Shown: piece by piece, positions 1 through 64,000 of the stretch
How the letters are laid out: every line of letters begins with the position of its first letter
Position numbering within the stretch: the first letter of the stretch is position 1
Assembly: GCF_027625995.1 (NCBI RefSeq)
Contig: NZ_CP115396.1
Span: 1,364,001-1,428,000, forward strand
DNA: 64,000 bases
Direction of reading: 5' to 3'
Source of the DNA: Hymenobacter yonginensis
GTDB lineage: Bacteria > Bacteroidota > Bacteroidia > Cytophagales > Hymenobacteraceae
Made by a program: the position numbers and the translations under genes
Notes under the pieces: model-generated
Database searches by the model: none
What the model saw: the letters and a program-made list of their open reading frames with translations, nothing else
What the model was told of the DNA's origin: nothing

Positions 1-458
1 AGGTCGGTGAAGTGGGCCCCGTAGAGGCGGCGCAGTAGGGTAGTGGCCAGCCAGTTGCCGAAAATCTGCTGCGGCATCATGGAGCCGGCTTCCCGCTCGC
101 CCAGCGCCCGCGAGCCAATCACCATATCGGCCTCGCCGCGCAGAATGGGGGCCACCAGCAGCGGCATTTCCTCGGGATAGTCGGAATGGTCGCCGTCCAG
201 AAACACGATGATGTCGGCCTGCTCGGGCAGGGGGCGGGCGAAGGCGTGGGCCATGCCGGCCAGGCAGGCGTGGCCGTAGCCGGGGCGGGTTTCGCGCAGC
301 ACCGTGGCGCCGGCCGCGCGGGCCACTTCGCCGGTGCGGTCGGAGGAGTTGTTGTCGACTACAATGACTTCCCGTACCAGACCGGCCGGAATCTCGCGCA
401 GCACCTGCGCAATGGACTGCTCTTCGTTGAAAGCAGGAATAATGACGTCAATCAGCAT
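1..458 (-). CDS. Family 2 glycosyltransferase, C-terminus beyond window
   Basis: The first 152 codons are present; the gene runs off the window edge. The N-terminus reads MLIDVIIPAFNEEQSI, followed by VVDNNSSDRTGEV and then VFLDGDHSDYPEEM, which is the order of nucleotide-binding strand, acidic loop and DxD-like metal site in GT-A fold family 2 enzymes. The stretch MVIGSRALGEREAGSMMPQ and the following FGNWLATTLLRRLYG resemble the dolichyl-phosphate mannose/glucose synthase-like subgroup, which charges a lipid carrier at the cytoplasmic face of the membrane. Donor and acceptor cannot be read from the sequence. It is divergent from the peroxiredoxin gene at 681; a weak -7 like box (CATCTTTG on the minus strand, about 514-521) lies upstream. 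Confidence 0.85.
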   Translation of the reverse strand, partial: MLIDVIIPAFNEEQSIAQVLREIPAGLVREVIVVDNNSSDRTGEVARAAGATVLRETRPGYGHACLAGMAHAFARPLPEQADIIVFLDGDHSDYPEEMPLLVAPILRGEADMVIGSRALGEREAGSMMPQQIFGNWLATTLLRRLYGAHFTD

Positions 459-680
459 GGCAGGGGCAGCACATAGCCGCCCGCTTTTGGAGGGCAGAGA
501 AAGTTACAGACTACAAAGATGCAGACTTGGACCCGGTTGCCCCCCACGCCGCCCCGCGGCGGGCGCAACATTCGGCCCGGGCAGCGGGTTTCCAGCTACT
601 TTTACGCGCCGGCTTCCCATCCTATGGGGTGGCATTGGCTTTCTCACACCATCAGCTCGCGCACATTGCGCGCCTCATAT

Positions 681-1142
681 ATGCTTCAGATAGGCGACCA
701 GGCCCCCGACTTCACCCTCAAAACCACCACCGGCGACTCGTTCCGCCTGAGCGAGCAGCGCGGGCAGCGGGCCATCGTGCTGTACTTCTACCCCAAAGAC
801 GATACGCCCGGCTGCACCGCCGAAGCCTGTTCGTTCCGCGACCAGTACCAGGATTTCCAGGACCTCGGGGCCGAAGTGGTGGGCGTCAGCTCCGACTCGG
901 AGGCCTCGCACCAGAAGTTCACCCAGAAGCACCGGCTGCCCTTCCCGCTGCTGGCCGATGCCGGCGGGCAGGTGCGCAAGCTCTACGAGGTGCCCCGCGC
1001 CCTGCTGGGTTTGCTGCCCGGCCGCGTCACGTTCGTCATCGACAAGGAAGGCACCATTCGCTACATCTTCAACTCCATGAACCGGGCCACCGACCACGTG
1101 GAAACGGCCAAAAAAGTGCTGGCCGAGCTGAATCAGGCTTAA
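681..1142 (+). CDS. bcp: Thioredoxin-dependent peroxiredoxin, PrxQ/Bcp type
   Basis: A 153-residue protein of normal family length that reduces hydrogen and organic peroxides in the cytoplasm using thioredoxin. The active-site region reads FYPKDDTPGCTAEACSF: Cys45 is the peroxidatic cysteine and Cys50 the resolving cysteine, the five-residue spacing typical of atypical 2-Cys PrxQ proteins. VTFVIDKEGTIRYIF near the C-terminus is the conserved strand pair of the fold. The ATG at 681 was chosen because homology starts at MLQIGDQAPDFTL; an upstream in-frame extension is arginine/proline-rich and does not look like protein. It is a single gene, divergent from the glycosyltransferase. Confidence 0.95.
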   Translation: MLQIGDQAPDFTLKTTTGDSFRLSEQRGQRAIVLYFYPKDDTPGCTAEACSFRDQYQDFQDLGAEVVGVSSDSEASHQKFTQKHRLPFPLLADAGGQVRKLYEVPRALLGLLPGRVTFVIDKEGTIRYIFNSMNRATDHVETAKKVLAELNQA

Positions 1143-1184
1143 TATATTGCATTAAATATATTAGCCATTCTGCTTCGGGACTGG

Positions 1185-1192
1185 TAATTTTG
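1185..1192 (+). promoter_or_regulatory. Bacteroidota -7 box TAATTTTG for the GAF gene
   Basis: TAATTTTG matches the Bacteroidota consensus TAnnTTTG exactly. Only five bases separate it from the ATG at 1198, so the predicted transcription start falls at or next to the start codon, implying a leaderless or nearly leaderless mRNA. Confidence 0.6.
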
Positions 1193-1197
1193 CCCCT

Positions 1198-1905
1198 ATG
1201 GATGCTTTGCCTGACCAGTTGATTCCAGCAAATGATGCGCACCGTCTGCGCACCCTGCACCAGTACCGGATTCTGAACACCACGCCCGAGCCCGTTTTCG
1301 ATGAGTATGTGGCGCTGGCAGCCCAACTGTTTAACTTGCCCATCTCGCTGATTTCGTTGGTGGATGAGGAGCAGGTGTTTTTCAAGGCTAATACCGGACT
1401 GCCCGGGCTGGAGCGGGTAGATCGGGCCGATAGCCTGTGCTCGGCGGCGGTGTTGCAGGATAAGGTGCTGTCGTTTGAGGATTTGTCGGCCAATAGCTGC
1501 CGCCTGATTAATCCGTACACGGCGCAGTCGGCCGGGCTGCGGTTCTACGCCGGCGCGGCCCTGCGCATGCCCAACGGCGACAATATCGGGTCGTTGTGCG
1601 TGATTGGGCGAGAGCCCCGCGCCATCACGGCCGGCGAAGAAGCCCTGCTCACTACACTGGCCGACCTAGTGAGCCGCACCATTCAGCTGCGGCGCCAGCT
1701 CCTGGACCACGGCCTGCCGGAGCGGTGGGAGGCCGCCCAGACCGAGCTGCAGGAGGGCCTGCACGACAACTCGGCGCTAGCCCGCTACCTCACCAGCCGC
1801 ACCGGCACCGTATCGGCCAGCGAGGCCGACCGGCAGGCAGTAGGGCAGCGGCTGCAAGCGCTGCACCGCCTCCTCGACGGCTACCTCACGGAAATGCCGG
1901 CCTAG
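1198..1905 (+). CDS. GAF domain protein
   Basis: A 235-residue cytoplasmic protein with one GAF domain at about residues 30-165: ALAAQLFNLPISLISLVDEE, then FFKANTGLPG, and GAALRMPNGDNIGSLCVIG near the domain end. GAF domains bind small molecules or chromophores. No kinase, GGDEF or HTH domain is attached. The remaining 70 residues are helical and may form a coiled coil (QLRRQLLDHGLPERWEAAQ). Stand-alone GAF proteins of this kind are frequent in Cytophagales, usually as sensory partners, but nothing here names a partner. The ligand is unknown. Confidence 0.85.
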   Translation: MDALPDQLIPANDAHRLRTLHQYRILNTTPEPVFDEYVALAAQLFNLPISLISLVDEEQVFFKANTGLPGLERVDRADSLCSAAVLQDKVLSFEDLSANSCRLINPYTAQSAGLRFYAGAALRMPNGDNIGSLCVIGREPRAITAGEEALLTTLADLVSRTIQLRRQLLDHGLPERWEAAQTELQEGLHDNSALARYLTSRTGTVSASEADRQAVGQRLQALHRLLDGYLTEMPA

Positions 1906-1994
1906 GGTTCTTCGCTCAGCCCGCAAAAGCAGCTTAACTGCGGTAGTAGCAACCGGCGGCGGCCTATATTTACGGCCTTTAGCTGTTTACTACG

Positions 1995-2555
1995 ATGGGA
2001 GCTTTATTGATTGATATGCTGCAGCGGGCCCAGCGCAGCCGCCGCATCGTGTCGGTGCAAACCGGCGGCACGCTGTTTTTGGGCTACGTGCTCAGCATCA
2101 ACCCCGAGCTGCTGGTGCTGCGCACCATTACGCGGCAGGGCCTGCTCACGGGCGTGCGTACGCTCGGCCTGGAAACGGTGTCGGAAGTGCATTTCGATGA
2201 CCGGTACGTGCGCCTGATTGAGTTCAAGGAAAACAACCCCGAAGTAGCCTACGGCCAGGCCGCCGCCCCCGACGGCCTCGATACCACCTACCACACCGTG
2301 CCCGCGCTGCTCCAGCACGCCCTCGACTCGCACCAGCTGCTGCTGCTTGAAACCCAGAACGACCACGACTACTACGGCTACGTGGTGCGGCTCACGGAAG
2401 AGGAGCTGCTGCTGGAGGTGTACACCCAGTACGGCGAGCCCGACGGCCATACCGTGCTCGGCCTCGACGACGTGCGCAGCGTAATCTGGAGCGACGAGGA
2501 CACGCGCACCATCGAGCTGCTGCTGCGCCAGCGCGACCAGGCCGCCGGCAGCTAG
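1995..2555 (+). CDS. Unknown protein with two tandem Sm-like repeats
   Basis: A 186-residue protein without signal peptide or membrane segment. It appears to contain an internal duplication. Residues about 16-75 run from IVSVQTGGTLFLGYVLSINP to RTLGLETVSEVHFDDRYV; residues about 110-175 run from LLLETQNDHDYYGYVVRLTE to TVLGLDDVRSVIWSDEDTR. In both halves a strand is followed by GYV, a hydrophobic strand (ELLVLRTITR / ELLLEVYTQY), a GL-containing segment, V..V.., and a final acidic turn leading to a strand. This five-strand rhythm recalls the LSm/Sm fold. The match is by eye only; the role is unknown. A polar linker of about 25 residues separates the halves. Confidence 0.7.
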   Translation: MGALLIDMLQRAQRSRRIVSVQTGGTLFLGYVLSINPELLVLRTITRQGLLTGVRTLGLETVSEVHFDDRYVRLIEFKENNPEVAYGQAAAPDGLDTTYHTVPALLQHALDSHQLLLLETQNDHDYYGYVVRLTEEELLLEVYTQYGEPDGHTVLGLDDVRSVIWSDEDTRTIELLLRQRDQAAGS

Positions 2556-2577
2556 CAGCACAAGAAGCAGAAGCACG

Positions 2578-3099
2578 ATGCCGGTGTTTTCCGAAGTGCG
2601 CGCGCCCCGCATCCGGCTGTATAGCTGGGCCGGGCTGAACGGTATAGCGGGCTGCCTGCTGCTGATAGTGGTTTATTTCGGCCACCTGCTTTTGGGGGCA
2701 TCCGCCGTGGTGTGGCTGGCGTGGCTGCTGGCCGGCAGCCTCTACAGTATCTGGCTGCTGTTTGGCCGGTTCAGCGTTTCTCCCACTGAAGTGCGCCTGG
2801 TTACTGGGGGCTGGTTGTGCCCGCACCGCTACCGGGCGCCGCTGGAAGCCGTGCTGGTGAATGGCTGCTGGTTGCTGGATGGCACCGTTCGGAACAACAG
2901 CCAGCCAGTTGCAGTGCTGCAGCTGGAAGTGGCGCAGGAATTTGATACCGACGAAGAATACTTGGCCATTACCTACAACGGAGAAGAAATAGACCATTAT
3001 TTCTCTTTGCGGCAATGGCCCGATATCGTTGCGGCTCTAACGGACATGGCAGCGTTGCGCCATGAAGCATCGGCAGCCCGGCCTGCAGGTTCTGCGTAA
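2578..3099 (+). CDS. Small inner-membrane protein of unknown function
   Basis: A 173-residue protein with two hydrophobic helices at about residues 20-60 (NGIAGCLLLIVVYFGHLLLG and VVWLAWLLAGSLYSIWLLF), then a soluble C-terminal part of about 110 residues that could fold as a PH-like beta domain (FSVSPTEVRLVTGGW, then a run of strands). It starts 22 bases after the Sm-like gene and is probably co-transcribed with it. I do not recognise the family. The 3' end lies just upstream of the hydrolase gene; an ATG at 3062 would make the two overlap, but that extension has no signal-peptide character. Confidence 0.65.
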   Translation: MPVFSEVRAPRIRLYSWAGLNGIAGCLLLIVVYFGHLLLGASAVVWLAWLLAGSLYSIWLLFGRFSVSPTEVRLVTGGWLCPHRYRAPLEAVLVNGCWLLDGTVRNNSQPVAVLQLEVAQEFDTDEEYLAITYNGEEIDHYFSLRQWPDIVAALTDMAALRHEASAARPAGSA

Positions 3100-3127
3100 G
3101 CAGCAGCTCACCTATGCTGCTTTGCTG

Positions 3128-4123
3128 ATGCTGCGTTCCTTTCTTCTGGTGCTGATGTTGCTGCTGGCCCGCGCCGTGGTGGCCCAGCCCGTGCCTGCCG
3201 TGCTCGATGCCACCCTCTCCGGTTACGACTACCCGTTTGCGGTGCGTATGCTGCCTTTGAAGCTGGAAGGCCAGCCGCTGCGCATGGCTTACATGGACGT
3301 GCCGCCCACTGCCCGCCCCAACGGCCACACGGTAGTGCTGCTGCATGGTAAAAACTTCTTCGGCGCCTACTGGGTGGAAACCATCCGGGCGCTGACGGCC
3401 GCCGGCTTCCGGGTGGTGGTGCCCGACCAGCTGGGCTTCGGCAAGTCCGACAAGCCCGACATTCACTATTCCTTTCACCAGCTGGCCCGCAACACCCGGC
3501 AGCTACTCGATACGCTGGGCGTGAAAAAGGCCGTGGTGGTGGGGCATAGTATGGGTGGTATGCTGGCCACGCGCTTCGCTTTGCTCTATCCCGAAACCAC
3601 CGAGAAGCTGGTCCTGGAAAATCCCATCGGGCTGGAAGACTACCGCGTGGGCGTGCCGTTCCAATTCGTCGATCAGGCCGAGGCTACCGAGCGCAAAAGC
3701 ACCGAAGCCAGCATCCGGAAATACCACGCTACCTACTACCCGCACGGCTACCCCGCCGCCCACGACCAGTGGCTGCTGCCGCTGGCGGCCCAAACCAAAA
3801 GCCCGGATTTCGGGCAGGTAGCCCGCGCCAATGCCCTCACCTTCGACATGATCTACCAGCAGCCCGTCTGCTACGAGTTCGGCCAGGTGCGGGTGCCCAC
3901 GCTGCTCATCATCGGGCAGGATGACCGCACGGTGGTAGGGAAGGGCCTCATCAACAATCCGCAGGTGCTGGCCGCCATGGGCCAGTATCCGGTGCTGGGT
4001 AAGCGTGTGACTGCCCAGATCAAATGAGCCAAATTAGTGCCGCTGGCGGGTGTGGGCCATATCCCGCACCTGGAAGCCACCCCGCAGTTTCTGGCGGCGC
4101 TGCTGGCCTTTGTGAAGCCGTAG
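3128..4123 (+). pseudogene. Secreted alpha/beta hydrolase interrupted by an in-frame TGA
   Basis: The frame encodes a signal peptide (MLRSFLLVLMLLLARAVVAQ) and an alpha/beta hydrolase: oxyanion strand VVLLHGKNFFGAYW, nucleophile elbow VVVGHSMGGM (Ser141) and the acid loop LLIIGQDDRT (Asp265/266). Codon 300 (4025-4027) is TGA. Translation in the same frame continues for 31 codons as AKLVPLAGVGHIPHLEAT and on to a TAG at 4121-4123. This is the normal end of the fold, with the catalytic His at codon 311. A G-to-T change in a GGA glycine codon would explain the TGA. As read, the product is 299 residues long, ends at VTAQIK and lacks the catalytic His, so it should be inactive. A sequencing error or readthrough are alternatives. 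The start at 3128 is preferred over 3062 because it begins the signal peptide. Confidence 0.8.
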
Positions 4124-4205
4124 GGCGTTTGCCGCTGACGCCGGCCGGCTACTCCGGGCAGATGTGTGGATTCAACTGTAAGTTGCAGCTGAATCCTGCC
4201 TGTTT

Positions 4206-5072
4206 ATGTCCCAGACCTATTTGCGTTGGCTGCTGCCGGCGCTGTTGCTGACTACGGTGCCCGCGCTAGCCCAGCGGACAACTCCAACTCAATCCAGGAA
4301 AAAAAGTGCTGCGGCCGGTTGGCCGACCAAGGCTCCGGCAGTAGTAACGGCCAGCCCCCGGGCGCTGGTCGTGAGCGTCGGCGACACCGGGAAAAGTGCC
4401 TTCGTCGTGCCGCAGGTGCAGCTGCCCGTGGCGGCCGCGGCCAGCCGCATCAACCAATACCTGGTAGATGCGGCATTGGGCGAAGACCTGGAAATGCTGC
4501 CCGAGCCCTTGACGGCCGCCAGTGGCCTCAGGCAAGCGCTGGCCGAGTACGAAACCAACGGCCAGAGTGGGTTTGTGGGCACCAGCTACGAGGTGCTCTA
4601 CAACGATAACTATCTGCTGTCGGTGGCCCTCACGGCGGAGTACATGGGGGCGTACCCGTCGTCGTCGGTTCGGCACGCCACCTTCGACTTGCGCACGGGC
4701 CGCCTGCTGCAGGTGCGCGACCTGCTGGCCGACACGCTGGCGCTGCGCCGGCGCTGGCAGCAGTCCATCAACCGCCGCATTGAGGCCCACCTCGCCGCTT
4801 TGCCCGCCAGCTACCCGGAGCTGGATACCGCCATGCTGGCCGATGTGCGGCAGCGCCTGCACTGGAACGAGAGCACCCGCACCGCCACCCTCGAAGCCAA
4901 CGACCCGCGCTTCTACGACTTCGCCCTTACGCCCTTCGGCCTCACGCTTTACTACGACTTCGGCTTCCCGCACGTCATCCTGGCCCTGCAGCCCGAAACC
5001 GACTACCTGTTTCCCTACGCCGACCTCAAAGCCTGGCTGAAGCCAAAAGGGCCGCTGGAGTTCAGGCGCTAG
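4206..5072 (+). CDS. Exported DUF4163/DUF3298 (RsiV/PdaC-like) protein
   Basis: A 288-residue protein with a signal peptide (MSQTYLRWLLPALLLTTVPALAQ). The segment FVGTSYEVLYNDNYLLSVAL, followed by Y.GAYPSSSVRHATFDLRTG and LLQVRDLL, is the characteristic core of the DUF4163-DUF3298 tandem seen in the RsiV anti-sigma factor ectodomain and the PdaC deacetylase N-region. The final part (FYDFALTPFGLTLYYDFGF, then FPYADLKAWLKP) is the DUF3298 half. It is probably periplasmic or surface-exposed; no enzymatic residues can be assigned. It follows the broken hydrolase by 82 bases and ends at a strong terminator. Confidence 0.75.
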   Translation: MSQTYLRWLLPALLLTTVPALAQRTTPTQSRKKSAAAGWPTKAPAVVTASPRALVVSVGDTGKSAFVVPQVQLPVAAAASRINQYLVDAALGEDLEMLPEPLTAASGLRQALAEYETNGQSGFVGTSYEVLYNDNYLLSVALTAEYMGAYPSSSVRHATFDLRTGRLLQVRDLLADTLALRRRWQQSINRRIEAHLAALPASYPELDTAMLADVRQRLHWNESTRTATLEANDPRFYDFALTPFGLTLYYDFGFPHVILALQPETDYLFPYADLKAWLKPKGPLEFRR

Positions 5073-5116
5073 GTTACGGGAGCCCGTAAACGCAGCCTCA
5101 AGCCAGTAAGCATAGA

Positions 5117-5159
5117 AAAAAGCGGCGGCACTTTCTTGTCAGGAAGTGCCGCCGCTTTT
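5117..5159. terminator. Bidirectional terminator between convergent genes
   Basis: A 16-bp stem, AAAAGCGGCGGCACTT and its complement, with a short loop and A/T runs on both sides. It lies between the convergent genes ending at 5072 (+) and 5184 (-). Confidence 0.85.
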
Positions 5160-5183
5160 CTGTTGTGGCAGTTGATAGTTGGC

Positions 5184-6563
5184 TTAGCTCAAAATCCGCA
5201 GTGAGTCGGCGTGGATGAGCTGGCTGCCCTGGTAGCGGCCTTCGGTGGGGCCGTTTTCGAGGTTGAGCACGCCGCGCGGGCAGGCCGTGGAGCACATGCC
5301 GCAGCCCACGCACGAAGCCCGGATGATAGGCTCGCCGCGCTGGGCGTACTGCTTCACGTCGATACCCATTTCGCAGACGTTGGAGCAGTTGCCGCAGGAA
5401 ATGCACTGCGCGCCGTTGGTGGTGATGCGGAAGCGCGAAAAGTGCTTCTGCAGCAGCCCCAGGTACGCCGCCATTGGGCACCCGAACCGGCACCACACCC
5501 GCGCCCCCATCAGCGGGTAGAATCCCACCCCAATCACGCCCGAAAACACCGAGCCAATAGCAAAGCCGTAGGCCTTAGACAGCGGCTCCGTAACGGCTTG
5601 TAGGGCCGGCACCGCGCCTGAGGCGCCCAGCCATAGCAGGGCCGTGAGGGCCACAATCAGCACTAGCACGGTGTAGATGATGCGCACTTCCCAGCGCCAA
5701 GCGGCGCGGCTTTTGTCGGAGAGGTGGCGGTAGGGGTCGCCAGCGGTTTCGGCCAGCCCGCCGCAGCCGCACACCCACGAGCAGTACCAGCGCTTGCCAA
5801 AGAAATACGTGAGAATGGGCGTGCCCACAAACGACATTGCCGCGCCCCAGAACACCATGAACACGCCCAGCGCGGGGCCGCCATCCTTGAGTAGGTAGCT
5901 CACCGTGCCTGGAAATAGGTAGTCGTATTTCAGGGGCCAGAAGTAGGAGAAGTAATATTCGGGCCGCTGAAAGGCCAGCAGCAGACCGGGCAGCAGAAAC
6001 GCAAACCCGAGCTGAAAGAACATCACCGAGGCCGTGCGGATGCGCTGGTAGGGCGAGTGGCGGTACTTCCAGAGCGCCCGGCCGCCCATCAGCAGCACGG
6101 CCAGCGTGTAGAAGGTGCCGTACAGAAACCACTGGTCGCTGGGCTTGTGGCGCAGCCACTGGCTGAACGGGTCGAGGGCGTGGATGAGCTGATTGAGCGG
6201 CCCGAAATTGCCCTGACCGTTGTCGTTGCTGAACCAGTAGAGCACCACGTAAAAACCCGTCAGGACTACGGCCGTGAGCCAGGCCACGGCGCCGCGGCTG
6301 CTGCTGGCCCGCAGCCAGAGGTTGTCCTGGAGCACGCCGGCCGGCTGGCGCCCAAACGTGTACCAGGCCCAGCCCAGCGTGCCCGCGCTCAGCAGCAGCA
6401 CGCCGGCCCAAAAGCTGAGGCGCGCCCGGCCCGCATCGGCATCGAAAGCCACGGTGAGCAGCGCCAGCAGTCCCAGGCCAACCACTGTGAGCAGGGTTTT
6501 CTCGGTGGCCGTGGTGTCGGGTACCGGTGGGCGGGGCAGGGTCAGGTTAGCGTCAAAAGCCAT
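5184..6563 (-). CDS. Membrane polyferredoxin with two 4Fe-4S clusters (NapH/CcoG-like)
   Basis: A 459-residue protein with about seven hydrophobic segments and a cytoplasmic-type ferredoxin tail. Two membrane-proximal cysteine motifs, RWYCSWVCGCGG and RVWCRFGCPMAAYLG, are the hallmark of the NapH/NosR/CcoG polyferredoxins. The tail holds two classical clusters, CISCGNCSNVCEMG and CVGCGMCSTACPRG (each CxxCxxCxxxC). Such proteins pass electrons between quinol or flavin carriers and a redox partner. The partner here is likely the FAD oxidoreductase at 6989-8287, encoded upstream on the same strand with a small membrane protein between them. No CcoG C-terminal copper-binding domain is visible. 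The substrate of the chain is not identifiable. Confidence 0.85.
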   Translation of the reverse strand: MAFDANLTLPRPPVPDTTATEKTLLTVVGLGLLALLTVAFDADAGRARLSFWAGVLLLSAGTLGWAWYTFGRQPAGVLQDNLWLRASSSRGAVAWLTAVVLTGFYVVLYWFSNDNGQGNFGPLNQLIHALDPFSQWLRHKPSDQWFLYGTFYTLAVLLMGGRALWKYRHSPYQRIRTASVMFFQLGFAFLLPGLLLAFQRPEYYFSYFWPLKYDYLFPGTVSYLLKDGGPALGVFMVFWGAAMSFVGTPILTYFFGKRWYCSWVCGCGGLAETAGDPYRHLSDKSRAAWRWEVRIIYTVLVLIVALTALLWLGASGAVPALQAVTEPLSKAYGFAIGSVFSGVIGVGFYPLMGARVWCRFGCPMAAYLGLLQKHFSRFRITTNGAQCISCGNCSNVCEMGIDVKQYAQRGEPIIRASCVGCGMCSTACPRGVLNLENGPTEGRYQGSQLIHADSLRILS

Positions 6564-6613
6564 GGCAGACAGCGGAAAACAAACAGGAAATGAGAGCTGG
6601 AAACAGGCCGCTC

Positions 6614-6841
6614 TTAGTGGTGATGGTGGTGGTCTTCGTTAGGTTTGCCGAACAGGTTCAGCAGCGAGCCTACCACGTACAGCGCCGCCCAGCACACGTA
6701 CAGCCAGTTGTAGCCGGGCAGCGAGTGGTGCGCGAAGAAGTGCAGAATCAGGTGCGCGCCGCCGCTCATAATCAGGCCCGTAACGGCAATGAACTGGAAG
6801 CTGTTGAGGGCGCTGGGACGGTAGAGCTTGGAGAAATCCAC
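6614..6841 (-). CDS. Small two-helix membrane protein with natural His tail
   Basis: About 75 residues if read from the GTG at 6841 (M/VDFSKLYRPSALNSFQF). It has two membrane helices, FIAVTGLIMSGGAHLILHFF and YNWLYVCWAALYVVGSLLNL, and ends in EDHHHHH. An upstream ATG at 6892 lies in the same frame, but the intervening codons (PYSVTQPLSYS) come from a short intergenic repeat (TACTC units) and the ATG itself lies inside a palindrome, so I prefer the internal GTG. It sits between the polyferredoxin and FAD oxidoreductase genes and may be a membrane subunit or assembly factor of that redox set. I do not recognise the family. Confidence 0.6.
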   Translation of the reverse strand: MDFSKLYRPSALNSFQFIAVTGLIMSGGAHLILHFFAHHSLPGYNWLYVCWAALYVVGSLLNLFGKPNEDHHHHH

Positions 6842-6885
6842 AGGAAAAGAGTAGCTGAGTGGTTGAGTAACGGAGTAAGGTGAGC

Positions 6886-6985
6886 ACGTCATGCAGAGGC
6901 GCGGCCGAAGCATCTCGCTCGTGTAGTAATCAGTAGCACCACAACTTCAGCACGCGAGATGCTTCGGCTGCGGCTCTGCATGACG
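6886..6985. repeat. Long palindrome, family A variant
   Basis: Two arms of about 36 bases (CGTCATGCAGAGGC near the left end, GCCTCTGCATGACG-like on the right) are mostly complementary across a spacer of about 28 bases. The inner halves (CATCTCGC / GCGAGATG) match the inner halves of the other family A palindromes at 20700, 21795, 23767 and 33851; the outer part differs (GCAGAGG in place of TCCGAGC). It fills the gap between the small membrane protein and the FAD oxidoreductase. Confidence 0.8.
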
Positions 6986-6988
6986 TTT

Positions 6989-8287
6989 TTAGTTACTCTT
7001 TGAAAGAAGCTGTTGATTGAACGTACGCAGGATGGCGGGCTCGTGGCGGCGGAAAAATTCGGGGTCGAAGTTGGCGCGGCGCAGCTGGGCCAGCACTTCC
7101 TGCACCGGCGTACCGGCCCGCAGCCAGCTTTCCCATACGTCGTGGCGCTGCCGGATGCCCAGGGCATTGACGCCCGTTACGGCGTTTCCTTGGCCGGGCC
7201 GGTAGTTGATGCGCAGCGCGTGGCGGCCGTTGGGGTGCTGCCAGTAGCAGGTTTGCTCCCCGGCCGTAGCCTCCGCCGGCACCCGGCCGTAGGTCTGGTA
7301 TTCGAGCTGAAAGAACTTGGCTGAGTTGAACCAGGGCCCGCGCTGGTAGGGCGTCGGCTGCCCGCAGATGGTGTAGGCCACGGTTTCGCCCTGCATACGG
7401 CCGGTGTACCAGAGCTGCTCGATGGGCACCTCGTCGGCGCCGGGCTGGCGGTGCTGGGCACAGTCGCCGGCGGCGTACACGTCGGGCAGGCTGGTTTGCA
7501 GGTGTGCGTCCACCAGAATGCCGCGGTCGGTTTCCAGGGTGGGGCAGGTGCGGGCCAAGGCCAGGTTGGGGGCCACGCCGGTAGCCAGGCCCACCCACTG
7601 GCAGGGCAGCTCGGTGCCCTGGGTGGTGCGCACAGCGCGCACCCGGCCGGTGTCGTCGGGTAGGATTTCGGCCAGCTCGGTGCCATAGTGCACTGTAGTG
7701 TGGTGCGCGCGCAGCTGCAGCTCAATCAGGGCGGCTTCTTCGGGGGGCAGCACCGAGCCCCAGTAGCGGCTGTCGCGCACGAGCATGGTCACGGCAATAC
7801 CGCGGGAGTGCAGCATCTCGGCCAGCTCAATCCCGATCAGGCCGCCGCCCACCACCACGGCCTGCCGGATGCCGTGCGTGTCGCGGTGCATCTGCTCCAG
7901 ATCGGGCAGCGAGTACAGGCCCTGCACGCCCGGCAGATGCTGGCCGGGCCAGCCCGCCAGCCGGCTCACTGAGCCGGTAGCCAGCAGCAGCTTATCATAG
8001 GTGAGGGGCGGGCCGGTGCTCAGGTGTATGGTTTTACGGCCGGCATCGAGGGCGGTGGCGGTGGCGTACACCAGCTCCAGGCGGTTTTCCAGCCAGAACC
8101 AGTCTTCGTAAGGCTTGATGTCTTGGGCGCGCATGTGGCCCATGTACACGTACATGAGGGCCGTGCGGGAAAAGTGGTGCGGCGTCTCCTCCGACACCAG
8201 CGTGATGCGGGCCTCGGGCGAGAGCCGCCGCACTGTCAGGGCGCAGCTCACGCCCGTAATGCCGTTGCCGATGATAACCAGGTGCAT
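6989..8287 (-). CDS. FAD/NAD(P)-dependent oxidoreductase
   Basis: 432 residues of the pyridine-nucleotide disulfide reductase-like fold. The N-terminal FAD site is HLVIIGNGITGVSCA (residues 2-16), the NAD(P) site is AVVVGGGLIGIELAEML near residue 150, and the second FAD contact is PDVYAAGDCAQH near residue 285. There is no CxxxxC redox disulfide, so it resembles ferredoxin reductases and the NirB/rubredoxin reductase group rather than lipoamide dehydrogenase. The ATG at 8287 starts the FAD motif directly. It is first in a minus-strand group with the small membrane protein and the polyferredoxin, suggesting an electron path NAD(P)H - FAD - Fe-S - membrane. The last codons (AAG AGT AAC TAA) look like the TACTC repeat unit. 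Confidence 0.85.
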   Translation of the reverse strand: MHLVIIGNGITGVSCALTVRRLSPEARITLVSEETPHHFSRTALMYVYMGHMRAQDIKPYEDWFWLENRLELVYATATALDAGRKTIHLSTGPPLTYDKLLLATGSVSRLAGWPGQHLPGVQGLYSLPDLEQMHRDTHGIRQAVVVGGGLIGIELAEMLHSRGIAVTMLVRDSRYWGSVLPPEEAALIELQLRAHHTTVHYGTELAEILPDDTGRVRAVRTTQGTELPCQWVGLATGVAPNLALARTCPTLETDRGILVDAHLQTSLPDVYAAGDCAQHRQPGADEVPIEQLWYTGRMQGETVAYTICGQPTPYQRGPWFNSAKFFQLEYQTYGRVPAEATAGEQTCYWQHPNGRHALRINYRPGQGNAVTGVNALGIRQRHDVWESWLRAGTPVQEVLAQLRRANFDPEFFRRHEPAILRTFNQQLLSKSN

Positions 8288-8483
8288 AGCGCGAAGAGGA
8301 GGGAGAAATGAAAAAAGCCCGGCGGCAAACATCGTCAATGTCGGGCAAACCCGGCCGAAACCGGCTGAGGCCGACTACTGGGTATACGGGCCAAAGCTGG
8401 GCTGCGGATGGGCCCGGGCGGCCGCCCCTGATGCGGTTGACGCCGCCGCGGCCAATACCTGACAGGCTGCTGCCGGATTTTTG

Positions 8484-8508
8484 GCTGCGGCCGGAACCTG
8501 GCCGCAGC
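8484..8508. other. GC-rich hairpin in a divergent intergenic region
   Basis: GCTGCGGCC and GGCCGCAGC form a perfect 9-bp stem with a 7-base loop. It lies in the 286-base gap between the divergent FAD oxidoreductase and the acidic protein gene. No T-run follows, so it is not an obvious terminator. Nothing else is recognisable in this gap. Confidence 0.5.
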
Positions 8509-8573
8509 ACAACTTCGCGGCGCCGGGCGCGTACCTGCATACATAATTCCTCACCCACTACACTTCCCCTAAC

Positions 8574-8990
8574 ATGGCACTAGATAGTCTGTTTGGCAGC
8601 GGCGACGATGTCAATAAAAACGACCAGGAAAATAAGGACATCACCGACAACAGCAACACGGCTCAGAACGAGCAGCTGGAAAAGGAGAAGGACTTCAAGT
8701 CGCTGCTCAGCAATGGTAAGGAAGCCAACGACCCTTCGGCACAGCGCAACACCGGCGCCAACGGATACACCCAGCGCAGCGACCAGAAAAACCAGCTCGA
8801 CAACCTGCACATTGGCGGTAGCGAAACCGAGCCGCAGGGCGGCAACGACCACCAGAATGCCGGCGAGCAGGCCCAGGGCCCGGGCTTCGAGGCCGAAGGC
8901 AGCTACGATATGGGCAACGCCGTCCGGTCGCGCGACCAGGATTTTGGCGAAAAGGAGCCCAGCGGCCCGGCCAAACCGGCCCACGACTAA
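8574..8990 (+). CDS. Acidic, probably disordered protein of unknown function
   Basis: 138 residues, very rich in N, D, Q, E, G and K, almost free of aromatic and aliphatic residues, with no signal peptide and no predicted core (for example NKNDQENKDITDNSNTAQNE). The composition resembles hydrophilins and stress-related disordered proteins, but no LEA or KGG motif is visible. ATGGCACTAGATAGTCTGTT is a credible start and a strong terminator follows. A short hydrophobic N-terminus (MALDSLFGSG) is the only non-polar part. The function is unknown; desiccation or osmotic protection is only a guess from composition. Confidence 0.7.
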   Translation: MALDSLFGSGDDVNKNDQENKDITDNSNTAQNEQLEKEKDFKSLLSNGKEANDPSAQRNTGANGYTQRSDQKNQLDNLHIGGSETEPQGGNDHQNAGEQAQGPGFEAEGSYDMGNAVRSRDQDFGEKEPSGPAKPAHD

Positions 8991-9018
8991 CACCGCTGTC
9001 TGCTACGGCAATCAACAC

Positions 9019-9051
9019 AATCCCCGCTTCTTTTGAAGTGGGGATTTTTTT
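9019..9051 (+). terminator. Rho-independent terminator after the acidic protein gene
   Basis: AATCCCCGCTTC and GAAGTGGGGATT pair with a TTTT loop (one G-T pair) and are followed by T7. Confidence 0.85.
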
Positions 9052-9142
9052 GTGCTGCCACGCAGGCCTGTTTTATTGCCAAAATCAAAAAAGCAAGCTC
9101 CCCAGGCCCCGATAGTTGCAATAATTAGGATAAAATGTAACA

Positions 9143-9162
9143 GTTCCTATATCTTTAGGAAC
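9143..9162 (+). promoter_or_regulatory. Inverted repeat over a -7 like element
   Basis: GTTCCTA and TAGGAAC form a perfect 7-bp inverted repeat separated by TATCTT, part of a TATCTTTA sequence resembling the -7 box TAnnTTTG. About 100 bases of untranslated leader would follow before the ATG at 9262. The leader also contains a CCCTG-T6-CAGGG hairpin near 9186-9201. The arrangement suggests an operator overlapping a promoter. Confidence 0.45.
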
Positions 9163-9261
9163 CCGTGGTGAACCCCTTTTTCAACCCCTGTTTTTTCAGG
9201 GCTGGCAGTCAGGTTCGCCTCGGTTTGCTCCGATTTTTTTCCAACACTCCAATCCATCCCT

Positions 9262-9972
9262 ATGCCCACTAAATTTACTGTTCCTGAACCTGAAACCGAC
9301 GACAGCGCGCTACTGAGCGAAGAAGAGGACTATTCCTCCGGTAACGGCCGGCTGGCCCTGATTGTAGGCGCCATTTTGCTGCTGGCCGTCATCGGCTACA
9401 TGTTTCTGCCGGGCTCCAGCGGCCGCCGCGTGGTTACCACCATCATTCCGTCGGTGATGCTGGGTGAAGCCAGCGTGACAGGCGCCAAGGAAGTGGCGCC
9501 CGCCGCTGCCGCCGACGTAACGGCAGCCGAAGAAAAGGCTGCTGCCGATGCCGCCAAGCTGGCCGCTACCGATGCCAAGAAGCCCACGGCCGCCCGCCCG
9601 GCCGCCGAGGATGGCTTGGCCGCCCGCACCACAGAGTCGGTGGCGCCAGTAGCTGCGCCGGTAGAGGAAGCCGCGCCGGTGGCTGAGGCCGCCCCGGCCG
9701 CCCCGGCTGCTCCCGCCACCGTTACGCTTTCGGGCCGCATTCTGGACGAGGATGGCCGCCCCATGGCCGGCGCTACGGTGCTGCTGAAAGGCTCGCGCAA
9801 AGGCACTGGCACCGATGCCAACGGCAACTACACGCTGGAAGTACCCGCCGGCGAAAATGCCCTCGTGTATGGCTACGGCGGCTACCAGGACCAAGAAATC
9901 CGCACCCGCGGCTCCCAGCCCGTCAACGTAACCCTGCTGCCTTCAGAAGGCACCAAGCGCCGCCGCAAGTAA
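9262..9972 (+). CDS. Single-pass membrane protein with carboxypeptidase-regulatory-like domain
   Basis: 236 residues. An acidic N-terminal tail of about 30 residues precedes one membrane helix (LALIVGAILLLAVIGYMFL, residues 32-50). A low-complexity Ala/Pro/Glu linker runs from about 75 to 150. The C-terminus is a carboxypeptidase D regulatory-like beta-sandwich: VTLSGRILDEDGRPMAGATV, then GTGTDANGNYTLEVP and ALVYGYGGYQDQEI. Such domains are common N-terminal modules of TonB receptors; here one is displayed alone at the end of a flexible arm. The topology suggests a cytoplasmic N-terminus and a periplasmic domain. The function is unknown. Confidence 0.75.
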   Translation: MPTKFTVPEPETDDSALLSEEEDYSSGNGRLALIVGAILLLAVIGYMFLPGSSGRRVVTTIIPSVMLGEASVTGAKEVAPAAAADVTAAEEKAAADAAKLAATDAKKPTAARPAAEDGLAARTTESVAPVAAPVEEAAPVAEAAPAAPAAPATVTLSGRILDEDGRPMAGATVLLKGSRKGTGTDANGNYTLEVPAGENALVYGYGGYQDQEIRTRGSQPVNVTLLPSEGTKRRRK

Positions 9973-10098
9973 TCAGTATTTGATATTGAGTATTTGACGA
10001 TAAGAGTTGAGCGGAGGGCTGGACTGAGTTTCAACATCCACACAACTTTCTCCCTCTAACTACTCACTACCAACTACTACCTGCTCACTGACCGCAAC

Positions 10099-10140
10099 AA
10101 CAAGAAGGCCTCCCCGGATCTCCGGGGAGGCCTTCTTGTT
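10099..10140. terminator. Perfect 20-bp stem terminator, convergent genes
   Basis: A perfect 20-bp inverted repeat centred at 10119 (AAGAAGGCCTCCCCGG and its complement), with A/T ends on both strands. It serves the convergent genes ending at 9972 (+) and 10171 (-). Confidence 0.85.
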
Positions 10141-10170
10141 GAAAGTAGCCGCGGCGGAGCGCCGGGGCCG

Positions 10171-11628
10171 TTATTGTCCGCCGAAGCGCTTGCCAAACAG
10201 GTAGTACACCGGCACGCCCAGCGCTACCAGCAGCAGCCCCAGGCCCGCGTCGCGTGCGGTGGTGGGCGACACCAGCAGGATGATGCAGAAGGCCGAGGCC
10301 AGCACCACGTACAGCAGCGGAATCACGGGGTAGCCGAGGGCGCGGTAGGGGCGGGGCGCGTCGGGGCGGGTGCGGCGCAGCACAAAGATGCCGATGATGG
10401 TGATGACGTAGAACAGAATCACCGAGAACATCACGTAGTTGAGCAGCTGCCCGTAGGAACCCGACAAACACAGTCCGCAGGCCCAGATGCACTGGGCCCA
10501 CAGCGCCACGCCGGGCACGCCGGCCTTGTTGAGGCGGGCCATGCCGGGGAAGAACAGGCCGTCTTTGGCCATGGCGTAGTAGGCCCGCGCCCCGCTCAGG
10601 ATGATGCTGTTGTTGGCCCCGAACGTGCTGATCATGATGAGCACGGCCATGAAGCCGGCGCCCACTTTGCCCAGAATGCTGCCGGCCACGGCTGTGCCCA
10701 CCCGCTCGTCAGCGGCGTACATGATGCCGCGGCTCATGAGGTCGGAGGCGGCGGCGGCCGGGTCGCCGTGCAGCGGCAGCACCAGCAGATACACCAGGTT
10801 GATGAGCAGGTACAGCCCCGTCACGATGCCGGTGCCGATGGCCATGCTGAGCACGATGGTGCGCTCGGGCCGCACGATTTCGTCGCCGGAGAAGCCGATG
10901 TTGTTCCAAGCGTCGGAGCTGAACAGGGAGCCGGTCATGGCCAGGCCGATGGCGCCTACCAGGCCCCACGTGGTGAGCGGCGTGCCCTGGCCGGCGGCGT
11001 CGTAGCTCACAGCCTCCCACATGTTGTGGAAGTTGAGGCTTACGGCCTGGTCGCTGATGCCCAGGGCCAGCCCGAACAGGATGAGCAACGCCAGCGCCAC
11101 CAGCTTGGTGCTGCCGAAGATGTTGGAAATCAGCTTGCCGCCGCGCACCCCGCGCGAGTTCACCCAGGTGAGGCCCACCAGCATGACGATGGCCAGCAGC
11201 ATCACGGTGGAGAACTTCAGCGGGCCCAGTTCAAACAGCACGTTCTGCTCGCTGAACCACGGTACCAGCACGCCCACAAACCGCGCAAACGCCACGGCCA
11301 CGGCCGCAATTACGCCGGTCTGAATCACGAGAAACAGCGACCAGCCGTAGAGGAAGGCCACCAGCTTGTTGTAGGCCTCGCGCAGGTACACGTACTGCCC
11401 GCCCACCTTCGGGAACATGGCCGCCAGCTCGCCGTAGCTCACGGCGCCGGCCAGCGTGATGAAGCCCGTAATCAGCCACACCACCAGCAGCCAGCCCGCC
11501 GAGCCAACCTGCCGCGCAATGCCGGCTGAGACAATAAAGATACCGGAGCCAATCATGCTGCCGGTGACAATCATGATGGCGTCGAACAGCGTAATGGCCC
11601 GCTGAAAATGGCCTTGTTTCTCAGACAT
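10171..11628 (-). CDS. APC-superfamily amino acid permease
   Basis: A 485-residue protein with about 12 membrane helices. The first helix carries the broken-helix motif ITLFDAIMIVTGSMIGSGIF, the substrate and cation site of APC transporters, followed by SYGELAAMFPKVGGQYVYLRE, the conserved helix 2-3 loop. It transports an amino acid across the inner membrane by exchange or proton symport; the substrate is not readable. The ATG at 11628 (MSEKQGHFQRAITLFD) is preferred over an upstream start because it gives the usual short cytoplasmic tail. The gene stands alone, divergent from the FKBP lipoprotein gene and convergent with the gene at 9262. Confidence 0.9.
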   Translation of the reverse strand: MSEKQGHFQRAITLFDAIMIVTGSMIGSGIFIVSAGIARQVGSAGWLLVVWLITGFITLAGAVSYGELAAMFPKVGGQYVYLREAYNKLVAFLYGWSLFLVIQTGVIAAVAVAFARFVGVLVPWFSEQNVLFELGPLKFSTVMLLAIVMLVGLTWVNSRGVRGGKLISNIFGSTKLVALALLILFGLALGISDQAVSLNFHNMWEAVSYDAAGQGTPLTTWGLVGAIGLAMTGSLFSSDAWNNIGFSGDEIVRPERTIVLSMAIGTGIVTGLYLLINLVYLLVLPLHGDPAAAASDLMSRGIMYAADERVGTAVAGSILGKVGAGFMAVLIMISTFGANNSIILSGARAYYAMAKDGLFFPGMARLNKAGVPGVALWAQCIWACGLCLSGSYGQLLNYVMFSVILFYVITIIGIFVLRRTRPDAPRPYRALGYPVIPLLYVVLASAFCIILLVSPTTARDAGLGLLLVALGVPVYYLFGKRFGGQ

Positions 11629-11873
11629 AAAAAAGAGCGAAAACAGGATTTGGGCCGGGAAGATAGAAGTATTCTGAGCATCGAATACCATGCGGGGCCG
11701 CGGCAAGGCTAGAAACCGGCCGCCCGGAACCTTTGCGGCTACGGGCGCTGTACTCAGCAGCAGGCGGTGTCCGGCCGGGTAATGTGCGTACTTTTGGTGG
11801 GCGCCCGGTGGCCTGCAACCTATGGGCCCCGGCCTGGCTCTTGTTTCTGCTCAGACTTTTTTCTTTTCTCCCT

Positions 11874-12440
11874 ATGCTCCCATCCTTTCTTCGCACCGTT
11901 TCTTCCGCCCGATTCCTGGTAGCTGGCAGCCTGCTGCTGTCGTCGGCTGCGCTGCTCACGGCCTGCAACAACTCCGGCATCGACATCGACGCACTGAATG
12001 CCCAGGCGCTGCTGCGCCAGAAGCAGGTGCGCGCCGCCGATTCGCTGGCCATCACCAAGTACATTGCCGACAGCAGCTTCACCACGGCCCGCCGCCAGCC
12101 TTCGGGCGTCTACATCATCACCAAAAAGCCCGGCACCGGCAACCTGCCCACCGTCGGCCAGCAGGCGTCGGTGGTGTATAAGGGCATCCTGATCAGCAAC
12201 AACCAGGTGTTCGACAAGTCGCGCGTCGGGGCTGATGGCCAGCCAGTGCCATTCGTGTATGCCTTCGGCACCGGCCAGGTGATTCCGGGCTGGGAGGTGG
12301 GCATTGCGCAGATGCGCAAAGGCGAAAAGGCCATTCTGCTGATTCCCTCGGAGCTGGCCTATGGCCCGGCCGGCGCCAACGGCGCCATCCCGCCCGACTC
12401 GCCCCTGCGCTTCGACGTGGAGCTGACCAACATCCAATAA
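11874..12440 (+). CDS. FKBP-type peptidyl-prolyl isomerase lipoprotein
   Basis: 188 residues. A lipoprotein signal ends at the lipobox LLTAC (SSAALLTACNNSG), so the protein is probably anchored in the envelope and faces the periplasm. The FKBP domain covers about 75-186: YKGILISNNQVFDKS, then GTGQVIPGWEVGIAQMRKGE, then LIPSELAYGPAGANGAIPP and LRFDVELTNI, with the conserved aromatic and acidic pocket residues. It catalyses proline isomerisation during folding of exported proteins. The start at 11874 gives a proper lipoprotein signal; longer upstream starts do not. Single gene with its own terminator. Confidence 0.9.
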   Translation: MLPSFLRTVSSARFLVAGSLLLSSAALLTACNNSGIDIDALNAQALLRQKQVRAADSLAITKYIADSSFTTARRQPSGVYIITKKPGTGNLPTVGQQASVVYKGILISNNQVFDKSRVGADGQPVPFVYAFGTGQVIPGWEVGIAQMRKGEKAILLIPSELAYGPAGANGAIPPDSPLRFDVELTNIQ

Positions 12441-12458
12441 GCAGTTGACGCTCGCCAG

Positions 12459-12495
12459 ACGGGGCGGCCACCGGAACTTCCGGCGGCCGCCCCGT
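12459..12495. terminator. Terminator after the FKBP gene
   Basis: ACGGGGCGGCC pairs with GGCCGCCCCGT across a 15-base loop and is followed by TTGGTTTTG. It lies between the convergent genes ending at 12440 (+) and 12567 (-). Confidence 0.7.
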
Positions 12496-12566
12496 TTGGT
12501 TTTGGGAGGCCGGATGTATGCGCCGTGTGAACGGGCAAAAACCTCCTGCGAGTCGTTGTAAGAGCC

Positions 12567-13094
12567 CTAAAACTCGCTTCGGTCGTACCAGCTGCGCATG
12601 CGCCATGGGTCGCCTTTCTGGCGGCGTACTAGCACCAGCCGCGCCGAGCCGGCCCCGCTGAACTGCTGGTTGTCGCGCTGCTCGATGCTGAGCTGGAAGG
12701 CCCGCTCCACGTACACCAGCGTGTCCGAAAACAGCGTATCGGTGGTGGGTAGGTACTGGGTCCACTGCAGGTTGGCGGTGCGCGAGGCCCGGAACAGGCG
12801 GTAGGTGGTGGCAATTTCCACGTCGCGGTTCCAGGTGCGGTCCACGTTGGCCGCGAAGTCGCGGTACGTGAACGTGAAGCGCCGGTCGAGCAGCTGGCCG
12901 TAGAGCGTGGAGTCGCGTAGCTGGTAGGCGCTGCGGAACCGCTCGAAAAAGCCGCGCACCGTCACGGGGTTGCCCAGCAGCTGGTTGGGGTCGGTAGGCT
13001 GGTCGTCGAGGCCGGGAGCAAACGGGTTGCAGCCCGCGGCCCCCACGGCGCAGAGCGTAACTGAGTAACGGAATAGCTGAGTAAGTTGGGGCAT
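12567..13094 (-). CDS. Lipoprotein of unknown function, paralogue of the next gene
   Basis: 175 residues with a lipobox at VGAAGC. The mature protein contains YGQLLDRRFTFTYRDF early and ends in LVLVRRQKGDPWRMRSWYDR, a layout recalling NTF2-like domains of lipoproteins. The neighbour at 13159-13767 has the same order of features and the same ending type (LLVRRRNNEWKITSWRDQR), so the two are probably tandem paralogues. Its signal peptide (MPQLTQLFRYSVTLCAVG) is encoded largely by TACTCAG-type units that also occur as an intergenic repeat at about 13130-13155, an odd origin for a signal sequence. Confidence 0.7.
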   Translation of the reverse strand: MPQLTQLFRYSVTLCAVGAAGCNPFAPGLDDQPTDPNQLLGNPVTVRGFFERFRSAYQLRDSTLYGQLLDRRFTFTYRDFAANVDRTWNRDVEIATTYRLFRASRTANLQWTQYLPTTDTLFSDTLVYVERAFQLSIEQRDNQQFSGAGSARLVLVRRQKGDPWRMRSWYDRSEF

Positions 13095-13129
13095 AGGCGG
13101 ATATGCGGCAGCGGCAGGTAAATTAAAGT

Positions 13130-13156
13130 ACTCAGATACTCAACTGCTCAGCTACT
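13130..13156. repeat. TACTCAG-type short tandem units
   Basis: Four imperfect units (TACTCAGA, TACTCAAC, TGCTCAGC, TACTC) lie between the two lipoprotein genes. They are complementary to GAGTAAC-type units in the 5' end of the downstream gene (about 13058-13085) and supply the AAC TGA end region of the upstream gene. Confidence 0.7.
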
Positions 13157-13158
13157 CT

Positions 13159-13767
13159 TCAGTTGCGGATAAAATACTTTTTCAGGTCAGTCCAGCTTAG
13201 GGCGCTGGACGTGCGCTGGTCGCGCCAGCTGGTTATCTTCCATTCATTATTACGACGCCGCACCAGCAACCGGATGTTGCCTTCCAGCATTGTGGAGCGA
13301 AACGCCGTGTCCGACTGCACGATTTTCAGCTGGTAGAGGGCCGAAACCTCGGCCGAGTCGGCGGTGAAAAACTGGTCGCGGCGGCCGCTGAACGTGAGCT
13401 GGTTCTGGGCGGTACCGGCGGAGCGGCGGCGCAGGCCGTTGAGGTAGTCGCGCTCCTCGTTCACGCTCCAGTTGGTAAACAGCGAGGTGGCGGTGCCGGC
13501 CGCCGTGGGGTCGGGCACGAAGCGGTACTGTGGCCCCGCAAACGTGCGCTCGTAGTTCACTACGTTCAGGGTCTGCACGGCTGTGGTGAAGTTGGCCAGC
13601 AGAATATCAATCTGGGTGGGCGGCAGCCAGTCGCTGGCCGCGCCGGCCGGCTCCGGTTCGCGCAGCTGGAAGCAGCTCGAAAGCAGCACCAGCGGCCCGG
13701 CCAGCAACCCGGCTCTGAACAGGAGCCCTGCGGCCCCAACCCCGGAAAATCTGCCACGGAAAGTCAT
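13159..13767 (-). CDS. Lipoprotein of unknown function, paralogue of 12567-13094
   Basis: 202 residues. The signal ends at LVLLSSC, a good lipobox. The mature protein has a helical N-terminal part (TQIDILLANFTTAVQTLNVV), a YERTFAGPQYRFVPDP segment parallel to YGQLLDRRFTFTYRDF in its neighbour, and ends in NIRLLVRRRNNEWKITSWRD. The similarity in order and motifs suggests an old duplication and an NTF2-like fold; the ligand is unknown. The two genes form a short minus-strand operon, divergent from the 914-residue protein gene. The last codons are AAC TGA, continuing straight into TACTCAG-type repeat units. Confidence 0.7.
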   Translation of the reverse strand: MTFRGRFSGVGAAGLLFRAGLLAGPLVLLSSCFQLREPEPAGAASDWLPPTQIDILLANFTTAVQTLNVVNYERTFAGPQYRFVPDPTAAGTATSLFTNWSVNEERDYLNGLRRRSAGTAQNQLTFSGRRDQFFTADSAEVSALYQLKIVQSDTAFRSTMLEGNIRLLVRRRNNEWKITSWRDQRTSSALSWTDLKKYFIRN

Positions 13768-13916
13768 GGGTTGAAGATAGGCAGATTTACGGATCAGCTA
13801 CGCTCCGGCCCGGCTGTTGTTGACTACGGCGGACTGGCTCGGACTCCGGCGGTTCGGCTTCGCGTACGCCGGAGCCGTATGACGGGCAATAAATCGGTTG
13901 GCTACGGTTGAATACC

Positions 13917-13924
13917 TATTTTTG
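13917..13924 (+). promoter_or_regulatory. -7 box TATTTTTG upstream of the 914-residue protein
   Basis: An exact TAnnTTTG match, 21 bases before the ATG at 13946. It supports 13946 as the start rather than the in-frame codon at 13898, which would lie upstream of the promoter. Confidence 0.65.
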
Positions 13925-13945
13925 CCGCCCGCTCCCGGTGTTCCA

Positions 13946-16690
13946 ATGTCGAAAAAGCTACTTGTATTCCTTACCGGTTTGTTGCTGCTGGCGGCGCTGG
14001 CGTCGTACGTGTACTACCGGCGCACGGTAGCCGCCGTTCCTCTCGACCCCTGGGCGCTGGTGCCCGACGACGCCGTGCTGGTAACGGCCACCCGCGACCA
14101 GCCAACGCTGGTGCGCCACCTCAAGGAGACGCAGGTCTGGGACAACCTCACCACCGTGCGGTATTTCCAGAGCCTTGAAAATACCGTGGCCCTCATCGAC
14201 AGCCTCACCGGCAGCCGCAACGTGGTGCTGCGCTTTCTGGGCCGCAAAAACGTGCTCACGTCGGTGCACGTCACCGGGCCCGGGCGCTTCGATGTGCTGC
14301 TGCAGGTGCCTATTGGCAGCGTGCGCGAGTACCGGCAGGTGCGCGGGCTGGTGGATGCCCTGGCCCGCGACCCGCAGTTTCGGGTGCGTACCCGCGACTA
14401 CGAAGGCACGCTGCTCACCGAAATCGGTGAGCCCGGCACCGGGCGCGGCCTCACGTTCATCAACCACCGCAACCACCTGGTATTTAGCCCCAACCCGCTG
14501 CTGGTAGAAGCCGTGGTGCGCCGCCTGGCCGGCCCGGAGCAGCCCACCGTAGCGGCCGACTTCCAGGGCACCGACTTCTTCCGGCTGCGCGACGTGGACG
14601 CCACGCTGCTGGTGAACTACCGGCGCCTACCGCAGCTGCTGGGCGTGTTTTTCCGGGCCGATGTGGTGCCGGGTATTGGTTCCGTAACCAGCCTGGCCCG
14701 CAACGGCCAACTGGAAATGAAGCTTGCCGGCAATAAAGTAGTGCTCAGTGGCTTTGTCAACCCCGAAACCACGGCCGGCAGCCTGCACGAGCGCCTGCGC
14801 GGCCAGCCTGCCCAGCGCCTGCGCATGGCCGAAGTGCTGAGCCTGCGCACGGCCCTGCTGGTGCACCTGGGCCTGGGCCCGGCCAGCGTCCTACGCGGCC
14901 CACGCCCAACTGCCCCCCGCCCCGATACCCTCAACCCGGCCGTGCTGCCGCTGCTCGACAGCCTCACGGCGGGCCTGAGCCAGGAAGTGGCGCTGGCCTA
15001 TCTGGCCCCACCCACGGCCCGCGTGAAGCCCGGCCGCCTGGCGTTGATGTGGTGCGCCCGGCCCGCGCAGCAGGCGCTGCTGCTGGGCCAGCTGCGCCGG
15101 GTGGTGGGCGCCAGCCCGTCGTTTGAGCGGGTGGGGCCCTATCAGATTCACCAGACCGGTGTGCCGGAGCTGCCGGCTAGGCTGGTGGGGCCGCTGTTTG
15201 CCGGTTTCCGGGCGCCGGTGGTGGCCGTAGTGGGCAGCTACCTGGTCTTCGGGGATGATGCCGCCGCGCTGCGGGCCTGGCTGCAGGACGTGGCCGCCGA
15301 AAACGTATGGTCCCGCTCGCCCACGCAGGTGGCCTTCCTGCAGGAAACTCAGCCGCTGGCCCGCCTGAGCGTGGTGCTGGACACCCGCAACGCCTGGAAC
15401 CTGCTGCTGCGCGGGCTGGTGGAAGAGCGCCGGGCCGGGCTGCTGCGCAACGAGTCGTTGTTTAAGCGGTTTCCGCAGGTGGCGCTGCAGTTGGTGCCCG
15501 CCGCCAACGAGCAGGAAGAAGGAGCCCAGTATTTCAGCCAGCTGCTGCTGCGCCATCCGCTGGTGGGTCCGGCCGTGGCGCGGCCGCAGGGTAGCACCGG
15601 CACGGGCAGCGTGCTGGCCTTCAAAACGCCGCTGGCCGGATCCCCGCTGCTGGTGCCGGTGGCCGGTGCCACCCGGCCCGGCGTGCTGGTGCAGGACGCC
15701 GCGCAGGTGCTGCACTACGTGACGCCCGAAAACGTGGTGGCCTGGTCTGACTCGCTGCCGGGGCCGCTGGTGGGGCGGCTGCACCGCCGCACGGTGGCGG
15801 GCCGCGCCGGCTATCTGCTGGCCACGGCCGGCCAGCTGCACTTCTTGGACCAACAGGGGCGCACGGCGCCGCAGTTTCCGCTCAACCTGCCTGATTCAGT
15901 GCGGGCTACGGGCCTAAGTGTGTCACCGGAAGGAGCGGGGGCGGCCCCGCGGCTGCTGGTGGCCGGCGGCGGCGGCAACCTGTTTCTGTACGACACCAAC
16001 GGCAACGCCTACCCCAACTGGCAGCCCAAGCGCCTGGACTTCAACCTAGCCGCCCAGCCGCTGTACCTGACCGTAGGCGGGCGCGACGTATTGGTGGTAC
16101 TGCTCGAAAACGGCTACGTCTATGCCTTCGATCAGCAGGGCGCCACCTACCCGGGCTTCCCCATCAGCATGGGGGCGCGGCTGCAGAGTGAGGCGCTTGT
16201 GGAAACGGCCGGTCCTACGCTCAGCCGTACCCGCCTTACCGTGGTCAATCAGCACGGTGAGCAGGTGACTTTCACGCTGGCCGGCGACATTGTGAGCCGC
16301 CGCCGGGTGGCCACCTGGAGCCGCAGCTCGGTGTTCCGGCTCATTCCTGATCAGCAGCGCCGCACTTTCGTGGTGGTGCGCGAAGCCGGCGGCCAGCTGG
16401 ATCTGTTTGAAGCCGGCGGGCGGCGCCTGCTGGGCCAGCGCTTCCTCACCTCCGGGACCAAGCCAGTGCAGTTCTTTGACTTCGGCAACGGCCGCCGCGT
16501 GTATGCCATCATGGAGCCCGGTCCCGGCAAAGCCTACCTCTACGACAGCCAGGGCCGGTTGCTGGGCGGGCAGCCCTTCGAGAGCAGCGCCCCGGAAATC
16601 GGGCTCGAATACGAAGCCGGCACCAACACCTACCACCTCTACCGCACCGCCGGCCCGGAGCTGCGCCGCACGGGTCTGGAACTGAAATAG
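13946..16690 (+). CDS. Large unknown envelope protein with C-terminal beta-propeller-like region
   Basis: 914 residues. One N-terminal membrane helix or uncleaved signal (KLLVFLTGLLLLAALASYVY, residues 4-23) precedes a large soluble part. Residues about 35-600 contain repeated blocks in which a predicted strand follows AFLQETQPLARLSVVL- or LLVEAVVRRLAGPE-like helices; this recalls DUF3352-type proteins, but I cannot confirm it. Residues about 600-910 hold several beta-hairpin repeats built around short turns: LFLYDTNGNAYPNW, VYAFDQQGATYPGFPIS, LYDSQGRLLGGQPF, with roughly 40-70 residue spacing, a PQQ or WD-like propeller pattern. It stands alone, divergent from the paralogous lipoproteins. 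The function is unknown; export across the inner membrane is likely. Confidence 0.75.
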   Translation: MSKKLLVFLTGLLLLAALASYVYYRRTVAAVPLDPWALVPDDAVLVTATRDQPTLVRHLKETQVWDNLTTVRYFQSLENTVALIDSLTGSRNVVLRFLGRKNVLTSVHVTGPGRFDVLLQVPIGSVREYRQVRGLVDALARDPQFRVRTRDYEGTLLTEIGEPGTGRGLTFINHRNHLVFSPNPLLVEAVVRRLAGPEQPTVAADFQGTDFFRLRDVDATLLVNYRRLPQLLGVFFRADVVPGIGSVTSLARNGQLEMKLAGNKVVLSGFVNPETTAGSLHERLRGQPAQRLRMAEVLSLRTALLVHLGLGPASVLRGPRPTAPRPDTLNPAVLPLLDSLTAGLSQEVALAYLAPPTARVKPGRLALMWCARPAQQALLLGQLRRVVGASPSFERVGPYQIHQTGVPELPARLVGPLFAGFRAPVVAVVGSYLVFGDDAAALRAWLQDVAAENVWSRSPTQVAFLQETQPLARLSVVLDTRNAWNLLLRGLVEERRAGLLRNESLFKRFPQVALQLVPAANEQEEGAQYFSQLLLRHPLVGPAVARPQGSTGTGSVLAFKTPLAGSPLLVPVAGATRPGVLVQDAAQVLHYVTPENVVAWSDSLPGPLVGRLHRRTVAGRAGYLLATAGQLHFLDQQGRTAPQFPLNLPDSVRATGLSVSPEGAGAAPRLLVAGGGGNLFLYDTNGNAYPNWQPKRLDFNLAAQPLYLTVGGRDVLVVLLENGYVYAFDQQGATYPGFPISMGARLQSEALVETAGPTLSRTRLTVVNQHGEQVTFTLAGDIVSRRRVATWSRSSVFRLIPDQQRRTFVVVREAGGQLDLFEAGGRRLLGQRFLTSGTKPVQFFDFGNGRRVYAIMEPGPGKAYLYDSQGRLLGGQPFESSAPEIGLEYEAGTNTYHLYRTAGPELRRTGLELK

Positions 16691-16716
16691 CCGTCTGGAA
16701 GAGGCTGGAGCGTGCT

Positions 16717-17922
16717 ATGCAAACGCCGCAAGGCCGGCTTCCATGCGAAACTGAATATATTGCCTGTTCAGCCAGCCGCTTTTTCAGGCCGGCCTCAACT
16801 TCACTGCGCTTGAACCCAACTTCTACTTCCGTTGCTTCCTGGCCTATCGGGCTGGTGGTGGGCAAATTTCTGCCGTTTCATGCCGGGCACCAGTGGCTGC
16901 TGGAGCAGGCGGCGGCCCGCGTGCAGGACCTCTATGTGCTGGTGTACTCCAACCCCGATCCGGCCACGATGGACGCTGAAACCCGCGCCAGCTGGATCCG
17001 GCAGATCTACACGCCGGCCGGGTCCGAGCCGGGCACGCCGCCGCGCATCGGTAGCACGGTGCTGCACGTGGTGGCCCTGCCGGTAGGCCAGTTGCCCGTG
17101 CCGCCCAACGAAGCCGACGACCACTCGCACCGCGAGTTTGTGCGGCGCTGGCTGCGGCAGCAGCCCCTGCGGCCCGATGTGGTGTTTGCTTCCGAAGACT
17201 ACGGCCCCGGCTTCGCGGCTCATATCGGCGCTGAGTACGTGGGGGTAGACCCGGCTCGCACAACGGTGCCCATTTCCGGCACCCAGATCCGCGAAGACCT
17301 GTACGGGCACAATGCCTTCCTGCATCCGGTGGTGCAGGCGCACTTCCACTCGCCCCAGTTCATCCGCAAGATTGTGCTGATGGGGGCCGAAAGCACCGGC
17401 AAATCCACGCTCAGCAAGGCGCTGGCCGCGGCCTACGGCACCGTGTGGGTGCACGAGTACGGCCGCACGCTGCACGAGGAAAAAAACGGCGCCACCGACT
17501 TCGATGATCTGCTCTACATTGCGCACCGCCACCGCGAGCTGGAAGACGAGGCCGTGCCGCACGCTCGCCACTTCCTGTTCGTGGACACCAACGCGGCCAC
17601 CACGGCGCAGTTTTCCTACTTCTACTACGCCCGCTGCGCGCCCGAGCTGCAGGCCCTGGCCGCCGAGTGCCGGCAGCGTTACTTCCACACCTTCCTCTGC
17701 GCCCCCGACATTCCGTACGAGGACGACGGCTGGCGCGACCCGGAAGCCCTGCGCGACTTCCACCACGGCATGGTGGCCATGCAGCTTGACATGCTGCAAA
17801 TCCCCTACACGCTGCTCACGGGCTCGGTGGAAGAGCGCCTGCAGCAGGTGTACGCCGTTCTCGGCGAGCCGCAGAACGTGCTGGCCTCCGCCCTCACCAC
17901 CGACCCGCGCAAGTGGGGGTAG
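16717..17922 (+). CDS. nadR: Bifunctional NMN adenylyltransferase / ribosylnicotinamide kinase (NadR-like)
   Basis: An N-terminal nucleotidyltransferase domain carries GLVVGKFLPFHAGHQWLL (the HxGH-type site) and ISGTQIRED (the ISSTxxR-type site). The C-terminal domain has the P-loop LMGAESTGKSTLSKAL and a kinase core. Together they make NAD from nicotinamide riboside via NMN in the cytoplasm. The E. coli protein also has an N-terminal HTH repressor domain; none is present here, so a regulatory role is unlikely. The ATG at 16717 gives a 30-residue low-quality N-terminus before the domain; a TTG at 16810 (LNPTSTSVASWPIG) is a plausible true start. It follows the 914-residue protein by 26 bases. 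Confidence 0.9.
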   Translation: MQTPQGRLPCETEYIACSASRFFRPASTSLRLNPTSTSVASWPIGLVVGKFLPFHAGHQWLLEQAAARVQDLYVLVYSNPDPATMDAETRASWIRQIYTPAGSEPGTPPRIGSTVLHVVALPVGQLPVPPNEADDHSHREFVRRWLRQQPLRPDVVFASEDYGPGFAAHIGAEYVGVDPARTTVPISGTQIREDLYGHNAFLHPVVQAHFHSPQFIRKIVLMGAESTGKSTLSKALAAAYGTVWVHEYGRTLHEEKNGATDFDDLLYIAHRHRELEDEAVPHARHFLFVDTNAATTAQFSYFYYARCAPELQALAAECRQRYFHTFLCAPDIPYEDDGWRDPEALRDFHHGMVAMQLDMLQIPYTLLTGSVEERLQQVYAVLGEPQNVLASALTTDPRKWG

Positions 17923-18042
17923 GTGGTGAGTTGGTGGAGTGGCGGATTGGTGGATTCGTCAGCCTGAGCAGCACTGGTACGTAGTAGCGCGAACTTCGCG
18001 GTTCGTGCTACCGGCACTCCACCAGCCCACTACTCCCCAAAC
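17923..18042. repeat. Intergenic inverted arrays around a short family B hairpin
   Basis: Left-hand units such as GGTGAGTTGGTGGAGTGG and right-hand CACTCCACCAGCCCACTA are mutually complementary. Between them, at 17984-18011, GTAGCGCGAAC and GTTCGTGCTAC form a hairpin that is a shortened copy of the family B palindrome (29641, 31332, 60923). The array begins directly after the NadR stop codon. Confidence 0.65.
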
Positions 18043-19248
18043 TCACCTATTCGTGAGCCAGCCTTTGCGGTAGAAGTACACCAGCTGGAATATCACAATG
18101 GCCGCCAGCACCACCAGCAGCACCGGGTAGCCCCAGGGCTCGTAGAGTTCGGGCATGTTGAGGTGATTAATGCTGCCGTCGGGGTTTTCGCGTTGGAAGT
18201 TCATGCCGTAGAGGCCCACCACGAAGCTCAGCGGGATGAAGATGGAGCTGATGATGGTCAGCACCTTCATCACCTCGTTCATGCGGTTGCTCTGGTTGCT
18301 CATGAACAACTCCACCAGGCTCGTCACCGATTCGCGGTAGCTCTCGGCCAGGTCCAGGGCCTGGATGGCGTGGTCGTAGCAGTCGCGGAAGTAGACCTTC
18401 ATTTCCTCGGGCACTATCTCGTCGGGCATACGCAGGATTTCGGCTACTTTTTCGCGCTCCGGATACACGAAGCGCCGGAACCGGATGATGTCCTTTTTCA
18501 TGCGCAGGATGCGGCCCAGTACGCGCCGGTCGGGGCGGTCCTGCAGAATCCGGTCTTCCAGCTTCTCAATATAGTCGCCGATGGCGGCCATGGTGGGGTA
18601 GTACTGGTCGAGCACCACGTCGGTGAGGGCGTAGGCCAGGTACAGCGGCGGCTTGCGCTTGATCTGGCTGAAGCCCGACCGGATGCGCTGCCGCACGGTA
18701 TCGAGGCAGTCCACGTAGTCGTCCTGAAACGTGAGCACGTAGTTGGGGCCGGTGAAGATGGAGAGCTGGTCGTCGTCGATTTCCAGCAGCTGCGTGAACT
18801 CCGTCATGCGCGACACCAGAAACAGGCGGTTGTCGCCGAACACGTCCACTTTGGCCCGCTGGTAGTCGCCCAGCACGTCTTCCATTTGCAACGGGTGCAG
18901 CTCGAAGTCGGCCATAATCTGCTGCATCAGCTCCAGGTCGTTGTAACCGCGCACGTCAATCCAATGGCGCAGCTCGGGGTGGCCGTGGAAGTAGGTCAGC
19001 AGCTCCTGGTAGTTGTCGTATTCGTGCTCCTGGCAGGAATTTTCGTCGTAGGAAATCAGAAACAGCCGGGGCGTGAGCGAGCCTTCGCGGATGGTGAGCG
19101 TGCCCGGGCGCTGGCCCACGTGGGCCTCGCGGGCCAGGCGGGTGTCAGCGCGGTCGGCCACGGAATGCCGGCGCTCGGGCGTGGGCTCGGTGGAGGCATC
19201 GGGGGGCGGCAGCAGCGGGGCGGCGGCTGTGGGAGAAGCGGGTTCCAT
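18043..19248 (-). CDS. corA: CorA family magnesium/cobalt channel
   Basis: 401 residues. A long cytoplasmic N-terminal domain (LFLISYDENSCQEHEY, then MEDVLGDYQRAKVDVFGDNR) is followed by a long helix and two C-terminal membrane helices with the signature YGMNF just after the first; GMN is the ion-selectivity motif of CorA pentamers. The end YFYRKGWLTNR is the usual basic tail. The first 60 residues are poorly conserved (Pro/Ala-rich). The ATG at 19248 has CCTCCCTCCT upstream and a TACATTGG -7 like box at 19269-19276 on the minus strand. It is divergent from the flippase gene; the two promoters lie within 50 bases. Confidence 0.95.
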   Translation of the reverse strand: MEPASPTAAAPLLPPPDASTEPTPERRHSVADRADTRLAREAHVGQRPGTLTIREGSLTPRLFLISYDENSCQEHEYDNYQELLTYFHGHPELRHWIDVRGYNDLELMQQIMADFELHPLQMEDVLGDYQRAKVDVFGDNRLFLVSRMTEFTQLLEIDDDQLSIFTGPNYVLTFQDDYVDCLDTVRQRIRSGFSQIKRKPPLYLAYALTDVVLDQYYPTMAAIGDYIEKLEDRILQDRPDRRVLGRILRMKKDIIRFRRFVYPEREKVAEILRMPDEIVPEEMKVYFRDCYDHAIQALDLAESYRESVTSLVELFMSNQSNRMNEVMKVLTIISSIFIPLSFVVGLYGMNFQRENPDGSINHLNMPELYEPWGYPVLLVVLAAIVIFQLVYFYRKGWLTNR

Positions 19249-19307
19249 AGGAGGGAGGCGGATTGAGGCCAATGTACGGCGGAAGGTGGGGAGAAAGTTG
19301 GCCGGCG

Positions 19308-19315
19308 TACTTTTG
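19308..19315 (+). promoter_or_regulatory. -7 box TACTTTTG for the flippase gene
   Basis: An exact TAnnTTTG match only six bases before the ATG at 19322. Transcription would start at or inside the start codon, implying a leaderless mRNA. Confidence 0.6.
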
Positions 19316-19321
19316 GCCTCC

Positions 19322-20638
19322 ATGTCAGTTGCCCGCCCATCCGCCGCCACGCCGCTACCCGCGCCCGCCGCGCCGCCCGCTGCCCGGCAGTTTGTGCGCG
19401 GCTCGGTGGGATCGGGCGTGGCCGTGGTGGCGCGTGCGGCGGGGGCGCTGCTGCTCAACAAGCTGCTGGCCGTGTACGGCGGCCCCGGCGGCCTCACGCT
19501 GCTGGCGCACTTCCAGAACCTGATGGCCCTGTTCACGACGCTGCCCAACGACGGCACGCACGTGGGCCTGGTGAAATACCTGGCGCCGCTGCCGGCCCGC
19601 GCCGGCCGCTACCGGGCGTGGCTGGGGGCGGCACTGTTGCTGAACGGGGCTGCGCTGGCCCTGGGGCTGCTGGCGCTGCTGCTGTTTCCGGGGCCGCTGG
19701 TAGGAGTGTTTCAGCCCTCGGTGGGCTGGGTGGCTCTGTTTGGGCTGGGTATTGCGCTGCTCACGGCCTACGCGCTGCTGGGCGCCGTACTGCTGGCTGC
19801 CGGGCAGCTGCGCGCCTATATTAGCCTGACGGTGGCGCTGAGTTTGCTGGGGCCGGCGGCGGTGGCGATGGTGCTGGCCGGCGGCGGCGCGGCAACCACG
19901 GCGCTGCTGACGTATCTGCTGGCCCAGGGTGCCACGCTGCTGCCGGCCCTTTGGCTCACGCACCGGGCCGGGCTGCTGCCGGCGCTGTGGCCGGGCCGCC
20001 TGAGCAAAGCCGCGCTGCGGGGACTGGGCCGTTTCCTGCTGATGGCCGTGGGGCTGCTGCTGTTCGGCAAAGCCGTGGACTTTGCGGTGCGGGAGCTGCT
20101 GATCCGGCAGTTCACCCTCGCCGAAACCGACCTCTGGCAGGCCGTAGCCAAGCTCTCCGACAACTACACCATGGTGATGACCGCCGTGATGAGCAGCGTG
20201 TACTATCCGCGGCTGGCGGCGCTGGCGTCTCAGCCAGCCGCGCAGCGGGCCTGGGTGCGCACGGTGCTGCAGATGCTGGTGCCGCTGCTGGCCGCCGGCC
20301 TGGGTTTGCTCTACGCGCTGCGCCACTGGCTGCTGCCGGTGCTGTTCGAGGCCCGTTTCGGGGCAGCCGCCAGCCTGCTGGGTCCCCAGCTGCTCGGCGA
20401 CTGGCTGCGGTTTGTGGCGTGGCCGCTGGTGATGGTGCTCACGGCCCAGGCCCGCGTAGGGCGCTACGTAGCGCTGCAGACAGCCTCGGCGGTGCTGTAC
20501 GCCGCGGCCCTGGCGCTGCTGCTGCCGCGGCTGGGTTTGGTGGGAGCCGTATGGGCCTCCGCGCTGCGCCACGGCCTGCTGCTGCTCTGGTGCGGCTGGT
20601 ATTTTCGGCGGTTTTGGGTCGGGGAAGTGATGAAGTGA
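19322..20638 (+). CDS. O-antigen/polysaccharide flippase (Wzx-like, MATE/MVF fold)
   Basis: 438 residues with about 12 membrane helices, typical of polysaccharide transporters that move lipid-linked repeat units to the periplasmic face. The N-terminal region FVRGSVGSGVAVVARAAGAL, followed by LLNKLLAVYGGPGGLTLLAH, resembles WzxE-type O-antigen translocases, including the KLLAVYGGPGGLTLL-type loop. The ATG at 19322 is used because of the adjacent promoter; a long upstream extension would overlap the divergent corA gene. It begins a surface-glycan group with the GT2 at 20868. The final codons GTG ATG AAG TGA are part of the GTGATGGG array that follows. Confidence 0.85.
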   Translation: MSVARPSAATPLPAPAAPPAARQFVRGSVGSGVAVVARAAGALLLNKLLAVYGGPGGLTLLAHFQNLMALFTTLPNDGTHVGLVKYLAPLPARAGRYRAWLGAALLLNGAALALGLLALLLFPGPLVGVFQPSVGWVALFGLGIALLTAYALLGAVLLAAGQLRAYISLTVALSLLGPAAVAMVLAGGGAATTALLTYLLAQGATLLPALWLTHRAGLLPALWPGRLSKAALRGLGRFLLMAVGLLLFGKAVDFAVRELLIRQFTLAETDLWQAVAKLSDNYTMVMTAVMSSVYYPRLAALASQPAAQRAWVRTVLQMLVPLLAAGLGLLYALRHWLLPVLFEARFGAAASLLGPQLLGDWLRFVAWPLVMVLTAQARVGRYVALQTASAVLYAAALALLLPRLGLVGAVWASALRHGLLLLWCGWYFRRFWVGEVMK

Positions 20639-20867
20639 TGGGGTGATGGGGTGATGGGGTGATGGGGTGATGAGGGGTTAGGTAAGACGAAACAAACAGC
20701 ACGTCATTCCGAGCGGAGCAAGAAATTTCGCCAGCACGGTAGAATCATTCACTACACGGGCGAGATTCCTCGCTCCGCTCGGAATGACGTGCTTACTTTG
20801 TTACCTGTCACCTGTCACCTGTCACCTCATCACCTCATCACCTCATCACCTCATCACCTCAGAAGAA
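20625..20867. repeat. Composite repeat element A1 (array - palindrome - array)
   Basis: Left array: six GTGATGGG/GTGATGAA units from about 20625 to 20672. Palindrome: 20700-20792, with ACGTCATTCCGAGCGGAGC and GCTCCGCTCGGAATGACGT arms. Right array: CACCTGTC units followed by CACCTCAT units (20801-20860), partly complementary to the left array. The left array overlaps the 3' end of the flippase gene; the right array ends just before the GT2 start. Confidence 0.9.
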
Positions 20868-21776
20868 ATGACGCCTCTGGTTACCATCGTGGCGCTTTGC
20901 TACAACCACGGCCGCTTCCTGCGGCCCGCGCTGGATTCCATTCTGGCCCAGACGTATCCGCGGCTGGAGGTGTTTCTGGTGGATGATGGCAGCACCGACA
21001 ACAGCGTGGCGGTGCTGCGTGAGTACGCCGCCGCGCATCCGGAGTGGAAAACAGTTTTTCTGCCCGAAAACATCGGCAACTGTGCGGCTTTCAACCGGGC
21101 GTTCTTCCAAAGCCAGGGAGAGTTTCTCATCGACTTCGCCACCGACGATATTCTGCTGCCCGAGCGGGTGGCGCGGCAAGTGGCGCGGTTTCAGGAGCTG
21201 GATGCCAGCTATGGCATGCTCTACGGCAACGTGGCGCTGCACACCGAAGGCGGGGAGTTTCAACGGCTGTTTCACGCGCCCGGCCCTACGGGTGCGCTAC
21301 AGCCAGCTCCCGCTTCGGGCTGGGTGTTTGAGGATGTGCTGCGCCGGTTTTTTATCAGCGCGCCGTCCATGATGATGCGGCGCGCCACGCTGGAGCAGCT
21401 CAACGGCTACGACGAAACGCTGGCCTACGAGGACTTCGATTTCTGGGTGCGGGCCTCCCGCAACTGGCAGTTCAGCTACCAGGATGAAATCCTGACCGAA
21501 AAGCGTCTGCACCCCCGTTCCATGTCGGCGCAGGGCTACCGCCCCGGCGACCCGCTGGTGGCCTCCACCATCCGCATCTGCCACAAAGCCGCCGCCCTGT
21601 GCCGCACCGCGCCCGAGCGCCAGGCCCTTGCCGAGCGGGTGCGCTGGGAGCTGCGTCAGGCCGCCCGCTGGGGCAACCTCCCCGAGGCCCGCGACCTGTA
21701 CGCCCTGCTGCGCGAGCTGGGCGGCGCCGGGCTGATTGAGCACGGAATTGGAGCGTATCTGAAGGTGATGAGGTGA
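20868..21776 (+). CDS. Family 2 glycosyltransferase
   Basis: 302 residues. The GT-A core is clear: PLVTIVALCYNHGRFLRPAL, then LDSILAQTYPRLEVFLVDDG and STDNS, then FLIDFATDDILLPERV (DxD-like site), and later GYDETLAYEDFDFWVRAS with the acidic acceptor-side motif. There is no membrane helix, so it is cytoplasmic or peripheral. It adds a sugar to a glycan precursor; donor unknown. The flippase upstream points to surface polysaccharide or lipopolysaccharide synthesis. The ATG at 20868 was chosen because it starts the fold; the upstream frame is repeat DNA. The last codons GTG ATG AGG TGA come from the next repeat array. Confidence 0.9.
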   Translation: MTPLVTIVALCYNHGRFLRPALDSILAQTYPRLEVFLVDDGSTDNSVAVLREYAAAHPEWKTVFLPENIGNCAAFNRAFFQSQGEFLIDFATDDILLPERVARQVARFQELDASYGMLYGNVALHTEGGEFQRLFHAPGPTGALQPAPASGWVFEDVLRRFFISAPSMMMRRATLEQLNGYDETLAYEDFDFWVRASRNWQFSYQDEILTEKRLHPRSMSAQGYRPGDPLVASTIRICHKAAALCRTAPERQALAERVRWELRQAARWGNLPEARDLYALLRELGGAGLIEHGIGAYLKVMR

Positions 21777-21975
21777 TGAGGTGTCAACGTTAAGAACGTC
21801 ATTCCGAGCGGAGCGAGGAATCTCGCGTGCTGACGTTGGATTACTATTGCAACGTCAGCACGCGAGATTCCTCGCTCCACTCGGAATGACGTTCTTTCTT
21901 TACCTGTCACCTGTCACCTGTCACCTGTCACCTGTCACCTGTCACCTGTCACCTCATCACCTCATCACCTGTCAT
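21764..21975. repeat. Composite repeat element A2 (array - palindrome - array)
   Basis: Left GTGATGAGGTGATGAGGTG units (21764-21783), a nearly perfect palindrome at 21795-21893 (arms of about 40 bases, AACGTCATTCCGAGCGGAGC outward and CACGCGAGATTCC inward), then seven CACCTGTC units and CACCTCATCACC (21901-21974). It lies between convergent genes and supplies the stop codons of both: GTG ATG AGG TGA on the plus strand and GAT GAC AGG TGA on the minus strand. Confidence 0.9.
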
Positions 21976-23635
21976 CCAAAACCACCTCATACAACTCCAC
22001 CGGCCCGTCCTGGGCTACCAACTGGCGGTGGGGGAACCAGGTTAGCATGGAGTCGGCGGAGTATTGGATGAGCTTGCGGGTTAGCTCGTCGTTTTGCAGG
22101 GTGGCGCGGTTGAGCAGCAGCCATGATTTGTCGCCGGGGCGGCGGGCCACGGAGTCGCGCCGCGCGAACCGTTCGTAGTGCAGGCTGGGGGTGGGGCGGA
22201 AGCCGTAGTAGAAATCGGCGTGGCGCAGCAGCATATCATCGGTGAACACCACCCCGCGGCGGCTGGCGGGTAGGTGCGTTTTCAGCAGCCGCGCCTGCGC
22301 AAAGTGAGCCGATACGCTGGGCTTGCGCGTATAGTACACCGGCCGAATCAGGAGCAGCAGCGCCAGCGTGCCCAGCAGCAGCGCCCCAAAACCTGAGGTG
22401 CCTGGCGTGAGCCAGCCAGGTAGCCTACGTACGTAACGCAGGCCGGCTACAGCCAGCAGCAACAGGCCCAACCCACCATACAGCACCGCTACGCCGTTGT
22501 GCAGCCAGCCCGCAAAGCCCAGCATCACCAGCCCGATCAGCCAGCTTCCGCGCCCGGTTTGCCATAGGTTGCGCAGTCCAAACCCGGCCGCCAGCGCCAG
22601 CGGCGGCAGCAGCGGCGTCACCATGCGGGCCTGCAACGAAATCGGGTTGTACTCGTGCAGGGAGGTGCTGCCCCACCAGTAGAACGCCAGCGTGCTGACC
22701 GCCAGCGCCACCCAAAACCCGGCCTCATCGTCAGACGTGGCCGCATCTGCCGGGCCTTGTGGGCGGCGACGGCCGAAGCCGGCCGCTGCGGCCAGTACCA
22801 GCATCACGCCCATGCCCAGGGCCACAAAAAAGTCGAGCGGCTGCCAGGTTACGCGGCCCAGCAAGGCATCGGCGTGGCCCTGCACGTAGTTGCCGTCGCG
22901 CATGTAGGCATTGGTTTGCTCGATGATGTGGTAGCGGTAGAGCACGTCGCCGGTCAGTACCTGGTAGTAGATCAGGTAAGCCGCCAGCAGGCCGGCGCCG
23001 GTCAGCAGCGCCGCGCGCCAGAACCGGCCATGCTGTTTTCGCCAAGTATCCAGCGCCAGCAGGCCCAGGTAGAAGGGCAGGTAAAACACGATGGTTTCCT
23101 TGCTGAGCAGCGCCGCGAAGCTCAATACGGCGAAGCCCGCACCCCAGGCCACTGGCCGAAGCTGCACTGCGCGCCGCCCCGCCAGCAGCGCCGCCGCCCC
23201 GGCCAGGCACCAGAACATCAGCACGTTGTCGGGGTAGAGGTAGGTGCTCAGGTTAAGGGTGAAGTAGTGCAACCCCAGCAGCAGCACAGCGCCGGCCGCC
23301 ACCAGCGGCTCGCGCCGCCGGTACAGCTGCCAGATGATGCCGGCGCAGCCCAGCGTGCACAGCAGCGGCCAGAGCGTGGTGCTGATGATGTTCACGCCTA
23401 GCACCCGGTAGAGCGCCGCCACCGGCCCGAAAATCAGCAGGCGCTCCTGCAGCGGATCGTGGAGCAGGTGCTGTGGGTCGGGGAGGGGGCGGTAGGTGCC
23501 GCTGGCCAGGGCCTGCGCGTAGCGGGCGTAGAGGTAGTCGTCGAGGTCGTAGAGGCCCTCGTGGGCCAGCCCGAAAAAGGCCACGGTCACGACCAGCACC
23601 AGCACCAGGGCCAGCGTAGGAAAGCGGAAAAGCAT
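21965..23635 (-). CDS. Polytopic membrane glycosyltransferase (GT39/ArnT-like)
   Basis: 556 residues with about 11 membrane helices. Near the N-terminus, GLAHEGLYDLDDYLYARYAQ carries the acidic residues expected in the first periplasmic loop of GT-C enzymes (Asp-Asp after the first helix), followed by LLHDPLQERLLIFGPVAALY. It transfers a sugar from a lipid-linked donor on the periplasmic side of the inner membrane. The ATG at 23635 (MLFRFPTLALVLVLVVTV) is preferred; a GTG at 23647 would add four residues. It converges on the GT2 gene and is divergent from the polytopic protein at 24062, with repeat elements on both sides. The last codons DDR-stop are repeat-derived. Confidence 0.8.
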   Translation of the reverse strand: MLFRFPTLALVLVLVVTVAFFGLAHEGLYDLDDYLYARYAQALASGTYRPLPDPQHLLHDPLQERLLIFGPVAALYRVLGVNIISTTLWPLLCTLGCAGIIWQLYRRREPLVAAGAVLLLGLHYFTLNLSTYLYPDNVLMFWCLAGAAALLAGRRAVQLRPVAWGAGFAVLSFAALLSKETIVFYLPFYLGLLALDTWRKQHGRFWRAALLTGAGLLAAYLIYYQVLTGDVLYRYHIIEQTNAYMRDGNYVQGHADALLGRVTWQPLDFFVALGMGVMLVLAAAAGFGRRRPQGPADAATSDDEAGFWVALAVSTLAFYWWGSTSLHEYNPISLQARMVTPLLPPLALAAGFGLRNLWQTGRGSWLIGLVMLGFAGWLHNGVAVLYGGLGLLLLAVAGLRYVRRLPGWLTPGTSGFGALLLGTLALLLLIRPVYYTRKPSVSAHFAQARLLKTHLPASRRGVVFTDDMLLRHADFYYGFRPTPSLHYERFARRDSVARRPGDKSWLLLNRATLQNDELTRKLIQYSADSMLTWFPHRQLVAQDGPVELYEVVLDDR

Positions 23636-23647
23636 GCGGTGATTCAC

Positions 23648-24061
23648 ACCGGCAAAGATGGTGATTAAGTGATGAGGTGGTTTTTGGTGATGAAGTTATG
23701 GGGTGATGAGGTGATTAGGTAATAGGGGGCACGTGACAGGTGACAAGGAATCAGGGGTAATGAGAGAACGTCATTCCGAGCGGAGCGAGGAATCTCGCGT
23801 GCTGATGCTGCGCTGCATGGGCAGGCTTGCAGTTATTCAGGGGCATGTTTGTAGCGTCTGGGTGAGGAGTGGAGGGGCGAGGGCCGCCGCCCGCCCGCAG
23901 TCGTTCGACAGTCTTTTTGCAGCGTACATTTACAGCACAGCTATAGAACAGTGTCAGCACGCAAGATTCCTCGCTCCGCTCGGAATGGCGTTCTTCCCTT
24001 ATCACCCCATCACCCCATCACCCCATCACCCCATCACCCCATTACCCCACCACCCAGAAAA
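23648..24061. repeat. Composite repeat element A3 filling a 414-base gap
   Basis: Left arrays of GTGATGAGG/GTGATGAAG units (about 23663-23755), then a palindrome whose arms (23767-23812 and 23952-23995, AACGTCATTCCGAGCGGAGC and its mate) are separated by about 140 bases of unrelated sequence. The right array has CATCACCC units (23999-24054). The insertion between the arms distinguishes it from A1, A2 and A4; nothing recognisable is encoded in it. The gap separates divergent genes, and no good TAnnTTTG promoter is visible for either. Confidence 0.85.
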
Positions 24062-25813
24062 ATGCCAGCTAAACTATTCCGACGGGTGCTGCTGCCGGCG
24101 CTGCTGCTGCTGGCCGTGGGGTGGGGGCTTGGGGCGTATTGTGAAACCAACGACGACGTAGCCATCATGCAGCTGCTGCGCGGCACCAGCGCGGCGGCTC
24201 CTGTCACCGACCTGCACCTGTATTTCCACGGCCTGGGCGCGGGGCTGAGCTGGCTCTACCAGGTGATGCCCGCCGTGCCCTGGTACGCGCTGCTGCTTTA
24301 TGGGCTGCTCTATGGCGCCACCGTCGGTGCCTTCACCTTCCTCGACCGGCTGCTGCTGGGCCGGCTGCCGGGCCCCTGGATTGCGGGGCTGCTGGCGTTA
24401 TTTTTCCTGGTGGCTTGGCTGGAGCACGGCTTTTGGTTCAGCTACGTGCGGGTGCCGCTGCTGCTGGCAGGTGTGGGCGTGCTCACGACCGCCCAGCGCC
24501 CCGCCAGCCGTTTCGCGTTGGTCCTGGGGCTGCTAGCCTTCGGGCTGGGCTGGCTGATTCGGCCCAGCGTAGCCGTACTGGGGCTGCTGGCGGCCGCGCC
24601 GGGAGCGTGGTGGCTGGGCGGCCGCCGGGCCCTGCCGGTGCTGGGCGGGGCGGCGGCCGTGGCTGTATTCGGGGCGCTTTTCCTGAACCTGACCTGGAGC
24701 CCCACCGCGGCCACTTTCCGCCGCCTCGATGTGCGCAAGTCCAACATGCTGGATTTCCAGCTCTACCAGCCAGCCACCGGCCTCTCGTCCGCCGACAGCC
24801 TCGGGCTGGCCGCCGCCCGGCACTGGCTGCTGGCCGATTCCACGCTTGTGAACGAGGGCCTTTTCGACCGTGCCGCGCCCCTGCCCACGCCGGCCTATTT
24901 CCTGCGCACCCTAGCGCCAGCCAAGCTCCGGCTGGCGCTGCCGCAGCTCCTGCGCGACTACTTCCCGCTGCTACTGCTGCTGGCGGCCAGCGGCTGTCTG
25001 CTGACTGCCGCAGCGGGGCGGCCCCGTGGTTTTTGGCTGGTGCAGGCGCTGTTTGCTGGGTTGGTGCTGGCGCTGGCCGCGGTGCTCAAGCTGCCGCCCC
25101 GCCTCGCGTTGCCGCTGCTCGATGTCTGGCTGCTGGGCAACCTGGCGGCGGTGTTGCCGCTGGCCGGAAGGCGGGCGCCCTGGGTGCTGCTGGGGGCGCT
25201 GGCGCTGGTGGCCGGGCCCTACGCCTACAAAACCGCACACCGCGCGGCTGTGCTAGGTCAGGAGCGGCAACACAACCAGCTGGCCCGGCAACAGCTGGGC
25301 TGGCTCACGCGGCAGCGCGGCAGCGCCGCCCCCCAGCTAATCGTGTCCGACGCTTTCGAGGCCACCGGCAAATCGGAGTCACCTTTTGCCGTGGGGCCGC
25401 TGCTGTCGGGCCACTACTTTGGCACCTCCCGGCCTGAGCCCCGCTATATGCCCGTGGCGGGCTGGCTGACGCTGCATCCCTCGCAGGCAGCGTGGCGGCG
25501 GCAGCTCACCGGCACGCGCTATTTTCCCGAGAGCATGCGCCGCCTCGCTGCACGGCCCGGCGTAGCCTGGATTCTCACGCCCGAAGCGGCCGCCATCCTC
25601 AACCGGCAGCTGGCCCGGCCGGCCGGGCCGCGTGTTCGATTAGTACCAATTCTGCCCCGTGCCCTGCCTGCGCAGGGGGCGAGAATTCAGGCCCGCAACG
25701 CCGAAACCGGCGCTGCCCGGGCGTATGAAATGCGCGTGGAAACAGTGCAACAAACGAAAAGGCCAAAATTTTATAGCCGGGCTTCTGGACTTATTCGGCA
25801 CAATACGGGGTAG
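24062..25813 (+). CDS. Polytopic membrane protein of unknown function
   Basis: 583 residues with 10-12 predicted membrane helices in the first 400 residues (for example LLPALLLLAVGWGLGAY and WVLLGALALVAGPYAYK) and a soluble C-terminal domain of about 180 residues (PQLIVSDAFEATGKSESPFA and on). The early CETNDDVAIMQLLRG after the first helix is an acidic periplasmic loop like that of GT-C glycosyltransferases, but the family is not certain. The context of flippase, GT2 and GT39-like genes suggests a part in surface-glycan assembly. The ATG at 24062 starts the first helix directly after repeat DNA. It ends 54 bases before the desaturase gene. Confidence 0.65.
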   Translation: MPAKLFRRVLLPALLLLAVGWGLGAYCETNDDVAIMQLLRGTSAAAPVTDLHLYFHGLGAGLSWLYQVMPAVPWYALLLYGLLYGATVGAFTFLDRLLLGRLPGPWIAGLLALFFLVAWLEHGFWFSYVRVPLLLAGVGVLTTAQRPASRFALVLGLLAFGLGWLIRPSVAVLGLLAAAPGAWWLGGRRALPVLGGAAAVAVFGALFLNLTWSPTAATFRRLDVRKSNMLDFQLYQPATGLSSADSLGLAAARHWLLADSTLVNEGLFDRAAPLPTPAYFLRTLAPAKLRLALPQLLRDYFPLLLLLAASGCLLTAAAGRPRGFWLVQALFAGLVLALAAVLKLPPRLALPLLDVWLLGNLAAVLPLAGRRAPWVLLGALALVAGPYAYKTAHRAAVLGQERQHNQLARQQLGWLTRQRGSAAPQLIVSDAFEATGKSESPFAVGPLLSGHYFGTSRPEPRYMPVAGWLTLHPSQAAWRRQLTGTRYFPESMRRLAARPGVAWILTPEAAAILNRQLARPAGPRVRLVPILPRALPAQGARIQARNAETGAARAYEMRVETVQQTKRPKFYSRASGLIRHNTG

Positions 25814-25867
25814 TGGTTGTATACCTTTGAGCCGCTCTCCTACTTTCCCTATTTTAGTCCCACTGCC

Positions 25868-26845
25868 ATGATTGCAACCACCACCTCCCGCGGAGAGGTT
25901 TTGCAGCACCTCGAACCGTTTTTGCGCGAAAACATGGGCACCTTCCTCAAGAGCGTGGAAGACAGCTGGCAACCCGCCGACTACCTGCCCGATCCGCGCC
26001 TTGATACTTTCTACGACGAAGTAAAGCTGCTTCGCGAGCGGGCCCAGGGCCTGAGCTACGACCTGCTGGCCGTGCTCATCGGCGATACCATCACCGAAGA
26101 AGCGCTGCCCAACTACGAAGCCTGGTTTCACCAGCTCGACGACCTGGGCCGCGACCACAATAGTGGGTGGGGCCAGTGGATCCGCGGCTGGACGGCCGAG
26201 GAAAACCGCCACGGCGATCTGCTCAACCGCTACCTCTACCTGAGCGGCCGCGTGAACATGCGTGAGTTCGAGGTCAGCACGCAGTACCTGATTGCCGACG
26301 GCTTCGACCTGGGCACTGCCCACGACCCGTACCGCGCCTTCGTGTACACCAGCTACCAGGAAACGGCCACCAACCTCTCGCACCGCCGCGTGGGCCAGCT
26401 GGCCCGCAAAGTCGGCGACGACGGTCTCTCCAAGATCTGCGGCATGATTGCCGGCGACGAAAACCGCCACGCCCGCGTCTACAAGACGTTCGTGGAGAAG
26501 ATTTTCGAAGTTGATCCTTCGGAAATGATGCTGGCCTTCGAGGACATGATGCGCAAGAAAATCGTGATGCCGGCGCACTACATGCGTGAAATGGGCATCG
26601 AGATGGGCAAGACCTTCGGCCACTTCACCGACGCCGCTCAGCGCCTCGGCGTGTACACCAGCCAGGACTACACCGACATCCTCGAAACGCTCATCGCCGA
26701 CTGGAAGGTGGCCGACGTAACCGGCCTTACCGGCCCCGCCGAGAAAGCCCGCGACTACGTCATGGCGCTGCCCAACCGCCTGCGCCGCGTCGCCGACCGT
26801 ATGTCGGTGCCCAAACTGGAGTACCGCTTCAAGTGGATCGACTAA
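25868..26845 (+). CDS. Acyl-ACP desaturase (ferritin-like diiron)
   Basis: 325 residues of the plant-type stearoyl-ACP desaturase fold. The diiron ligands lie in the two EENRHG/DENRHA motifs: WTAEENRHGDLL (residues 111-116) and IAGDENRHARVY (197-202), with additional ligands in the helices between. It introduces a double bond into ACP-bound fatty acids using O2 and ferredoxin, and so adjusts membrane fluidity. MREFEVSTQYLIADGF and LRRVADRMSVPKLEYRFKW are family-typical. The ATG at 25868 is used; an upstream extension adds only low-complexity residues. It is followed by its own terminator. Single gene. Confidence 0.95.
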   Translation: MIATTTSRGEVLQHLEPFLRENMGTFLKSVEDSWQPADYLPDPRLDTFYDEVKLLRERAQGLSYDLLAVLIGDTITEEALPNYEAWFHQLDDLGRDHNSGWGQWIRGWTAEENRHGDLLNRYLYLSGRVNMREFEVSTQYLIADGFDLGTAHDPYRAFVYTSYQETATNLSHRRVGQLARKVGDDGLSKICGMIAGDENRHARVYKTFVEKIFEVDPSEMMLAFEDMMRKKIVMPAHYMREMGIEMGKTFGHFTDAAQRLGVYTSQDYTDILETLIADWKVADVTGLTGPAEKARDYVMALPNRLRRVADRMSVPKLEYRFKWID

Positions 26846-26849
26846 CCTC

Positions 26850-27041
26850 ATCACGGATTTTCCCGGATTAGACGGATGAGTCGGATTTTGTAGTCGACAC
26901 TGATCCGGCTTCTTGTCAATCAACTGAGTACATAAAAAAGGAGACTTGCCGTTTGGCAAGCCTCCTTTTTTGCTTTTCGGCTACGTGATGAGTCGGCTAC
27001 AAAATCCGACCCATTCGTTTAATCCGGAGAAATCCATGATT
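26850..27041. repeat. Inverted GGATT/CGGATTTTGTAG repeat flanking a terminator
   Basis: The left arm (26853-26896) contains ACGGATGAGTCGGATTTTG; the right arm (26997-27040) contains CTACAAAATCCGACCCATTC and TTTAATCCGG. The two are complementary with a few mismatches and enclose a terminator. A one-sided copy with the same CGGATTAGTCGGATTTTGT unit occurs at about 59076-59112. Confidence 0.75.
26934..26971. terminator. Terminator between the desaturase and lipoprotein genes
   Basis: AAAAAAGGAGACTTGCC pairs with GGCAAGCCTCCTTTTTT across a GTTT loop (one mismatch). It works in both directions for the convergent genes. Confidence 0.85.
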
Positions 27042-27042
27042 C

Positions 27043-27678
27043 TTATTGGCCGTCCATTACCTGGCCCATGGTCCATTTGCCGTCGGCACCCAGCTTGTAG
27101 GTGATGGTGCGGCTGGTTGGGGTGGTAGCGGCCGGCGTGGTGCCGTCAGTGGTAGAGGCCGTGGCGGTGGTTACCGGGAACGAGCGGCTGAGCATGCCGT
27201 TGCTGAGCATGTAGGTGTCCTTTCCGCTGTAGCCGGTAGCGGCCGTGCCCGAAATCATGCCGGGTGAAGCAACAGGCGTGTAGCCCCGCTCGCCGAACTC
27301 GTAGCCGTAGAAGCCACCGTTGGCCGAAGCGTTGTCGGTGAAGATGTACAGTTCGGGCTTGCCGTTGCCATTCAGGTCAGCCGAAACAGCGTCGCGCACG
27401 GCACCGTTGATGTCCACGCGTACGGGGTCGGCCGAGAGGGCCGAGCCACGGTAGGCGCGGATGGTGAGCTGGCGCTGGGCGCTTTCGCCCGTGGTGCGCA
27501 CCTCGAAGCGCGAGTCACCCTGCGTGATTTCGCGCGTGAAGCTTACGGGTTCAGTAGAAGCCGTATTCTCTACGGTTGGGGTGCTGGAAGAGGTGTCTTC
27601 CACTGCCGTACGCGACGAATCACAGGCGGTGGCGGTAACCAGGGCAGTGCCGAGCAGGGCGAAAATGGGAGCTTTCAT
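27043..27678 (-). CDS. Lipoprotein of unknown function
   Basis: 211 residues. The signal MKAPIFALLGTALVTATAC ends at a lipobox-like TATAC. A Ser/Thr-rich linker (SSSTPTVENTASTEPV) leads to a domain with FEVRTTGES, LTIRAYRGSALSADPVRVD and AVSADLNGNGKPELYIFTD; the last segment resembles an FG-GAP/VCBS calcium-type loop (DLNGNGKPE). It may be related to lysozyme-inhibitor-type lipoproteins, but this is uncertain. The ATG at 27678 was chosen because it begins the signal. Two perfect palindromes lie about 190 bases upstream. Confidence 0.7.
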   Translation of the reverse strand: MKAPIFALLGTALVTATACDSSRTAVEDTSSSTPTVENTASTEPVSFTREITQGDSRFEVRTTGESAQRQLTIRAYRGSALSADPVRVDINGAVRDAVSADLNGNGKPELYIFTDNASANGGFYGYEFGERGYTPVASPGMISGTAATGYSGKDTYMLSNGMLSRSFPVTTATASTTDGTTPAATTPTSRTITYKLGADGKWTMGQVMDGQ

Positions 27679-28068
27679 AAAAAAAAAGTAAGGAAGAGTG
27701 GTACCAGAAGTCAGCCCGAAATCGTGCGGGCTACCAGCCCCGAAAGGTTGGTGAAAGAGCAATCAAAGCAAGCCAATCACTATCAACTGGGCACGCAAAG
27801 AATGCGCAGTGTATACGCAAGGTACTGTATTCTCGGTCAAATACAAATTAAAAACGGACAAATGCATTAAATTAATGCAGCAACAGGCCACAACTGCCGC
27901 AGCTGGCAGTTCGGCTTGGATGCTGGCTATGAGGTGCTTACCGGCGGCCACGTTCCGGCCTAGCCCGCTCGCCTGTTTCCACGCAAAAGAGCCGGAAGCC
28001 GGTGGAAAGCGTGCGTGGCTTTCGTGGGCTTCCGGCTTTTCGGAAACTGGATTAGGGAAGGCGTGGGG
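27679..28068. other. 390-base intergenic region with two perfect palindromes
   Basis: No credible gene. It is AT-richer than its surroundings. TGCATTAA-A-TTAATGCA (27863-27879) is a perfect 8-1-8 palindrome and AACTGCC-6-GGCAGTT (27892-27911) a perfect 7-6-7 palindrome 12 bases further; both look like operator sites. A terminator-like hairpin follows (27985-28040). Confidence 0.6.
27985..28040. terminator. Probable terminator for the DUF427 gene
   Basis: AAAAGAGCCGGAAGCC (27985-28000) pairs with GGCTTCCGGCTTTT (28027-28040), with one bulged base. On the minus strand it ends in TTTT, just after the gene ending at 28069. Confidence 0.7.
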
Positions 28069-28350
28069 CTAGCTTTGCACCTGCACGCCCTTCCAGAAGG
28101 CCACCCGGCCCTTAATCTGCTGGGCCGCATCCTTGGGTGCGGGGTAGTACCAGGCGGCGTCCTTGTTCAGCTCGCCGTTTACGCGCAGGGAGTAGTAGCT
28201 GGCCTGCCCTTTCCAGGGGCAGGAGGTATGCGCAATGCTGTCTTCGAAAAACTCCCGCTTGATAGAATCGGCCGGGAAATAGTGGTTATTCTCAACGACT
28301 ACGGTTTCGTCGCTTTCGGCAATGATGGTGTTGTTCCAGATGGCTTTCAT
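28069..28350 (-). CDS. DUF427 domain protein
   Basis: 93 residues, the normal length of a stand-alone DUF427 domain. The core is MKAIWNNTIIAESDETVVVE, then HYFPADSIKREFF, HTSCPWKGQASYYSL and AAWYYPAP, ending in GRVAFWKGVQVQS; the TxCPWKGxAxYY box is diagnostic. The domain is cytoplasmic; its biochemical role is not established. It is a single gene, separated from the VWA gene by a repeat of TTAGTTGT-type units. Confidence 0.9.
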   Translation of the reverse strand: MKAIWNNTIIAESDETVVVENNHYFPADSIKREFFEDSIAHTSCPWKGQASYYSLRVNGELNKDAAWYYPAPKDAAQQIKGRVAFWKGVQVQS

Positions 28351-28361
28351 GGGTAGTCGGG

Positions 28362-28475
28362 CTTTAGTTGTTAGTTGTCGGTTGTCTCAGGTTGTAGTTG
28401 TTGGCTGCTTGGTTTCGTACTAACAACTGACAACCAACAACTGGCAACTACTACCTACTCTCCCGACAACTAAAA
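28362..28475. repeat. Inverted arrays of GTTGTTAGTTGT-type units
   Basis: Left: units such as TTAGTTGT, GGTTGT and TAGTTGT (28364-28413). Right: ACAACTGACAACCAACAACT and TGGCAAC (28422-28450). They are complementary and can form a long imperfect hairpin between the divergent DUF427 and VWA genes. A second array of the same unit lies at 37791-37862. Confidence 0.8.
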
Positions 28476-28516
28476 ACCGGCTTACGTTGTTCTAAAAGCT
28501 CACTCCCCCAATTTAT

Positions 28517-29623
28517 ATGTCCGCAGGCTTTCGTTTTCGGGATTTCGTGCCCGAGGAGTCGACTGAGAAAGGCTTCGACTCCCTTTTCAAGATATTTATG
28601 CAGCTGGTCACTATTACCAGCGGCGACGTGGGTGAGGCGCTTTCCTGGCTGAATGAGCTGGATAAGCAGTACGGCCTCACCGACGACGGCTACGGTATGG
28701 GCGACTTCATCGAGGACCTCAAGAAGAAGGGCTACATCGACGAAAACGAGCAGGAGCCGGGCTCGTTCAACATCACGGCCAAAAGCGAGCAGACGATTCG
28801 CAAGTCGGCGCTGGAGGAAATTTTCGGCAAGCTCAAGAAGTCGGGGCAGGGCAACCACCGCACGCCCCACACCGGCCAGGGCGACGAGCAGAGCACCGAC
28901 ATGCGGGAATTCCGCTTCGGCGACTCGCTCGACCAGATTTCCATGACCGAGAGCATCCGCAACGCCCAGCTCAACCACGGCATGGACGGCGACAATTTCA
29001 TGCTGACCGAGGGCGACCTGGAAGTGCGCGAGAACGAGCACAAAAGCCAGACCAGCACCGTGCTCATGATTGACATCTCGCACAGCATGATTCTGTACGG
29101 CGAGGACCGCATCACGCCGGCCAAGAAGGTGGCCATGGCCCTGGCCGAGCTGGTGAAGCAGAAGTATCCTAAGGACTTCCTCGACGTGATTGTGTTCGGC
29201 AACGACGCCTGGCAGATTGAGGTGAAGGAACTGCCCTACCTGCAGGTGGGCCCCTACCACACCAACACCGTGGCCGGCCTGGAACTGGCCCTAGACCTGC
29301 TGCGCAAGCGCAAGACGCCCAACAAGCAGATCTTCATGATTACCGACGGCAAGCCCACCTGCCTGAAGGAAGCCGGCGGCTACTACAAAAACTCGTTCGG
29401 GCTCGACCGCAAAGTGGTCAACAAAACCCTGAACCTGGCCGCCTCGGCCCGCCGCCTGAAAGTGCCCATCACCACCTTCATGATTGCCGACGACCCGTAC
29501 CTGCGCCGCTTCGTGGAGGAATTCACGGAGGTGAACCAGGGCAAGGCGTACTACTCGTCGCTCAAAGGCCTCGGCCACATGATTTTCGAGGACTACAAGC
29601 GCAACCGCCGCAAAAACGTGTAA
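28517..29623 (+). CDS. VWA domain protein, partner of the AAA+ ATPase
   Basis: 368 residues, no signal peptide. The N-terminal 170 residues are helical and charged. The VWA domain starts at TSTVLMIDISHSMILYGED (DxSxS metal-binding motif) and continues with LDVIVFGNDAW and IFMITDGKP (the second metal loop), ending near residue 360. In magnesium chelatase and MoxR systems, an AAA+ ATPase acts together with a VWA protein to insert metals or remodel a target. The AAA+ gene at 29767 is the only obvious partner. The substrate is unknown; there is no chlorophyll or cobalamin pathway in this window. The two genes are separated by a family B palindrome. Confidence 0.85.
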   Translation: MSAGFRFRDFVPEESTEKGFDSLFKIFMQLVTITSGDVGEALSWLNELDKQYGLTDDGYGMGDFIEDLKKKGYIDENEQEPGSFNITAKSEQTIRKSALEEIFGKLKKSGQGNHRTPHTGQGDEQSTDMREFRFGDSLDQISMTESIRNAQLNHGMDGDNFMLTEGDLEVRENEHKSQTSTVLMIDISHSMILYGEDRITPAKKVAMALAELVKQKYPKDFLDVIVFGNDAWQIEVKELPYLQVGPYHTNTVAGLELALDLLRKRKTPNKQIFMITDGKPTCLKEAGGYYKNSFGLDRKVVNKTLNLAASARRLKVPITTFMIADDPYLRRFVEEFTEVNQGKAYYSSLKGLGHMIFEDYKRNRRKNV

Positions 29624-29640
29624 GCGTTTACCGGCCTCGC

Positions 29641-29728
29641 AGTAGCGCGAACTTTGTAGTTCGCGTCCCCGCGCCGTTCAAACTATTACAACGGCGCGGG
29701 GGGCGCGAACTACAAAGTTCGCGCTACT
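29641..29728. repeat. Family B palindrome B1
   Basis: The arms AGTAGCGCGAACTTTGTAGT and its complement ACTACAAAGTTCGCGCTACT are perfectly paired over about 24 bases, with an inner GCGCCGTT/AACGGCGC stem and a short spacer. It lies between the VWA and AAA+ genes. Confidence 0.9.
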
Positions 29729-29766
29729 GTCTACCTCTTTCCATTCGCTCATTCTATTCTCCATTC

Positions 29767-31323
29767 ATGCCTTCTTACGATTCTCTCTCCGCCGACCAGC
29801 TCCAGCAAATCACCACCCTCGGTGCTCTGAAGCAGGCGGGCTACCAGCCGCGCTCCGTGAAACAGGAGCTGCGCGACAACCTGATCAAGAAACTCCAGAG
29901 CAAAGAGGACGTGTTTCCCGGCATCTTCGGCTACGAGGAAACCGTGATTCCCGAGCTGCAGCGCGCCATTCTGGCCGGCCACCACATCAACCTGCTGGGC
30001 TTGCGCGGCCAGGCCAAAACCCGCATTGCGCGCCTGCTCATCGGCCTGCTTGATGAGTACGTGCCGGTAGTGGAAGGTTCCGAGCTCAACGACGACCCGC
30101 TGCAGCCGCTGTCGGTGTTTGCCAAAAACCTGATTGCCGAGCACGGCGACAACACGCCCGTGACGTGGATGGGCCGCCAGGACCGCTACACCGAGAAGCT
30201 GGCCACCCCCGACGTATCGGTAGCCGACCTCATCGGCGACGCCGACCCCATCAAAGCGGCCACGCTGCGGCTGCCGTATTCCGATGAGCGGGTGATTCAC
30301 TTCGGCCTGATTCCGCGGGCGCACCGGGGTATTTTCGTGATTAACGAGCTGCCCGACTTGCAGGCCCGCATTCAGGTGTCGCTGTTCAACATTCTGCAGG
30401 AAGGCGACATCCAGATCAGGGGCTTCAAGGTGCGGCTGCCGCTGGACCTGCAGTTCGTGTTCACGGCCAACCCCGAGGACTACACCAACCGCGGCTCCAT
30501 CGTGACGCCCCTCAAGGACCGCATCGACGCCCAGATCATCACGCACTACCCGAAATCCATCGAAATCGGCAAGCGCATCACCAAGCAGGAAGCCCGCATC
30601 CAGGACGTGCAGAAGGGCATGGTGACCACCAACGAAGTGATTCACGACTTGGTGGAGCAGGTGGCCGTAGAGGCCCGCGGCTCCGAGTTCGTGGACGCCA
30701 AGTCGGGCGTGTCGGCCCGCCTCACCATCTCGGCTTTCGAGCAGGTGGTGGCCGGCGCCGAGCGTCGCGCGCTGGTGAACGGCGAGACTACCACCTACGT
30801 GCGTATTGCCGACTTCATTTCGGCAGTGCCGGCCGTGACGGGCAAGGTGGAACTGGTGTACGAAGGCGAGCAGGAGGGAGCCGGCATCGTGGCCGAGAAG
30901 CTCATGGGCAAGGCCATCCGCACGCTGTTCCTGAACTACTTTCCCGACCCCGATAAGGCCAAGAAGCTCAAAGGCCGCCCCTCGCCCTACAAAACCGTGC
31001 AGGAGTGGTTCGGCCAGGGCCACACCGTGGACCTGCTCCACGACGCCAGCACGAAAGACTACCGCGCCGTCCTCGACCAGGTGCCCGGCCTGCGCGACAT
31101 CGTAACAGAGCTGCACCCCAACGAGACGCCCGAGCACACCTACTTCCTGATGGAATTCCTGCTCCACGGCCTGAGCGAGTACAGCCTGATTTCGCGCAAC
31201 CGCCTCACGGCCGGTGCCCAGTTCAAAGACCTGCTCAGCAGCATGTTCACCATGCCCAGCTTCGGCGAGGACGACGACGAGGACGACGAAGACGAGAAAC
31301 CTCAGCGCGGCCGCCGTCGGTAG
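29767..31323 (+). CDS. AAA+ ATPase of the magnesium-chelatase (ChlI/MoxR) type
   Basis: 518 residues. The Walker A motif is LLGLRGQAKTRIARLL (GxxGxxKT). Walker B reads GIFVINELPDL, with Asn in place of the usual Asp before Glu; NEL instead of DEL is seen in several ChlI/MoxR-like proteins, but the change is worth noting. Sensor-type residues follow in LQFVFTANPEDYTNRGSIVT. The C-terminal part is helical and ends in an acidic tail (EDDDEDDEDEK). It works with the VWA protein encoded upstream, probably as a cytoplasmic ring that remodels or loads a metal into a target. Gene order (VWA first) and the size of both proteins match a conserved Bacteroidota pair. Confidence 0.85.
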   Translation: MPSYDSLSADQLQQITTLGALKQAGYQPRSVKQELRDNLIKKLQSKEDVFPGIFGYEETVIPELQRAILAGHHINLLGLRGQAKTRIARLLIGLLDEYVPVVEGSELNDDPLQPLSVFAKNLIAEHGDNTPVTWMGRQDRYTEKLATPDVSVADLIGDADPIKAATLRLPYSDERVIHFGLIPRAHRGIFVINELPDLQARIQVSLFNILQEGDIQIRGFKVRLPLDLQFVFTANPEDYTNRGSIVTPLKDRIDAQIITHYPKSIEIGKRITKQEARIQDVQKGMVTTNEVIHDLVEQVAVEARGSEFVDAKSGVSARLTISAFEQVVAGAERRALVNGETTTYVRIADFISAVPAVTGKVELVYEGEQEGAGIVAEKLMGKAIRTLFLNYFPDPDKAKKLKGRPSPYKTVQEWFGQGHTVDLLHDASTKDYRAVLDQVPGLRDIVTELHPNETPEHTYFLMEFLLHGLSEYSLISRNRLTAGAQFKDLLSSMFTMPSFGEDDDEDDEDEKPQRGRRR

Positions 31324-31331
31324 CCAAAACC

Positions 31332-31417
31332 AGTAGCGCGAACTTTGCAGTTCGCGCCCTCGCGCCATTCCAACGACTCTACCGGCGCGGAGACGCGAAA
31401 TACAGAGTTCACGCTAC
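31332..31417. repeat. Family B palindrome B2
   Basis: AGTAGCGCGAACTTTGCAGT and the degenerate right arm ACAGAGTTCACGCTAC pair imperfectly (four or five mismatches). The inner part CGCGCC/GGCGCG matches B1. It begins a few bases after the AAA+ stop codon. Confidence 0.8.
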
Positions 31418-31419
31418 AA

Positions 31420-31457
31420 AAAACGCCCCGCGTACCGGAAGGTGCGCGGGGCGTTTT
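31420..31457. terminator. Terminator between the AAA+ and cyclophilin genes
   Basis: AAAACGCCCCGCG pairs with CGCGGGGCGTTTT; A and T runs on both sides make it bidirectional for convergent genes. Confidence 0.85.
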
Positions 31458-31478
31458 GATGTTTAGAAAGCGAAAAAG

Positions 31479-31940
31479 CTAGGCCTGCTCGCTTACCACG
31501 ATTTTCTGAATCTCGTCGTTGGCCTGAATCTGGTCAATCACGTCGAGGCCTTCTACCACTTTGCCGAACACGGTGTGGTTGCGGTCGAGGTGGGCAGTGT
31601 TCTGGCGGTCGTGTACGATGAAGAACTGGCTGCCACCGGTGTTGCGGCCGGCGTGGGCCATGCTCAGGGCGCCGCGCTCGTGGTATTGGTGGTCGCCGGT
31701 CAGCTCGCAGTCGATTTTGTAGCCGGGGCCGCCGGTGCCGGCCATGCCTTTGGCACCATCGCGCGAGTTGGGGCAGCCGCCCTGAATCACGAAGTTGGGG
31801 ATGACGCGGTGAAACTTCAGGCCGTCGTAGAAGCCCTGCTGGGCCAGGTCGGTGAAGTTCTTCACGGTTTTGGGAGCATCTTTTTCGTAGAACTCCACTT
31901 TCATCACGCCCTTGTTGGTGTGGATTTCGGCAGTCTTCAT
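31479..31940 (-). CDS. Cyclophilin-type peptidyl-prolyl isomerase
   Basis: 153 residues, a single cyclophilin domain without signal peptide, so cytoplasmic. The active site is recognisable: [15 protein letters not shown] (catalytic Arg), [20 protein letters not shown] and [18 protein letters not shown]. It isomerises Xaa-Pro bonds to speed protein folding. [20 protein letters not shown] at 31940 is the preferred start. A -7 box TACCTTTG (32008-32015 on the minus strand) lies about 70 bases upstream, so a leader exists. Confidence 0.93.
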
Positions 31941-32125
31941 AAGGAAGGAAATTAGGATTAACGGCACCTATACGCAGTGCCCGGGTCCGCGGGTGCGGGA
32001 CCGGGCGCAAAGGTAACCAATTCAGCTGCGGCATAAACATCCGGGTGCCGCAACAGTTTCGTAAGCACACTACCACGGCGTCCTCCGACCGGAGCCGCCT
32101 TTCCACCAATCCACTTTCCGTTTTT

Positions 32126-32767
32126 ATGAAAAAGAATCTGCGCACCGCTTCCCTGAGTGTTCTGTCGGCTGGTCTGCTCTCGTTTGCTTTGGCAAGCTGC
32201 GGCGACAACAAAACCACCGAAACCACCACCGCGACCGACATGGCTACCACCGTCGACTCCACGGCGATGATGACCGACTCGGCCCGCATGGCGAAGCCTG
32301 AAGGCGTGATGGTAGACGGCGTGGCCATGACGCCCGATAAGAACATCGTGCAGAATGCCGTGCAGGCCAGCAGCGTAACTACGCTGGTGAAGGCCGTGCA
32401 GGCCGCTGGCCTCGATGGCACGCTCAGCGGCCCCGGTCCGTTCACGGTGTTTGCCCCCACCAACGCCGCCTTCGATAAGCTGCCCAAAGGTGCGCTCGAC
32501 GGTCTGCTGAAGCCCGAAAGCAAAGACAAGCTGAAAGGTGTGCTCACCTACCACGTAATTGCCGGCCGCCTGCTGGCCCAGGATCTGAAAGATGGCCAGA
32601 AACTGACCACCGTTAATGGTCAGCAGTTGACGGTATCGGTGAAAGACGGCAAGGTGATGATCAGCAACGGCAAAGACGCTCCGGTAAACGTGGCTACGGC
32701 CGACGTCATCTCCAGCAACGGCGTGACGCACGTTATCGACGGCGTGCTGCTGCCCACGGCGGAGTAA
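32126..32767 (+). CDS. Fasciclin domain lipoprotein
   Basis: 213 residues. The signal ends at FALASC, a lipobox, and a Thr/Asp-rich linker follows. The FAS1 domain covers about 70-212: NIVQNAVQASSVTTLVKAVQ, then GPFTVFAPTNAAFDKLP, then LTYHVIAGRLLAQDLKDG and GVTHVIDGVLLP. FAS1 domains mediate adhesion or ligand binding at cell surfaces; the ligand is unknown. The ATG at 32126 gives the signal peptide directly. The gene is followed by a double hairpin. Confidence 0.92.
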   Translation: MKKNLRTASLSVLSAGLLSFALASCGDNKTTETTTATDMATTVDSTAMMTDSARMAKPEGVMVDGVAMTPDKNIVQNAVQASSVTTLVKAVQAAGLDGTLSGPGPFTVFAPTNAAFDKLPKGALDGLLKPESKDKLKGVLTYHVIAGRLLAQDLKDGQKLTTVNGQQLTVSVKDGKVMISNGKDAPVNVATADVISSNGVTHVIDGVLLPTAE

Positions 32768-32771
32768 CATT

Positions 32772-32847
32772 GTTCATCTGACACGCTGAATAAGTGCGTC
32801 AGATGAACACAAAAAAAGACCCGGCCATCTCGGCCGGGTCTTTTTTT
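32772..32847 (+). terminator. Double hairpin terminator after the fasciclin gene
   Basis: First hairpin: GTTCATCTGAC and GTCAGATGAAC (32772-32808). Second: AAAAAAAGACCCGGCC and GGCCGGGTCTTTTTTT (32811-32847), bidirectional with respect to the convergent gene at 32890. Confidence 0.85.
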
Positions 32848-32889
32848 GTGGGTGTTACTTCGTCCGTAGGGCTTGCCACCGGGCTTGGC

Positions 32890-33774
32890 TTACAGCCCGG
32901 CGCCGTCGGTGATGCGCTCGGCAAATCCGGCCCAGTCGCCCTGCTCGCCTTTGGCTACGGTGGTGGAAAGGTGGTCGTGAAGGATATTGGCGAAGGGCAT
33001 AGGCACCAGGTGCGTGCGCGACTCATCCAGTACCAGGCGCATGTCCTTGCGGATGATGGCCGGGGCCGCGCCTACGGGCTGGTAGTGGCGCTCGGCCACC
33101 AGCTTGCCGTAGCCTTTGTAGATGGGCGTGTTGAAGAGGGTAGAGGTGAAGAACTCGTACACCTGCTGCCGGGCGAGGCCGCTTTTCTGGGCCAGCGTGA
33201 AGGCTTCGGCCATGGCCTCGATGGCGGCCCCCAGCATGAAGTTGCCGCAGAGCTTCACGGTGCTGGCCGCGCCGGGGTCGTCGCCGAAATCGTGGACACC
33301 CTGGCCGAGGGCCTCAAGCAGCGGCGCGAGTCGTTGGCGGGCGTCGGCTTCGCCGGAGGCGGCCAGCCAGAGTTTGGCCGCGGTCGCCACGTCGGGCTTG
33401 CCAAAGACGGGCGTGGCTACCAGGGTGCTGCCGTGCTGGGCGTGAGCTTCGGCTAAGCGGCGATTGGTGTCGGGGGCCACGGTGCTGCAGGAGGCGTGCA
33501 CGGCCCCGGCGGGCAGGGCGGCAACAAGCCCATCGGGCCCCAGGCACAGCTCCAGCAGGGCGGCGTCATCCGTGACCATGGAAAACACGAAGGCCGCGTC
33601 GGCAACGGCGGCGGCGGGGGTGGCGGCCACGGTGGCGCCCAGCTTTTCGAGGTCGGCGGCTTTGCTGGCCGTGCGGTTATACACGGTGAGGCGGTGCCCG
33701 GCTTTCAGGAGGTTTTTTGCCATGGCCTCGCCCATATTTCCCAGGCCGAGGAAGGCTATGTTATGCTGTGTCAA
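32890..33774 (-). CDS. NAD(P)-dependent beta-hydroxyacid dehydrogenase (3-hydroxyisobutyrate type)
   Basis: 294 residues. The Rossmann motif is FLGLGNMGEAMAKNLLKAG; the substrate-binding segment is followed by the catalytic Lys in STVKLCGNFMLGAAIEAMAE. Fold and length match 3-hydroxyisobutyrate, tartronate semialdehyde and glyoxylate reductases; the exact substrate is not readable. The start appears to be TTG at 33774 (MTQHNIAFLGLGN); no ATG gives a better N-terminus. It is single, and its upstream region is composite repeat A4, so its promoter is unclear. Confidence 0.9.
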   Translation of the reverse strand: MTQHNIAFLGLGNMGEAMAKNLLKAGHRLTVYNRTASKAADLEKLGATVAATPAAAVADAAFVFSMVTDDAALLELCLGPDGLVAALPAGAVHASCSTVAPDTNRRLAEAHAQHGSTLVATPVFGKPDVATAAKLWLAASGEADARQRLAPLLEALGQGVHDFGDDPGAASTVKLCGNFMLGAAIEAMAEAFTLAQKSGLARQQVYEFFTSTLFNTPIYKGYGKLVAERHYQPVGAAPAIIRKDMRLVLDESRTHLVPMPFANILHDHLSTTVAKGEQGDWAGFAERITDGAGL

Positions 33775-33777
33775 GAG

Positions 33778-33984
33778 TGGTGTAGTGATGAGGTGATGAA
33801 GTTATGAGGTGACAGGTAACAGGTGAAAAGTAGCAGGGGTTATAACGGATGAACGTCATTCCGAGCAGCGCGCAGAATCTCGCGTGCTGACTTTGCAATA
33901 GTAGCCAGGCATCAGCACGCGAGATTCCTCCCTTCGCTCGGAATGACGTTCTTTCTTTACCTGTCACTCCATCACCCCATCACC
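33778..33984. repeat. Composite repeat element A4 (array - palindrome - array)
   Basis: Left array: GTGATGAGGTGATGAAG and TGAGGTGACAGGTAACAGGT (33778-33828). Palindrome 33851-33952 with GAACGTCATTCCGAGC and its mate; one arm has CAGCGCGCAG where the others have GGAGCGAGG. Right array: CTGTCACTCCATCACCCCAT (33960-33984). It sits between two minus-strand genes. Confidence 0.88.
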
Positions 33985-33993
33985 AAAAAACAC

Positions 33994-34920
33994 CTATTTC
34001 CGATTGTCGTCGGCTTGCTGCATGCTTACATAGCTGTCGTAGCGGGGGAGGGCAATGCGGCCTTTGTCGACGGCTTCGCGTACGGCGCAGCCGGGCTCGT
34101 GTAGGTGCTGGCAGTTGTGGTAGCGGCACTGGTTGAGCAGGGCGCGCATTTCGGGAAAGTAGTGGGCCAACTCGCCGGCTTTCATGTCCACGAGGCCCAG
34201 TTCCTTGATGCCGGGCGTGTCGATGAGGAAGGTGCCGGGGCGCACTTCCAGCATCTCAGCAAAAGTGGTAGTGTGCACGCCCTTGTCGGAAAACTCGCTG
34301 ATTTCGGCGGTTTTTAGGTCCAGGTCGGGCACCAGTGCATTGATAAGCGTGCTTTTGCCCACGCCGGAGTGGCCGGAAAGCAGGGTGGTTTTGCCGTTGA
34401 GCTGGGCGTCGATTTCCGCCACGCCTTCGCCGGTGTGGGCCGAGCAGCGCATGCCCGGGTAGCCGATGCGCTGGTACATGTCTAGAATCTGCTCTTGGTA
34501 GTCGGCGAGGTCATCGTCGTAAAGGTCGGTTTTGTTGAAAAGCAGCGTTACCGGAACCCGGTAGGCCTCGGCCGTCACCAGAAACCGGTCGATGAAGCCG
34601 AACGAGGTAGCCGGCGAAACCAGCGTGACCACCAGCATGGCTTGGTCGAGGTTGGCGGCGACGATGTGGGCGTGCTCGGTTTTGTGCACCGAGCGCCGGA
34701 TGATGTAGTTGCGGCGCGGCTCGATGTGGTGAATTACGCCAGCGCCTTCGGTCTGCTCTTCCACCGTGAAGGCCACCTCGTCGCCCACGGCCAGCGGGTT
34801 GCTCACCTTCAGGCCTTTGATCTTGAATTTGCCCCGCAGCCGGCAGCGGTGCAGCTGCCCCGTGCCGGTTTCGCGCACCACATACCACGAGCCTGTGGAT
34901 TTTACAACGGTTCCGGTCAT
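33994..34920 (-). CDS. rsgA: Ribosome small-subunit biogenesis GTPase RsgA
   Basis: 308 residues. An N-terminal OB fold (MTGTVVKSTGSWYVVRE and RCRLRGKFKIKG) precedes a circularly permuted GTPase in which G4 (LLFNKTDL) comes before G1 (LSGHSGVGKSTLINAL) and G3 (FLIDTPGIKELGL). The C-terminal zinc finger is CRYHNCQHLHEPGCAV. This order is diagnostic. The protein helps mature the 30S ribosomal subunit. It follows kdtA on the same strand with about 105 bases between them, filled by GAGTAACT-type repeats. Confidence 0.97.
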   Translation of the reverse strand: MTGTVVKSTGSWYVVRETGTGQLHRCRLRGKFKIKGLKVSNPLAVGDEVAFTVEEQTEGAGVIHHIEPRRNYIIRRSVHKTEHAHIVAANLDQAMLVVTLVSPATSFGFIDRFLVTAEAYRVPVTLLFNKTDLYDDDLADYQEQILDMYQRIGYPGMRCSAHTGEGVAEIDAQLNGKTTLLSGHSGVGKSTLINALVPDLDLKTAEISEFSDKGVHTTTFAEMLEVRPGTFLIDTPGIKELGLVDMKAGELAHYFPEMRALLNQCRYHNCQHLHEPGCAVREAVDKGRIALPRYDSYVSMQQADDNRK

Positions 34921-35036
34921 GAGAGTAACTGAGTAAAGGAGTATCTGAGTAAGGAGTAACTGAGCAGTTGAGTAACTGAGTAGCAGGGTCGAGCTGTAGA
35001 ACGCACTACTCAGTTACTCAACTGCTCAGTTACTCT
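34921..35036. repeat. Inverted arrays of GAGTAACT units
   Basis: Left: GAGTAACT, GAGTAAAG, GAGTATCT, GAGTAAGG, GAGTAACT, GAGCAGTT, GAGTAACT, GAGTAGCA. Right: ACTACTCAGTTACTCAACTG and CTCAGTTACTC. They can pair into a long hairpin between rsgA and kdtA. The right array overlaps the end of kdtA, whose last codons AGT AAC TGA are one repeat unit. Confidence 0.9.
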
Positions 35037-36270
35037 GGTCGAGCCAGCGCATGATTTTGTTGGTGGCGCCGCTGTGGTCGTGTACGTAGTCGAGGCTGAG
35101 GTCCTGCACTTTCAGGCGGGCTTCTTCCTGGTGAAACAGCGGCCCGAAGGCGCGCAGCAGCTCGTCTGCCGAATTTACCGGGAAGGCGCAGCCCAGGTCT
35201 ACCAAGTCTTCAGCTTCCTGAAACTTGTGGTAAGTAGGGCCGAAAAACAGCGGTAGGCCAAAGGCAGCGGCCTCCAGCGTGTTGTGCAGGCCTTTGCCGA
35301 AAGCCCCGCCCACGTAGGCAAAATGCCCAAACCGGTACAGCTGGCTGAGCAGCCCCACGTTGTCGATGAGCAGTACCCGGGCCTGGGCCACGGTGGCGGG
35401 CTCGGCGCGGGAGTAGCGCACCACTTGGCCGGGCAGCACGTCCTCCACCAGCCGAAGCGTGGTTTCACTGATTTCGTGGGGCGCTACGATGAAGCGGAGC
35501 TGCGCGGCGTACTGGCGCAGGAGCGGCGTGAGGGCCGGCAGGTCTTCGGGCCAGCTGCTGCCGATGATGAACACGGGCACCCAGTCGTCGGTGAAGGCGT
35601 CTACGAGGGGCAGCGGGCGGGGCGTGGCGGCAGCGGTGCGCACCACCGTGTCGAAGCGGGTGTCGCCGGCCACGCTGGCCTGCCCGATACCGGCACCGTG
35701 CAGCAGGGCGGCCGAGGTTTGGTTCTGGGTGAAGATGTGGGTGAAGCAGCCCAGGATTTTCCGGAAGAAGCCGCCCCAGGGCTGGAAAAACAGCTGGTCG
35801 GGCCGGAAGATGGCAGACACGCAGATGGTAGTGATGTGCCGCCGCTGCAGCTCGGCCAGAAAGAAATACCAGAACTCGTACTTCACGAATACGGCCAGCT
35901 GCGGCTGTACCGCATCCAGGAAGGTGCGGGCGTTGGCAGCCGTATCCAGTGGCAGGTAGAAGATGTAGTGGGCGCCGGGCCAGTTTTTGCGCACCTCGTA
36001 GCCGGAGGGCGAAAAGAACGTCAGCACGATTTTGTGGCCGGGGAAGCGGGCGGCGTAGGCCTCCATCAGGGGGCGGCCCTGCTCAAACTCGCCCAGCGAG
36101 GCGCAGTGAAACCAGGCCAGCGGCGCAGTTTCGGCCTGCAGGGCGGCCTGAATCCGGGGCAGCAGCCCCTGCCGGCCCTGCACCCATTGCGCCGCTTTGG
36201 GCACAAAAGGCGCTACCAGCTGCAGCAGCCACGCATACAGGCGCAGGACAATGGAATAGAGAAAAGGCAA
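35026..36270 (-). CDS. waaA: 3-deoxy-D-manno-octulosonic acid (Kdo) transferase
   Basis: 414 residues of GT30. The N-terminus has a membrane-association helix (LYSIVLRLYAWLLQLVAPF). Family motifs are WFHCASLGEFEQGRPLME, then KIVLTFFSPSGYEV and the C-terminal YVGGAFGKGLHNTLEAAAFG with the acceptor/CMP region. It transfers Kdo from CMP-Kdo to lipid A precursor at the inner face of the membrane, essential for lipopolysaccharide core. The start codon read here is TTG at 36270; a -7 box TACTTTTG lies at 36374-36381 (minus), about 100 bases upstream. The last two codons and the stop come from a GAGTAACT repeat unit. Confidence 0.93.
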   Translation of the reverse strand: MPFLYSIVLRLYAWLLQLVAPFVPKAAQWVQGRQGLLPRIQAALQAETAPLAWFHCASLGEFEQGRPLMEAYAARFPGHKIVLTFFSPSGYEVRKNWPGAHYIFYLPLDTAANARTFLDAVQPQLAVFVKYEFWYFFLAELQRRHITTICVSAIFRPDQLFFQPWGGFFRKILGCFTHIFTQNQTSAALLHGAGIGQASVAGDTRFDTVVRTAAATPRPLPLVDAFTDDWVPVFIIGSSWPEDLPALTPLLRQYAAQLRFIVAPHEISETTLRLVEDVLPGQVVRYSRAEPATVAQARVLLIDNVGLLSQLYRFGHFAYVGGAFGKGLHNTLEAAAFGLPLFFGPTYHKFQEAEDLVDLGCAFPVNSADELLRAFGPLFHQEEARLKVQDLSLDYVHDHSGATNKIMRWLDQSN

Positions 36271-36276
36271 CTTTCA

Positions 36277-36475
36277 GGACTTAGGGCATGGTGCTTAGGG
36301 CTTGGGCCCAGAGCAGCGAGTTCTTGGTGCGTATCCGGAAGCTCGAAAAACAATCCGTTTACACTGGAATGCGCAAAAGTAGGCTTTTGCCTGCAGGCGA
36401 ACTAAAAAAGGCTCCGACGTATCCGCCGGAGCCTTTAAATCGAAGTGCTTCTAAGCCTAAGCCCTAAGCTCAGAT
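36277..36475. repeat. Inverted CTTAGGGC units flanking a terminator
   Basis: Left: GACTTAGGGCATGGTGCTTA (36279-36298) and GGGCTTGGGC. Right: AAGCCTAAGCCCTAAGCTC (36453-36471). Partly complementary arms enclose the promoter of kdtA and the terminator at 36404-36438. Confidence 0.6.
36404..36438. terminator. Terminator downstream of the 2-Cys peroxiredoxin gene
   Basis: AAAGGCTCCG and CGGAGCCTTT pair across a 10-base loop, with A-runs before and T/A after; on the minus strand it follows the gene ending at 36478. Confidence 0.8.
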
Positions 36476-36477
36476 AC

Positions 36478-37116
36478 CTAGTGGTTGGCCTGCTTGCCGA
36501 GGTAGTTGGCAACACCTTCGCGGGTGGCCGACATAGCCTCTTTGCCTTCTTCCCAGTTGGCGGGGCAAACTTCGCCTTTCACCTCGAAATACTGCAGCGC
36601 GTCCACCATGCGCATGGCTTCGTCGATGCTGCGGCCGAGGGGGCCGTCGTTTACTACCTGGTGGCGCACGATGCCGTCCTTGTCAATCAGGAACAGGCCG
36701 CGGTAGGCCAGGGGCGAGCCCACGAAGGTCATTTCGCCGGCCTCGTTGTAGTCGTAGTGGCCGCCGAGCACGTCGTAGTTGGCCGCAATGGTTTTGGTGG
36801 CGTCGGCCACCAGCGGGTATTTCACGCCTTCGATGCCGCCGTTGTCGCGCGGCGTCTGCAGCCAGGCAAAGTGAGAGAAGTGCGTATCCGTCGAGCAGCC
36901 TACAATGGCCACGCCCTTGGCCTCAAAGTCGGCAAGACGATCCTGGAAAGCAATAATTTCGGTGGGGCAAACGAACGTGAAGTCGGCGGGGTAGAAGTAG
37001 AAGATGACGTGCTTCTTGCCCAGGTAACGGTCGAGGGAGAAATCCTCTTCGAATTCGCCGTCAATTACAGCGGTAGCTTTGAAAGAAGGGGCACGCTTGC
37101 CTACGAGAACTGCCAT
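36478..37116 (-). CDS. Typical 2-Cys peroxiredoxin (AhpC/Prx1 type)
   Basis: 212 residues. The peroxidatic Cys lies in YPADFTFVCPTEIIAFQDR, the resolving Cys in FEVKGEVCPANWEEGKEA near the C-terminus; both are the standard Prx1/AhpC positions. It reduces peroxides with thioredoxin or AhpF as electron donor. IDKDGIVRHQVVNDGPLGRS is the family signature loop. The gene is next to the Fur-family regulator encoded upstream on the same strand, suggesting peroxide-responsive control of the PerR type. About 145 bases separate them. Confidence 0.95.
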   Translation of the reverse strand: MAVLVGKRAPSFKATAVIDGEFEEDFSLDRYLGKKHVIFYFYPADFTFVCPTEIIAFQDRLADFEAKGVAIVGCSTDTHFSHFAWLQTPRDNGGIEGVKYPLVADATKTIAANYDVLGGHYDYNEAGEMTFVGSPLAYRGLFLIDKDGIVRHQVVNDGPLGRSIDEAMRMVDALQYFEVKGEVCPANWEEGKEAMSATREGVANYLGKQANH

Positions 37117-37260
37117 GGATTGGTGATTTGGTGATGAATTGATTGGGTGATGGGGAGGCGAAGAAGGGGGAGTACAACCGGATGAAGCAGCGGAATAGGG
37201 CAGGCCACGCTACGCGAAAAGCCATACGGCTAAGCCTAGGAGAATGACCTTCGTGCTGCC

Positions 37261-37710
37261 CTAGCGGGCTACTTTCTCGCCGGTGATGTGCAGGGAAAAG
37301 GTGTGGGCCTGAAAGCCGGGCATGTTGCGCTGCGCAAAAAACTCCTGCAGCAGGGCATCCAGCTGCGGGTCGTGGAAATCCAGGATTTCCTGCGTGTCGG
37401 AGCAGATCAGGTGGTGATGCGCCGAGCAGTCGGCGTCGTAGCGGCGCGAGGCGCCTTCGGCCGATGCTACGCGGCGTGTGAGACCGGCTTCCACAAACGA
37501 GTCGAGGGCCTTGTACACGGTGCCCAGCGACAGGTTGGGCACCTGCTGCAGCACCTGCCGATGCACCTGCTCGGCCGTGGGGTGGCCCGGCAGCTGCAGC
37601 AGGCACTCCAGAATGGTCAGGCGCTGCCGGGTAGCCCGCAGGCCGGCCTTGGCCAGTCGGTCGCGCAGTTGGCCCGGCGTGGGCGGCGTATGTTCAGGAT
37701 GAAAGGTCAC
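37261..37710 (-). CDS. Fur-family transcription regulator (PerR-like)
   Basis: 149 residues from a GTG at 37710. The winged-helix part covers RDRLAKAGLRATRQRLTILE to VYKALDSFVEAGLTRRV. The metal-binding dimerisation part has CSAHHHLICSDTQEILDFHD. Most Fur proteins carry a CxxC after the H.H motif and another CxxC at the C-terminus; here HLICSDT has Ser-Asp-Thr in place of xxC, and the C-terminus (HTFSLHITGEKVAR) has no Cys, so the structural zinc site seems absent. The upstream frame back to 37776 contains a -7 box (TATCTTTG), so it is promoter, not protein. The neighbouring 2-Cys peroxiredoxin makes a PerR role likely. Confidence 0.85.
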   Translation of the reverse strand: MTFHPEHTPPTPGQLRDRLAKAGLRATRQRLTILECLLQLPGHPTAEQVHRQVLQQVPNLSLGTVYKALDSFVEAGLTRRVASAEGASRRYDADCSAHHHLICSDTQEILDFHDPQLDALLQEFFAQRNMPGFQAHTFSLHITGEKVAR

Positions 37711-37730
37711 TAGGTAAGAATGCTTCTCCG

Positions 37731-37738
37731 CAAAGATA
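37731..37738 (-). promoter_or_regulatory. -7 box TATCTTTG of the Fur-family gene
   Basis: An exact TAnnTTTG match on the minus strand, with TTTG about 21 bases upstream as -33 element. It lies 20 bases before the GTG at 37710 and rules out the longer reading frame. Confidence 0.7.
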
Positions 37739-37790
37739 CGGCTATAAGCCCGCCAGTCCCAAAAATGTTCAGTCAAGCCGCTGGAAGGGA

Positions 37791-37862
37791 GTTGTCAGTT
37801 GCTCGTTGTCAGTTGTTAGAAGCCGCTTGCTGCAGATGCATTGTGCCTGACAACGAACAACT
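37791..37862. repeat. Inverted GTTGTCAGTTG units
   Basis: GTTGTCAGTTGCTCGTTGTC (37792-37811) is complementary to CTGACAACGAACAACT (37848-37863). It belongs to the same unit type as 28362-28475. It ends at the stop codon of lysC. Confidence 0.8.
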
Positions 37863-37864
37863 CC

Positions 37865-39145
37865 CTAAACCTGCCCGCGACAGACTACCTGAAAGGTCTG
37901 GCGGGTGCGTTGCTCCAGCAGCAGCTCGCGCCCCTCGGTGAGGCGCTGGATGCTGGCCGCATCGTAGTTTTTGATGGTGTAGAGCTCCAGCCCCGTGTTG
38001 TAATGGATAGTGAACTGGTCGCGCAGCAGCGCCAGTAGCTTTTCGAGGCGGTAAGCCGAGAAATCCGTGCACACCGAAAAGCTGATGGCCGAGTTCTGCA
38101 TCAGATGAATCTTGAGCCGCACCTGCGCCAATGCCCCGAAAATCACCTCCAGATTCTCCTCGGAGATAAACGTGAGGTCCTTGCTCTCAAACGACACCAA
38201 GCACTGCCCGTCCTTGCGGATAAAAGCCGGCGCCAATAAGCCGTGGCGGCAGTCGTGGATGCGGGTGCCCTCAGCGCTGGGGTCCAGAAACGACTTCACC
38301 AGCAGCGGAATCCGGCGCACGGCCAGCGGCTTGATGGTTTTGGGATGAATGACGCTGGCGCCGTAGTACGCCATTTCGATGGTTTCCTGATAGCTGATTT
38401 CGGGGTAGCGCACCGTATCCCGGAAAAACTTGGGGTCGGCGTTCAGTAAGCCCGCCACGTCCTTCCAGATCGTCACCGACTCGGCCTGCAGGCAGTAGGC
38501 GAAGATGGCGGCTGTGTAGTCGGAGCCCTCCCGGCCCAGCGTGGTGGTCTGGCCGCTGGACGTGCCGCCCACGAAACCCTGGGTCACGACGGGGCCGCGG
38601 GCCAGCAGGTCGGGCAGCGCGGCCAGCAGGTGGCGCTCGGTGGTGGGCCAGTCTACGCGGCCCTCGCGCCAGGTGTGGTCCGTGCGAATCAAGGAGCGGC
38701 AGTCCAGCCACTGGGCATGCAGGGCGCGGGCCACAATGCACGTCGCCAGCAGTTCCCCGAAGCTCACAATCTGGTCGTACTGCCGGTCGTAATCGCCGGG
38801 AAGGAGGGTGGCCATCCGGTCGCCGAGCTGCTCGAACAGTGTGGCCAGCAGCGGCGCGGCGCTGTCGGCCGGTGCTGCCTCGTCGGCTACACCCAGTTCC
38901 GCGGCTACGCCCGCATGAAACTCGCGCAGGCGGGCCAGTGGGGCGGTAAAATCCTGGCCGCTATAAGCCAGCTGAAACAGTTCCTCCAGCGCGTTGGTGG
39001 TTTTGCCCATCGCCGACACCACAATCAGCAGCGGCGCGCCGGCCCCGTATTCCTGCACAATGCGGCCGAGGTTGCGGATGGCGGCGGCGTCTTTCACCGA
39101 GGCGCCGCCAAACTTGTAGACTTTCAACTGAGAGGATTCCTGCAT
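37865..39145 (-). CDS. lysC: Aspartate kinase (monofunctional)
   Basis: 426 residues. The N-terminal kinase motif is [19 protein letters not shown]; the catalytic loop [20 protein letters not shown] and [20 protein letters not shown] are diagnostic for aspartate kinases. The C-terminal ACT region ([20 protein letters not shown] and on) senses end-product amino acids. It makes 4-phosphoaspartate, the first step to lysine, threonine and methionine. There is no fused homoserine dehydrogenase. The ATG at 39145 follows a -7 box after five bases, implying a leaderless mRNA. Divergent from fbp. Confidence 0.95.
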
Positions 39146-39150
39146 GGGCT

Positions 39151-39158
39151 CAAATGTA
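39151..39158 (-). promoter_or_regulatory. -7 box TACATTTG of lysC
   Basis: An exact TAnnTTTG match on the minus strand, five bases before the ATG at 39145. The implied transcription start coincides with the start codon. Confidence 0.6.
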
Positions 39159-39198
39159 GGGCGGAACGGATATTTGTGCCACTACGCCCGAAAAAGGT

Positions 39199-39206
39199 TA
39201 ATTTTG
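39199..39206 (+). promoter_or_regulatory. -7 box TAATTTTG of fbp
   Basis: An exact TAnnTTTG match 35 bases before the ATG at 39242, within 50 bases of the divergent lysC -7 box. Confidence 0.65.
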
Positions 39207-39241
39207 GCTTCCCACCCATCCGTTCATTCTCTCAGGCTTTT

Positions 39242-40258
39242 ATGAATCAACACGACAAGCTGGCGCTGCCCGTAGGCACTACTCTGGACCGTTTCATCAT
39301 GCGCAAGCAGGAGGATTTCCCTTATGCCACCGGCGAGCTGAGCCAGTTGCTGCGCGATATTGCCCTGGCCGCCAAAATCGTGAATCGCGAAATCAACCGC
39401 TCCGGCCTCATCGATATTGCCGGCGCGTACGGCAACCGCAACGTGCAGGGCGAAGACCAGCAGAAGCTCGACGTCATTGCCAACATCCGCTTCATCCGGG
39501 CGCTGCGCAACGGCGGCGAGGTGTGCACCATCATCAGCGAGGAAGACGAGGAAGTCATCCAGACCGGCAACGTGCAGGGCAAGTACATCGTGGCCATCGA
39601 CCCGCTCGACGGCTCCAGCAACATCGATGTAAACGTGTCCATCGGGACCATCTTCAGCATCTACCGGCGCGTATCGCCCACCGGCGCCGAAGGCACGATG
39701 GCCGACTGCCTGCAGAGCGGCACCCACCAGGTAGCGGCCGGCTATGTAATCTACGGCTCCAGCACCATGATGGTGTACACCACTGGCAACGGCGTCAACG
39801 GCTTCACCTACGAGCCCAGCCTAGGCGAGTTCTTCCTCTCGCACCCCAACATTCAGTCGCCGAAATCCGGCAACGTGTACTCCGTAAACGAGGGCAGCTC
39901 GGTTTCCTTCTCGCCCGGCATGGCCGCCTACGTGGCGTATTGTAAGGAGCAGGGCTACTCGGCCCGCTACATCGGCTCATTGGTAGCCGACTTCCACCGC
40001 AACCTGCTCAAGGGCGGTATCTACATTTATCCGTCCACCCAGAAGTCGCCGAAGGGCAAGCTGCGCCTCATGTACGAGTGCAACCCGCTGGCGTTTATCG
40101 TGGAGCAGGCCGGCGGCAAAGCCAGCAACGGCTACATGCGCACCATGGAAATCGAGCCCCTGGATATGCACGACCGGTGTCCACTGTTCATTGGCTCTGT
40201 AGACTTGGTGAGCCAGGCTGAAGAGTTTATGGCCCGCGAGCTGGCTCAGGCAGAGTAG
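39242..40258 (+). CDS. fbp: Fructose-1,6-bisphosphatase, class 1
   Basis: 338 residues, the normal length of FBPase I. The metal site is [29 protein letters not shown] carries upstream acidic ligands and [19 protein letters not shown] with [15 protein letters not shown] forms the substrate site. It hydrolyses fructose-1,6-bisphosphate in gluconeogenesis. The ATG at 39242 gives [18 protein letters not shown]; the upstream in-frame stretch is antisense to lysC and not real. A terminator follows. Confidence 0.96.
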
Positions 40259-40296
40259 ACGGCCGCTTCGGCCGTATTTAGCTGGCATACCTATAA

Positions 40297-40334
40297 AAAG
40301 AAGCCCGTCTGCACTACTGCAGACGGGCTTCTTT
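40297..40334. terminator. Terminator between fbp and the DUF5606 gene
   Basis: AAAGAAGCCCGTCTGCA and TGCAGACGGGCTTCTTT form a strong stem. It is bidirectional for the convergent genes. A smaller hairpin, ACGGCCG-CTT-CGGCCGT, sits directly after the fbp stop (40259-40275). Confidence 0.85.
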
Positions 40335-40354
40335 ATTGCTGTTGAAGAAAAGAA

Positions 40355-40939
40355 CTAGTCTTTCTTCTTGGCGCTTTTCTTGGGCGCCTTTTCTGCTTCC
40401 TCAGCGGGCTCAGCGGCTTTCTTCTTGGCTTTCGGCTTTTCTTCCGTAGCCTCGTCGTCGGCTTTCTTGGCTGCTTTCTTAGCAGGCGCTGCAGCGGGGG
40501 CTTCGGTTTCAGCGGCGGCAGCTTCGGTAGCTTCTTCAGCGGCCTCCTGGTACTCCAGGCGGCTGCTTACCACGTGGTACCACTGCACCAGCTTCTTGAT
40601 GTCGGACATGTACACCCGGTCCCGGTCGTAGTCGGGGATGATTTCGCCCATGAACGCCGTCAGGTCCCGGTCATCCGACTTGTGGGTGAGGGCCAGGCTG
40701 CTGCCGTGCTTTTGGTAAATCCGGTCGAAAACTTCCGTCAGCGGTACCGTCTGGTCGTAGTCCTGGGTGTAAATGGAAATCTCCTGCAGCAACGACACCT
40801 TGTTGCGGGCCGAGGCCACGGAGCGGGTTGCCTGCTCATTGAGGGCTTCCACGATTACGCCAGCGCGGGTTGGCTTCACGAGGCGGTACAGACCGGGCAT
40901 TCCGCTGATAGCGGCAATCTCCTTCAGGTCGTAGGGCAT
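40355..40939 (-). CDS. DUF5606 protein with low-complexity Lys/Ala/Glu tail
   Basis: 194 residues. The N-terminal 135 residues match the Bacteroidota DUF5606 pattern: LKEIAAISGMPGLYRLVKPT, then ARNKVSLLQEISIYTQDYD, LTHKSDDRDLTAFMGEIIPD and YDRDRVYMSDIKKLVQWYHV. The C-terminal 60 residues are Ala/Glu/Lys repeats resembling histone H1-like tails (KKAAKKADDEATEEKPKAKK), which could bind nucleic acid or be disordered. The function is not established. The ATG at 40939 starts the domain. It lies downstream of the TonB-like gene on the same strand with 31 bases between. Confidence 0.85.
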   Translation of the reverse strand: MPYDLKEIAAISGMPGLYRLVKPTRAGVIVEALNEQATRSVASARNKVSLLQEISIYTQDYDQTVPLTEVFDRIYQKHGSSLALTHKSDDRDLTAFMGEIIPDYDRDRVYMSDIKKLVQWYHVVSSRLEYQEAAEEATEAAAAETEAPAAAPAKKAAKKADDEATEEKPKAKKKAAEPAEEAEKAPKKSAKKKD

Positions 40940-40970
40940 AGGGGTAAAACAGTTGTTGGAAAAAGCAAAG

Positions 40971-41456
40971 TTACTCAGTTGCGGCGGCTTGGCCGGGGGC
41001 TGGCAGCTTAAATACAATCGGCAGGCTGGTCAGCACTGCGTAGTCGGGCTTCTTGAACTGGAGCAGGCGCACCACACGAAGCGCCTCCTCGCCGCAGCCA
41101 CCCCCGATATTCTTTACGAGCTTGATGCCTTCCAAGGTTCCGTTGGTTGTGAGCGTGAAGCTCACGATACAAGTGCCCTGGATCCGGTTGCGGCGGGCCA
41201 GAATCGGGTACTTCTTTTCCTTTTCAATAAAAGCATACAGGGCATCCTGGCCACCCTCGTAGTACTCGGCTACCGGAATGGTTTTGCCCACGTTGCCTAC
41301 CTGATGCGCCGGAGCTGCCGCGGCTGGCTCGGCTTCAGGCGCTACCGTTTCCGGCGCCGGCCCGTCAGTCTTGACCTTTACTTTGGTTTTCTGCGCCAAC
41401 GCCGGCACCGAGCAGGCCAGCAGGCCCAGGGCCAGCGCGAAGGAAAGTTTTTTCAT
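40971..41456 (-). CDS. Exported protein with TonB C-terminal domain
   Basis: 161 residues. The signal peptide is MKKLSFALALGLLACSVPALAQ. A short KTKVKVKTDG stretch and Ala/Pro/Glu-rich linker precede the TonB C-terminal fold: KYPILARRNRIQGTCIVSFT, then LTTNGTLEGIKLVKNIGGGC and EALRVVRLLQFKKP. It lacks the N-terminal membrane anchor of TonB, so it probably acts in the periplasm as a TonB-like module of unknown partner. The KVKVKT motif also occurs in the C-terminal tail of the PorE-like protein at 42624. It is likely co-transcribed with the DUF5606 gene. Confidence 0.85.
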   Translation of the reverse strand: MKKLSFALALGLLACSVPALAQKTKVKVKTDGPAPETVAPEAEPAAAAPAHQVGNVGKTIPVAEYYEGGQDALYAFIEKEKKYPILARRNRIQGTCIVSFTLTTNGTLEGIKLVKNIGGGCGEEALRVVRLLQFKKPDYAVLTSLPIVFKLPAPGQAAATE

Positions 41457-41533
41457 GAACGTAACAGCAAGAAAAAAGGGAAGGAAAAAGCCGGAACAAC
41501 CCGGCCCGGTACCCAGACAATTACGAGGCCAAT

Positions 41534-42151
41534 CTACACAATCTCCTCCGTTTGGGCCATCTGCCGGTTCACGTCTTCAATGAAGGCCAGCACCTCGTCG
41601 CGGCCCGTTCTCTCCTCCGCCGACGTAATAAAATGGCGCGGCACCTCATCCCACGACTCGCTCATCTTGCGCATGTATTCCGTCACGTTCTGATGCGTGC
41701 GGCTCCCGGATTGTTTGTCGGCTTTGGTGAAGACCATCACAAACGGAATGCCTTCGGTGCCGAGCATTTCCATGAACTCCAGGTCGACGGCTTGGGCCGT
41801 ATGGCGGGAATCAATCAGCACAAACACGCAGGATAGGTTTTCTCGCTGGCGCAGATAGAAATTAATCATGCGGCCCCACTTCACGCGGCTGTCCTTGCTG
41901 ACCTTGGCATAGCCATAGCCCGGTAAGTCAACCAGATACCACTCTTTGTTAACCAGAAAATGGTTGATGAGCTGGGTCTTGCCCGGCAGGGAAGACGTTT
42001 TGGCCAGCCCTTTGCGCTCCATCAGCATATTAATAAGCGAAGATTTGCCCACGTTGGAGCGCCCGATAAAGGCATACTCAGGGAGCGTGGGCGGCGGACA
42101 TTGGTCTACCCGCGTATTGCTCATTAAGAAAGAAGCGTCACGAATTTGCAT
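41534..42151 (-). CDS. engB: Ribosome biogenesis GTPase EngB (YsxC)
   Basis: 205 residues. The G motifs are in normal order: EYAFIGRSNVGKSSLINMLM (G1), LPGKTQLINHF (G2), YLVDLPGYGYAKVSK (G3, with the family-specific PGYGYA), and MVFTKADKQ (G4). It is a cytoplasmic GTPase needed for large ribosomal subunit assembly. The ATG at 42151 is supported by a TACCTTTG -7 box at 42175-42182 (minus), 23 bases upstream. Confidence 0.97.
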   Translation of the reverse strand: MQIRDASFLMSNTRVDQCPPPTLPEYAFIGRSNVGKSSLINMLMERKGLAKTSSLPGKTQLINHFLVNKEWYLVDLPGYGYAKVSKDSRVKWGRMINFYLRQRENLSCVFVLIDSRHTAQAVDLEFMEMLGTEGIPFVMVFTKADKQSGSRTHQNVTEYMRKMSESWDEVPRHFITSAEERTGRDEVLAFIEDVNRQMAQTEEIV

Positions 42152-42623
42152 ACTGAAATCAACAGGTGTGTAAGCAAAGGTACGCCCGGAAATACATTGA
42201 TTCCCGCTGTGCCAGGTAAACCGTAGCACAGGCAAATTTCGTAGGCTAGTCAAGGTTCTTTGTAAAGCAGGCCTATATTTGCGCGGTTCGAGTGCCCTGC
42301 TCCAGGCAAAAAAAGTGGTATATCTTTATTTTTTTCCAGGCGTTGCTGCACTTATTTAACTGAATTGGATGGGACTAAGGTGGTATTATAAAATTTCTAT
42401 CTTTGCCCCCAAATTCATTGGTGCTGCACTCGCCAAAATCCGGTAATAAGTAGCGTAATGAAGAAAAACAACTCTTTCTAACGCGAAAAAAATAGTTCCC
42501 TACTTAACCCTAGGACAGGTTTTCAGTATAAGAGGCATCTTACCGCAAAACCGCTGCCACAATCAGCATCCGCACCTGGGTTAACTCCTCTTGCAACTCC
42601 TTATTCCTCAAACCCCTCCTCAG
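42152..42623. other. 472-base intergenic region with promoters and long leader
   Basis: It holds the engB promoter (42175-42182) and the promoter of the PorE-like gene (TATCTTTG, 42398-42405). The latter implies a leader of about 210 bases. The leader contains a seven-codon reading frame (ATG at 42458, stop at 42481, MKKNNSF) and a long-range pairing of TTAACCCTAGG (42504-42514) with CCTGGGTTAA (42575-42584). No other gene is credible here. Confidence 0.6.
42398..42405 (+). promoter_or_regulatory. -7 box TATCTTTG of the PorE-like gene
   Basis: An exact TAnnTTTG match in an AT-rich stretch (TATTATAAAATTTCTATCTT), about 220 bases before the coding start. Confidence 0.65.
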
Positions 42624-44858
42624 ATGGACAACTTAGTCAAAAGGTTATTGAAAGCCTCTTGCGCCTTAGCTCTTACCGCTGCCGTGGCCCAGCCTGCGCT
42701 GGCCCAGAGCACGCGCCAGCAGCTTAAGACGGCAAATAAGTTATTCGACCAAGAAAACTACCGGGCCTCTATTCCTTACTATGAGCAGGTACTGGCAAAG
42801 GAGCCCAACAATGCGTTAGCGCTGTTCCGCGCCGGCATTTCTTATATGTCGTTCGACAAAGAGAAAGCCAGCGACTACATCTACAAGGCTCAAAAGCTGA
42901 AGCCTAAAGTTTCGAAGGACGTAGAGTATTGGCTCGGCCGTGTCGACCACCTCAACTACAACTTCGATGAGGCCATCACGCACTACCAGGCTTACAACGC
43001 CACGCTGAAGCCCAAGGACACCCGCAAAGCCCAGTTGGCGCAGTTGATCCAGCACTCGAAAAACGCCAAGGTGCAGTTCAACAGCCCCAAGGACATCTTC
43101 GTGAAGAACCTAGGTCCCACGATCAACACGCCTTACTCGGAGCACAGCCCCGTGATTTCGCAGGACGACAAGATCCTGCTCTTCACGTCGCGCTCCGACA
43201 ACATGAGTGCTCAGTCGGTTGCGCAGGACGCTAAGAACAACAAGAAAGACAAGAATCTGGCAACTGACGGCCAGTACTACGAAAATATTTACGAAGCGCG
43301 TCGCATCGACGACGAGAACTGGGAGAAGCCACGCTCGTTGAGCACGGTGCTCAACGGCAAAGGCCACGATGCTTCGATTCAGGTGTTCGATAACGACACC
43401 AAGTTGCTGATGTATCGCAACGACGAGAACGGCGACATCATGTACGCCGAGAAGTCGGGCGCTGACTGGACGGAGCCGAAGAAGTTGAACGACAACATCA
43501 ACTCCAAAGCCTTCGAGTCGGACGCGTACATCACGCCGGACGGCCGCACCATCTACTTCTCTACGGGCAAGTACTCGGAAGACGGTACGCTGGACATCTA
43601 CTACGCTACCCGTCAGCAGGGTGGCGACTGGGGCACGGCCAAGCCGGTTGCCGGCATCAACACCAAGTACGATGACGACAGCCCGTACCTGAGTAAAGAT
43701 GGCCGGACGCTGTACTTCGCCTCGCGCGGCCACAACACCATGGGTGGCTACGACATCTTCAAGTCGGAGTATGATTCGGTAGGCAACAAATGGGGCCGCC
43801 CGGAGAACATGGGCTACCCTGTGAATACGCCCGATGATGACACCTACTACCGTCTGAGCCCGAACGGTTCGTATGCGTACCTGTCGTCGTACCGCATCGG
43901 TGGCTATGGTGAGAAGGACATCTACACCATCAACTACATCAAGAATGCCATCATCCGGGGCAAAGTGTTTAGCAAGCGCGACAGCACGACGGTAGTTCCC
44001 GGGGTGGAGCTGGTGTTCAGCGGCACGCAGGCCGATAAAACGGCCCTGAGCTACCGCGACGTAACCAAGCCAGAAACCGGCGACTATCAGGTGAACGTGC
44101 TTTCGGGCCGTACGTACCAGGTAGCTGCTTCCAAAGACGGCCAGAACGTAGCCACGGAGGAATTCGCAGTACCCGTATCGACTAACGATTCGACGGTTAT
44201 TGAGAAAAACTTCTACGTTGACTACGTAGATACGAGCACGGTAGCTGGTGTGGCTATGAAGCCCATCTACTTCGATACCGACAAATACAAGCTGCGCGCT
44301 GAGAGCATCACGGAGCTGAACAACATTGCTGCTATTCTGGCTGCTAACCCTGGTGTGAACATCTCCATCGAGGGCCACTGCGACTCGCGCAATACCGACG
44401 AGTACAACATGGTACTGGGCCAGAACCGCGCCAATGCTGCTTACAATTACCTGAAGAAGCAGGGTGTAGGCGAAACCCGCATGGTAACGGTGAGCTACGG
44501 CGAGCGTCGTCCGGCTGCTGGCAACGATACGCCGGAGAACATGCAGCTTAACCGCCGCGTGGAGTTCCGCACGATCCTGAAAGAAGGCGAAGCCATGCCA
44601 ACCATGACGCCTCCTGCCGCTCCAACCTCGGCTACTCCGGTGCGCACTGTGCCGCTGCAGCCCGGCAAAAGCAAGGTGAAGATGGCCGACGGCACGAAGG
44701 TGAAAACCAAAGTGGACGAGGACAGCGACAAAGTGAAAGTGAAAACCAAAGGCGCTTCGGACGAGAAAAGCAAAACGGTTACCAAAGACGGTACCATTGA
44801 TGCCAAGACCAAAGACGCCAACGGCGAAAAGACCAAAGTGAAGACGGACAACGACTAA
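42624..44858 (+). CDS. PorE-like TPR / beta-propeller / OmpA family protein
   Basis: 744 residues. A signal peptide of 28 residues ends in AVAQPALAQ. Tetratricopeptide repeats (about 30-150: [20 protein letters not shown]) are followed by a PD40-type beta-propeller (about 160-435: [64 protein letters not shown]), a carboxypeptidase-regulatory-like domain (about 450-530) and an OmpA C-terminal domain that binds peptidoglycan ([16 protein letters not shown] and [12 protein letters not shown]). This is the domain order of PorE of the type IX secretion system, but PorE is a lipoprotein and no lipobox is seen here, so it may be a paralogue. A Lys/Thr/Asp tail follows ([20 protein letters not shown]). 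Confidence 0.85.
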
Positions 44859-44877
44859 GCCGCTTCAGACAGCAAGT

Positions 44878-44914
44878 AAAACGGGCCGGGCACATTGCCC
44901 GGCCCGTTTTTTTT
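44878..44914 (+). terminator. Terminator after the PorE-like gene
   Basis: AAAACGGGCCGGGCA pairs with TGCCCGGCCCGTTTT, followed by four more T. Confidence 0.85.
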
Positions 44915-44937
44915 CAACATAATGGCCGAACCAGCGT

Positions 44938-44945
44938 TATGTTTG
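44938..44945 (+). promoter_or_regulatory. -7 box TATGTTTG of ubiE-porT
   Basis: An exact TAnnTTTG match 41 bases before the ubiE start at 44987; it lies within the in-frame upstream stretch and so supports the shorter start. Confidence 0.6.
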
Positions 44946-44986
44946 GGCAATTTCGCCCCCGAATTTTCGTTGTTCGCCCCAGAACT

Positions 44987-45715
44987 ATGGCCGTAGTACC
45001 TTACAAAGACGACACCGCTGGCAAAAAGTCGCAGGTGGCGCACATGTTTAACAGCATCGCCGGGAAGTATGACTTCCTCAACCACTTCCTGAGTGCGGGC
45101 ACCGATATCTACTGGCGGCGCAAAGCCGTGAGCGAGCTGAAGCAGCTGCGGCCGGCCCGGATTCTGGATATTGCCACCGGTACCGCCGATTTCGCCATCG
45201 AAACGCTGCGGGCGGCCTCGGCCGATGCGCAGGTAACGGGGGTGGATATTTCGGAAGGCATGCTGGCGGTTGGGCGTAAGAAGCTGGAAGCAAAAGGCCT
45301 CACCAACCGAATCCGGCTGGAGCTGGGCGACTCGGAGAATCTGCCGTTTCCGGACGGCCACTTCGACGCCGTAACGGCTTCGTTTGGGGTGCGCAACTTC
45401 GAAAATCTGGCAATTGGCCTGGCCGAAATGCGGCGGGTGCTGCGGCCGGGTGGCAAGCTCGTGATTCTGGAGTTTTCCAAGCCCACGGCCTTTCCCATGA
45501 AACAGGCTTATAATTTTTACTTCCGGCATATTCTGCCGGTATTTGGTAAACTCATCTCCAAAGACCGCGCCGCCTACACGTACCTGCCCGAATCGGTGCA
45601 GGCTTTCCCGGACGGCCCCGACTTTCTGGCTATTCTCCGGCAGGTTGGCTTTACTTCTCCCGCATGGCAACCCCTCACTTTCGGCATCAGCTCCATTTAC
45701 ACCGCACTCAAGTAA
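44987..45715 (+). CDS. ubiE: Demethylmenaquinone / 2-methoxy-6-polyprenyl-benzoquinol methyltransferase
   Basis: 242 residues. SAM-binding motif I is [20 protein letters not shown], then [37 protein letters not shown] and [20 protein letters not shown], the UbiE signature. It performs the last methylation in menaquinone synthesis, the quinone used by Bacteroidota. The ATG at 44987 ([20 protein letters not shown]) is the family-typical start. The 3' end overlaps the start of porT by 52 bases. Confidence 0.96.
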
Positions 45716-46488
45716 GCCAGGTTGCATTGGCCGGCCTGCTGGCTCTGGCCGTGCCGCTCAGCGGGCTGGCGCAGAACAAGAGCCGGAGCAGCGCCAGCCG
45801 GGGCAAAGGCGGCCGCGTGAAGTCCATTACGGTGCAAAACCTGCCCGGCTACGACGACAAGTGGTTTCACCCCGGCTTCTACATTGCCCCGAACTTCTCG
45901 AGCTACAAGGTCGAGCAGTCGCCGGAGTATATCGCCAATTTTGGCACGTCGCGCGGCGTGACGGCTAATTCCAAGATCAGCCCTGGCTTTGCGGTGGGCT
46001 TTGTGGGCGATGCGCGGCTGAACGACTACCTGAATCTGCGCTTTGCGCCGGGCGTGAGCTTTATCACGCGCCAGATTGAATTCAAGCCAGATGGCTACAC
46101 GCCAAATCCTGCCAACGATAATGACCCAGACGAAATCCTGACCCAAGAGGTAGGGGCCACGCAGGTGGATCTGCCGCTGCTGGTGAAGTTTCACTCGGAG
46201 CGTCGCCGCAATACGCGCGTGTACGTGGTGGGTGGCCTCAAGCCCAGCGTAAATGTGGGTACCCGTCGCAAAGACCCGGACCGCAACCAGCTGTCGGTGG
46301 CCAGCAGCGACCTGGCTATTGAGTATGGCGTGGGTCTCGACCTGTTTTACCCGTTCTTCAAGTTTGCCCCCGAGCTGCGTTTCTCGCATGGCTTGAGCAA
46401 CCAGCACCAGGGCGTAGACAACATCTACAGCCGCAGCATTCAAAGCCTGCGCAGCAACACGGTGACGCTGTACCTGACCTTTGAGTAA
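45664..46488 (+). CDS. porT: Type IX secretion outer-membrane protein PorT
   Basis: 274 residues. A signal-type hydrophobic segment ([21 protein letters not shown]) is followed by an eight-strand barrel-like protein of the PorT/outer membrane beta-barrel family: [54 protein letters not shown] and [29 protein letters not shown], ending in TVTLYLTFE. It is needed for the gliding/secretion machine that exports proteins with a C-terminal sorting domain. The tight overlap with ubiE is the usual order in Bacteroidota and strengthens the assignment. The N-terminal 16 residues before the hydrophobic segment are polar. Confidence 0.88.
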
Positions 46489-46592
46489 CCTACGAATGCG
46501 TGGCTGAAATCAAGAAATGGCTGGCTGCCCAACAGTGTGTTGGCGTGGCCAGCCATTTTGCATCTGGCTCTCTGTCGTTTTAACAAGTCTAT

Positions 46593-47342
46593 ATGAAAAC
46601 TGCCTTCATCACCGGGGCTTCCTCGGGTATTGGCCGCGCTACGGCCGTAGCGCTGGCACAGGCCGGGTTCCAATTGGTCGTTACCGGGCGCCGCCGCGAG
46701 AAGCTGGAGGAACTTGCCCGGGAACTCGCCAATACACCCACGCATATTCTAACCTTCGACGTGCGCGACCGGGCGGCGGTGGAGGCTGCCGTCGGAAGTT
46801 TGCCTGCCGCGTTTGCTGAGGTAGACGTGCTGATCAACAACGCCGGCAATGCCCACGGCCTGGCCCCGATTCAGGACGGCAACCCCGACGACTGGGACGC
46901 CATGCTAGATGGCAACGTGAAGGGGCTGCTCTATGTGAGCCGGGCCGTGCTGCCCGCCATGACGCGCCGGCAGGTGGGCCACATTATCAATATCGGCTCC
47001 ATTGCCGGCATTGAGGCCTATGCCAACGGCAACGTGTACTGCGCCTCCAAGGCGGCCGTATCGATGCTGACCCGCACCATGCGCCTGGATCTGCTGCCCC
47101 ACAACATCCGGGTGGCAGAGGTGAACCCGGGCGCGGTGGAAACCGACTTCTCAAAGGTGCGCTTTAAAGGCGACGAAGCCCGGGCCGAGTCGGTGTACAA
47201 GGGCTTTCAGCCGCTGGTGGCGCAGGATGTGGCCGAAGTCATTCAGTTCATGGTGACCCGCCCGCCGCACGTAAACGTGGCCGAAGTGCTGCTGCTGCCA
47301 ACGGCACAGGGCGCGGCTGCTACCATTCGGCGGGAGTCATAA
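46593..47342 (+). CDS. SDR family oxidoreductase (YdfG-like)
   Basis: 249 residues. The cofactor site is AFITGASSGIGRATAVALAQ with VTGRRREKL after strand 2, favouring NADPH. The NNAG motif lies in VLINNAGNAHGLAPI, the catalytic Ser in IINIGSIAGIEAY and the YxxxK pair in VYCASKAAVSM. The pattern matches YdfG, an NADP-dependent 3-hydroxy acid/serine dehydrogenase, more than fatty-acid FabG. Cytoplasmic. The substrate is not proven. A terminator follows. Confidence 0.93.
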   Translation: MKTAFITGASSGIGRATAVALAQAGFQLVVTGRRREKLEELARELANTPTHILTFDVRDRAAVEAAVGSLPAAFAEVDVLINNAGNAHGLAPIQDGNPDDWDAMLDGNVKGLLYVSRAVLPAMTRRQVGHIINIGSIAGIEAYANGNVYCASKAAVSMLTRTMRLDLLPHNIRVAEVNPGAVETDFSKVRFKGDEARAESVYKGFQPLVAQDVAEVIQFMVTRPPHVNVAEVLLLPTAQGAAATIRRES

Positions 47343-47374
47343 CCGAAAGCCAACGCACTGCAGCGTGCTGCAAA

Positions 47375-47411
47375 AACAAAGCCCGGCCAATCAGTTGGTC
47401 GGGCTTTGTTG
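47375..47411. terminator. Terminator between SDR and hydrolase genes
   Basis: AACAAAGCCCGGCCAA and TTGGTCGGGCTTTGTT pair with a short loop (one G-T pair). It serves convergent genes. Confidence 0.8.
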
Positions 47412-47414
47412 CGT

Positions 47415-48074
47415 TTAGAGCTGTCGGGAGGCCAGCTGCTGCAGCAGGCCGGCGTGCAAGGTGTGCTGGCCGGCGAAGCGCAGGATTTCAGGCTCTACGC
47501 CGAATTCGCGCAGAAACGCACTTTGCTTCTCTACATCAGCAGGCGAAACAAACTCGTCTTCGTCGCCGCAGACCAGCGTGACGGGCAGGCCGCGCAGCAA
47601 CCGCCCGGCTGCCTGAAAGTCCATGTCGGGCGGGAAGGCGCCGGCCCACAGCACCAGCCGGGCCGGCCGGAAGGGCGCGCGCGCCAGCCAGCGGCTGACT
47701 GTAGCAGCGCCCTGCGAGAAGCCCAGCACCGTTACCCGGGCCTCAGCCGAGGCTTGGGGCAGCAGGGTGGCGGCCAGCTGGTTGAGGTAGCCGACGTAGT
47801 CGTCGATTTCGAGCAGCCGGTCTTCACGCGTCATCCAGGTGGCGCCCACACGGCCGCTGGTACCTTGTAGGTAGAACCGCGAAAGGCCCTCGGGCGCCAC
47901 CACCACCAGAGAAGGATCGGCGGCGCTGATGGCCGCGAAGTGCCGGATGAAATACTGGGCCAGCTGGCCGTAGCCGTGGCACACAAACCACACCTGCCGG
48001 GTGGCGGCGGTTAGCTCGCCCAGCTGGAAATAGCGCGCCGTACGCGCAACCGATATGTGGTGTTCCTGAGCCAT
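47415..48074 (-). CDS. Alpha/beta hydrolase (carboxylesterase/phospholipase type)
   Basis: 219 residues, cytoplasmic. The serine nucleophile elbow is VLGFSQGAATVSRWL, the oxyanion region is VWFVCHGYGQLAQYF, the acid lies in VTLVCGDEDEFVSPADV and the His in FAGQHTLHAGLL. Fold and length match the small esterase family YpfH/Lysophospholipase-like, with a complete triad, unlike the broken hydrolase at 3128. The ATG at 48074 (MAQEHHISVARTARYF) is used; a TTG three codons upstream is possible. The downstream cytidine deaminase is encoded in the same direction. Confidence 0.85.
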   Translation of the reverse strand: MAQEHHISVARTARYFQLGELTAATRQVWFVCHGYGQLAQYFIRHFAAISAADPSLVVVAPEGLSRFYLQGTSGRVGATWMTREDRLLEIDDYVGYLNQLAATLLPQASAEARVTVLGFSQGAATVSRWLARAPFRPARLVLWAGAFPPDMDFQAAGRLLRGLPVTLVCGDEDEFVSPADVEKQSAFLREFGVEPEILRFAGQHTLHAGLLQQLASRQL

Positions 48075-48188
48075 AGCACGCAAAATCAGTTCGGGCCGCC
48101 CGCCCGTTCGTCAGGGCAGAGCGCCCAGCAGTAGCCGTTGCCTGCCGAACAAACGGCGGCAATATGCGGGCCGAACGAGGAAAGAGAA

Positions 48189-48680
48189 TCAGCCTTTCGA
48201 CGGCAGATCGTCGGCGCTGAAGCCAAACGGCAGCAGGTCGGAGAGGCTGCGGAAACGGTAGATGCTGCCGTCGGGGCCGGGCATGAGCAGCGGAATGGCC
48301 TGCTTCTGGCGGTGCTCGTACTCGGCCATCACTTGGCGGCAGGCCCCGCACGACGATACCGGCACGAAGTCGCCGGCGGCGGGGCGGGCGGCTACGGCCA
48401 TGCCCAGAATGCGCCGCTCGGGCTGCGAGGCGGCCAGCCCAAACAGAGCGGTGCGCTCGGCGCAAAGCCCCGACGGGAAGGCCGCGTTTTCCTGATTGGT
48501 GCCCCGGAAGATGGTGCCGTCGTCGAGCAGGAGGGAAGCGCCGACGTGGAAGTGCGAATAAGGCGCGTAGGCCTGGTCGGTGGCGGTGCGGGCGGCCTGC
48601 CAGGTAAGGGCTTCGGCGGGCGTTAGCTCGGCTTCAGTGAGAACCTCTACGTGAATGGTGAGGTGGAGCGGGTGGGCCAT
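48189..48680 (-). CDS. cdd: Cytidine deaminase
   Basis: 163 residues, somewhat longer than the 130-residue homotetrameric form because of an N-terminal extension. The active site has CAERTALFGL (catalytic Glu and zinc Cys) and VSSCGACRQVMAEY (the two further zinc Cys). HFHVGASLLLDDGTIFRGTN is the substrate-binding segment. It deaminates cytidine to uridine in pyrimidine salvage. It is followed on the same strand by the alpha/beta hydrolase gene. Confidence 0.95.
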   Translation of the reverse strand: MAHPLHLTIHVEVLTEAELTPAEALTWQAARTATDQAYAPYSHFHVGASLLLDDGTIFRGTNQENAAFPSGLCAERTALFGLAASQPERRILGMAVAARPAAGDFVPVSSCGACRQVMAEYEHRQKQAIPLLMPGPDGSIYRFRSLSDLLPFGFSADDLPSKG

Positions 48681-48966
48681 GAAATAGGCAGAAATAGATA
48701 TTCCGGTACCGGCTCGCGGCCCCGGCAGAAGAAGGGGCGGTGAATGTACTACAAATCCGGCGGAGTATCGGTATGCAGCCCGGAGAAAGGCGGCCGCGGG
48801 AATGGCTGTTCCGCATTTGCAGTCTGGCCTGATGGCCGACCAGGGCTGCGGACAGACCGGATTGGCAGGAATTCGTTAGAATTGGCCCTGTTTTGTGCCT
48901 TCTCAACTGCTGTGCTGACTTGCCCACTATGCCGGGCCTGATTGGCTTCTCCGCAAATTCCCACCC

Positions 48967-50325
48967 ATGACCCGTATCACCCTGCTCGGGGCCGGCCGTT
49001 CGGCTTCCTCGCTGATTCAGTACCTGCTGCGCCACGCGCCCACCGAAAACTGGTTTCTCACCGTGGCCGATGCCAACCCAGCGCATCTGGTGCCGGTGCT
49101 GGCCGCGCACAGCGAATACGCCCGCGCCGTGCCTTTCGCGCTGGAAGATGAGGCCCTGTTGCAGGAGCTGGTAAGTGGCGCCGACATCGTTCTTTCGATG
49201 CTGCCGGCGCTGCTGCACGGGCCGGTAGCGCGCATGTGCGTGCAGCTGGGCCGCCACCTGGCCACGGCCAGCTACGTGAGTGAGGAAATCAGGGGCCTGG
49301 ATGCGGCGGCGCGGGCGGCCGGGTGTACGCTGCTGATGGAATGCGGCCTCGACCCCGGTCTCGACCACATGTCGGCCATGGCCGTGATTGAGGAAATCCG
49401 GGAGCGGGGCGGCCGCATCACCTCGTTTAAGTCGTACTGCGGGGGGCTGATGGCGCCCGATTCGGAAGGGGATAATCCGTGGAAGTACAAGTTCACCTGG
49501 AACCCCCGCAACGTGGTGCTGGCCGGGCAAAGCACGGCCAAGTATCTGGAAAATGGCCATCCGCGCTACATCCCCTACCAGCACCTGTTTGCCCGCACCG
49601 AGTCGATATCGGTGCCCGGCTACGGCGACTTCGACGGCTACGCCAACCGCGACTCGCTCAGCTACCGCGCGCCCTACGGCCTCGACGATATTCCGACGAT
49701 TCTGCGCGGCACACTGCGCCGGGCCGGTTACTGCGCCGCCTGGCACGCGCTGGTGCGCCTGGGCCTCACCGATGATACCGTGCATCTGGGCAATGCCGCC
49801 GACCTGACTTGGCGCGAGCTGCTGGAGTCGTATCTGCCGGTGCTGGTGCCGCGGGCCGCCACCGAAACCGCGCTGGCAGCCCACTGTGCCGACTATCTGG
49901 GGCTTTCGATGGCCGGGCCGGAGATGGAGAGGCTGCAGTGGCTGGGCTTGTTTGGGGAGCAGCCCGTGGGCCTGGCCAATGGCACGCCGGCCCAGCTGCT
50001 GGAGCGCCTGCTGACGCAGAAGTGGCAGCTGCAGCCCGCCGACCACGACATGATTGTGATGCAGCACCTGTTTGAGTTTGAGCTGGCGGGCGTGCGCTAC
50101 GGCCGTACCAGCTCGCTGGTGGTGCTTGGGGATGATGCCACGCACACGGCCATGGCCAAAACGGTGGGCTTGCCGCTGGGCATGGCGGTGCGCCGCCTAG
50201 CGCGGGGCGAGGTGGCCGCCCGGGGCGTGCTCATCCCCACCGGTGCCGACCTCTACCAGCCGATTCTGGCAGAGCTGGCGGCCGACTACGGCATCCGGTT
50301 CGAGGAGCACGAAACCGCGCGCTAG
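48967..50325 (+). CDS. Saccharopine dehydrogenase-family protein
   Basis: 452 residues. The Rossmann fold is ITLLGAGRSASSLIQYLL; the catalytic part has EEIRGLDAAARAAGCTLLME and CGLDPGLDHMSAMAVIEEI, followed by YCGGLMAPDSEGDNPWKYKF, all typical of saccharopine reductase/dehydrogenase (Lys9-like). In lysine metabolism such enzymes interconvert saccharopine and aminoadipate semialdehyde plus glutamate; in bacteria this usually means lysine catabolism. The partner lysine-ketoglutarate reductase is not in this window. The 286-base region upstream has no clear TAnnTTTG box. Confidence 0.9.
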   Translation: MTRITLLGAGRSASSLIQYLLRHAPTENWFLTVADANPAHLVPVLAAHSEYARAVPFALEDEALLQELVSGADIVLSMLPALLHGPVARMCVQLGRHLATASYVSEEIRGLDAAARAAGCTLLMECGLDPGLDHMSAMAVIEEIRERGGRITSFKSYCGGLMAPDSEGDNPWKYKFTWNPRNVVLAGQSTAKYLENGHPRYIPYQHLFARTESISVPGYGDFDGYANRDSLSYRAPYGLDDIPTILRGTLRRAGYCAAWHALVRLGLTDDTVHLGNAADLTWRELLESYLPVLVPRAATETALAAHCADYLGLSMAGPEMERLQWLGLFGEQPVGLANGTPAQLLERLLTQKWQLQPADHDMIVMQHLFEFELAGVRYGRTSSLVVLGDDATHTAMAKTVGLPLGMAVRRLARGEVAARGVLIPTGADLYQPILAELAADYGIRFEEHETAR

Positions 50326-50353
50326 GCTTGCTAACAGCTGTTGTAAGGCAGGA

Positions 50354-50471
50354 ACAGGCGAGGTAGCTACGCAATAGTTGGAGTCTCGTCGTTGAACGAC
50401 TGACGCCGGATTGTGCGGCGAAACAACATCAGCAACGGCGAGACGCAAGATATTGCGCCTCTACCTCGTTC
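50354..50471. repeat. Palindromic element, family D
   Basis: GAGGTAG (50354 region), GCAATAGTTGGAGTCTCGTC and GTTGA on the left pair imperfectly with CAACGGCGAGACGCAAGATA and TTGCGCCTCTACCTC on the right. It resembles known GAGACGC-type repeats of Bacteroidota and Cyanobacteria. It fills most of the gap between the saccharopine dehydrogenase and ABC permease genes. Confidence 0.75.
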
Positions 50472-50536
50472 ACCCAGCCGAAAAGTATCTATAACAGCTT
50501 CTCTAGGCAGCCGCGGGTGCGTGCCAACTTAGGCAT

Positions 50537-51523
50537 GTGCCCGGCCGCTTCCCTGTCCTGGATCAAATCAATTCTGCGCGCTTGAAAGGGTATCTGTGGA
50601 TGCGGCTGCGAATAGGTGGCCGCTTGCTGGCCGAGCTGGGCTGGTGGCGGCTGGCATTGCTGGGGCCGTTTCTACTCTTGTCGGTGGCGCGCGCCTTCGT
50701 GGTGCTAGCCCCGCACGCGGCCGGGCAGTGGCTGGTGCCGCTGTTGGTGGCCCTATTCATTGGCAGCCAGCACCGCCGCCGCCCCGATCTGGCGTTTCTG
50801 CAGCTGACCGCGCCCAGCTTCCGGCCGTGGCTGGCCGCCGAATACGGGCTGTGGAGTGTGCCGGCTGTGGCCGCACTGCTGGCCTTCGGGCAGCTGGGCG
50901 CGGCGCTCCTGACGCTGGGGCTGGCCGTGGCCGCCGCTTGGCTGCCGGCGGCCTGGCCTCAGGACAGCAAGAAACGCCGCCGCAGCCTGGTGCGCAGCGA
51001 GGCCTTGGAGCTGGTGAGCGGCCTGCGGCAAACGGCTGCCGCGGTGTGGTGGCCGCTGCTGCTGGCCGGGGCCGTGTGGGGGCGGCAGTATCCGGAGGTG
51101 CCGGCCCTGGCGCTGGTCGTTTGGCTGTTGCTGCTGGCTGGGTGCTACGGAAACCCTGAGCCCTGGACGCTGCTGCTGCCGGCCCTCCGGCAGCCGGGGG
51201 CGTGGCTGCGACGGCGCGTGGGGCTGGCACTGCTTTACCTGCTGCTCACGGCCGCGCCGTTTGCCGGGCTGCTGGCCTTGGGGCCAGCGGGAGCCGGCGG
51301 GGCGGGCCTGCTGCTGCTGGGCGGAGCGGTGCTGCTCACGATGGTAGTGCTGGCCCGGTATGCTTTCTACCCCGATGCGCTGCTGGTGCGCCTCACCCAG
51401 GGCGCCATCCTGTCACTAGCACTGCTGGCGGGGCAGCCGGTGTTTCCGGCGCTGCTGCTGGTGGCGTTTGCGGGGCTGCTCTGGAAAAGCCGGCAGCGGC
51501 TCTCCACTTTCCGACAAGACTGA
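50537..51523 (+). CDS. Polytopic ABC-exporter membrane subunit
   Basis: 328 residues with about eight membrane helices (for example LALLGPFLLLSVARAFVVLA, LLVALFIGSQHRRRPDLAFL and VALALLYLLLTAAPFAGLLA). It lies three bases upstream of an ABC ATPase gene, so it is the permease of that transporter. It does not match ABC-2 by any clear motif; the cluster of small helices is typical of Bacteroidota proteins annotated only by context. The start at 50537 is GTG; an ATG at 50600 (MRLRIGGRLL) is possible. The exported compound is unknown. Confidence 0.75.
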   Translation: MPGRFPVLDQINSARLKGYLWMRLRIGGRLLAELGWWRLALLGPFLLLSVARAFVVLAPHAAGQWLVPLLVALFIGSQHRRRPDLAFLQLTAPSFRPWLAAEYGLWSVPAVAALLAFGQLGAALLTLGLAVAAAWLPAAWPQDSKKRRRSLVRSEALELVSGLRQTAAAVWWPLLLAGAVWGRQYPEVPALALVVWLLLLAGCYGNPEPWTLLLPALRQPGAWLRRRVGLALLYLLLTAAPFAGLLALGPAGAGGAGLLLLGGAVLLTMVVLARYAFYPDALLVRLTQGAILSLALLAGQPVFPALLLVAFAGLLWKSRQRLSTFRQD

Positions 51524-51526
51524 GGC

Positions 51527-52237
51527 ATGATTGAGATTCGCAACCTGAGCAAAGCCTTTGGAAGCCAGCCGGTGCTGCACGATGTGAGCCTGACGCTGCA
51601 GACCGGCACCCTGCACGGCTTGGTGGGGGCCAACGGCGCCGGCAAAACCACGCTGCTGCACTGCCTCTACGGCCTGCACGCCGACTACCAGGGCACAGTG
51701 GTGGAAACCACCGGCCTGCCCATCCGCGCCCACACCGGGCTGCTGCCCTACGAGCCGTATTTCTACCCGCGCCTCACCGGCCGCGAATACCTGGAGTTCA
51801 CGCTGCAGGCCCGCGGCCGGGCTGTGGGGGATTTCAACGGCTGGAACCAGCTGCTGGAACTGCCCCTCGACCAGTACGCCGAGGAGTATTCGGCCGGCAT
51901 GAAGAAGAAGCTGGCGCTGCTGGCCTTGCTGGTGCAGCCCTTCCGCTACCTCATCCTCGACGAGCCCTTCAATGGCCTCGATCTGAATGCCAACCTGCTG
52001 TTGATGGAAATTCTGCGGCGACTGCGCGGGCAGGGCGTGGGCATTCTGCTGACCTCGCACCTGCTGGGCTCCCTCACCGAGCTCTGCGACGAGCTGACTG
52101 TGCTGGCTGACGGTACCGTGCGCCGCCGCTACACCGCCGCCGATTTCGGGCACGTGCAGGCCGATCTGCTCGACGAGTTCTACCAGGAAAAGCTAGCCCA
52201 GGTCCACCGGCTTTTGCCAGCTGAAGGCCAGGTCTGA
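51527..52237 (+). CDS. ABC transporter ATP-binding protein
   Basis: 236 residues. Walker A is LVGANGAGKTTLLHCLYGL, the signature YSAGMKKKLALLALLV (shortened LSGGQ type), Walker B YLILDEPFNGLDLNANLL, and the H-loop LLTSHLLGSLTE. It energises the membrane subunit encoded three bases upstream. The signature motif SAGMKKK with a Lys run is typical of the DrrA/ABC-2 exporter class. The substrate is unknown. Confidence 0.93.
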   Translation: MIEIRNLSKAFGSQPVLHDVSLTLQTGTLHGLVGANGAGKTTLLHCLYGLHADYQGTVVETTGLPIRAHTGLLPYEPYFYPRLTGREYLEFTLQARGRAVGDFNGWNQLLELPLDQYAEEYSAGMKKKLALLALLVQPFRYLILDEPFNGLDLNANLLLMEILRRLRGQGVGILLTSHLLGSLTELCDELTVLADGTVRRRYTAADFGHVQADLLDEFYQEKLAQVHRLLPAEGQV

Positions 52238-52245
52238 AGCAGCCA

Positions 52246-52965
52246 CTACAGCGCCAGATAAAACGGCCCCAGCAATTCCCGAAAAGCCTGCGAATACTCC
52301 TCATTGGCACCTTTTATCAGCAGCTCCTGCTGCCGGAGCGGGGCAGGCTGGCGCTCAAACGTAGTGATGTGGCGCAGCGGCTTGCTGCCGGCCCGGTGCC
52401 GCACTATCAGTTGGGTGGTCGGCCAGAGGCCAGCTTTGGCGGCGGCCTGCTCGAAGTGCTGCATTTCAGGCGGTGGCAGCAGCACCGTGAGGTGGCCGGC
52501 TGGGGTCAGGAAGTCGGCTGCGAACTGCGCCAGCTCCGCGAAGGTCAGTGAATCATCCGTGGTGTGGCGGGCGGTGGTGCGCCGGGCGTCGGGCGAGCGG
52601 AGGGAGTGGCGGAAGAAAGGCGGGTTGCAGATGATGCCGTCGAAGGGAGCAGGGTGGGTGGCGGCCAGGCCGGCCAGTGGTACCGCGTGCAGCGTGAGGC
52701 GGGCCGCCCAGGGGCTGGCTCGGAAGTTGGCAGCGGCCTGCGCGGCGGCGGTGGGGTCCAGCTCAATGGCCTCGATGGCCGCGGCGGCATTGCGCTGAGC
52801 CGCCATCAGGGCCAAAAGGCCGGTGCCCGTCCCGATATCGAGCAGCCGTTGGGCGCCGGCCACCGGGGCCACGGCACCCAGCACGCAGGCGTCGGTGCTC
52901 ACCTTCATGGCGCACGCACCCTGCTCAATCCGGAACTCTTTGAACTGAAAATACGAATTGGCCAC
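52246..52965 (-). CDS. trmN6: tRNA1(Val) adenine-37 N6-methyltransferase
   Basis: 239 residues from a GTG at 52965 (MANSYFQFKEFRIEQGACAM, the normal family N-terminus). The SAM site is RLLDIGTGTGLLALMAAQRN; the N6-methyltransferase catalytic motif is GIICNPPFFRHSLRS. It methylates A37 of valine tRNA. A longer in-frame start (TTG at 52992) gives an odd N-terminus. It is convergent with the ABC ATPase gene (8-base gap, no room for a terminator) and downstream of the TonB-receptor gene on the same strand. Confidence 0.9.
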   Translation of the reverse strand: MANSYFQFKEFRIEQGACAMKVSTDACVLGAVAPVAGAQRLLDIGTGTGLLALMAAQRNAAAAIEAIELDPTAAAQAAANFRASPWAARLTLHAVPLAGLAATHPAPFDGIICNPPFFRHSLRSPDARRTTARHTTDDSLTFAELAQFAADFLTPAGHLTVLLPPPEMQHFEQAAAKAGLWPTTQLIVRHRAGSKPLRHITTFERQPAPLRQQELLIKGANEEYSQAFRELLGPFYLAL

Positions 52966-53075
52966 GACAGACAGCAAACAAACGGGCCGCAAAGATCCGC
53001 AGCGTATCGACTGTTCCAGCGCGGGCCAGCGTTTTTCAGCGAAAATGACCTGCCAAGTCCTGCTGTGTTCCGCGG

Positions 53076-55529
53076 CTATTGGCTAACGGCGCGACGCTTT
53101 TCCTCCTCGGCTCCCGTAGCCCGCTTGCGGGCCGGCGGCACCTCGTTGCTGCCGAAGCGGTACGTAAACGACACCGTGGCCGCCCGGCTGTCCTGGTTGG
53201 CGCGGTAGCGTTCCTCAAACACCTGATAGCGCGAGGTGGCCGTAATTGGCGCCGTATAGAGCAGGTCAGTGGCGTTGAGGCGCAGCGTGGCCCGGCCGTC
53301 GAGCAGGCTTTTCTGCACGCCCACACCCAGCTGCCCAAACGCCTCCACCACCTGGAAAGCGTACCACTCGCGCGAGTGGTAGCTGCCATTGAGGTCGGCA
53401 GTCCAGCCCTTGCCCAGGGTGAAGGTGCTGTTGGCGCTGGCAATGGCACCCGGCCGGCCGGCCGGGGCGGTGGTACTGCTCAGGCGGCCATCGAAGTAGA
53501 TGTAAAACAGCTCGATATCGGTGTAGAGCTGCCACCATTTGGTGGGGGCCAGCGGGGCCGTGAGCGTGAAGGCGTAGTAGTGGCGGGTTTGCAGGTTCAC
53601 GTCGGTGGCGGCCACCAAGCGCTCGGGGCCGGGCTGGGCCAGGTACACCGGCACGATGGGCCAGTGGCCGCGCGCGTAGCTCAGGCCCGTGGTGTATTTC
53701 TGGCGCCAAGTGTGGTTCAGCTCGGCGCTGTAGCTGGTCATGGGCTGCAGGTAAGGGTTGCCGGCGCGGTACGAGGTGGCGTCGACGTAGGTGCGGAAGG
53801 GGTTTAGCTGGGTGTAGGTGGGCCGGTCGAGGCGGCGGCTCAGGGTGAAGCCCACCGTGTGCGCCTCCGACAGCGTGCGGCTCAAACTCAGGTTCGGGAA
53901 CAGCTGCAGGTAGCGGCGGTCGAAGTTTTCGTTGCCGATGTTCTGGCGGCCGGTGGCCACGGTCTGCTCGGCGCGCAGGCCGGCCGTGAGCGTGAGGCCC
54001 GGCCGGGTACGGCTCATCGTCAGGTAAGCCGCCCGGATGCTTTCGTCGTAGCGGAAGCGGTTCGACTGGGTGGCGTCCGGCAGCAAGCTGCCGTTTCGGT
54101 AAAACACCACGTCGTTGTCGGCGCGCACCTGGCTGGCTTTCAGGCCCAGCTCCAGGCGCAGGCCGCGCGGCAGCGGGCGCACGTAGTCGGCCTTGGCGCT
54201 TTGGATATGCAGCGTGCCGTCGTGTGTGCCGGTGAGCGTCGTAGCCGGCCGGTCGGCGGGCAGGCTAAAGGTTGTCGCCAGGTTCAGCCCGCGTCGGATA
54301 CCGTAGCGGGCCATGTCGGCATCTGCCGTCAGCTCGGGTGTGCCCGCCGAATCGGGGCGGAACGTGTGGCGGAACGTGAGGTTGGCGGCCACGTTGGGCG
54401 TGCGCAGGTCGCGGAAGTTGTCGGAGGTGTAGCGGCTCACGGGCTGGCCCTGGGCGTCAAAAAACGCCGACTCATTAGTGCCCTGCCACGGCGACTGGCT
54501 GGCCAGCCCGCTCACCATGGCGCCCAGCGTGGTTTGCTTGCTCAGGGTGTAGTCGAGGCCCGCTTTCCAGGTGTGCGACACCAGATGGTTGCGCATTTCG
54601 TTGCGCTGCTGGCTGCTGGCCTGGGGCAGCCCCTCGGGCCGGTGAAGCCGCGAAAACACTAGGTTCTGAAAGTTGCGGCGGTCGGTGTAGGCGTAGGTGG
54701 CGTAGAGGTTGGCGTGCGGCCCCCGGTGGTTCAGCGACAGGCCCGAGGTATGCTTGCCGTAGCGCCCGCGCCCGTAGCTGGCATTCACGCTGCCGTTGGT
54801 GCCCAGGTGCTGGTCTTTCTTCAGGTTGATGAGTATGACCCCGGCCGTACCCTGCGCGTCGTACTTGGCGGGCGGGTTCGGAATCAGCTCCATGGTGCTC
54901 ACCTGCTCGGCGGGTAGAGCCCGCAGCATATTGGCTAGCTCGGCGCCGTTCATCGGCACCCGCTTACCGTCGAGCAGCACCAGCACGCCCCGTTTGCCCC
55001 GCAGCGCCAGATCGTCGTTGCCGCCAACCGTTACGCCCGGGGCGCGGCCCAGCACATCGAGCACGGTGTTGCCGCTGGAGAGCGGGCTGTTTTCCACGTT
55101 GATGACGGTGCGGTCGGGCAGGCGCTCGAAGGGCGGCTTCTGGCCCGTGACGGTAACGCCGCGAAGCTGCTGCGTGGTGCTGGGCACTAGCGTCAGGCGC
55201 AACGGCTGCATCGGTCCGCTCGTGACAGTGACGGGGCCCGCCCAGGTCTGCGCGTAGCCGACGTGCACCACCGATACCAGATACTGGCCTGTGCTGGCCG
55301 GAACCAGCAGGAAATGGCCGCTCGCATCCGTAAACTCGGTTTTTAGCGCCACCGAGTCGATGGCGCGGTGCAGCATTACGGTGGCATATTCCACCGGAGC
55401 CCCGTTGGCGGTACGCACCTGGCCCTGAACTGCCGCCGGCAACTCCTGCGCCGCCAGCGGCCCCGACAGAGCAAGCAGCGGCAGTAGATAGGAAATCCGG
55501 CGCTGAGCGTCGGCAAAAAAAGGATTCAT
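53076..55529 (-). CDS. TonB-dependent receptor, outer-membrane beta-barrel family
   Basis: 817 residues. A signal peptide of about 27 residues is followed by a carboxypeptidase-regulatory-like domain (QGQVRTANGAPVEYATVML and on), then a plug-like domain (NVENSPLSSGNTVLDVLGRA, LRGKRGVLVLLDGKRVPMNG, ELANMLRALPAEQVSTMELI) and a 22-strand barrel with alternating aromatic strands (RNFQNLVFSRLHRPEG, FRDLRTPNVAANLTFRHTF, TVSFTYRFGSNEV at the end). It imports or senses an unknown ligand through TonB/ExbBD. No SusD partner is encoded next to it, so glycan uptake is less likely than for SusC-type receptors. A TATTTTTG -7 box lies at 55708-55715 (minus), giving a leader of about 170 bases. Confidence 0.9.
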   Translation of the reverse strand: MNPFFADAQRRISYLLPLLALSGPLAAQELPAAVQGQVRTANGAPVEYATVMLHRAIDSVALKTEFTDASGHFLLVPASTGQYLVSVVHVGYAQTWAGPVTVTSGPMQPLRLTLVPSTTQQLRGVTVTGQKPPFERLPDRTVINVENSPLSSGNTVLDVLGRAPGVTVGGNDDLALRGKRGVLVLLDGKRVPMNGAELANMLRALPAEQVSTMELIPNPPAKYDAQGTAGVILINLKKDQHLGTNGSVNASYGRGRYGKHTSGLSLNHRGPHANLYATYAYTDRRNFQNLVFSRLHRPEGLPQASSQQRNEMRNHLVSHTWKAGLDYTLSKQTTLGAMVSGLASQSPWQGTNESAFFDAQGQPVSRYTSDNFRDLRTPNVAANLTFRHTFRPDSAGTPELTADADMARYGIRRGLNLATTFSLPADRPATTLTGTHDGTLHIQSAKADYVRPLPRGLRLELGLKASQVRADNDVVFYRNGSLLPDATQSNRFRYDESIRAAYLTMSRTRPGLTLTAGLRAEQTVATGRQNIGNENFDRRYLQLFPNLSLSRTLSEAHTVGFTLSRRLDRPTYTQLNPFRTYVDATSYRAGNPYLQPMTSYSAELNHTWRQKYTTGLSYARGHWPIVPVYLAQPGPERLVAATDVNLQTRHYYAFTLTAPLAPTKWWQLYTDIELFYIYFDGRLSSTTAPAGRPGAIASANSTFTLGKGWTADLNGSYHSREWYAFQVVEAFGQLGVGVQKSLLDGRATLRLNATDLLYTAPITATSRYQVFEERYRANQDSRAATVSFTYRFGSNEVPPARKRATGAEEEKRRAVSQ

Positions 55530-55922
55530 GGGTGCACTTTCCGGTGGGAGAGAAAAACGGAACGTGCAATAGGTGTTAGGTTGAGTTGCCGGCGCTGGTC
55601 AGGACAGGCACTCAGGTAGGTAGCGAGCAGATAGAGCAGCAAAAAAGCAGGCAGATAGCCCCCGGCTTACTTTGCATACTGAAAGGTAGCAACAAACTAT
55701 GTTCCGGCAAAAATACTATTCATTGAATATTCTCATAGTTGGATTGGCCTTGCGGGAACAAATGATTGCCAGGTATTTGATGGCACACCGCTAAATCAGC
55801 CCGCAGCCTGCAAAACGACCAAACAGGCCCAAAAAGAGAATCCCTGGCCGTATCAGCCAGGGATTCTTCATAAAAGCGCCGGGCGCACCGCCGCGAAACC
55901 AGGACAAAGCCGCGCCGCGCAG
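55530..55922. other. 393-base intergenic region with receptor promoter and a terminator
   Basis: On the minus strand it holds a TATTTTTG -7 box at 55708-55715 for the receptor gene, and a hairpin GAATCCCTGGC/GCCAGGGATTC at about 55834-55870 that terminates the upstream aminotransferase gene. Both genes are on the minus strand; the rest shows nothing recognisable. The long predicted leader could allow leader-based control. Confidence 0.55.
55834..55870 (-). terminator. Terminator after the aminotransferase gene
   Basis: GAATCCCTGGC pairs with GCCAGGGATTC across a 7-base loop (CGTATCA); on the minus strand it is followed by CTCTTTTT. Confidence 0.75.
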
Positions 55923-57179
55923 CTACCGCAGCGCGTCCAGCGCTGCCCGCAAACGGGGCAGGGCCGCCTCAATCGACTCCAGCGACGCGCCGCCCACCGA
56001 CATGCGGAACCACGGCGCCGTGCCGGCCGTGCCGAAGGCGCTGAACGGCACCAGCGCCAGCCCGGCGTCGCTGATCAGGTAGGAAGTCAGCTCTTTGGTG
56101 GTGCTGAGCAGCTGGCCGGCCGGGGTGGTTTTGCCCAGCACATCAAGGCGGGCCGTGAGGTAGATGGCGCCCATCGGCACGATGGAATCGACGGGGTAGC
56201 CGGCCGCTTTCAGCTCCTGCAGGCCCGTGTGCAGCGTGTCCAGGCTGCGCTGAATCTTCTCCTTGAACTCACCGACGAAGCCATCAACGGCCGGGGCGTT
56301 GGGCAGAAACTTGGCGGTGGCCACCTGCTCGGCCTTGGGCGCCCAGGCCCCCACGTGGCCCAGAATGGCCTTCATCTTGTCAATCACCACGGCCGGCCCG
56401 AAGGCATAGCCCACCCGCACGCCGGTGGCGGCCAGGCACTTCGAGATGCCGTCGATGTACACCACATAGTCGCGCAGCTCGGGGCGCAGGTTCACCGGGT
56501 CGAAGTGCTCGGTCTGGCCGAAGGTGAGCATCCAGTAAATCTGGTCATAGAGCAGGTAGAGCGGCTTTTCGCCAGGCTGGCGGCGCTGGTTTTCGGCCAG
56601 CACCAAATCGCAGATGGCCAGCAGATTGTCGCGGGTGAAGACCGTGCCGGTGGGGTTGAGCGGCGAGCAGAGCGCCAGCAACGTAGCGCCAGCCAAGTGC
56701 GGGGCCAACTCCTCGGCCGTGGGCATGAAGTTGTTTTCGGGCCGGGTTTCCACCATCACCGGCTCGGCACCCGAGAGGTGGCAGTAGTGGTTGTTGTTCC
56801 AGCTCGGCACCGGAAACACCACCCGGTCGCCGGGGTCTATGAGGGCCAGGTAGGTGGCATAGATGAGCGGCCGCGAGCCGCCGGCCACCAGCACGTCGTT
56901 GGGGGAGTAGTCGAGGCCCAGGCGCTCCTTGGTGAAGGCCGTGGCGGCTTCGCGCAGGGCGGCCATGCCGTTGGCGGGCGGGTAGTTGGTGTGCCCGGCC
57001 TGGTAGGCGTTGGTGATTTCGGTTTCGAGGGCGGCCGGAATCGGGAAAATGGCGGGGTCGAAGTCGCCGATGGTCAGGTTGCAGATCTGCTCTCCCCGGC
57101 GGATCATGTCGTTTACTTCGTTGCCGATTTTGATGATTTCGGAGCCGATGAGGCTGCCGGCCATTCGCGAAACTTGCAT
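55923..57179 (-). CDS. PLP-dependent aminotransferase, class I/II
   Basis: 418 residues. The PLP lysine lies in YVVYIDGISKCLAATGVRVG, with the conserved Arg pair downstream in SVGGASLESIEAALPRLRA and upstream GDFDPAIFPIPAAL. It belongs to the aspartate-aminotransferase/aromatic class with a class I fold; the exact acceptor is not readable. The ATG at 57179 is supported by a TACATTTG -7 box at 57203-57210 (minus), 23 bases upstream. A second in-frame Met (MAGSLIGS) lies five residues later. Divergent from tsaE. Confidence 0.9.
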   Translation of the reverse strand: MQVSRMAGSLIGSEIIKIGNEVNDMIRRGEQICNLTIGDFDPAIFPIPAALETEITNAYQAGHTNYPPANGMAALREAATAFTKERLGLDYSPNDVLVAGGSRPLIYATYLALIDPGDRVVFPVPSWNNNHYCHLSGAEPVMVETRPENNFMPTAEELAPHLAGATLLALCSPLNPTGTVFTRDNLLAICDLVLAENQRRQPGEKPLYLLYDQIYWMLTFGQTEHFDPVNLRPELRDYVVYIDGISKCLAATGVRVGYAFGPAVVIDKMKAILGHVGAWAPKAEQVATAKFLPNAPAVDGFVGEFKEKIQRSLDTLHTGLQELKAAGYPVDSIVPMGAIYLTARLDVLGKTTPAGQLLSTTKELTSYLISDAGLALVPFSAFGTAGTAPWFRMSVGGASLESIEAALPRLRAALDALR

Positions 57180-57202
57180 GAGAAAGACAGTTTGTGGTCG
57201 GC

Positions 57203-57210
57203 CAAATGTA
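57203..57210 (-). promoter_or_regulatory. -7 box TACATTTG of the aminotransferase gene
   Basis: An exact TAnnTTTG match on the minus strand 23 bases before the ATG at 57179; the tsaE start is on the other side of the same divergent region. Confidence 0.6.
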
Positions 57211-57319
57211 GGAAGAACAGAAAGGCGGAAAAATTCCGGCCCCCGACAATAGCGCCGCAAGCATGCCGGGCAGGTCCGGGCCACCTGCTACCTTGCGGCC
57301 CCAATCTGCACTAATTCCT

Positions 57320-57742
57320 ATGCTGACACTCGCAATTCCGGGCCTGGAGGCCCTGCCCGCCGTGGCCGACCAGGTGCGGGACGCTTTACAGGGCCACAAC
57401 ATCGTGTGCTTCGAGGGCGAGATGGGGGCCGGCAAGACCACGTTCATCAAGGCCCTGTGCGTTAGCCTGGGCGTGCCCGAGGACGAGGTCAGCAGCCCCA
57501 CGTTCTCGCTGGTGAACGAGTACCGCGACGCCCGCAACCAGCCCATCTACCACTTCGACTTCTACCGTCTCAACAATCCCGGCGAAGCCGAGGACATTGG
57601 CGCGTTGGAGTACTTCGATTCCGGCTATCTTTGCCTGATCGAGTGGCCCAGCCGCATTGAGGCGCTGCTGCCCCCCGAACGACTACTCCTCACGCTCACC
57701 GTCACCGGACCTTCATCAAGGGAATTAAAAATTGAGAATTAA
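57320..57742 (+). CDS. tsaE: tRNA threonylcarbamoyladenosine ATPase TsaE
   Basis: 140 residues, the usual length. The P-loop is CFEGEMGAGKTTFIKALCVS, followed by VSSPTFSLVNEY and HFDFYRLNNPGEAEDIGALE, with the conserved D.E..W region in LCLIEWPSRIEALL. It supports TsaBD in making the t6A modification of tRNA. The last codons AAA ATT GAG AAT TAA belong to an AATTAAAAATT repeat that follows, so the natural C-terminus is repeat-encoded. Alanine dehydrogenase follows 98 bases later, a common Bacteroidota order. Confidence 0.93.
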   Translation: MLTLAIPGLEALPAVADQVRDALQGHNIVCFEGEMGAGKTTFIKALCVSLGVPEDEVSSPTFSLVNEYRDARNQPIYHFDFYRLNNPGEAEDIGALEYFDSGYLCLIEWPSRIEALLPPERLLLTLTVTGPSSRELKIEN

Positions 57743-57836
57743 AAATTAAAAATTGCCTGAAACCCTTTCCTCTGAATGAGTTGTGTAAGTGCAATGGTCT
57801 CAATTTTTAATTTTTAATTCTCAATTTTTAATTGAA
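57722..57836. repeat. AT-rich inverted arrays of AATTTTTA units
   Basis: Left: AATTAAAAATTGAGAATTAA and AAATTAAAAATTG. Right: CTCAATTTTTAATTTTTAAT and TCTCAATTTTTAATTG. The two arms are nearly perfect complements across a spacer of about 45 bases. The composition is far below that of the surrounding GC-rich genes. It lies between tsaE and ald. Confidence 0.9.
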
Positions 57837-57840
57837 AAAA

Positions 57841-59067
57841 ATGCCCGACGCAGTACCCCCCGGATTCGAGTCGCTGGCTACGGGCCGCGCCTACTTCACG
57901 CAGGAATCCATGCTGGCGGTGGAAACCCGGAAGCGCAAGCTGTTTATCGGGTTGCCGCGCGAAACGTCGCTGCAGGAAAACCGCATCTGCCTCACGCCCG
58001 AAGCCGTGAAGCATCTGGTGGAGGAAGGCCACGAAATCATCATCGAAAGCGGGGCCGGGGAGCCCAGCAAGTACTCCGACCACAACTACTCTGAGGCCGG
58101 CGCCACCATTGCCTACTCGCAGAAGGAAGTCTACGAGGCCGACCTCATCCTGAAAGTGGCCCCGCCCACCCACGACGAAATCGAGTTCCTGCACGCCAAC
58201 CAGACCCTGATTTCGGCCCTGCAGTTCGGCACGCTCACCTCCGAGTACGTCATGGCCCTCACCCGCAAGAAGGTGAATGCCATTAGCTTCGAGCTGATCA
58301 AGGACCCGAGCGGGGCGCGGCCGGTGGTGCGCGCCATGAGCGAAATTGCGGGCTCCACGGTCATGCTGATTGCGGCCGAGTATCTGGCGCGCTCCAACGA
58401 AGGCAAGGGCATCATTCTGGGCGGTATCACGGGCGTGCCGCCGTCGCAGGTCGTGATTCTGGGGGCTGGCACCGTGGCCGAGTACGCCGCCCGCGCCGCC
58501 ACCGGCCTGGGCGCCGAGGTGAAGGTATTCGACAACCACCTCTACAAGCTGCGCCGCCTCAAGCAGAACCTGGGTACCCAGCTCTACACCAGCACCCTCG
58601 ACACCTTCGCCCTCAGCCAGCAGCTGCGCCGCGCCGACGTGGTCATAGGGGCCCTCAACGCCGAGGAAGGCCGCGTGCCGTTCATGGTGCCCGAAAGCAT
58701 GATCAGCAGCATGGCCCCCGGCTCGGTTATCATTGATGTGAGCATCGACCAGGGCGGCTGCTTTGAAACCAGCGAGATGACCAGCCACAGCAAGCCCGTC
58801 TTCCGCAAGTACGACGTGATTCACTATTGCGTGCCCAACATTGCCAGCCGCGTGCCACGCACCGCAACCAACGCCCTGAGCAACATCTTCACGCCCATTC
58901 TGCAGGAAATCAGCCAGCACGGCGGCATCAACGAGGTGCTGTTCACGAATGAGCACTTCCGCAGCGGCGTGTATATCTACAAAGGCTCGCTCACCAACGC
59001 CACCATCGCCAAGCGCTTCAACATGCGCTACAAAGAGCTGGGGCTGATGATTGCCGTGCGCAATTAG
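57841..59067 (+). CDS. ald: Alanine dehydrogenase
   Basis: 408 residues, about 35 longer than the family norm because of an N-terminal extension of about 35 residues. The catalytic part starts at RKLFIGLPRETSLQENRICL and contains VVILGAGTVAEYAARAATGL (NAD site) and YDVIHYCVPNIASRVPRTAT. It interconverts alanine and pyruvate plus ammonia. The ATG at 57841 follows A7; an earlier TTG is not needed. A single promoter for tsaE-ald is possible. It ends next to a GGATTTTGC repeat. Confidence 0.95.
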   Translation: MPDAVPPGFESLATGRAYFTQESMLAVETRKRKLFIGLPRETSLQENRICLTPEAVKHLVEEGHEIIIESGAGEPSKYSDHNYSEAGATIAYSQKEVYEADLILKVAPPTHDEIEFLHANQTLISALQFGTLTSEYVMALTRKKVNAISFELIKDPSGARPVVRAMSEIAGSTVMLIAAEYLARSNEGKGIILGGITGVPPSQVVILGAGTVAEYAARAATGLGAEVKVFDNHLYKLRRLKQNLGTQLYTSTLDTFALSQQLRRADVVIGALNAEEGRVPFMVPESMISSMAPGSVIIDVSIDQGGCFETSEMTSHSKPVFRKYDVIHYCVPNIASRVPRTATNALSNIFTPILQEISQHGGINEVLFTNEHFRSGVYIYKGSLTNATIAKRFNMRYKELGLMIAVRN

Positions 59068-59115
59068 AAACGCGGATTTTGCAGATTAGCACGGATTAGT
59101 CGGATTTTGTGGACG
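59068..59115. repeat. One-sided CGGATTTTG repeat
   Basis: GCGGATTTTGCAGATTAGCA and GGATTAGTCGGATTTTGTGG repeat the unit found as an inverted pair at 26850-27041. No mate is present here. Confidence 0.65.
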
Positions 59116-59352
59116 ATTCCGGATGAGCAGGGCCGGCGCGGAAGCGCTGGCCCTGCTTGTTATAAGTAGCCGGACATTGTTCAAACGCCTGATTGACGAT
59201 CATTCAGAGATTGTCTGGATACTTAGCCCTTATATCTTGCTACTTAAGGGCATTTGGTGTGAATATTGTGCGTGGCTGGCCGCCGCGGCTTTGGCGCTTG
59301 TGCGCGGGCAGGGGCCGCTTCTTTACTTACTTCTACTTTACTTATTCTATCA

Positions 59353-59856
59353 ATGACCAGACATTACGTATTGGCCGTGGCCGGGCTGTGGCTGACCTGT
59401 AGCGCTCCTGGCTTCGCGCAAACCCTGGCTGCTACCACGCCGGCCGCATCGGCGGCAGCCGCCGCCGTGGCCCATTCCGGATTGAGCACTGCTCGCTACG
59501 ACCGCTCGGATACCTTGCGGGCGGTACAGCACCTGTTTGTGCAGCGTTCCAGGGCCACCCGTGGCTGGCTGCAGACGGGGGCCGGCCTGATGACTACAGC
59601 CGCCGTGGAAAAAACAGCACTGGCGCTGTCAAGCGCCAAGAAAACCGACAAGAAATTTTACCAGACACAGCAACAGGAGGCCAACGGCGACCTGCTGCTG
59701 GGCGGGCTGATGGCCGGCTACGGCCTCTTCCGGCTCAGCCGGTTCGGGCCGCAGCAGTACCAGCGCGTAACCGAAGCCTACGCGCAGGGCGCGCCGCTAC
59801 CGTCTTATCTGGCGCGCCGGCTGCAAACGAAGTATTTCCGGCTACTGCCTTTGTAA
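59353..59856 (+). CDS. Exported protein of unknown function
   Basis: 167 residues with a signal peptide (MTRHYVLAVAGLWLTCSAPG and FAQ cleavage). An Ala-rich stretch leads to a region with GLSTARYDRSDTLRAVQHLF, then two weakly hydrophobic stretches (GWLQTGAGLMTTAAVEKTAL and DLLLGGLMAGYGLFRLSRF) and a basic tail. Only the tail and the DT.RAVQ.LF element look conserved. Probably periplasmic or surface-associated; function unknown. An alternative reading that starts upstream at 59266 lacks a signal peptide and overlaps nothing, so the ATG at 59353 is preferred. Confidence 0.7.
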   Translation: MTRHYVLAVAGLWLTCSAPGFAQTLAATTPAASAAAAAVAHSGLSTARYDRSDTLRAVQHLFVQRSRATRGWLQTGAGLMTTAAVEKTALALSSAKKTDKKFYQTQQQEANGDLLLGGLMAGYGLFRLSRFGPQQYQRVTEAYAQGAPLPSYLARRLQTKYFRLLPL

Positions 59857-59900
59857 AAACGCGCAAGCTATTCGGACTGTTGGCAAGTTTGCCTTAACCG

Positions 59901-60815
59901 CTACTCCGCGGCCAGTAGTAGCACCTTCCAGGCATCTGGCATATTGCCTTCTTCAAGCAGCTTCTGGCCCAACAGGATCAGTTGGCGGCGCTGCTCGGAC
60001 TGGTCGGTGGCGTGTTTGCTGAGGGTGTAGCTTACCAGCGGGTCCTGCCGGAATGCCTGTACCTGCTCGGGCGTGGGCATGGCTTCGGCTTCGATGTTGG
60101 CGAGGCGGCCCAGGTTGTTGCCGGTCAGGATGGTGGACTCGCGCAGGTAGGCCGGGAGCTGGTCGAAGCCGATGCCGAGGCGGCGGTTGGGCTTGGGCAC
60201 CTCGAACAGCGTTTCGGCCGAGCGGCTGTACCAGTCGCCGCCGAGGCGGGCCACGGCGTCGAGCTTGCGCGGGTCGATGCCGATGCCGGAGGGCAGGATG
60301 ATGTCTTCGCGGAAGTGGGCCAGCACCACGCGGCACAGCACCAGGTTGCCGGCGCCGTTGTTCTGTCCCAGCTCAATTACCTGCTCCACCACGCACTCGA
60401 AGGCGGCCGGGGCTTCCAGCACGCGCGGCGGCCGCACCAGCTGGCTGGGCGCCTGCGTAAAGCCGGCTTTCACGAACTCATTCACGCCCTTGGCATACTC
60501 GGTGCTGGCCAGCGACATTTGTTCCACCATGGCGTAGTCGCAGATGTGAACCACGCACTCGGCCACTTCGCGCACGTTTTGCAGGGTGTGCTTCTGCGAG
60601 TTGTCGCGCACACGGTTGGCGGGCGAGAAGGCCAGGATAGGCGGATTGGAGCCAAAGCAGTTGAAGAAGCTGTAGGGGCTCAGGTTCACGCTGCCGTCGG
60701 CGGCCACGGTGCTCACAAAGGCCACCGGGCGCGGGGCCACGGCCCCCACCATAAACGGGTGCCAGTCGGAGGGGCTCAGCTCGGAAGGAACGATGGTGCG
60801 GAAGGCAGCAGGCAT
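59901..60815 (-). CDS. Flavin reductase-like FMN-binding protein (DIM6/NTAB family)
   Basis: 304 residues. The FMN-binding split-barrel core begins at WHPFMVGAVAPRPVAFVSTV and has SVNLSPYSFFNCFGSNPPIL, typical of the DIM6/NTAB class, with CRVVLAHFREDIILP later. These proteins bind FMN and act in reduction or oxygenase support; the partner is unknown. A C-terminal helical extension of about 90 residues (SYTLSKHATDQSEQRRQLIL) is unusual for the class. MPAAFRTIVPSELSPSDWHP starts at the ATG 60815; longer reading starts in unrelated sequence. Confidence 0.85.
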   Translation of the reverse strand: MPAAFRTIVPSELSPSDWHPFMVGAVAPRPVAFVSTVAADGSVNLSPYSFFNCFGSNPPILAFSPANRVRDNSQKHTLQNVREVAECVVHICDYAMVEQMSLASTEYAKGVNEFVKAGFTQAPSQLVRPPRVLEAPAAFECVVEQVIELGQNNGAGNLVLCRVVLAHFREDIILPSGIGIDPRKLDAVARLGGDWYSRSAETLFEVPKPNRRLGIGFDQLPAYLRESTILTGNNLGRLANIEAEAMPTPEQVQAFRQDPLVSYTLSKHATDQSEQRRQLILLGQKLLEEGNMPDAWKVLLLAAE

Positions 60816-60922
60816 AGGGCAGGAGGGAAGGCGGCACCACGGCCGCCGGGTGGGAAGAAGAACAGGACGCGTTGAGGCCGCAAATATGCCACAAAGCCCC
60901 CGGACTGCCGGCGTCGCCCGCC

Positions 60923-61010
60923 GTAGCGCGAACTTGGTAGTTCGCACCCTCGCACCGTTGCAACAAATCCAGCGGCGCGGATACGCGCACTACCAAGTTC
61001 GCGCTTCTAC
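60923..61010. repeat. Family B palindrome B3
   Basis: GTAGCGCGAACTTGGTAGTT pairs with ACTACCAAGTTCGCGCTTCT (two mismatches near the ends). Inner GCACCGTTG/CAGCGGCGC parts are degenerate. It lies between two minus-strand genes (flavin reductase and histidine kinase). Confidence 0.85.
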
Positions 61011-61033
61011 AGCCTGCTACTGCCGGAACCGTG

Positions 61034-63130
61034 CTATGCCGGGGTGGCCCAGGTGGTGGGCAGGGATTTGTCTGCCAGCGGCAGCTGCATGATAAACTCG
61101 GTGTACTCGCCCTCCACGCTTTCCACGCGCAGCGTGCCGCCGTGGCCCCGCGTCACGATTTCGTAGCTGACCGCCAGGCCGAGGCCCGTGCCTTCGCCGC
61201 TGGGCTTAGTGGTGAAAAAGCGCTGAAACACGTTGGCCCTGGCGGCCGCCGAAATGCCCAGGCCATTGTCGCGCACCCGCACTTCCACGTAGTCGCCAAC
61301 AAGCTCCGTGACGAGCGTCACCTGGGGTACGTAGTCGTCGTCGAGGCTTTGGCGCTGGCGCTGTTGCACGGCGTAGAAGGCGTTGGTGAACAAACTTACC
61401 AGCACCCGGCCCACATCCTGGCGCACGAGCGGCACCATCGGCAGATCGGGCCACAGGCGCGGCAGCAGCGCCGCGTTGAAGTGTCGGTTTTTCAGGCGCT
61501 GGTCGTGATATACGAGGCGCATATACTCGTTGGCCAGCACGTTGAGGTCGGTGGGCTGGCGCAGGGCGGGGCGGCTGCTGGAGTAGTCCAGCATACCCGC
61601 CACAATGTCATCGGCGCGCTGGCCCTGCTTCACGATGCGCGACTGGTAGCGGCTCAGGTTTTCAAACATGCCCTCAATGTCCTGCTGCTCGTCGAGGGCC
61701 AGCGGGAGCTTGGCCAGCTCCTCCCGGATTTCCTGGCAGAGGGCCGCGCTGATGGCCGCCAGGTTTTTCACGTTGCTGATCGGGTTCTGAATCTCCTGCG
61801 CCACCCCCGTCATCAGCTCGCCCAGCGTGGCCATCTTCTCGCGTAGCACCAGCTGGCTCTGGGCCGCCCGCAGCTCCTGCAGCATGTGGGCCAGCCGGTC
61901 GCGCTGCTGGGTAAGCTGGCTTTTCTGCTCCGTTATCTGCTCGTTGAGCTGCTGCAGCACTTGGTTGGCGCGGCGCTGCCGCCACACAAAAGCGCCGAGC
62001 AGCAAGGCCGTGAGGGCCATGATGCCCAGCCCGGCCCACAGCAGATACAGGCGGAGCGAGGCATTGAAGCGGGTGGTTTCCTCTTCCAGCTGGCGCAGGC
62101 GCTGCTGCTCGGCGAAGCCGATGGCATCGAGCTGCTTGATACGCTGCGGGTCGTGCAGGCTGTCCTGGGCCGTGAGCATGATGTGCAGGTACTTGAGCGT
62201 GCTGTCGGGACGGCCGCGGGCCTCGAAGGCGTTGGCCAGCAGGGCGCTGTTGCGCAGAATGCCCAGCGTGAAAGGCAGCGTCTGGCCCACTGCAAGGGCC
62301 CGCCGGGCGTAGAATATGCTGGAATCGGGCAGCTGGCGGGAGCGGTAGAGCTCGGCCAAGTACTGATAGGCCCGGCTGCGGCTGCGCTGGTCGTTTTCGG
62401 GCACGGCGGCGGCGGCGCTGCGGTGGTAGTACACAATGGCCTGGGCCGTTTGGCCCCGCGAGGCATGCAGCAGGCCGATTTCGCGCAGTACGTAAGGCAG
62501 CGGATTACCCCAGCAGCTCCAGCCGCGTGGGTGCGGGGCAATGGTGAGGGCATGCGCCCGGTCGAGGAAGTAGGCCGTGGAATCTAGTTGGTGCAGGCCC
62601 TCGTAGCTGGCGCCCAGGTTGGTGAGCACGCTGATCAGCTGCGAGTCGTCGGTGCTGCCGCTCTGCTCATACAGCTGCAGGGCCCGGAAGAAATAGCGCA
62701 GCGCCGGCCTAAAATCGTCGAGGGCGAAGTAGAGCAGGCCAGTCTGGTTGAGGGTGCGGGCCGTGCCGGCCAGGTCGTGGCTGTCTTCGTTGAGCTGCAG
62801 CGCCTGCAGGTTGATGCGCAGGGCGGCGGGCAGGTTGCCCCGCTCACCCATCAGAATGCCCAGCCTCGACAGGCAGCGCCCCTCGCCCCGGCGGAACCCG
62901 ATACGGCGGGCCAGCCGCAGCCCACGCTGGGCGTAGTAGCGCACGGAGTCGAAGCGGGAGTAGCGGTAGGTGGCGCTCAGGTCGGCCAGCAGCAGCACGC
63001 AGGCCGTGTCGGAAGTGGCCCGGGCCAGGGCGCGCTTCAGTGGCGCAGATTCGGGGCTCTGGGCCCGGGCCAATGGGCCGGACAGCAGCAGCAAAACACC
63101 CAACAACGGCACCCAACGACAGATGATCAT
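61034..63130 (-). CDS. TPR sensor histidine kinase lacking the phospho-acceptor His
   Basis: 698 residues. A signal peptide (WVPLLGVLLLLSGPLARAQ) is followed by about six TPR units (residues 40-320), one membrane helix (LRLYLLWAGLGIMALTALLL), a coiled coil (QVLQQLNEQITEQKSQLTQQ) and the kinase core. The H-box reads MATLGELMTGVAQEIQNPIS: where this family has GIAHEIQNP, residue 445 is Gln (CAG at 61796-61798). The ATP-binding half looks complete: N-box TNAFYAVQQ, G1 VRDNGLGISAA, F-box FFTTKPSGEG and G2 GTGLGLAVSYEI. It may be a pseudokinase or may phosphorylate elsewhere. No response regulator is encoded next to it. Confidence 0.88.
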   Translation of the reverse strand: MIICRWVPLLGVLLLLSGPLARAQSPESAPLKRALARATSDTACVLLLADLSATYRYSRFDSVRYYAQRGLRLARRIGFRRGEGRCLSRLGILMGERGNLPAALRINLQALQLNEDSHDLAGTARTLNQTGLLYFALDDFRPALRYFFRALQLYEQSGSTDDSQLISVLTNLGASYEGLHQLDSTAYFLDRAHALTIAPHPRGWSCWGNPLPYVLREIGLLHASRGQTAQAIVYYHRSAAAAVPENDQRSRSRAYQYLAELYRSRQLPDSSIFYARRALAVGQTLPFTLGILRNSALLANAFEARGRPDSTLKYLHIMLTAQDSLHDPQRIKQLDAIGFAEQQRLRQLEEETTRFNASLRLYLLWAGLGIMALTALLLGAFVWRQRRANQVLQQLNEQITEQKSQLTQQRDRLAHMLQELRAAQSQLVLREKMATLGELMTGVAQEIQNPISNVKNLAAISAALCQEIREELAKLPLALDEQQDIEGMFENLSRYQSRIVKQGQRADDIVAGMLDYSSSRPALRQPTDLNVLANEYMRLVYHDQRLKNRHFNAALLPRLWPDLPMVPLVRQDVGRVLVSLFTNAFYAVQQRQRQSLDDDYVPQVTLVTELVGDYVEVRVRDNGLGISAAARANVFQRFFTTKPSGEGTGLGLAVSYEIVTRGHGGTLRVESVEGEYTEFIMQLPLADKSLPTTWATPA

Positions 63131-63256
63131 GCGTGAAGGTAACCACGCCTGTAACGCGTGGCAAGCCACGTGGGCGAACCACCCGACGAATTCCGCCCGC
63201 AGTCCGACGAGCCTGCTATCTTACCAGCCCGGCAATTTCCCTTTATCCCTATCCCG

Positions 63257-64000
63257 ATGCCAGTTTCTACGCTTCCGCTATGGCTGGCGGCCCTGCTGCC
63301 ACTGCAAGCTGCCGCTCAAGTACTTCCCCCGGCTGCCCCAGCCGATACCAGCCAGCTGCGGCAGCATCTGGTGGCCCTCATCGGCACCCCCGAGCCGCGC
63401 AACTATCAGCACCTGCCCAGCCTCAACCAGGCCGCGCGCTACATCGAGCAGCAGCTGCAGGCGGCCGGCGCCCAGCCCGTGCGGCAGCCCTACGACGTGC
63501 AGGGCAACACGTATTACAACGTCATCGGCCACTTTGGGCCTGCCACCGGCCCGCGGCTGGTGGTGGGGGCGCACTACGATGTATGCGGCGAGCAGCCCGG
63601 CGCCGACGACAACGGCACCGGCGTGGCGGCGCTGCTGGAGCTGGCCCGGCTGCTGGGGCGCCAGCCCACGCTGCCCTACGGCATTGAGCTAGTGGCCTAC
63701 ACGCTGGAAGAGCCGCCGTTTTTTCGGACGCCGCAGATGGGCAGCTACGTGCACGCCCGGGCGCTACACGACGCCGGCGTGCCGGTGCGCGGCATGGTGG
63801 CTTTGGAAATGCTGGGCTATTACGACGACCGAAAAGGCAGTCAGGACTACCCGTTTGGGCCGCTGAAATGGGTGTATGGCGGCCGCGGCAACTACGTGAC
63901 GGTGGCCCAGAAATTCGGCAACGGACAGTTTGGGCGGCAGTTTGCGCGCCGCTACAAAGGCCTGGCCACGCTGCCCGTGCGGCGCTTCAAGGCCCCGGCC
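63257..64000 (+). CDS. M28 family metallopeptidase, C-terminus beyond window
   Basis: 248 codons are present. A signal peptide (STLPLWLAALLPLQAAAQ) is followed by the zinc aminopeptidase fold: NVIGHFGPATGPRLVVGAHY (first zinc His in GAHYDV), GADDNGTGVAALLELARLL (bridging Asp), VAYTLEEPPFF (catalytic Glu pair) and VALEMLGYYDD (a further zinc ligand). The final zinc His should lie beyond the window end. A secreted or periplasmic peptidase or related amidase. It is divergent from the histidine kinase gene. Confidence 0.9.
   Translation, partial: MPVSTLPLWLAALLPLQAAAQVLPPAAPADTSQLRQHLVALIGTPEPRNYQHLPSLNQAARYIEQQLQAAGAQPVRQPYDVQGNTYYNVIGHFGPATGPRLVVGAHYDVCGEQPGADDNGTGVAALLELARLLGRQPTLPYGIELVAYTLEEPPFFRTPQMGSYVHARALHDAGVPVRGMVALEMLGYYDDRKGSQDYPFGPLKWVYGGRGNYVTVAQKFGNGQFGRQFARRYKGLATLPVRRFKAPA

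Follow-up and report, generated by a model that had tools for sequence, protein, structure and literature searches.

Hymenobacter comprises soil and water bacteria. The window, that is, the whole stretch of 64,000 nucleotides of Hymenobacter yonginensis DNA analysed here, harbors four composite repeats, which an earlier note had located correctly. These composite copies are real and consist of two separable modules, namely outer arrays of short units and an inner palindrome dimer. In copy 1, the left array (20627–20675, plus strand) is made up of GTGATGGG units of 8 bp, and the gene ending at 20638 has its stop codon there; in the palindrome (20698–20793), two REP-like repeats of the CGTC type are paired head-outward, and the right array (20799–20861, minus strand), with TGTCACC and then TCACCTCA units, is complementary to the left one. 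In copy 2, the gene that ends at 21776 has its stop codon in the left array (21764–21783, plus strand), the arms of the palindrome (21792–21896) are 94% complementary, and the right array (21902–21974, minus strand), mostly of 7-bp units, holds the stop codon of a minus-strand gene whose end is at 21965. Copy 3 has a degenerate left array (23661–23745, plus strand), a palindrome (23758–24001) with arms at 23758–23810 and 23949–24001, and a right array (24001–24055, minus strand) of ATCACCCC units; copy 4 has its left array at 33785–33825 (plus strand), a palindrome (33843–33959) with an arm complementarity of 81%, and its right array at 33959–33984 (minus strand). The right palindrome arm shows a one-base difference in copies 2 and 3. 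The arrays flank the palindrome, as the earlier note had described, with unit periods of 8 (GTGATGGG/GTGATGAG) and 7 (GTGACAG), and not 9.

The word CGTCATTCCGAGC, allowing up to two mismatches, has nine matches in the window, eight of which lie within the four copies (mean 1.75, maximum 7 in 100 shuffles); at the same threshold, 26 of the 28 matches of GTGATGRGGTGATG lie within them (shuffle mean 0.57, maximum 4), and CACCTGTCACCTGTC at up to three mismatches has 13 matches (shuffle mean 1.62, maximum 7). Copies 1, 2, and 4, the three that were folded, are each predicted to form one long hairpin. An Rfam search of the window retrieved no family.

The inserted stretch of about 140 bases that had been noticed in copy 3 does lie between its arms (138 nt); it is not a recent insertion in this strain, because another Hymenobacter species (G001) has it at the same site (89%). 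That it represents an ancestral promoter spacer was rejected, no match above the shuffled level being found at the site in a further species (G003) and in nine others; a search of seven genomes with the copy-3 interior retrieved only the G001 match and one weak match in G104. Other loci of the same build occur in the window. At 6850–7000, arms of the GAGTA type surround a related palindrome (CGTCATGCAGAGG, 6886–6986), and G003 has the arms at this site without the palindrome; at 17923–18033, arms of the GTGGTGAG type enclose an interior palindrome unlike that of G001 and G003, and G001 retains the left arm alone. Further inverted-array loci are found elsewhere in the window. The word GAGTAACT, related to the TAACTGA heptamers, also occurs in it.

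The outer module is a convergent pair of 7–8 bp arrays of the STRR kind, whose G-rich strand begins at the edge of the neighbouring gene and runs inwards. The units are degenerate, tandem, and dispersed between genes, with periods of 7 and 8 bp, and in G001 they give 108 + 104 matches against 1 + 1 in the control. All 51 palindrome pairs counted are head-outward, and 29 of them have arrays, none of which is reversed and no unit of which lies inside the pair (copy 3, with its mutated right head, was scored as a single, and 15 singles were excluded). A recount at one mismatch gave 64 head-outward and two tandem pairs, 30 with arrays, again with none reversed or inside; the G001 sample consists of 20 stretches of 20 kb picked around known matches, and shares within it are not genome-wide rates. 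Moreover, of 68 array clusters, 66 have the gene 5' of their G strand as the closer neighbour (median distance 6 versus 161 nt). The genes were called by a GC-frame script, which often extends starts too far: 17 of 36 distances on the start side came out negative. Of 31 cases, 11 have a stop codon inside the array or at it, and 16 more have one at most 13 nt away. Arrays donate stop codons and encode some protein C-termini.

The gene contexts of the four copies, as read from the ORF list, are same-strand, convergent, divergent, and same-strand, as the earlier note had them; its conclusion that the copies are therefore not simply terminators is a weak step either way. In a first count, palindrome dimers occupied 2 of 75 divergent gaps and 42 of 343 others (Fisher p = 0.012); when stretches were joined, one mismatch was allowed, and copy 3 and its G001 counterpart were included, the figures became 6 of 78 and 50 of 342 (p = 0.14), which leaves no clear avoidance of divergent gaps. 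Since this effect vanished and a simple promoter/terminator scan did not flag the four palindromes as terminators, the case for a role of the hairpin at transcript ends is weak.

In the inner module, two REP-like palindromes of the CGTC type form a head-outward dimer, and the exits on either side are T-rich (48% versus 18%). The C/TGTC head and a stem starting with AT are present, and the stem is maintained by paired changes: a complement of at least 4 nt was found in 90 of 130 distinct monomers and in at most 42 of the swapped controls, and by the same test in only 2 of the 23 monomers of the ATCCT group. By eye, the stem has 4–5 bp, mismatches, and then 2 bp, and the tail is CTCG in most cases. 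As far as the passages covered here go, CGTC-tagged REPs share the C/TGTC head, the AT-starting stem, the head-outward dimers, the position near gene 3' ends, and the lack of a dedicated transposase, and in a few species their dimers lie inside longer palindromes, which there are not short-unit arrays (PMC3733652). The Hymenobacter repeats differ in having a shorter uninterrupted stem, where 8–9 bp are expected, and in lacking the CCA tail that most CGTC-tagged REPs carry, and for this reason we call them REP-like rather than assigning them to that class.

RNase P RNA is an essential RNA enzyme, and similar arrays are found in its helix P12. Among 60 of 61 Hymenobacter rnpB genes (G059, a fragment, was excluded), the P12 tip is long and periodic in 31 and short in 29; the long tips are convergent arrays of many different words, with the G-rich arm first in 30 of the 31. 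At least 11 gains or losses of such arrays are forced by well-supported branches of the rnpB tree, for which 357 nt were used and in which support falls below 80 at 19 of 57 inner branches. In other genera, 28 rnpB loci were considered, of which one was unparsed and two were misparsed; 10 of the remaining 25 are long and periodic. The P12 words have their best match in the own genome for G001 and G014, but not for G055 (rank 8 of 31) or G017 (rank 25), which does not bear out copying from the same genome as a general rule. Short tandem units inside this gene are not without parallel: in heterocystous cyanobacteria, which belong to another phylum, STRR arrays are said to lie on P12, and their presence in the gene for RNase P RNA is reported by the title of a work by Vioque from 1997 (cited in PMC2858038). 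For Bacteroidota, the P12 convergent arrays are apparently new, no report of arrays in RNase P RNA of this phylum having been found in the open-access literature search. The behaviour of P12 suggests that hairpin tips may be replaced.

The two modules of the composite are distributed differently. Palindromes occur in all 120 congeneric genomes, with up to hundreds of matches per genome, and these arrays in 30 of the 120, and the two counts are not correlated (rho 0.08); arrays are found without palindromes and palindromes without arrays, arrays also surround unrelated interiors or ordinary terminators, and by eye about 8 of the 20 distinct exact palindromes of G001 clearly have arrays and 2 weakly so. 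At six orthologous sites, the window, G001, and G003 all retain at least one array arm, and at least one of the three has a palindrome; at five of these, judged by eye, the palindrome is absent or of a different subfamily in one of the three species, and at the copy 1 site G003 retains mainly the right arm. These data argue against a single MITE-like element that moves whole, with the arrays as terminal inverted repeats and later slippage diversifying the copies: retained arms around differing palindromes are hard to square with it, and we consider it unlikely, although the layout is the same in the four copies, G001, and G003, 7 of the 145 palindrome heads listed share the exact junction GTGACAGG-TAAAGAAAGAA (others have near variants of it), and junctions of this type occur at 13 loci across five Hymenobacter species. 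Because that exact junction recurs, arrays and palindromes may partly move together. Of the mobile or copy-spreading element proposed in the earlier note, the copy-spreading stands for the palindromes, as seen in their hundreds of matches and differing subfamilies at orthologous sites, and a single element carrying or growing from the arrays does not stand as the main account. Presence at the same sites in all relatives, none of them empty, which the earlier note had taken as speaking against mobility, was not observed, several relatives lacking both arms and palindrome at these gaps; comparison of 26 gaps with G001 and G003 gave no clean empty/occupied pair with ends or a target duplication, and a search of a plasmid collection returned one Hymenobacter record (43% of the query). 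The paired inverted repeats in hundreds of copies and a weak correlation of Y1 and palindrome counts over the 120 genomes (rho 0.19, p = 0.036) would fit REPIN-like palindromes moved by a Y1 (RAYT) transposase, with the arrays as bystanders. This is, in our view, very improbable and was rejected: the two Y1 genes of G001 are flanked by other repeat families and neither has these palindromes at its ends, among the 30 best Y1 loci found across the genus, one has a CGTC-type head within 500 nt (at 490 nt), and the 37 genomes without a Y1 match reach 713 palindrome matches. The transposase with matching ends envisaged in the earlier note was therefore not found, no Y1 transposase being tied to the palindromes in G001 or among those 30 loci.

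Two further explanations concern the arms themselves. Template switching within the hairpin might copy one array to the other side, making the arms complementary site by site, as would suit the 57723 site, where they are 100% complementary over 33 nt with a word differing from that of G001 and G003. On P12, the match between a species' own two arms exceeds the median match with other species in 31 of 31 cases, and in 9 of 31 it exceeds the match with every arm from another species, but the reverse of the latter holds in 22 of 31; moreover, at the six intergenic sites compared, most left arms are at least as similar to the orthologous left arm as to their own partner, and copies 1 and 4 each have two arms of unlike unit composition. 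The left-arm comparison led us to reject within-site copying as a general rule, and the explanation as a whole seems quite unlikely. It is likewise improbable that the arrangement is selected, with arms giving stop codons in all frames, the hairpin ending transcripts, and slippage doing the rest. The donated stop codons, the T-rich exits, and the many stops on the inward strand, seen in most periodic arms with at least three exceptions, agree with such selection, but the arm order is unchanged at start-codon edges and in divergent gaps, and the Xanthomonas unit GGGAATC, by reading of the unit, has no stop in any frame. The same order is found on P12, where no stop codon is needed and no transcript ends; the P12 arrays thus argue against stop codons or termination as a general cause of the arrays, and stop-codon selection was rejected as the cause of the arm order.

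The reading that we favour, and hold to be somewhat probable, is that the composite is a nested intergenic hairpin formed from two repeat families that spread mostly separately, and that what changes is the hairpin tip. The tip of an already existing hairpin would be replaced; in the simplest engine, the hairpin would be extruded during replication and cut near its tip, and the cut tip would be mended by copying another dispersed hairpin, after which slippage would alter the unit numbers. Transcripts from either side could be ended or protected by the finished hairpin, and the stop codons in its arms might explain why it is tolerated next to genes. SbcD is encoded in all four genomes tested. 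A wider reading, conceivable but doubtful, is that several phyla share an unrecognised process of tip replacement, in which convergent short-word array hairpins would be drawn from a stock, with the G-rich arm almost always first, and would not be confined to gene edges; by tip cutting and repair from another hairpin, it would rewrite spacers, C-termini, and P12.

A literature search for Hymenobacter repeats gave nothing useful, and comparison is possible with systems from other bacteria. Paired convergent heptamer arrays are already known from Xanthomonas, where, according to the passages covered here, G-rich GGGAATC arrays form 70 and 75 convergent pairs in two genomes, lie closer to the ORF 5' of them irrespective of its orientation, sometimes overlap its stop codon, and are few between divergent ORFs, similar arrays being present in Nostoc/Anabaena (PMC4692102). 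The 7-bp G-rich units, the convergent pairs, the proximity to the 5'-side ORF, and the stop-codon overlap are shared with Hymenobacter; the Xanthomonas unit is a different one, of 7 and not 8 bp and with no stop codon in it, and those passages mention neither a palindrome inside the pair nor a site in RNase P RNA (PMC4692102). TAACTGA heptamer arrays of Beggiatoaceae, Cyanobacteria, and five Bacteroidetes are also intergenic 7-bp arrays near genes, with the related word in the window reported above, but in the main genome studied there they are mainly direct repeats before start codons, with no nested palindrome described in the passages covered (PMC4679880).

In the parts of the literature considered, no settled mechanism was met for the origin of heptamer and octamer arrays or for their convergent pairing, slippage and transfer having been proposed. 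P12 offers a fixed reference site: all genomes searched have it, its readout has two states, and it changes often. Its capping by the outer kind of repeat in about half of the related species considered makes the long-standing question of the spread of such repeats testable. Furthermore, by contributing stop codons the arrays change the C-termini of proteins, and they call for caution in annotation, because called ORFs run into them. In Hymenobacter, sister species carry different words on one hairpin.

The four copies of the composite repeat lie at 20625–20867, 21764–21975, 23648–24061 and 33778–33984 (copies 1 to 4, respectively), in agreement with the earlier note; the array units are 8 bp (GTGATGGG, GTGATGAG) and 7 bp (GTGACAG) long, not 9 bp. 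Array and palindrome repeat types both occur in the window well above the level of shuffled sequence. The RNA folding of copies 1, 2 and 4 yielded a single long hairpin each, in which the paired arrays enclose the palindrome (−155.5, −138.6 and −100.3 kcal/mol; z −17.6, −16.5 and −10.4, respectively). The window is Hymenobacter-like: junctions between array and palindrome of its type were retrieved from the genome collection at 13 loci, every one of them from Hymenobacter (five species); the closest genome to the window is G001 (about 92–93% across long matches), followed by G003 (86–93%). At 20635–20675, GGGG tracts spaced 8 nt could represent a putative G-quadruplex, a structure discussed for the Xanthomonas arrays.

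Arrays and palindrome had been proposed to form a single composite element; the data depict two modules instead, differently distributed over 120 congeneric genomes and with interiors that changed within kept arms. The palindrome superfamily (CGTCATNCNGAGCGNAGCGAAG, up to two mismatches) was present in 120/120 genomes (1 to 713 per genome); GTGATGRG arrays (up to one mismatch) were present in 30 of the 120, with at least 10 matches in 14, and the two counts were not correlated (rho 0.08). The comparison of 26 orthologous gaps among the window, G001 and G003 disclosed six sites where at least one array arm was kept in all three and a palindrome was present in at least one; at five of these six the palindrome subfamily was different or missing in one species. 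At site 23648, like arms enclose a CGTCATTCCGAGC palindrome in the window and G001 and a GTCATCCTGAGC one in G003, while near 6886 G003 harbors arms without a palindrome. At 29640–29729 the window has a double GCGCGAACT palindrome; at this gap G001 has a single one, and in G003 a GTCATCCTGAGC palindrome takes its place. At these gaps, arms and palindrome are mostly missing from more distant relatives, or else the arms consist of other words (e.g., TTGTTGGTT in G017 and GTGAAATAGTGAACTGG in G055). Speaking against a full separation, the exact junction GTGACAGG-TAAAGAAAGAA is common to 7 of the 145 listed palindrome heads. The G003 gap orthologous to 50326–50536 carries about 1.1 kb of extra sequence; judged by eye, it resembles an insertion sequence that includes a helix-turn-helix transposase.

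Array pairs with other words or interiors occur at further window loci, and the composite is thus one instance of a general habit, that is, a convergent short-word array pair enclosing something else. Inverted short-word arms were found at 34923–35035 (GAGTAACT) and 28351–28516 (TTAGTTGT), and GTGGTGAG arms at 17923–18033; GAGTA-type arms surround a CGTCATGCAGAGG palindrome near 6886. The CGGATTA-like (26850–27040) and GCTTAG-like (36271–36477) arms each surround an ordinary intrinsic terminator, and these terminators are conserved in G001 and G003. At 57723–57833, AATTAAA arms are 100% complementary over 33 nt; in G001 and G003 this gap has AATTAGT-type arms and an unrelated loop.

Each palindrome half forms a small hairpin, and paired changes between subfamilies preserve its stem (ATTCC/GGAAT, ATGCT/AGCAT, ATTGC/GCAAT); the paired stem was recovered in 90/130 distinct monomers, against a mean of 32 and a maximum of 42 in controls, the ATCCT group being a poor fit (2/23). 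The palindromes are similar to the CGTC-tagged REPs of PMC3733652, but do not show the uninterrupted stem plus CCA tail defining them there. On either side, their exits are rich in T (48% vs. 18% T, 102 flanks), as in two-way terminators; a simple terminator scan did not flag them. An avoidance of divergent gaps by palindrome dimers was not established: a first count gave 2/75 divergent gaps vs. 42/343 others (p = 0.012), and a recount 6/78 vs. 50/342 (p = 0.14). The earlier note also suggested looking for a Y1 (REP-associated) or other transposase with matching ends; neither of the two Y1 genes of G001 (L031 and L032), each adjoining another repeat family, has these palindromes at its ends, and a CGTC-type head lay within 500 nt in only one of the best 30 Y1 loci of the genus. 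These two genes are flanked by CCCCGGAGGGGCGG-type and GTAGAGACGCAA-type palindromes, possibly REP families of their own. Moreover, 37 genomes without a Y1 match have up to 713 palindrome matches, and palindrome and Y1 counts showed a weak positive correlation (rho 0.19, p = 0.036).

The window together with 467 kb of G001 and 68 kb of G003 contains 51 paired palindromes, all oriented head-outward; 29 have at least two array units within 160 nt, and none has reversed arrays or array units inside the pair. A recount allowing one mismatch gave 64 head-outward and two tandem pairs (30 with arrays), again with no reversed array and no units inside. For 66/68 array clusters the closer gene is the one lying 5′ of the cluster's own G strand (median 6 vs. 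161 nt). In 31 cases this gene terminates at the array; its stop codon abuts or falls inside the array in 11 of them and is no more than 13 nt away in another 16. The final residues and the stop are array-encoded at copies 1 and 2, the termini being WYFRRFWVGEVMK in the window and G001 vs. WYFRRFWR in G008 (copy 1) and AYLKVMR in the window vs. AYLQLRRLAGN in G008 (copy 2); the same holds for a third, convergent gene. A third repeat family, CCTCACCCCC..CCCCCTCTCC, lies between palindrome halves in the G001 copy of the 21777–21964 gap and in L005, L013, L120, L125 and L131, and is often bounded by palindromes of two different subfamilies; by a strict count it is innermost in 4 of 40 G001 dimers.

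The Y1 locus L031 of G001 also holds the RNase P RNA gene rnpB (2189–2642), whose helix P12 bears a hairpin made of convergent arrays. In rnpB from 60 Hymenobacter genomes (G001 and 59 others, L177–L236), the P12 segment is either short (21–41 nt, 29/60) or long (82–115 nt, 31/60), with no intermediates. All 31 long segments show a periodicity of 7 or 8 (each p ≤ 0.05 vs. shuffled arms) and 30 have the G-rich arm first; three long tips folded as regular stems. The words differ between species, forming 10 to 18 classes depending on the threshold. On a tree of rnpB without P12, 19 state changes are required, a number close to that obtained with shuffled labels (mean 20.4; 162/500 as low); well-supported branches force at least 11 of the 19. 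P12 is long in G001 and short in its neighbours G003 and G008. Among 25 loci parsed in other genera of the family, 10 likewise have long periodic segments. A genome's own P12 arms ranked 1 of 31 for G001 and G014, 3 for G007 and G010, 8 for G055 and 25 for G017, a mixed picture as to whether P12 words may originate from the genome's own stock. In heterocystous cyanobacteria, the gene for RNase P RNA reportedly carries STRR arrays, a kind of short tandem units (Vioque 1997); our open-access literature search found no report of arrays in Bacteroidota RNase P RNA.

The window copies are a variant of published kinds: Xanthomonas has G-rich heptamer arrays in convergent pairs that are anchored at gene edges (PMC4692102), other bacteria have REP dimers inside longer palindromes (PMC3733652), and heptamers occur in some Bacteroidetes (PMC4679880). 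Features that appear to be new include palindrome dimers nested within array pairs, an exchange of interiors among sister species, words of the octamer type and, for this phylum, the turnover of RNase P RNA array hairpins.

Helix P12 needs no stop codon and involves neither a transcript end nor a gene edge, and yet the same ordered arrays come and go there; hence, pairing and arm order are a property of the array pair itself, whose seat is a hairpin tip. Since the base of the stem is common to short and long P12 and the entire tip differs, with a comparable difference of arms and palindrome near 6886, we propose tip replacement as the most likely origin of the nested hairpins. A simple model in which arms are copied within the site fits most intergenic sites poorly, although some room is left for it by the 57723 site and by P12, where a segment's own arms are the best match in 9/31. 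Under tip replacement, a hairpin extruded during replication would be cut close to the tip (4/4 genomes tested encode SbcD), and repair would copy another dispersed hairpin; later slippage would change the unit numbers. Successive replacements would thereby build nested hairpins, with arrays outside, palindromes inside and the third repeat family sometimes innermost.
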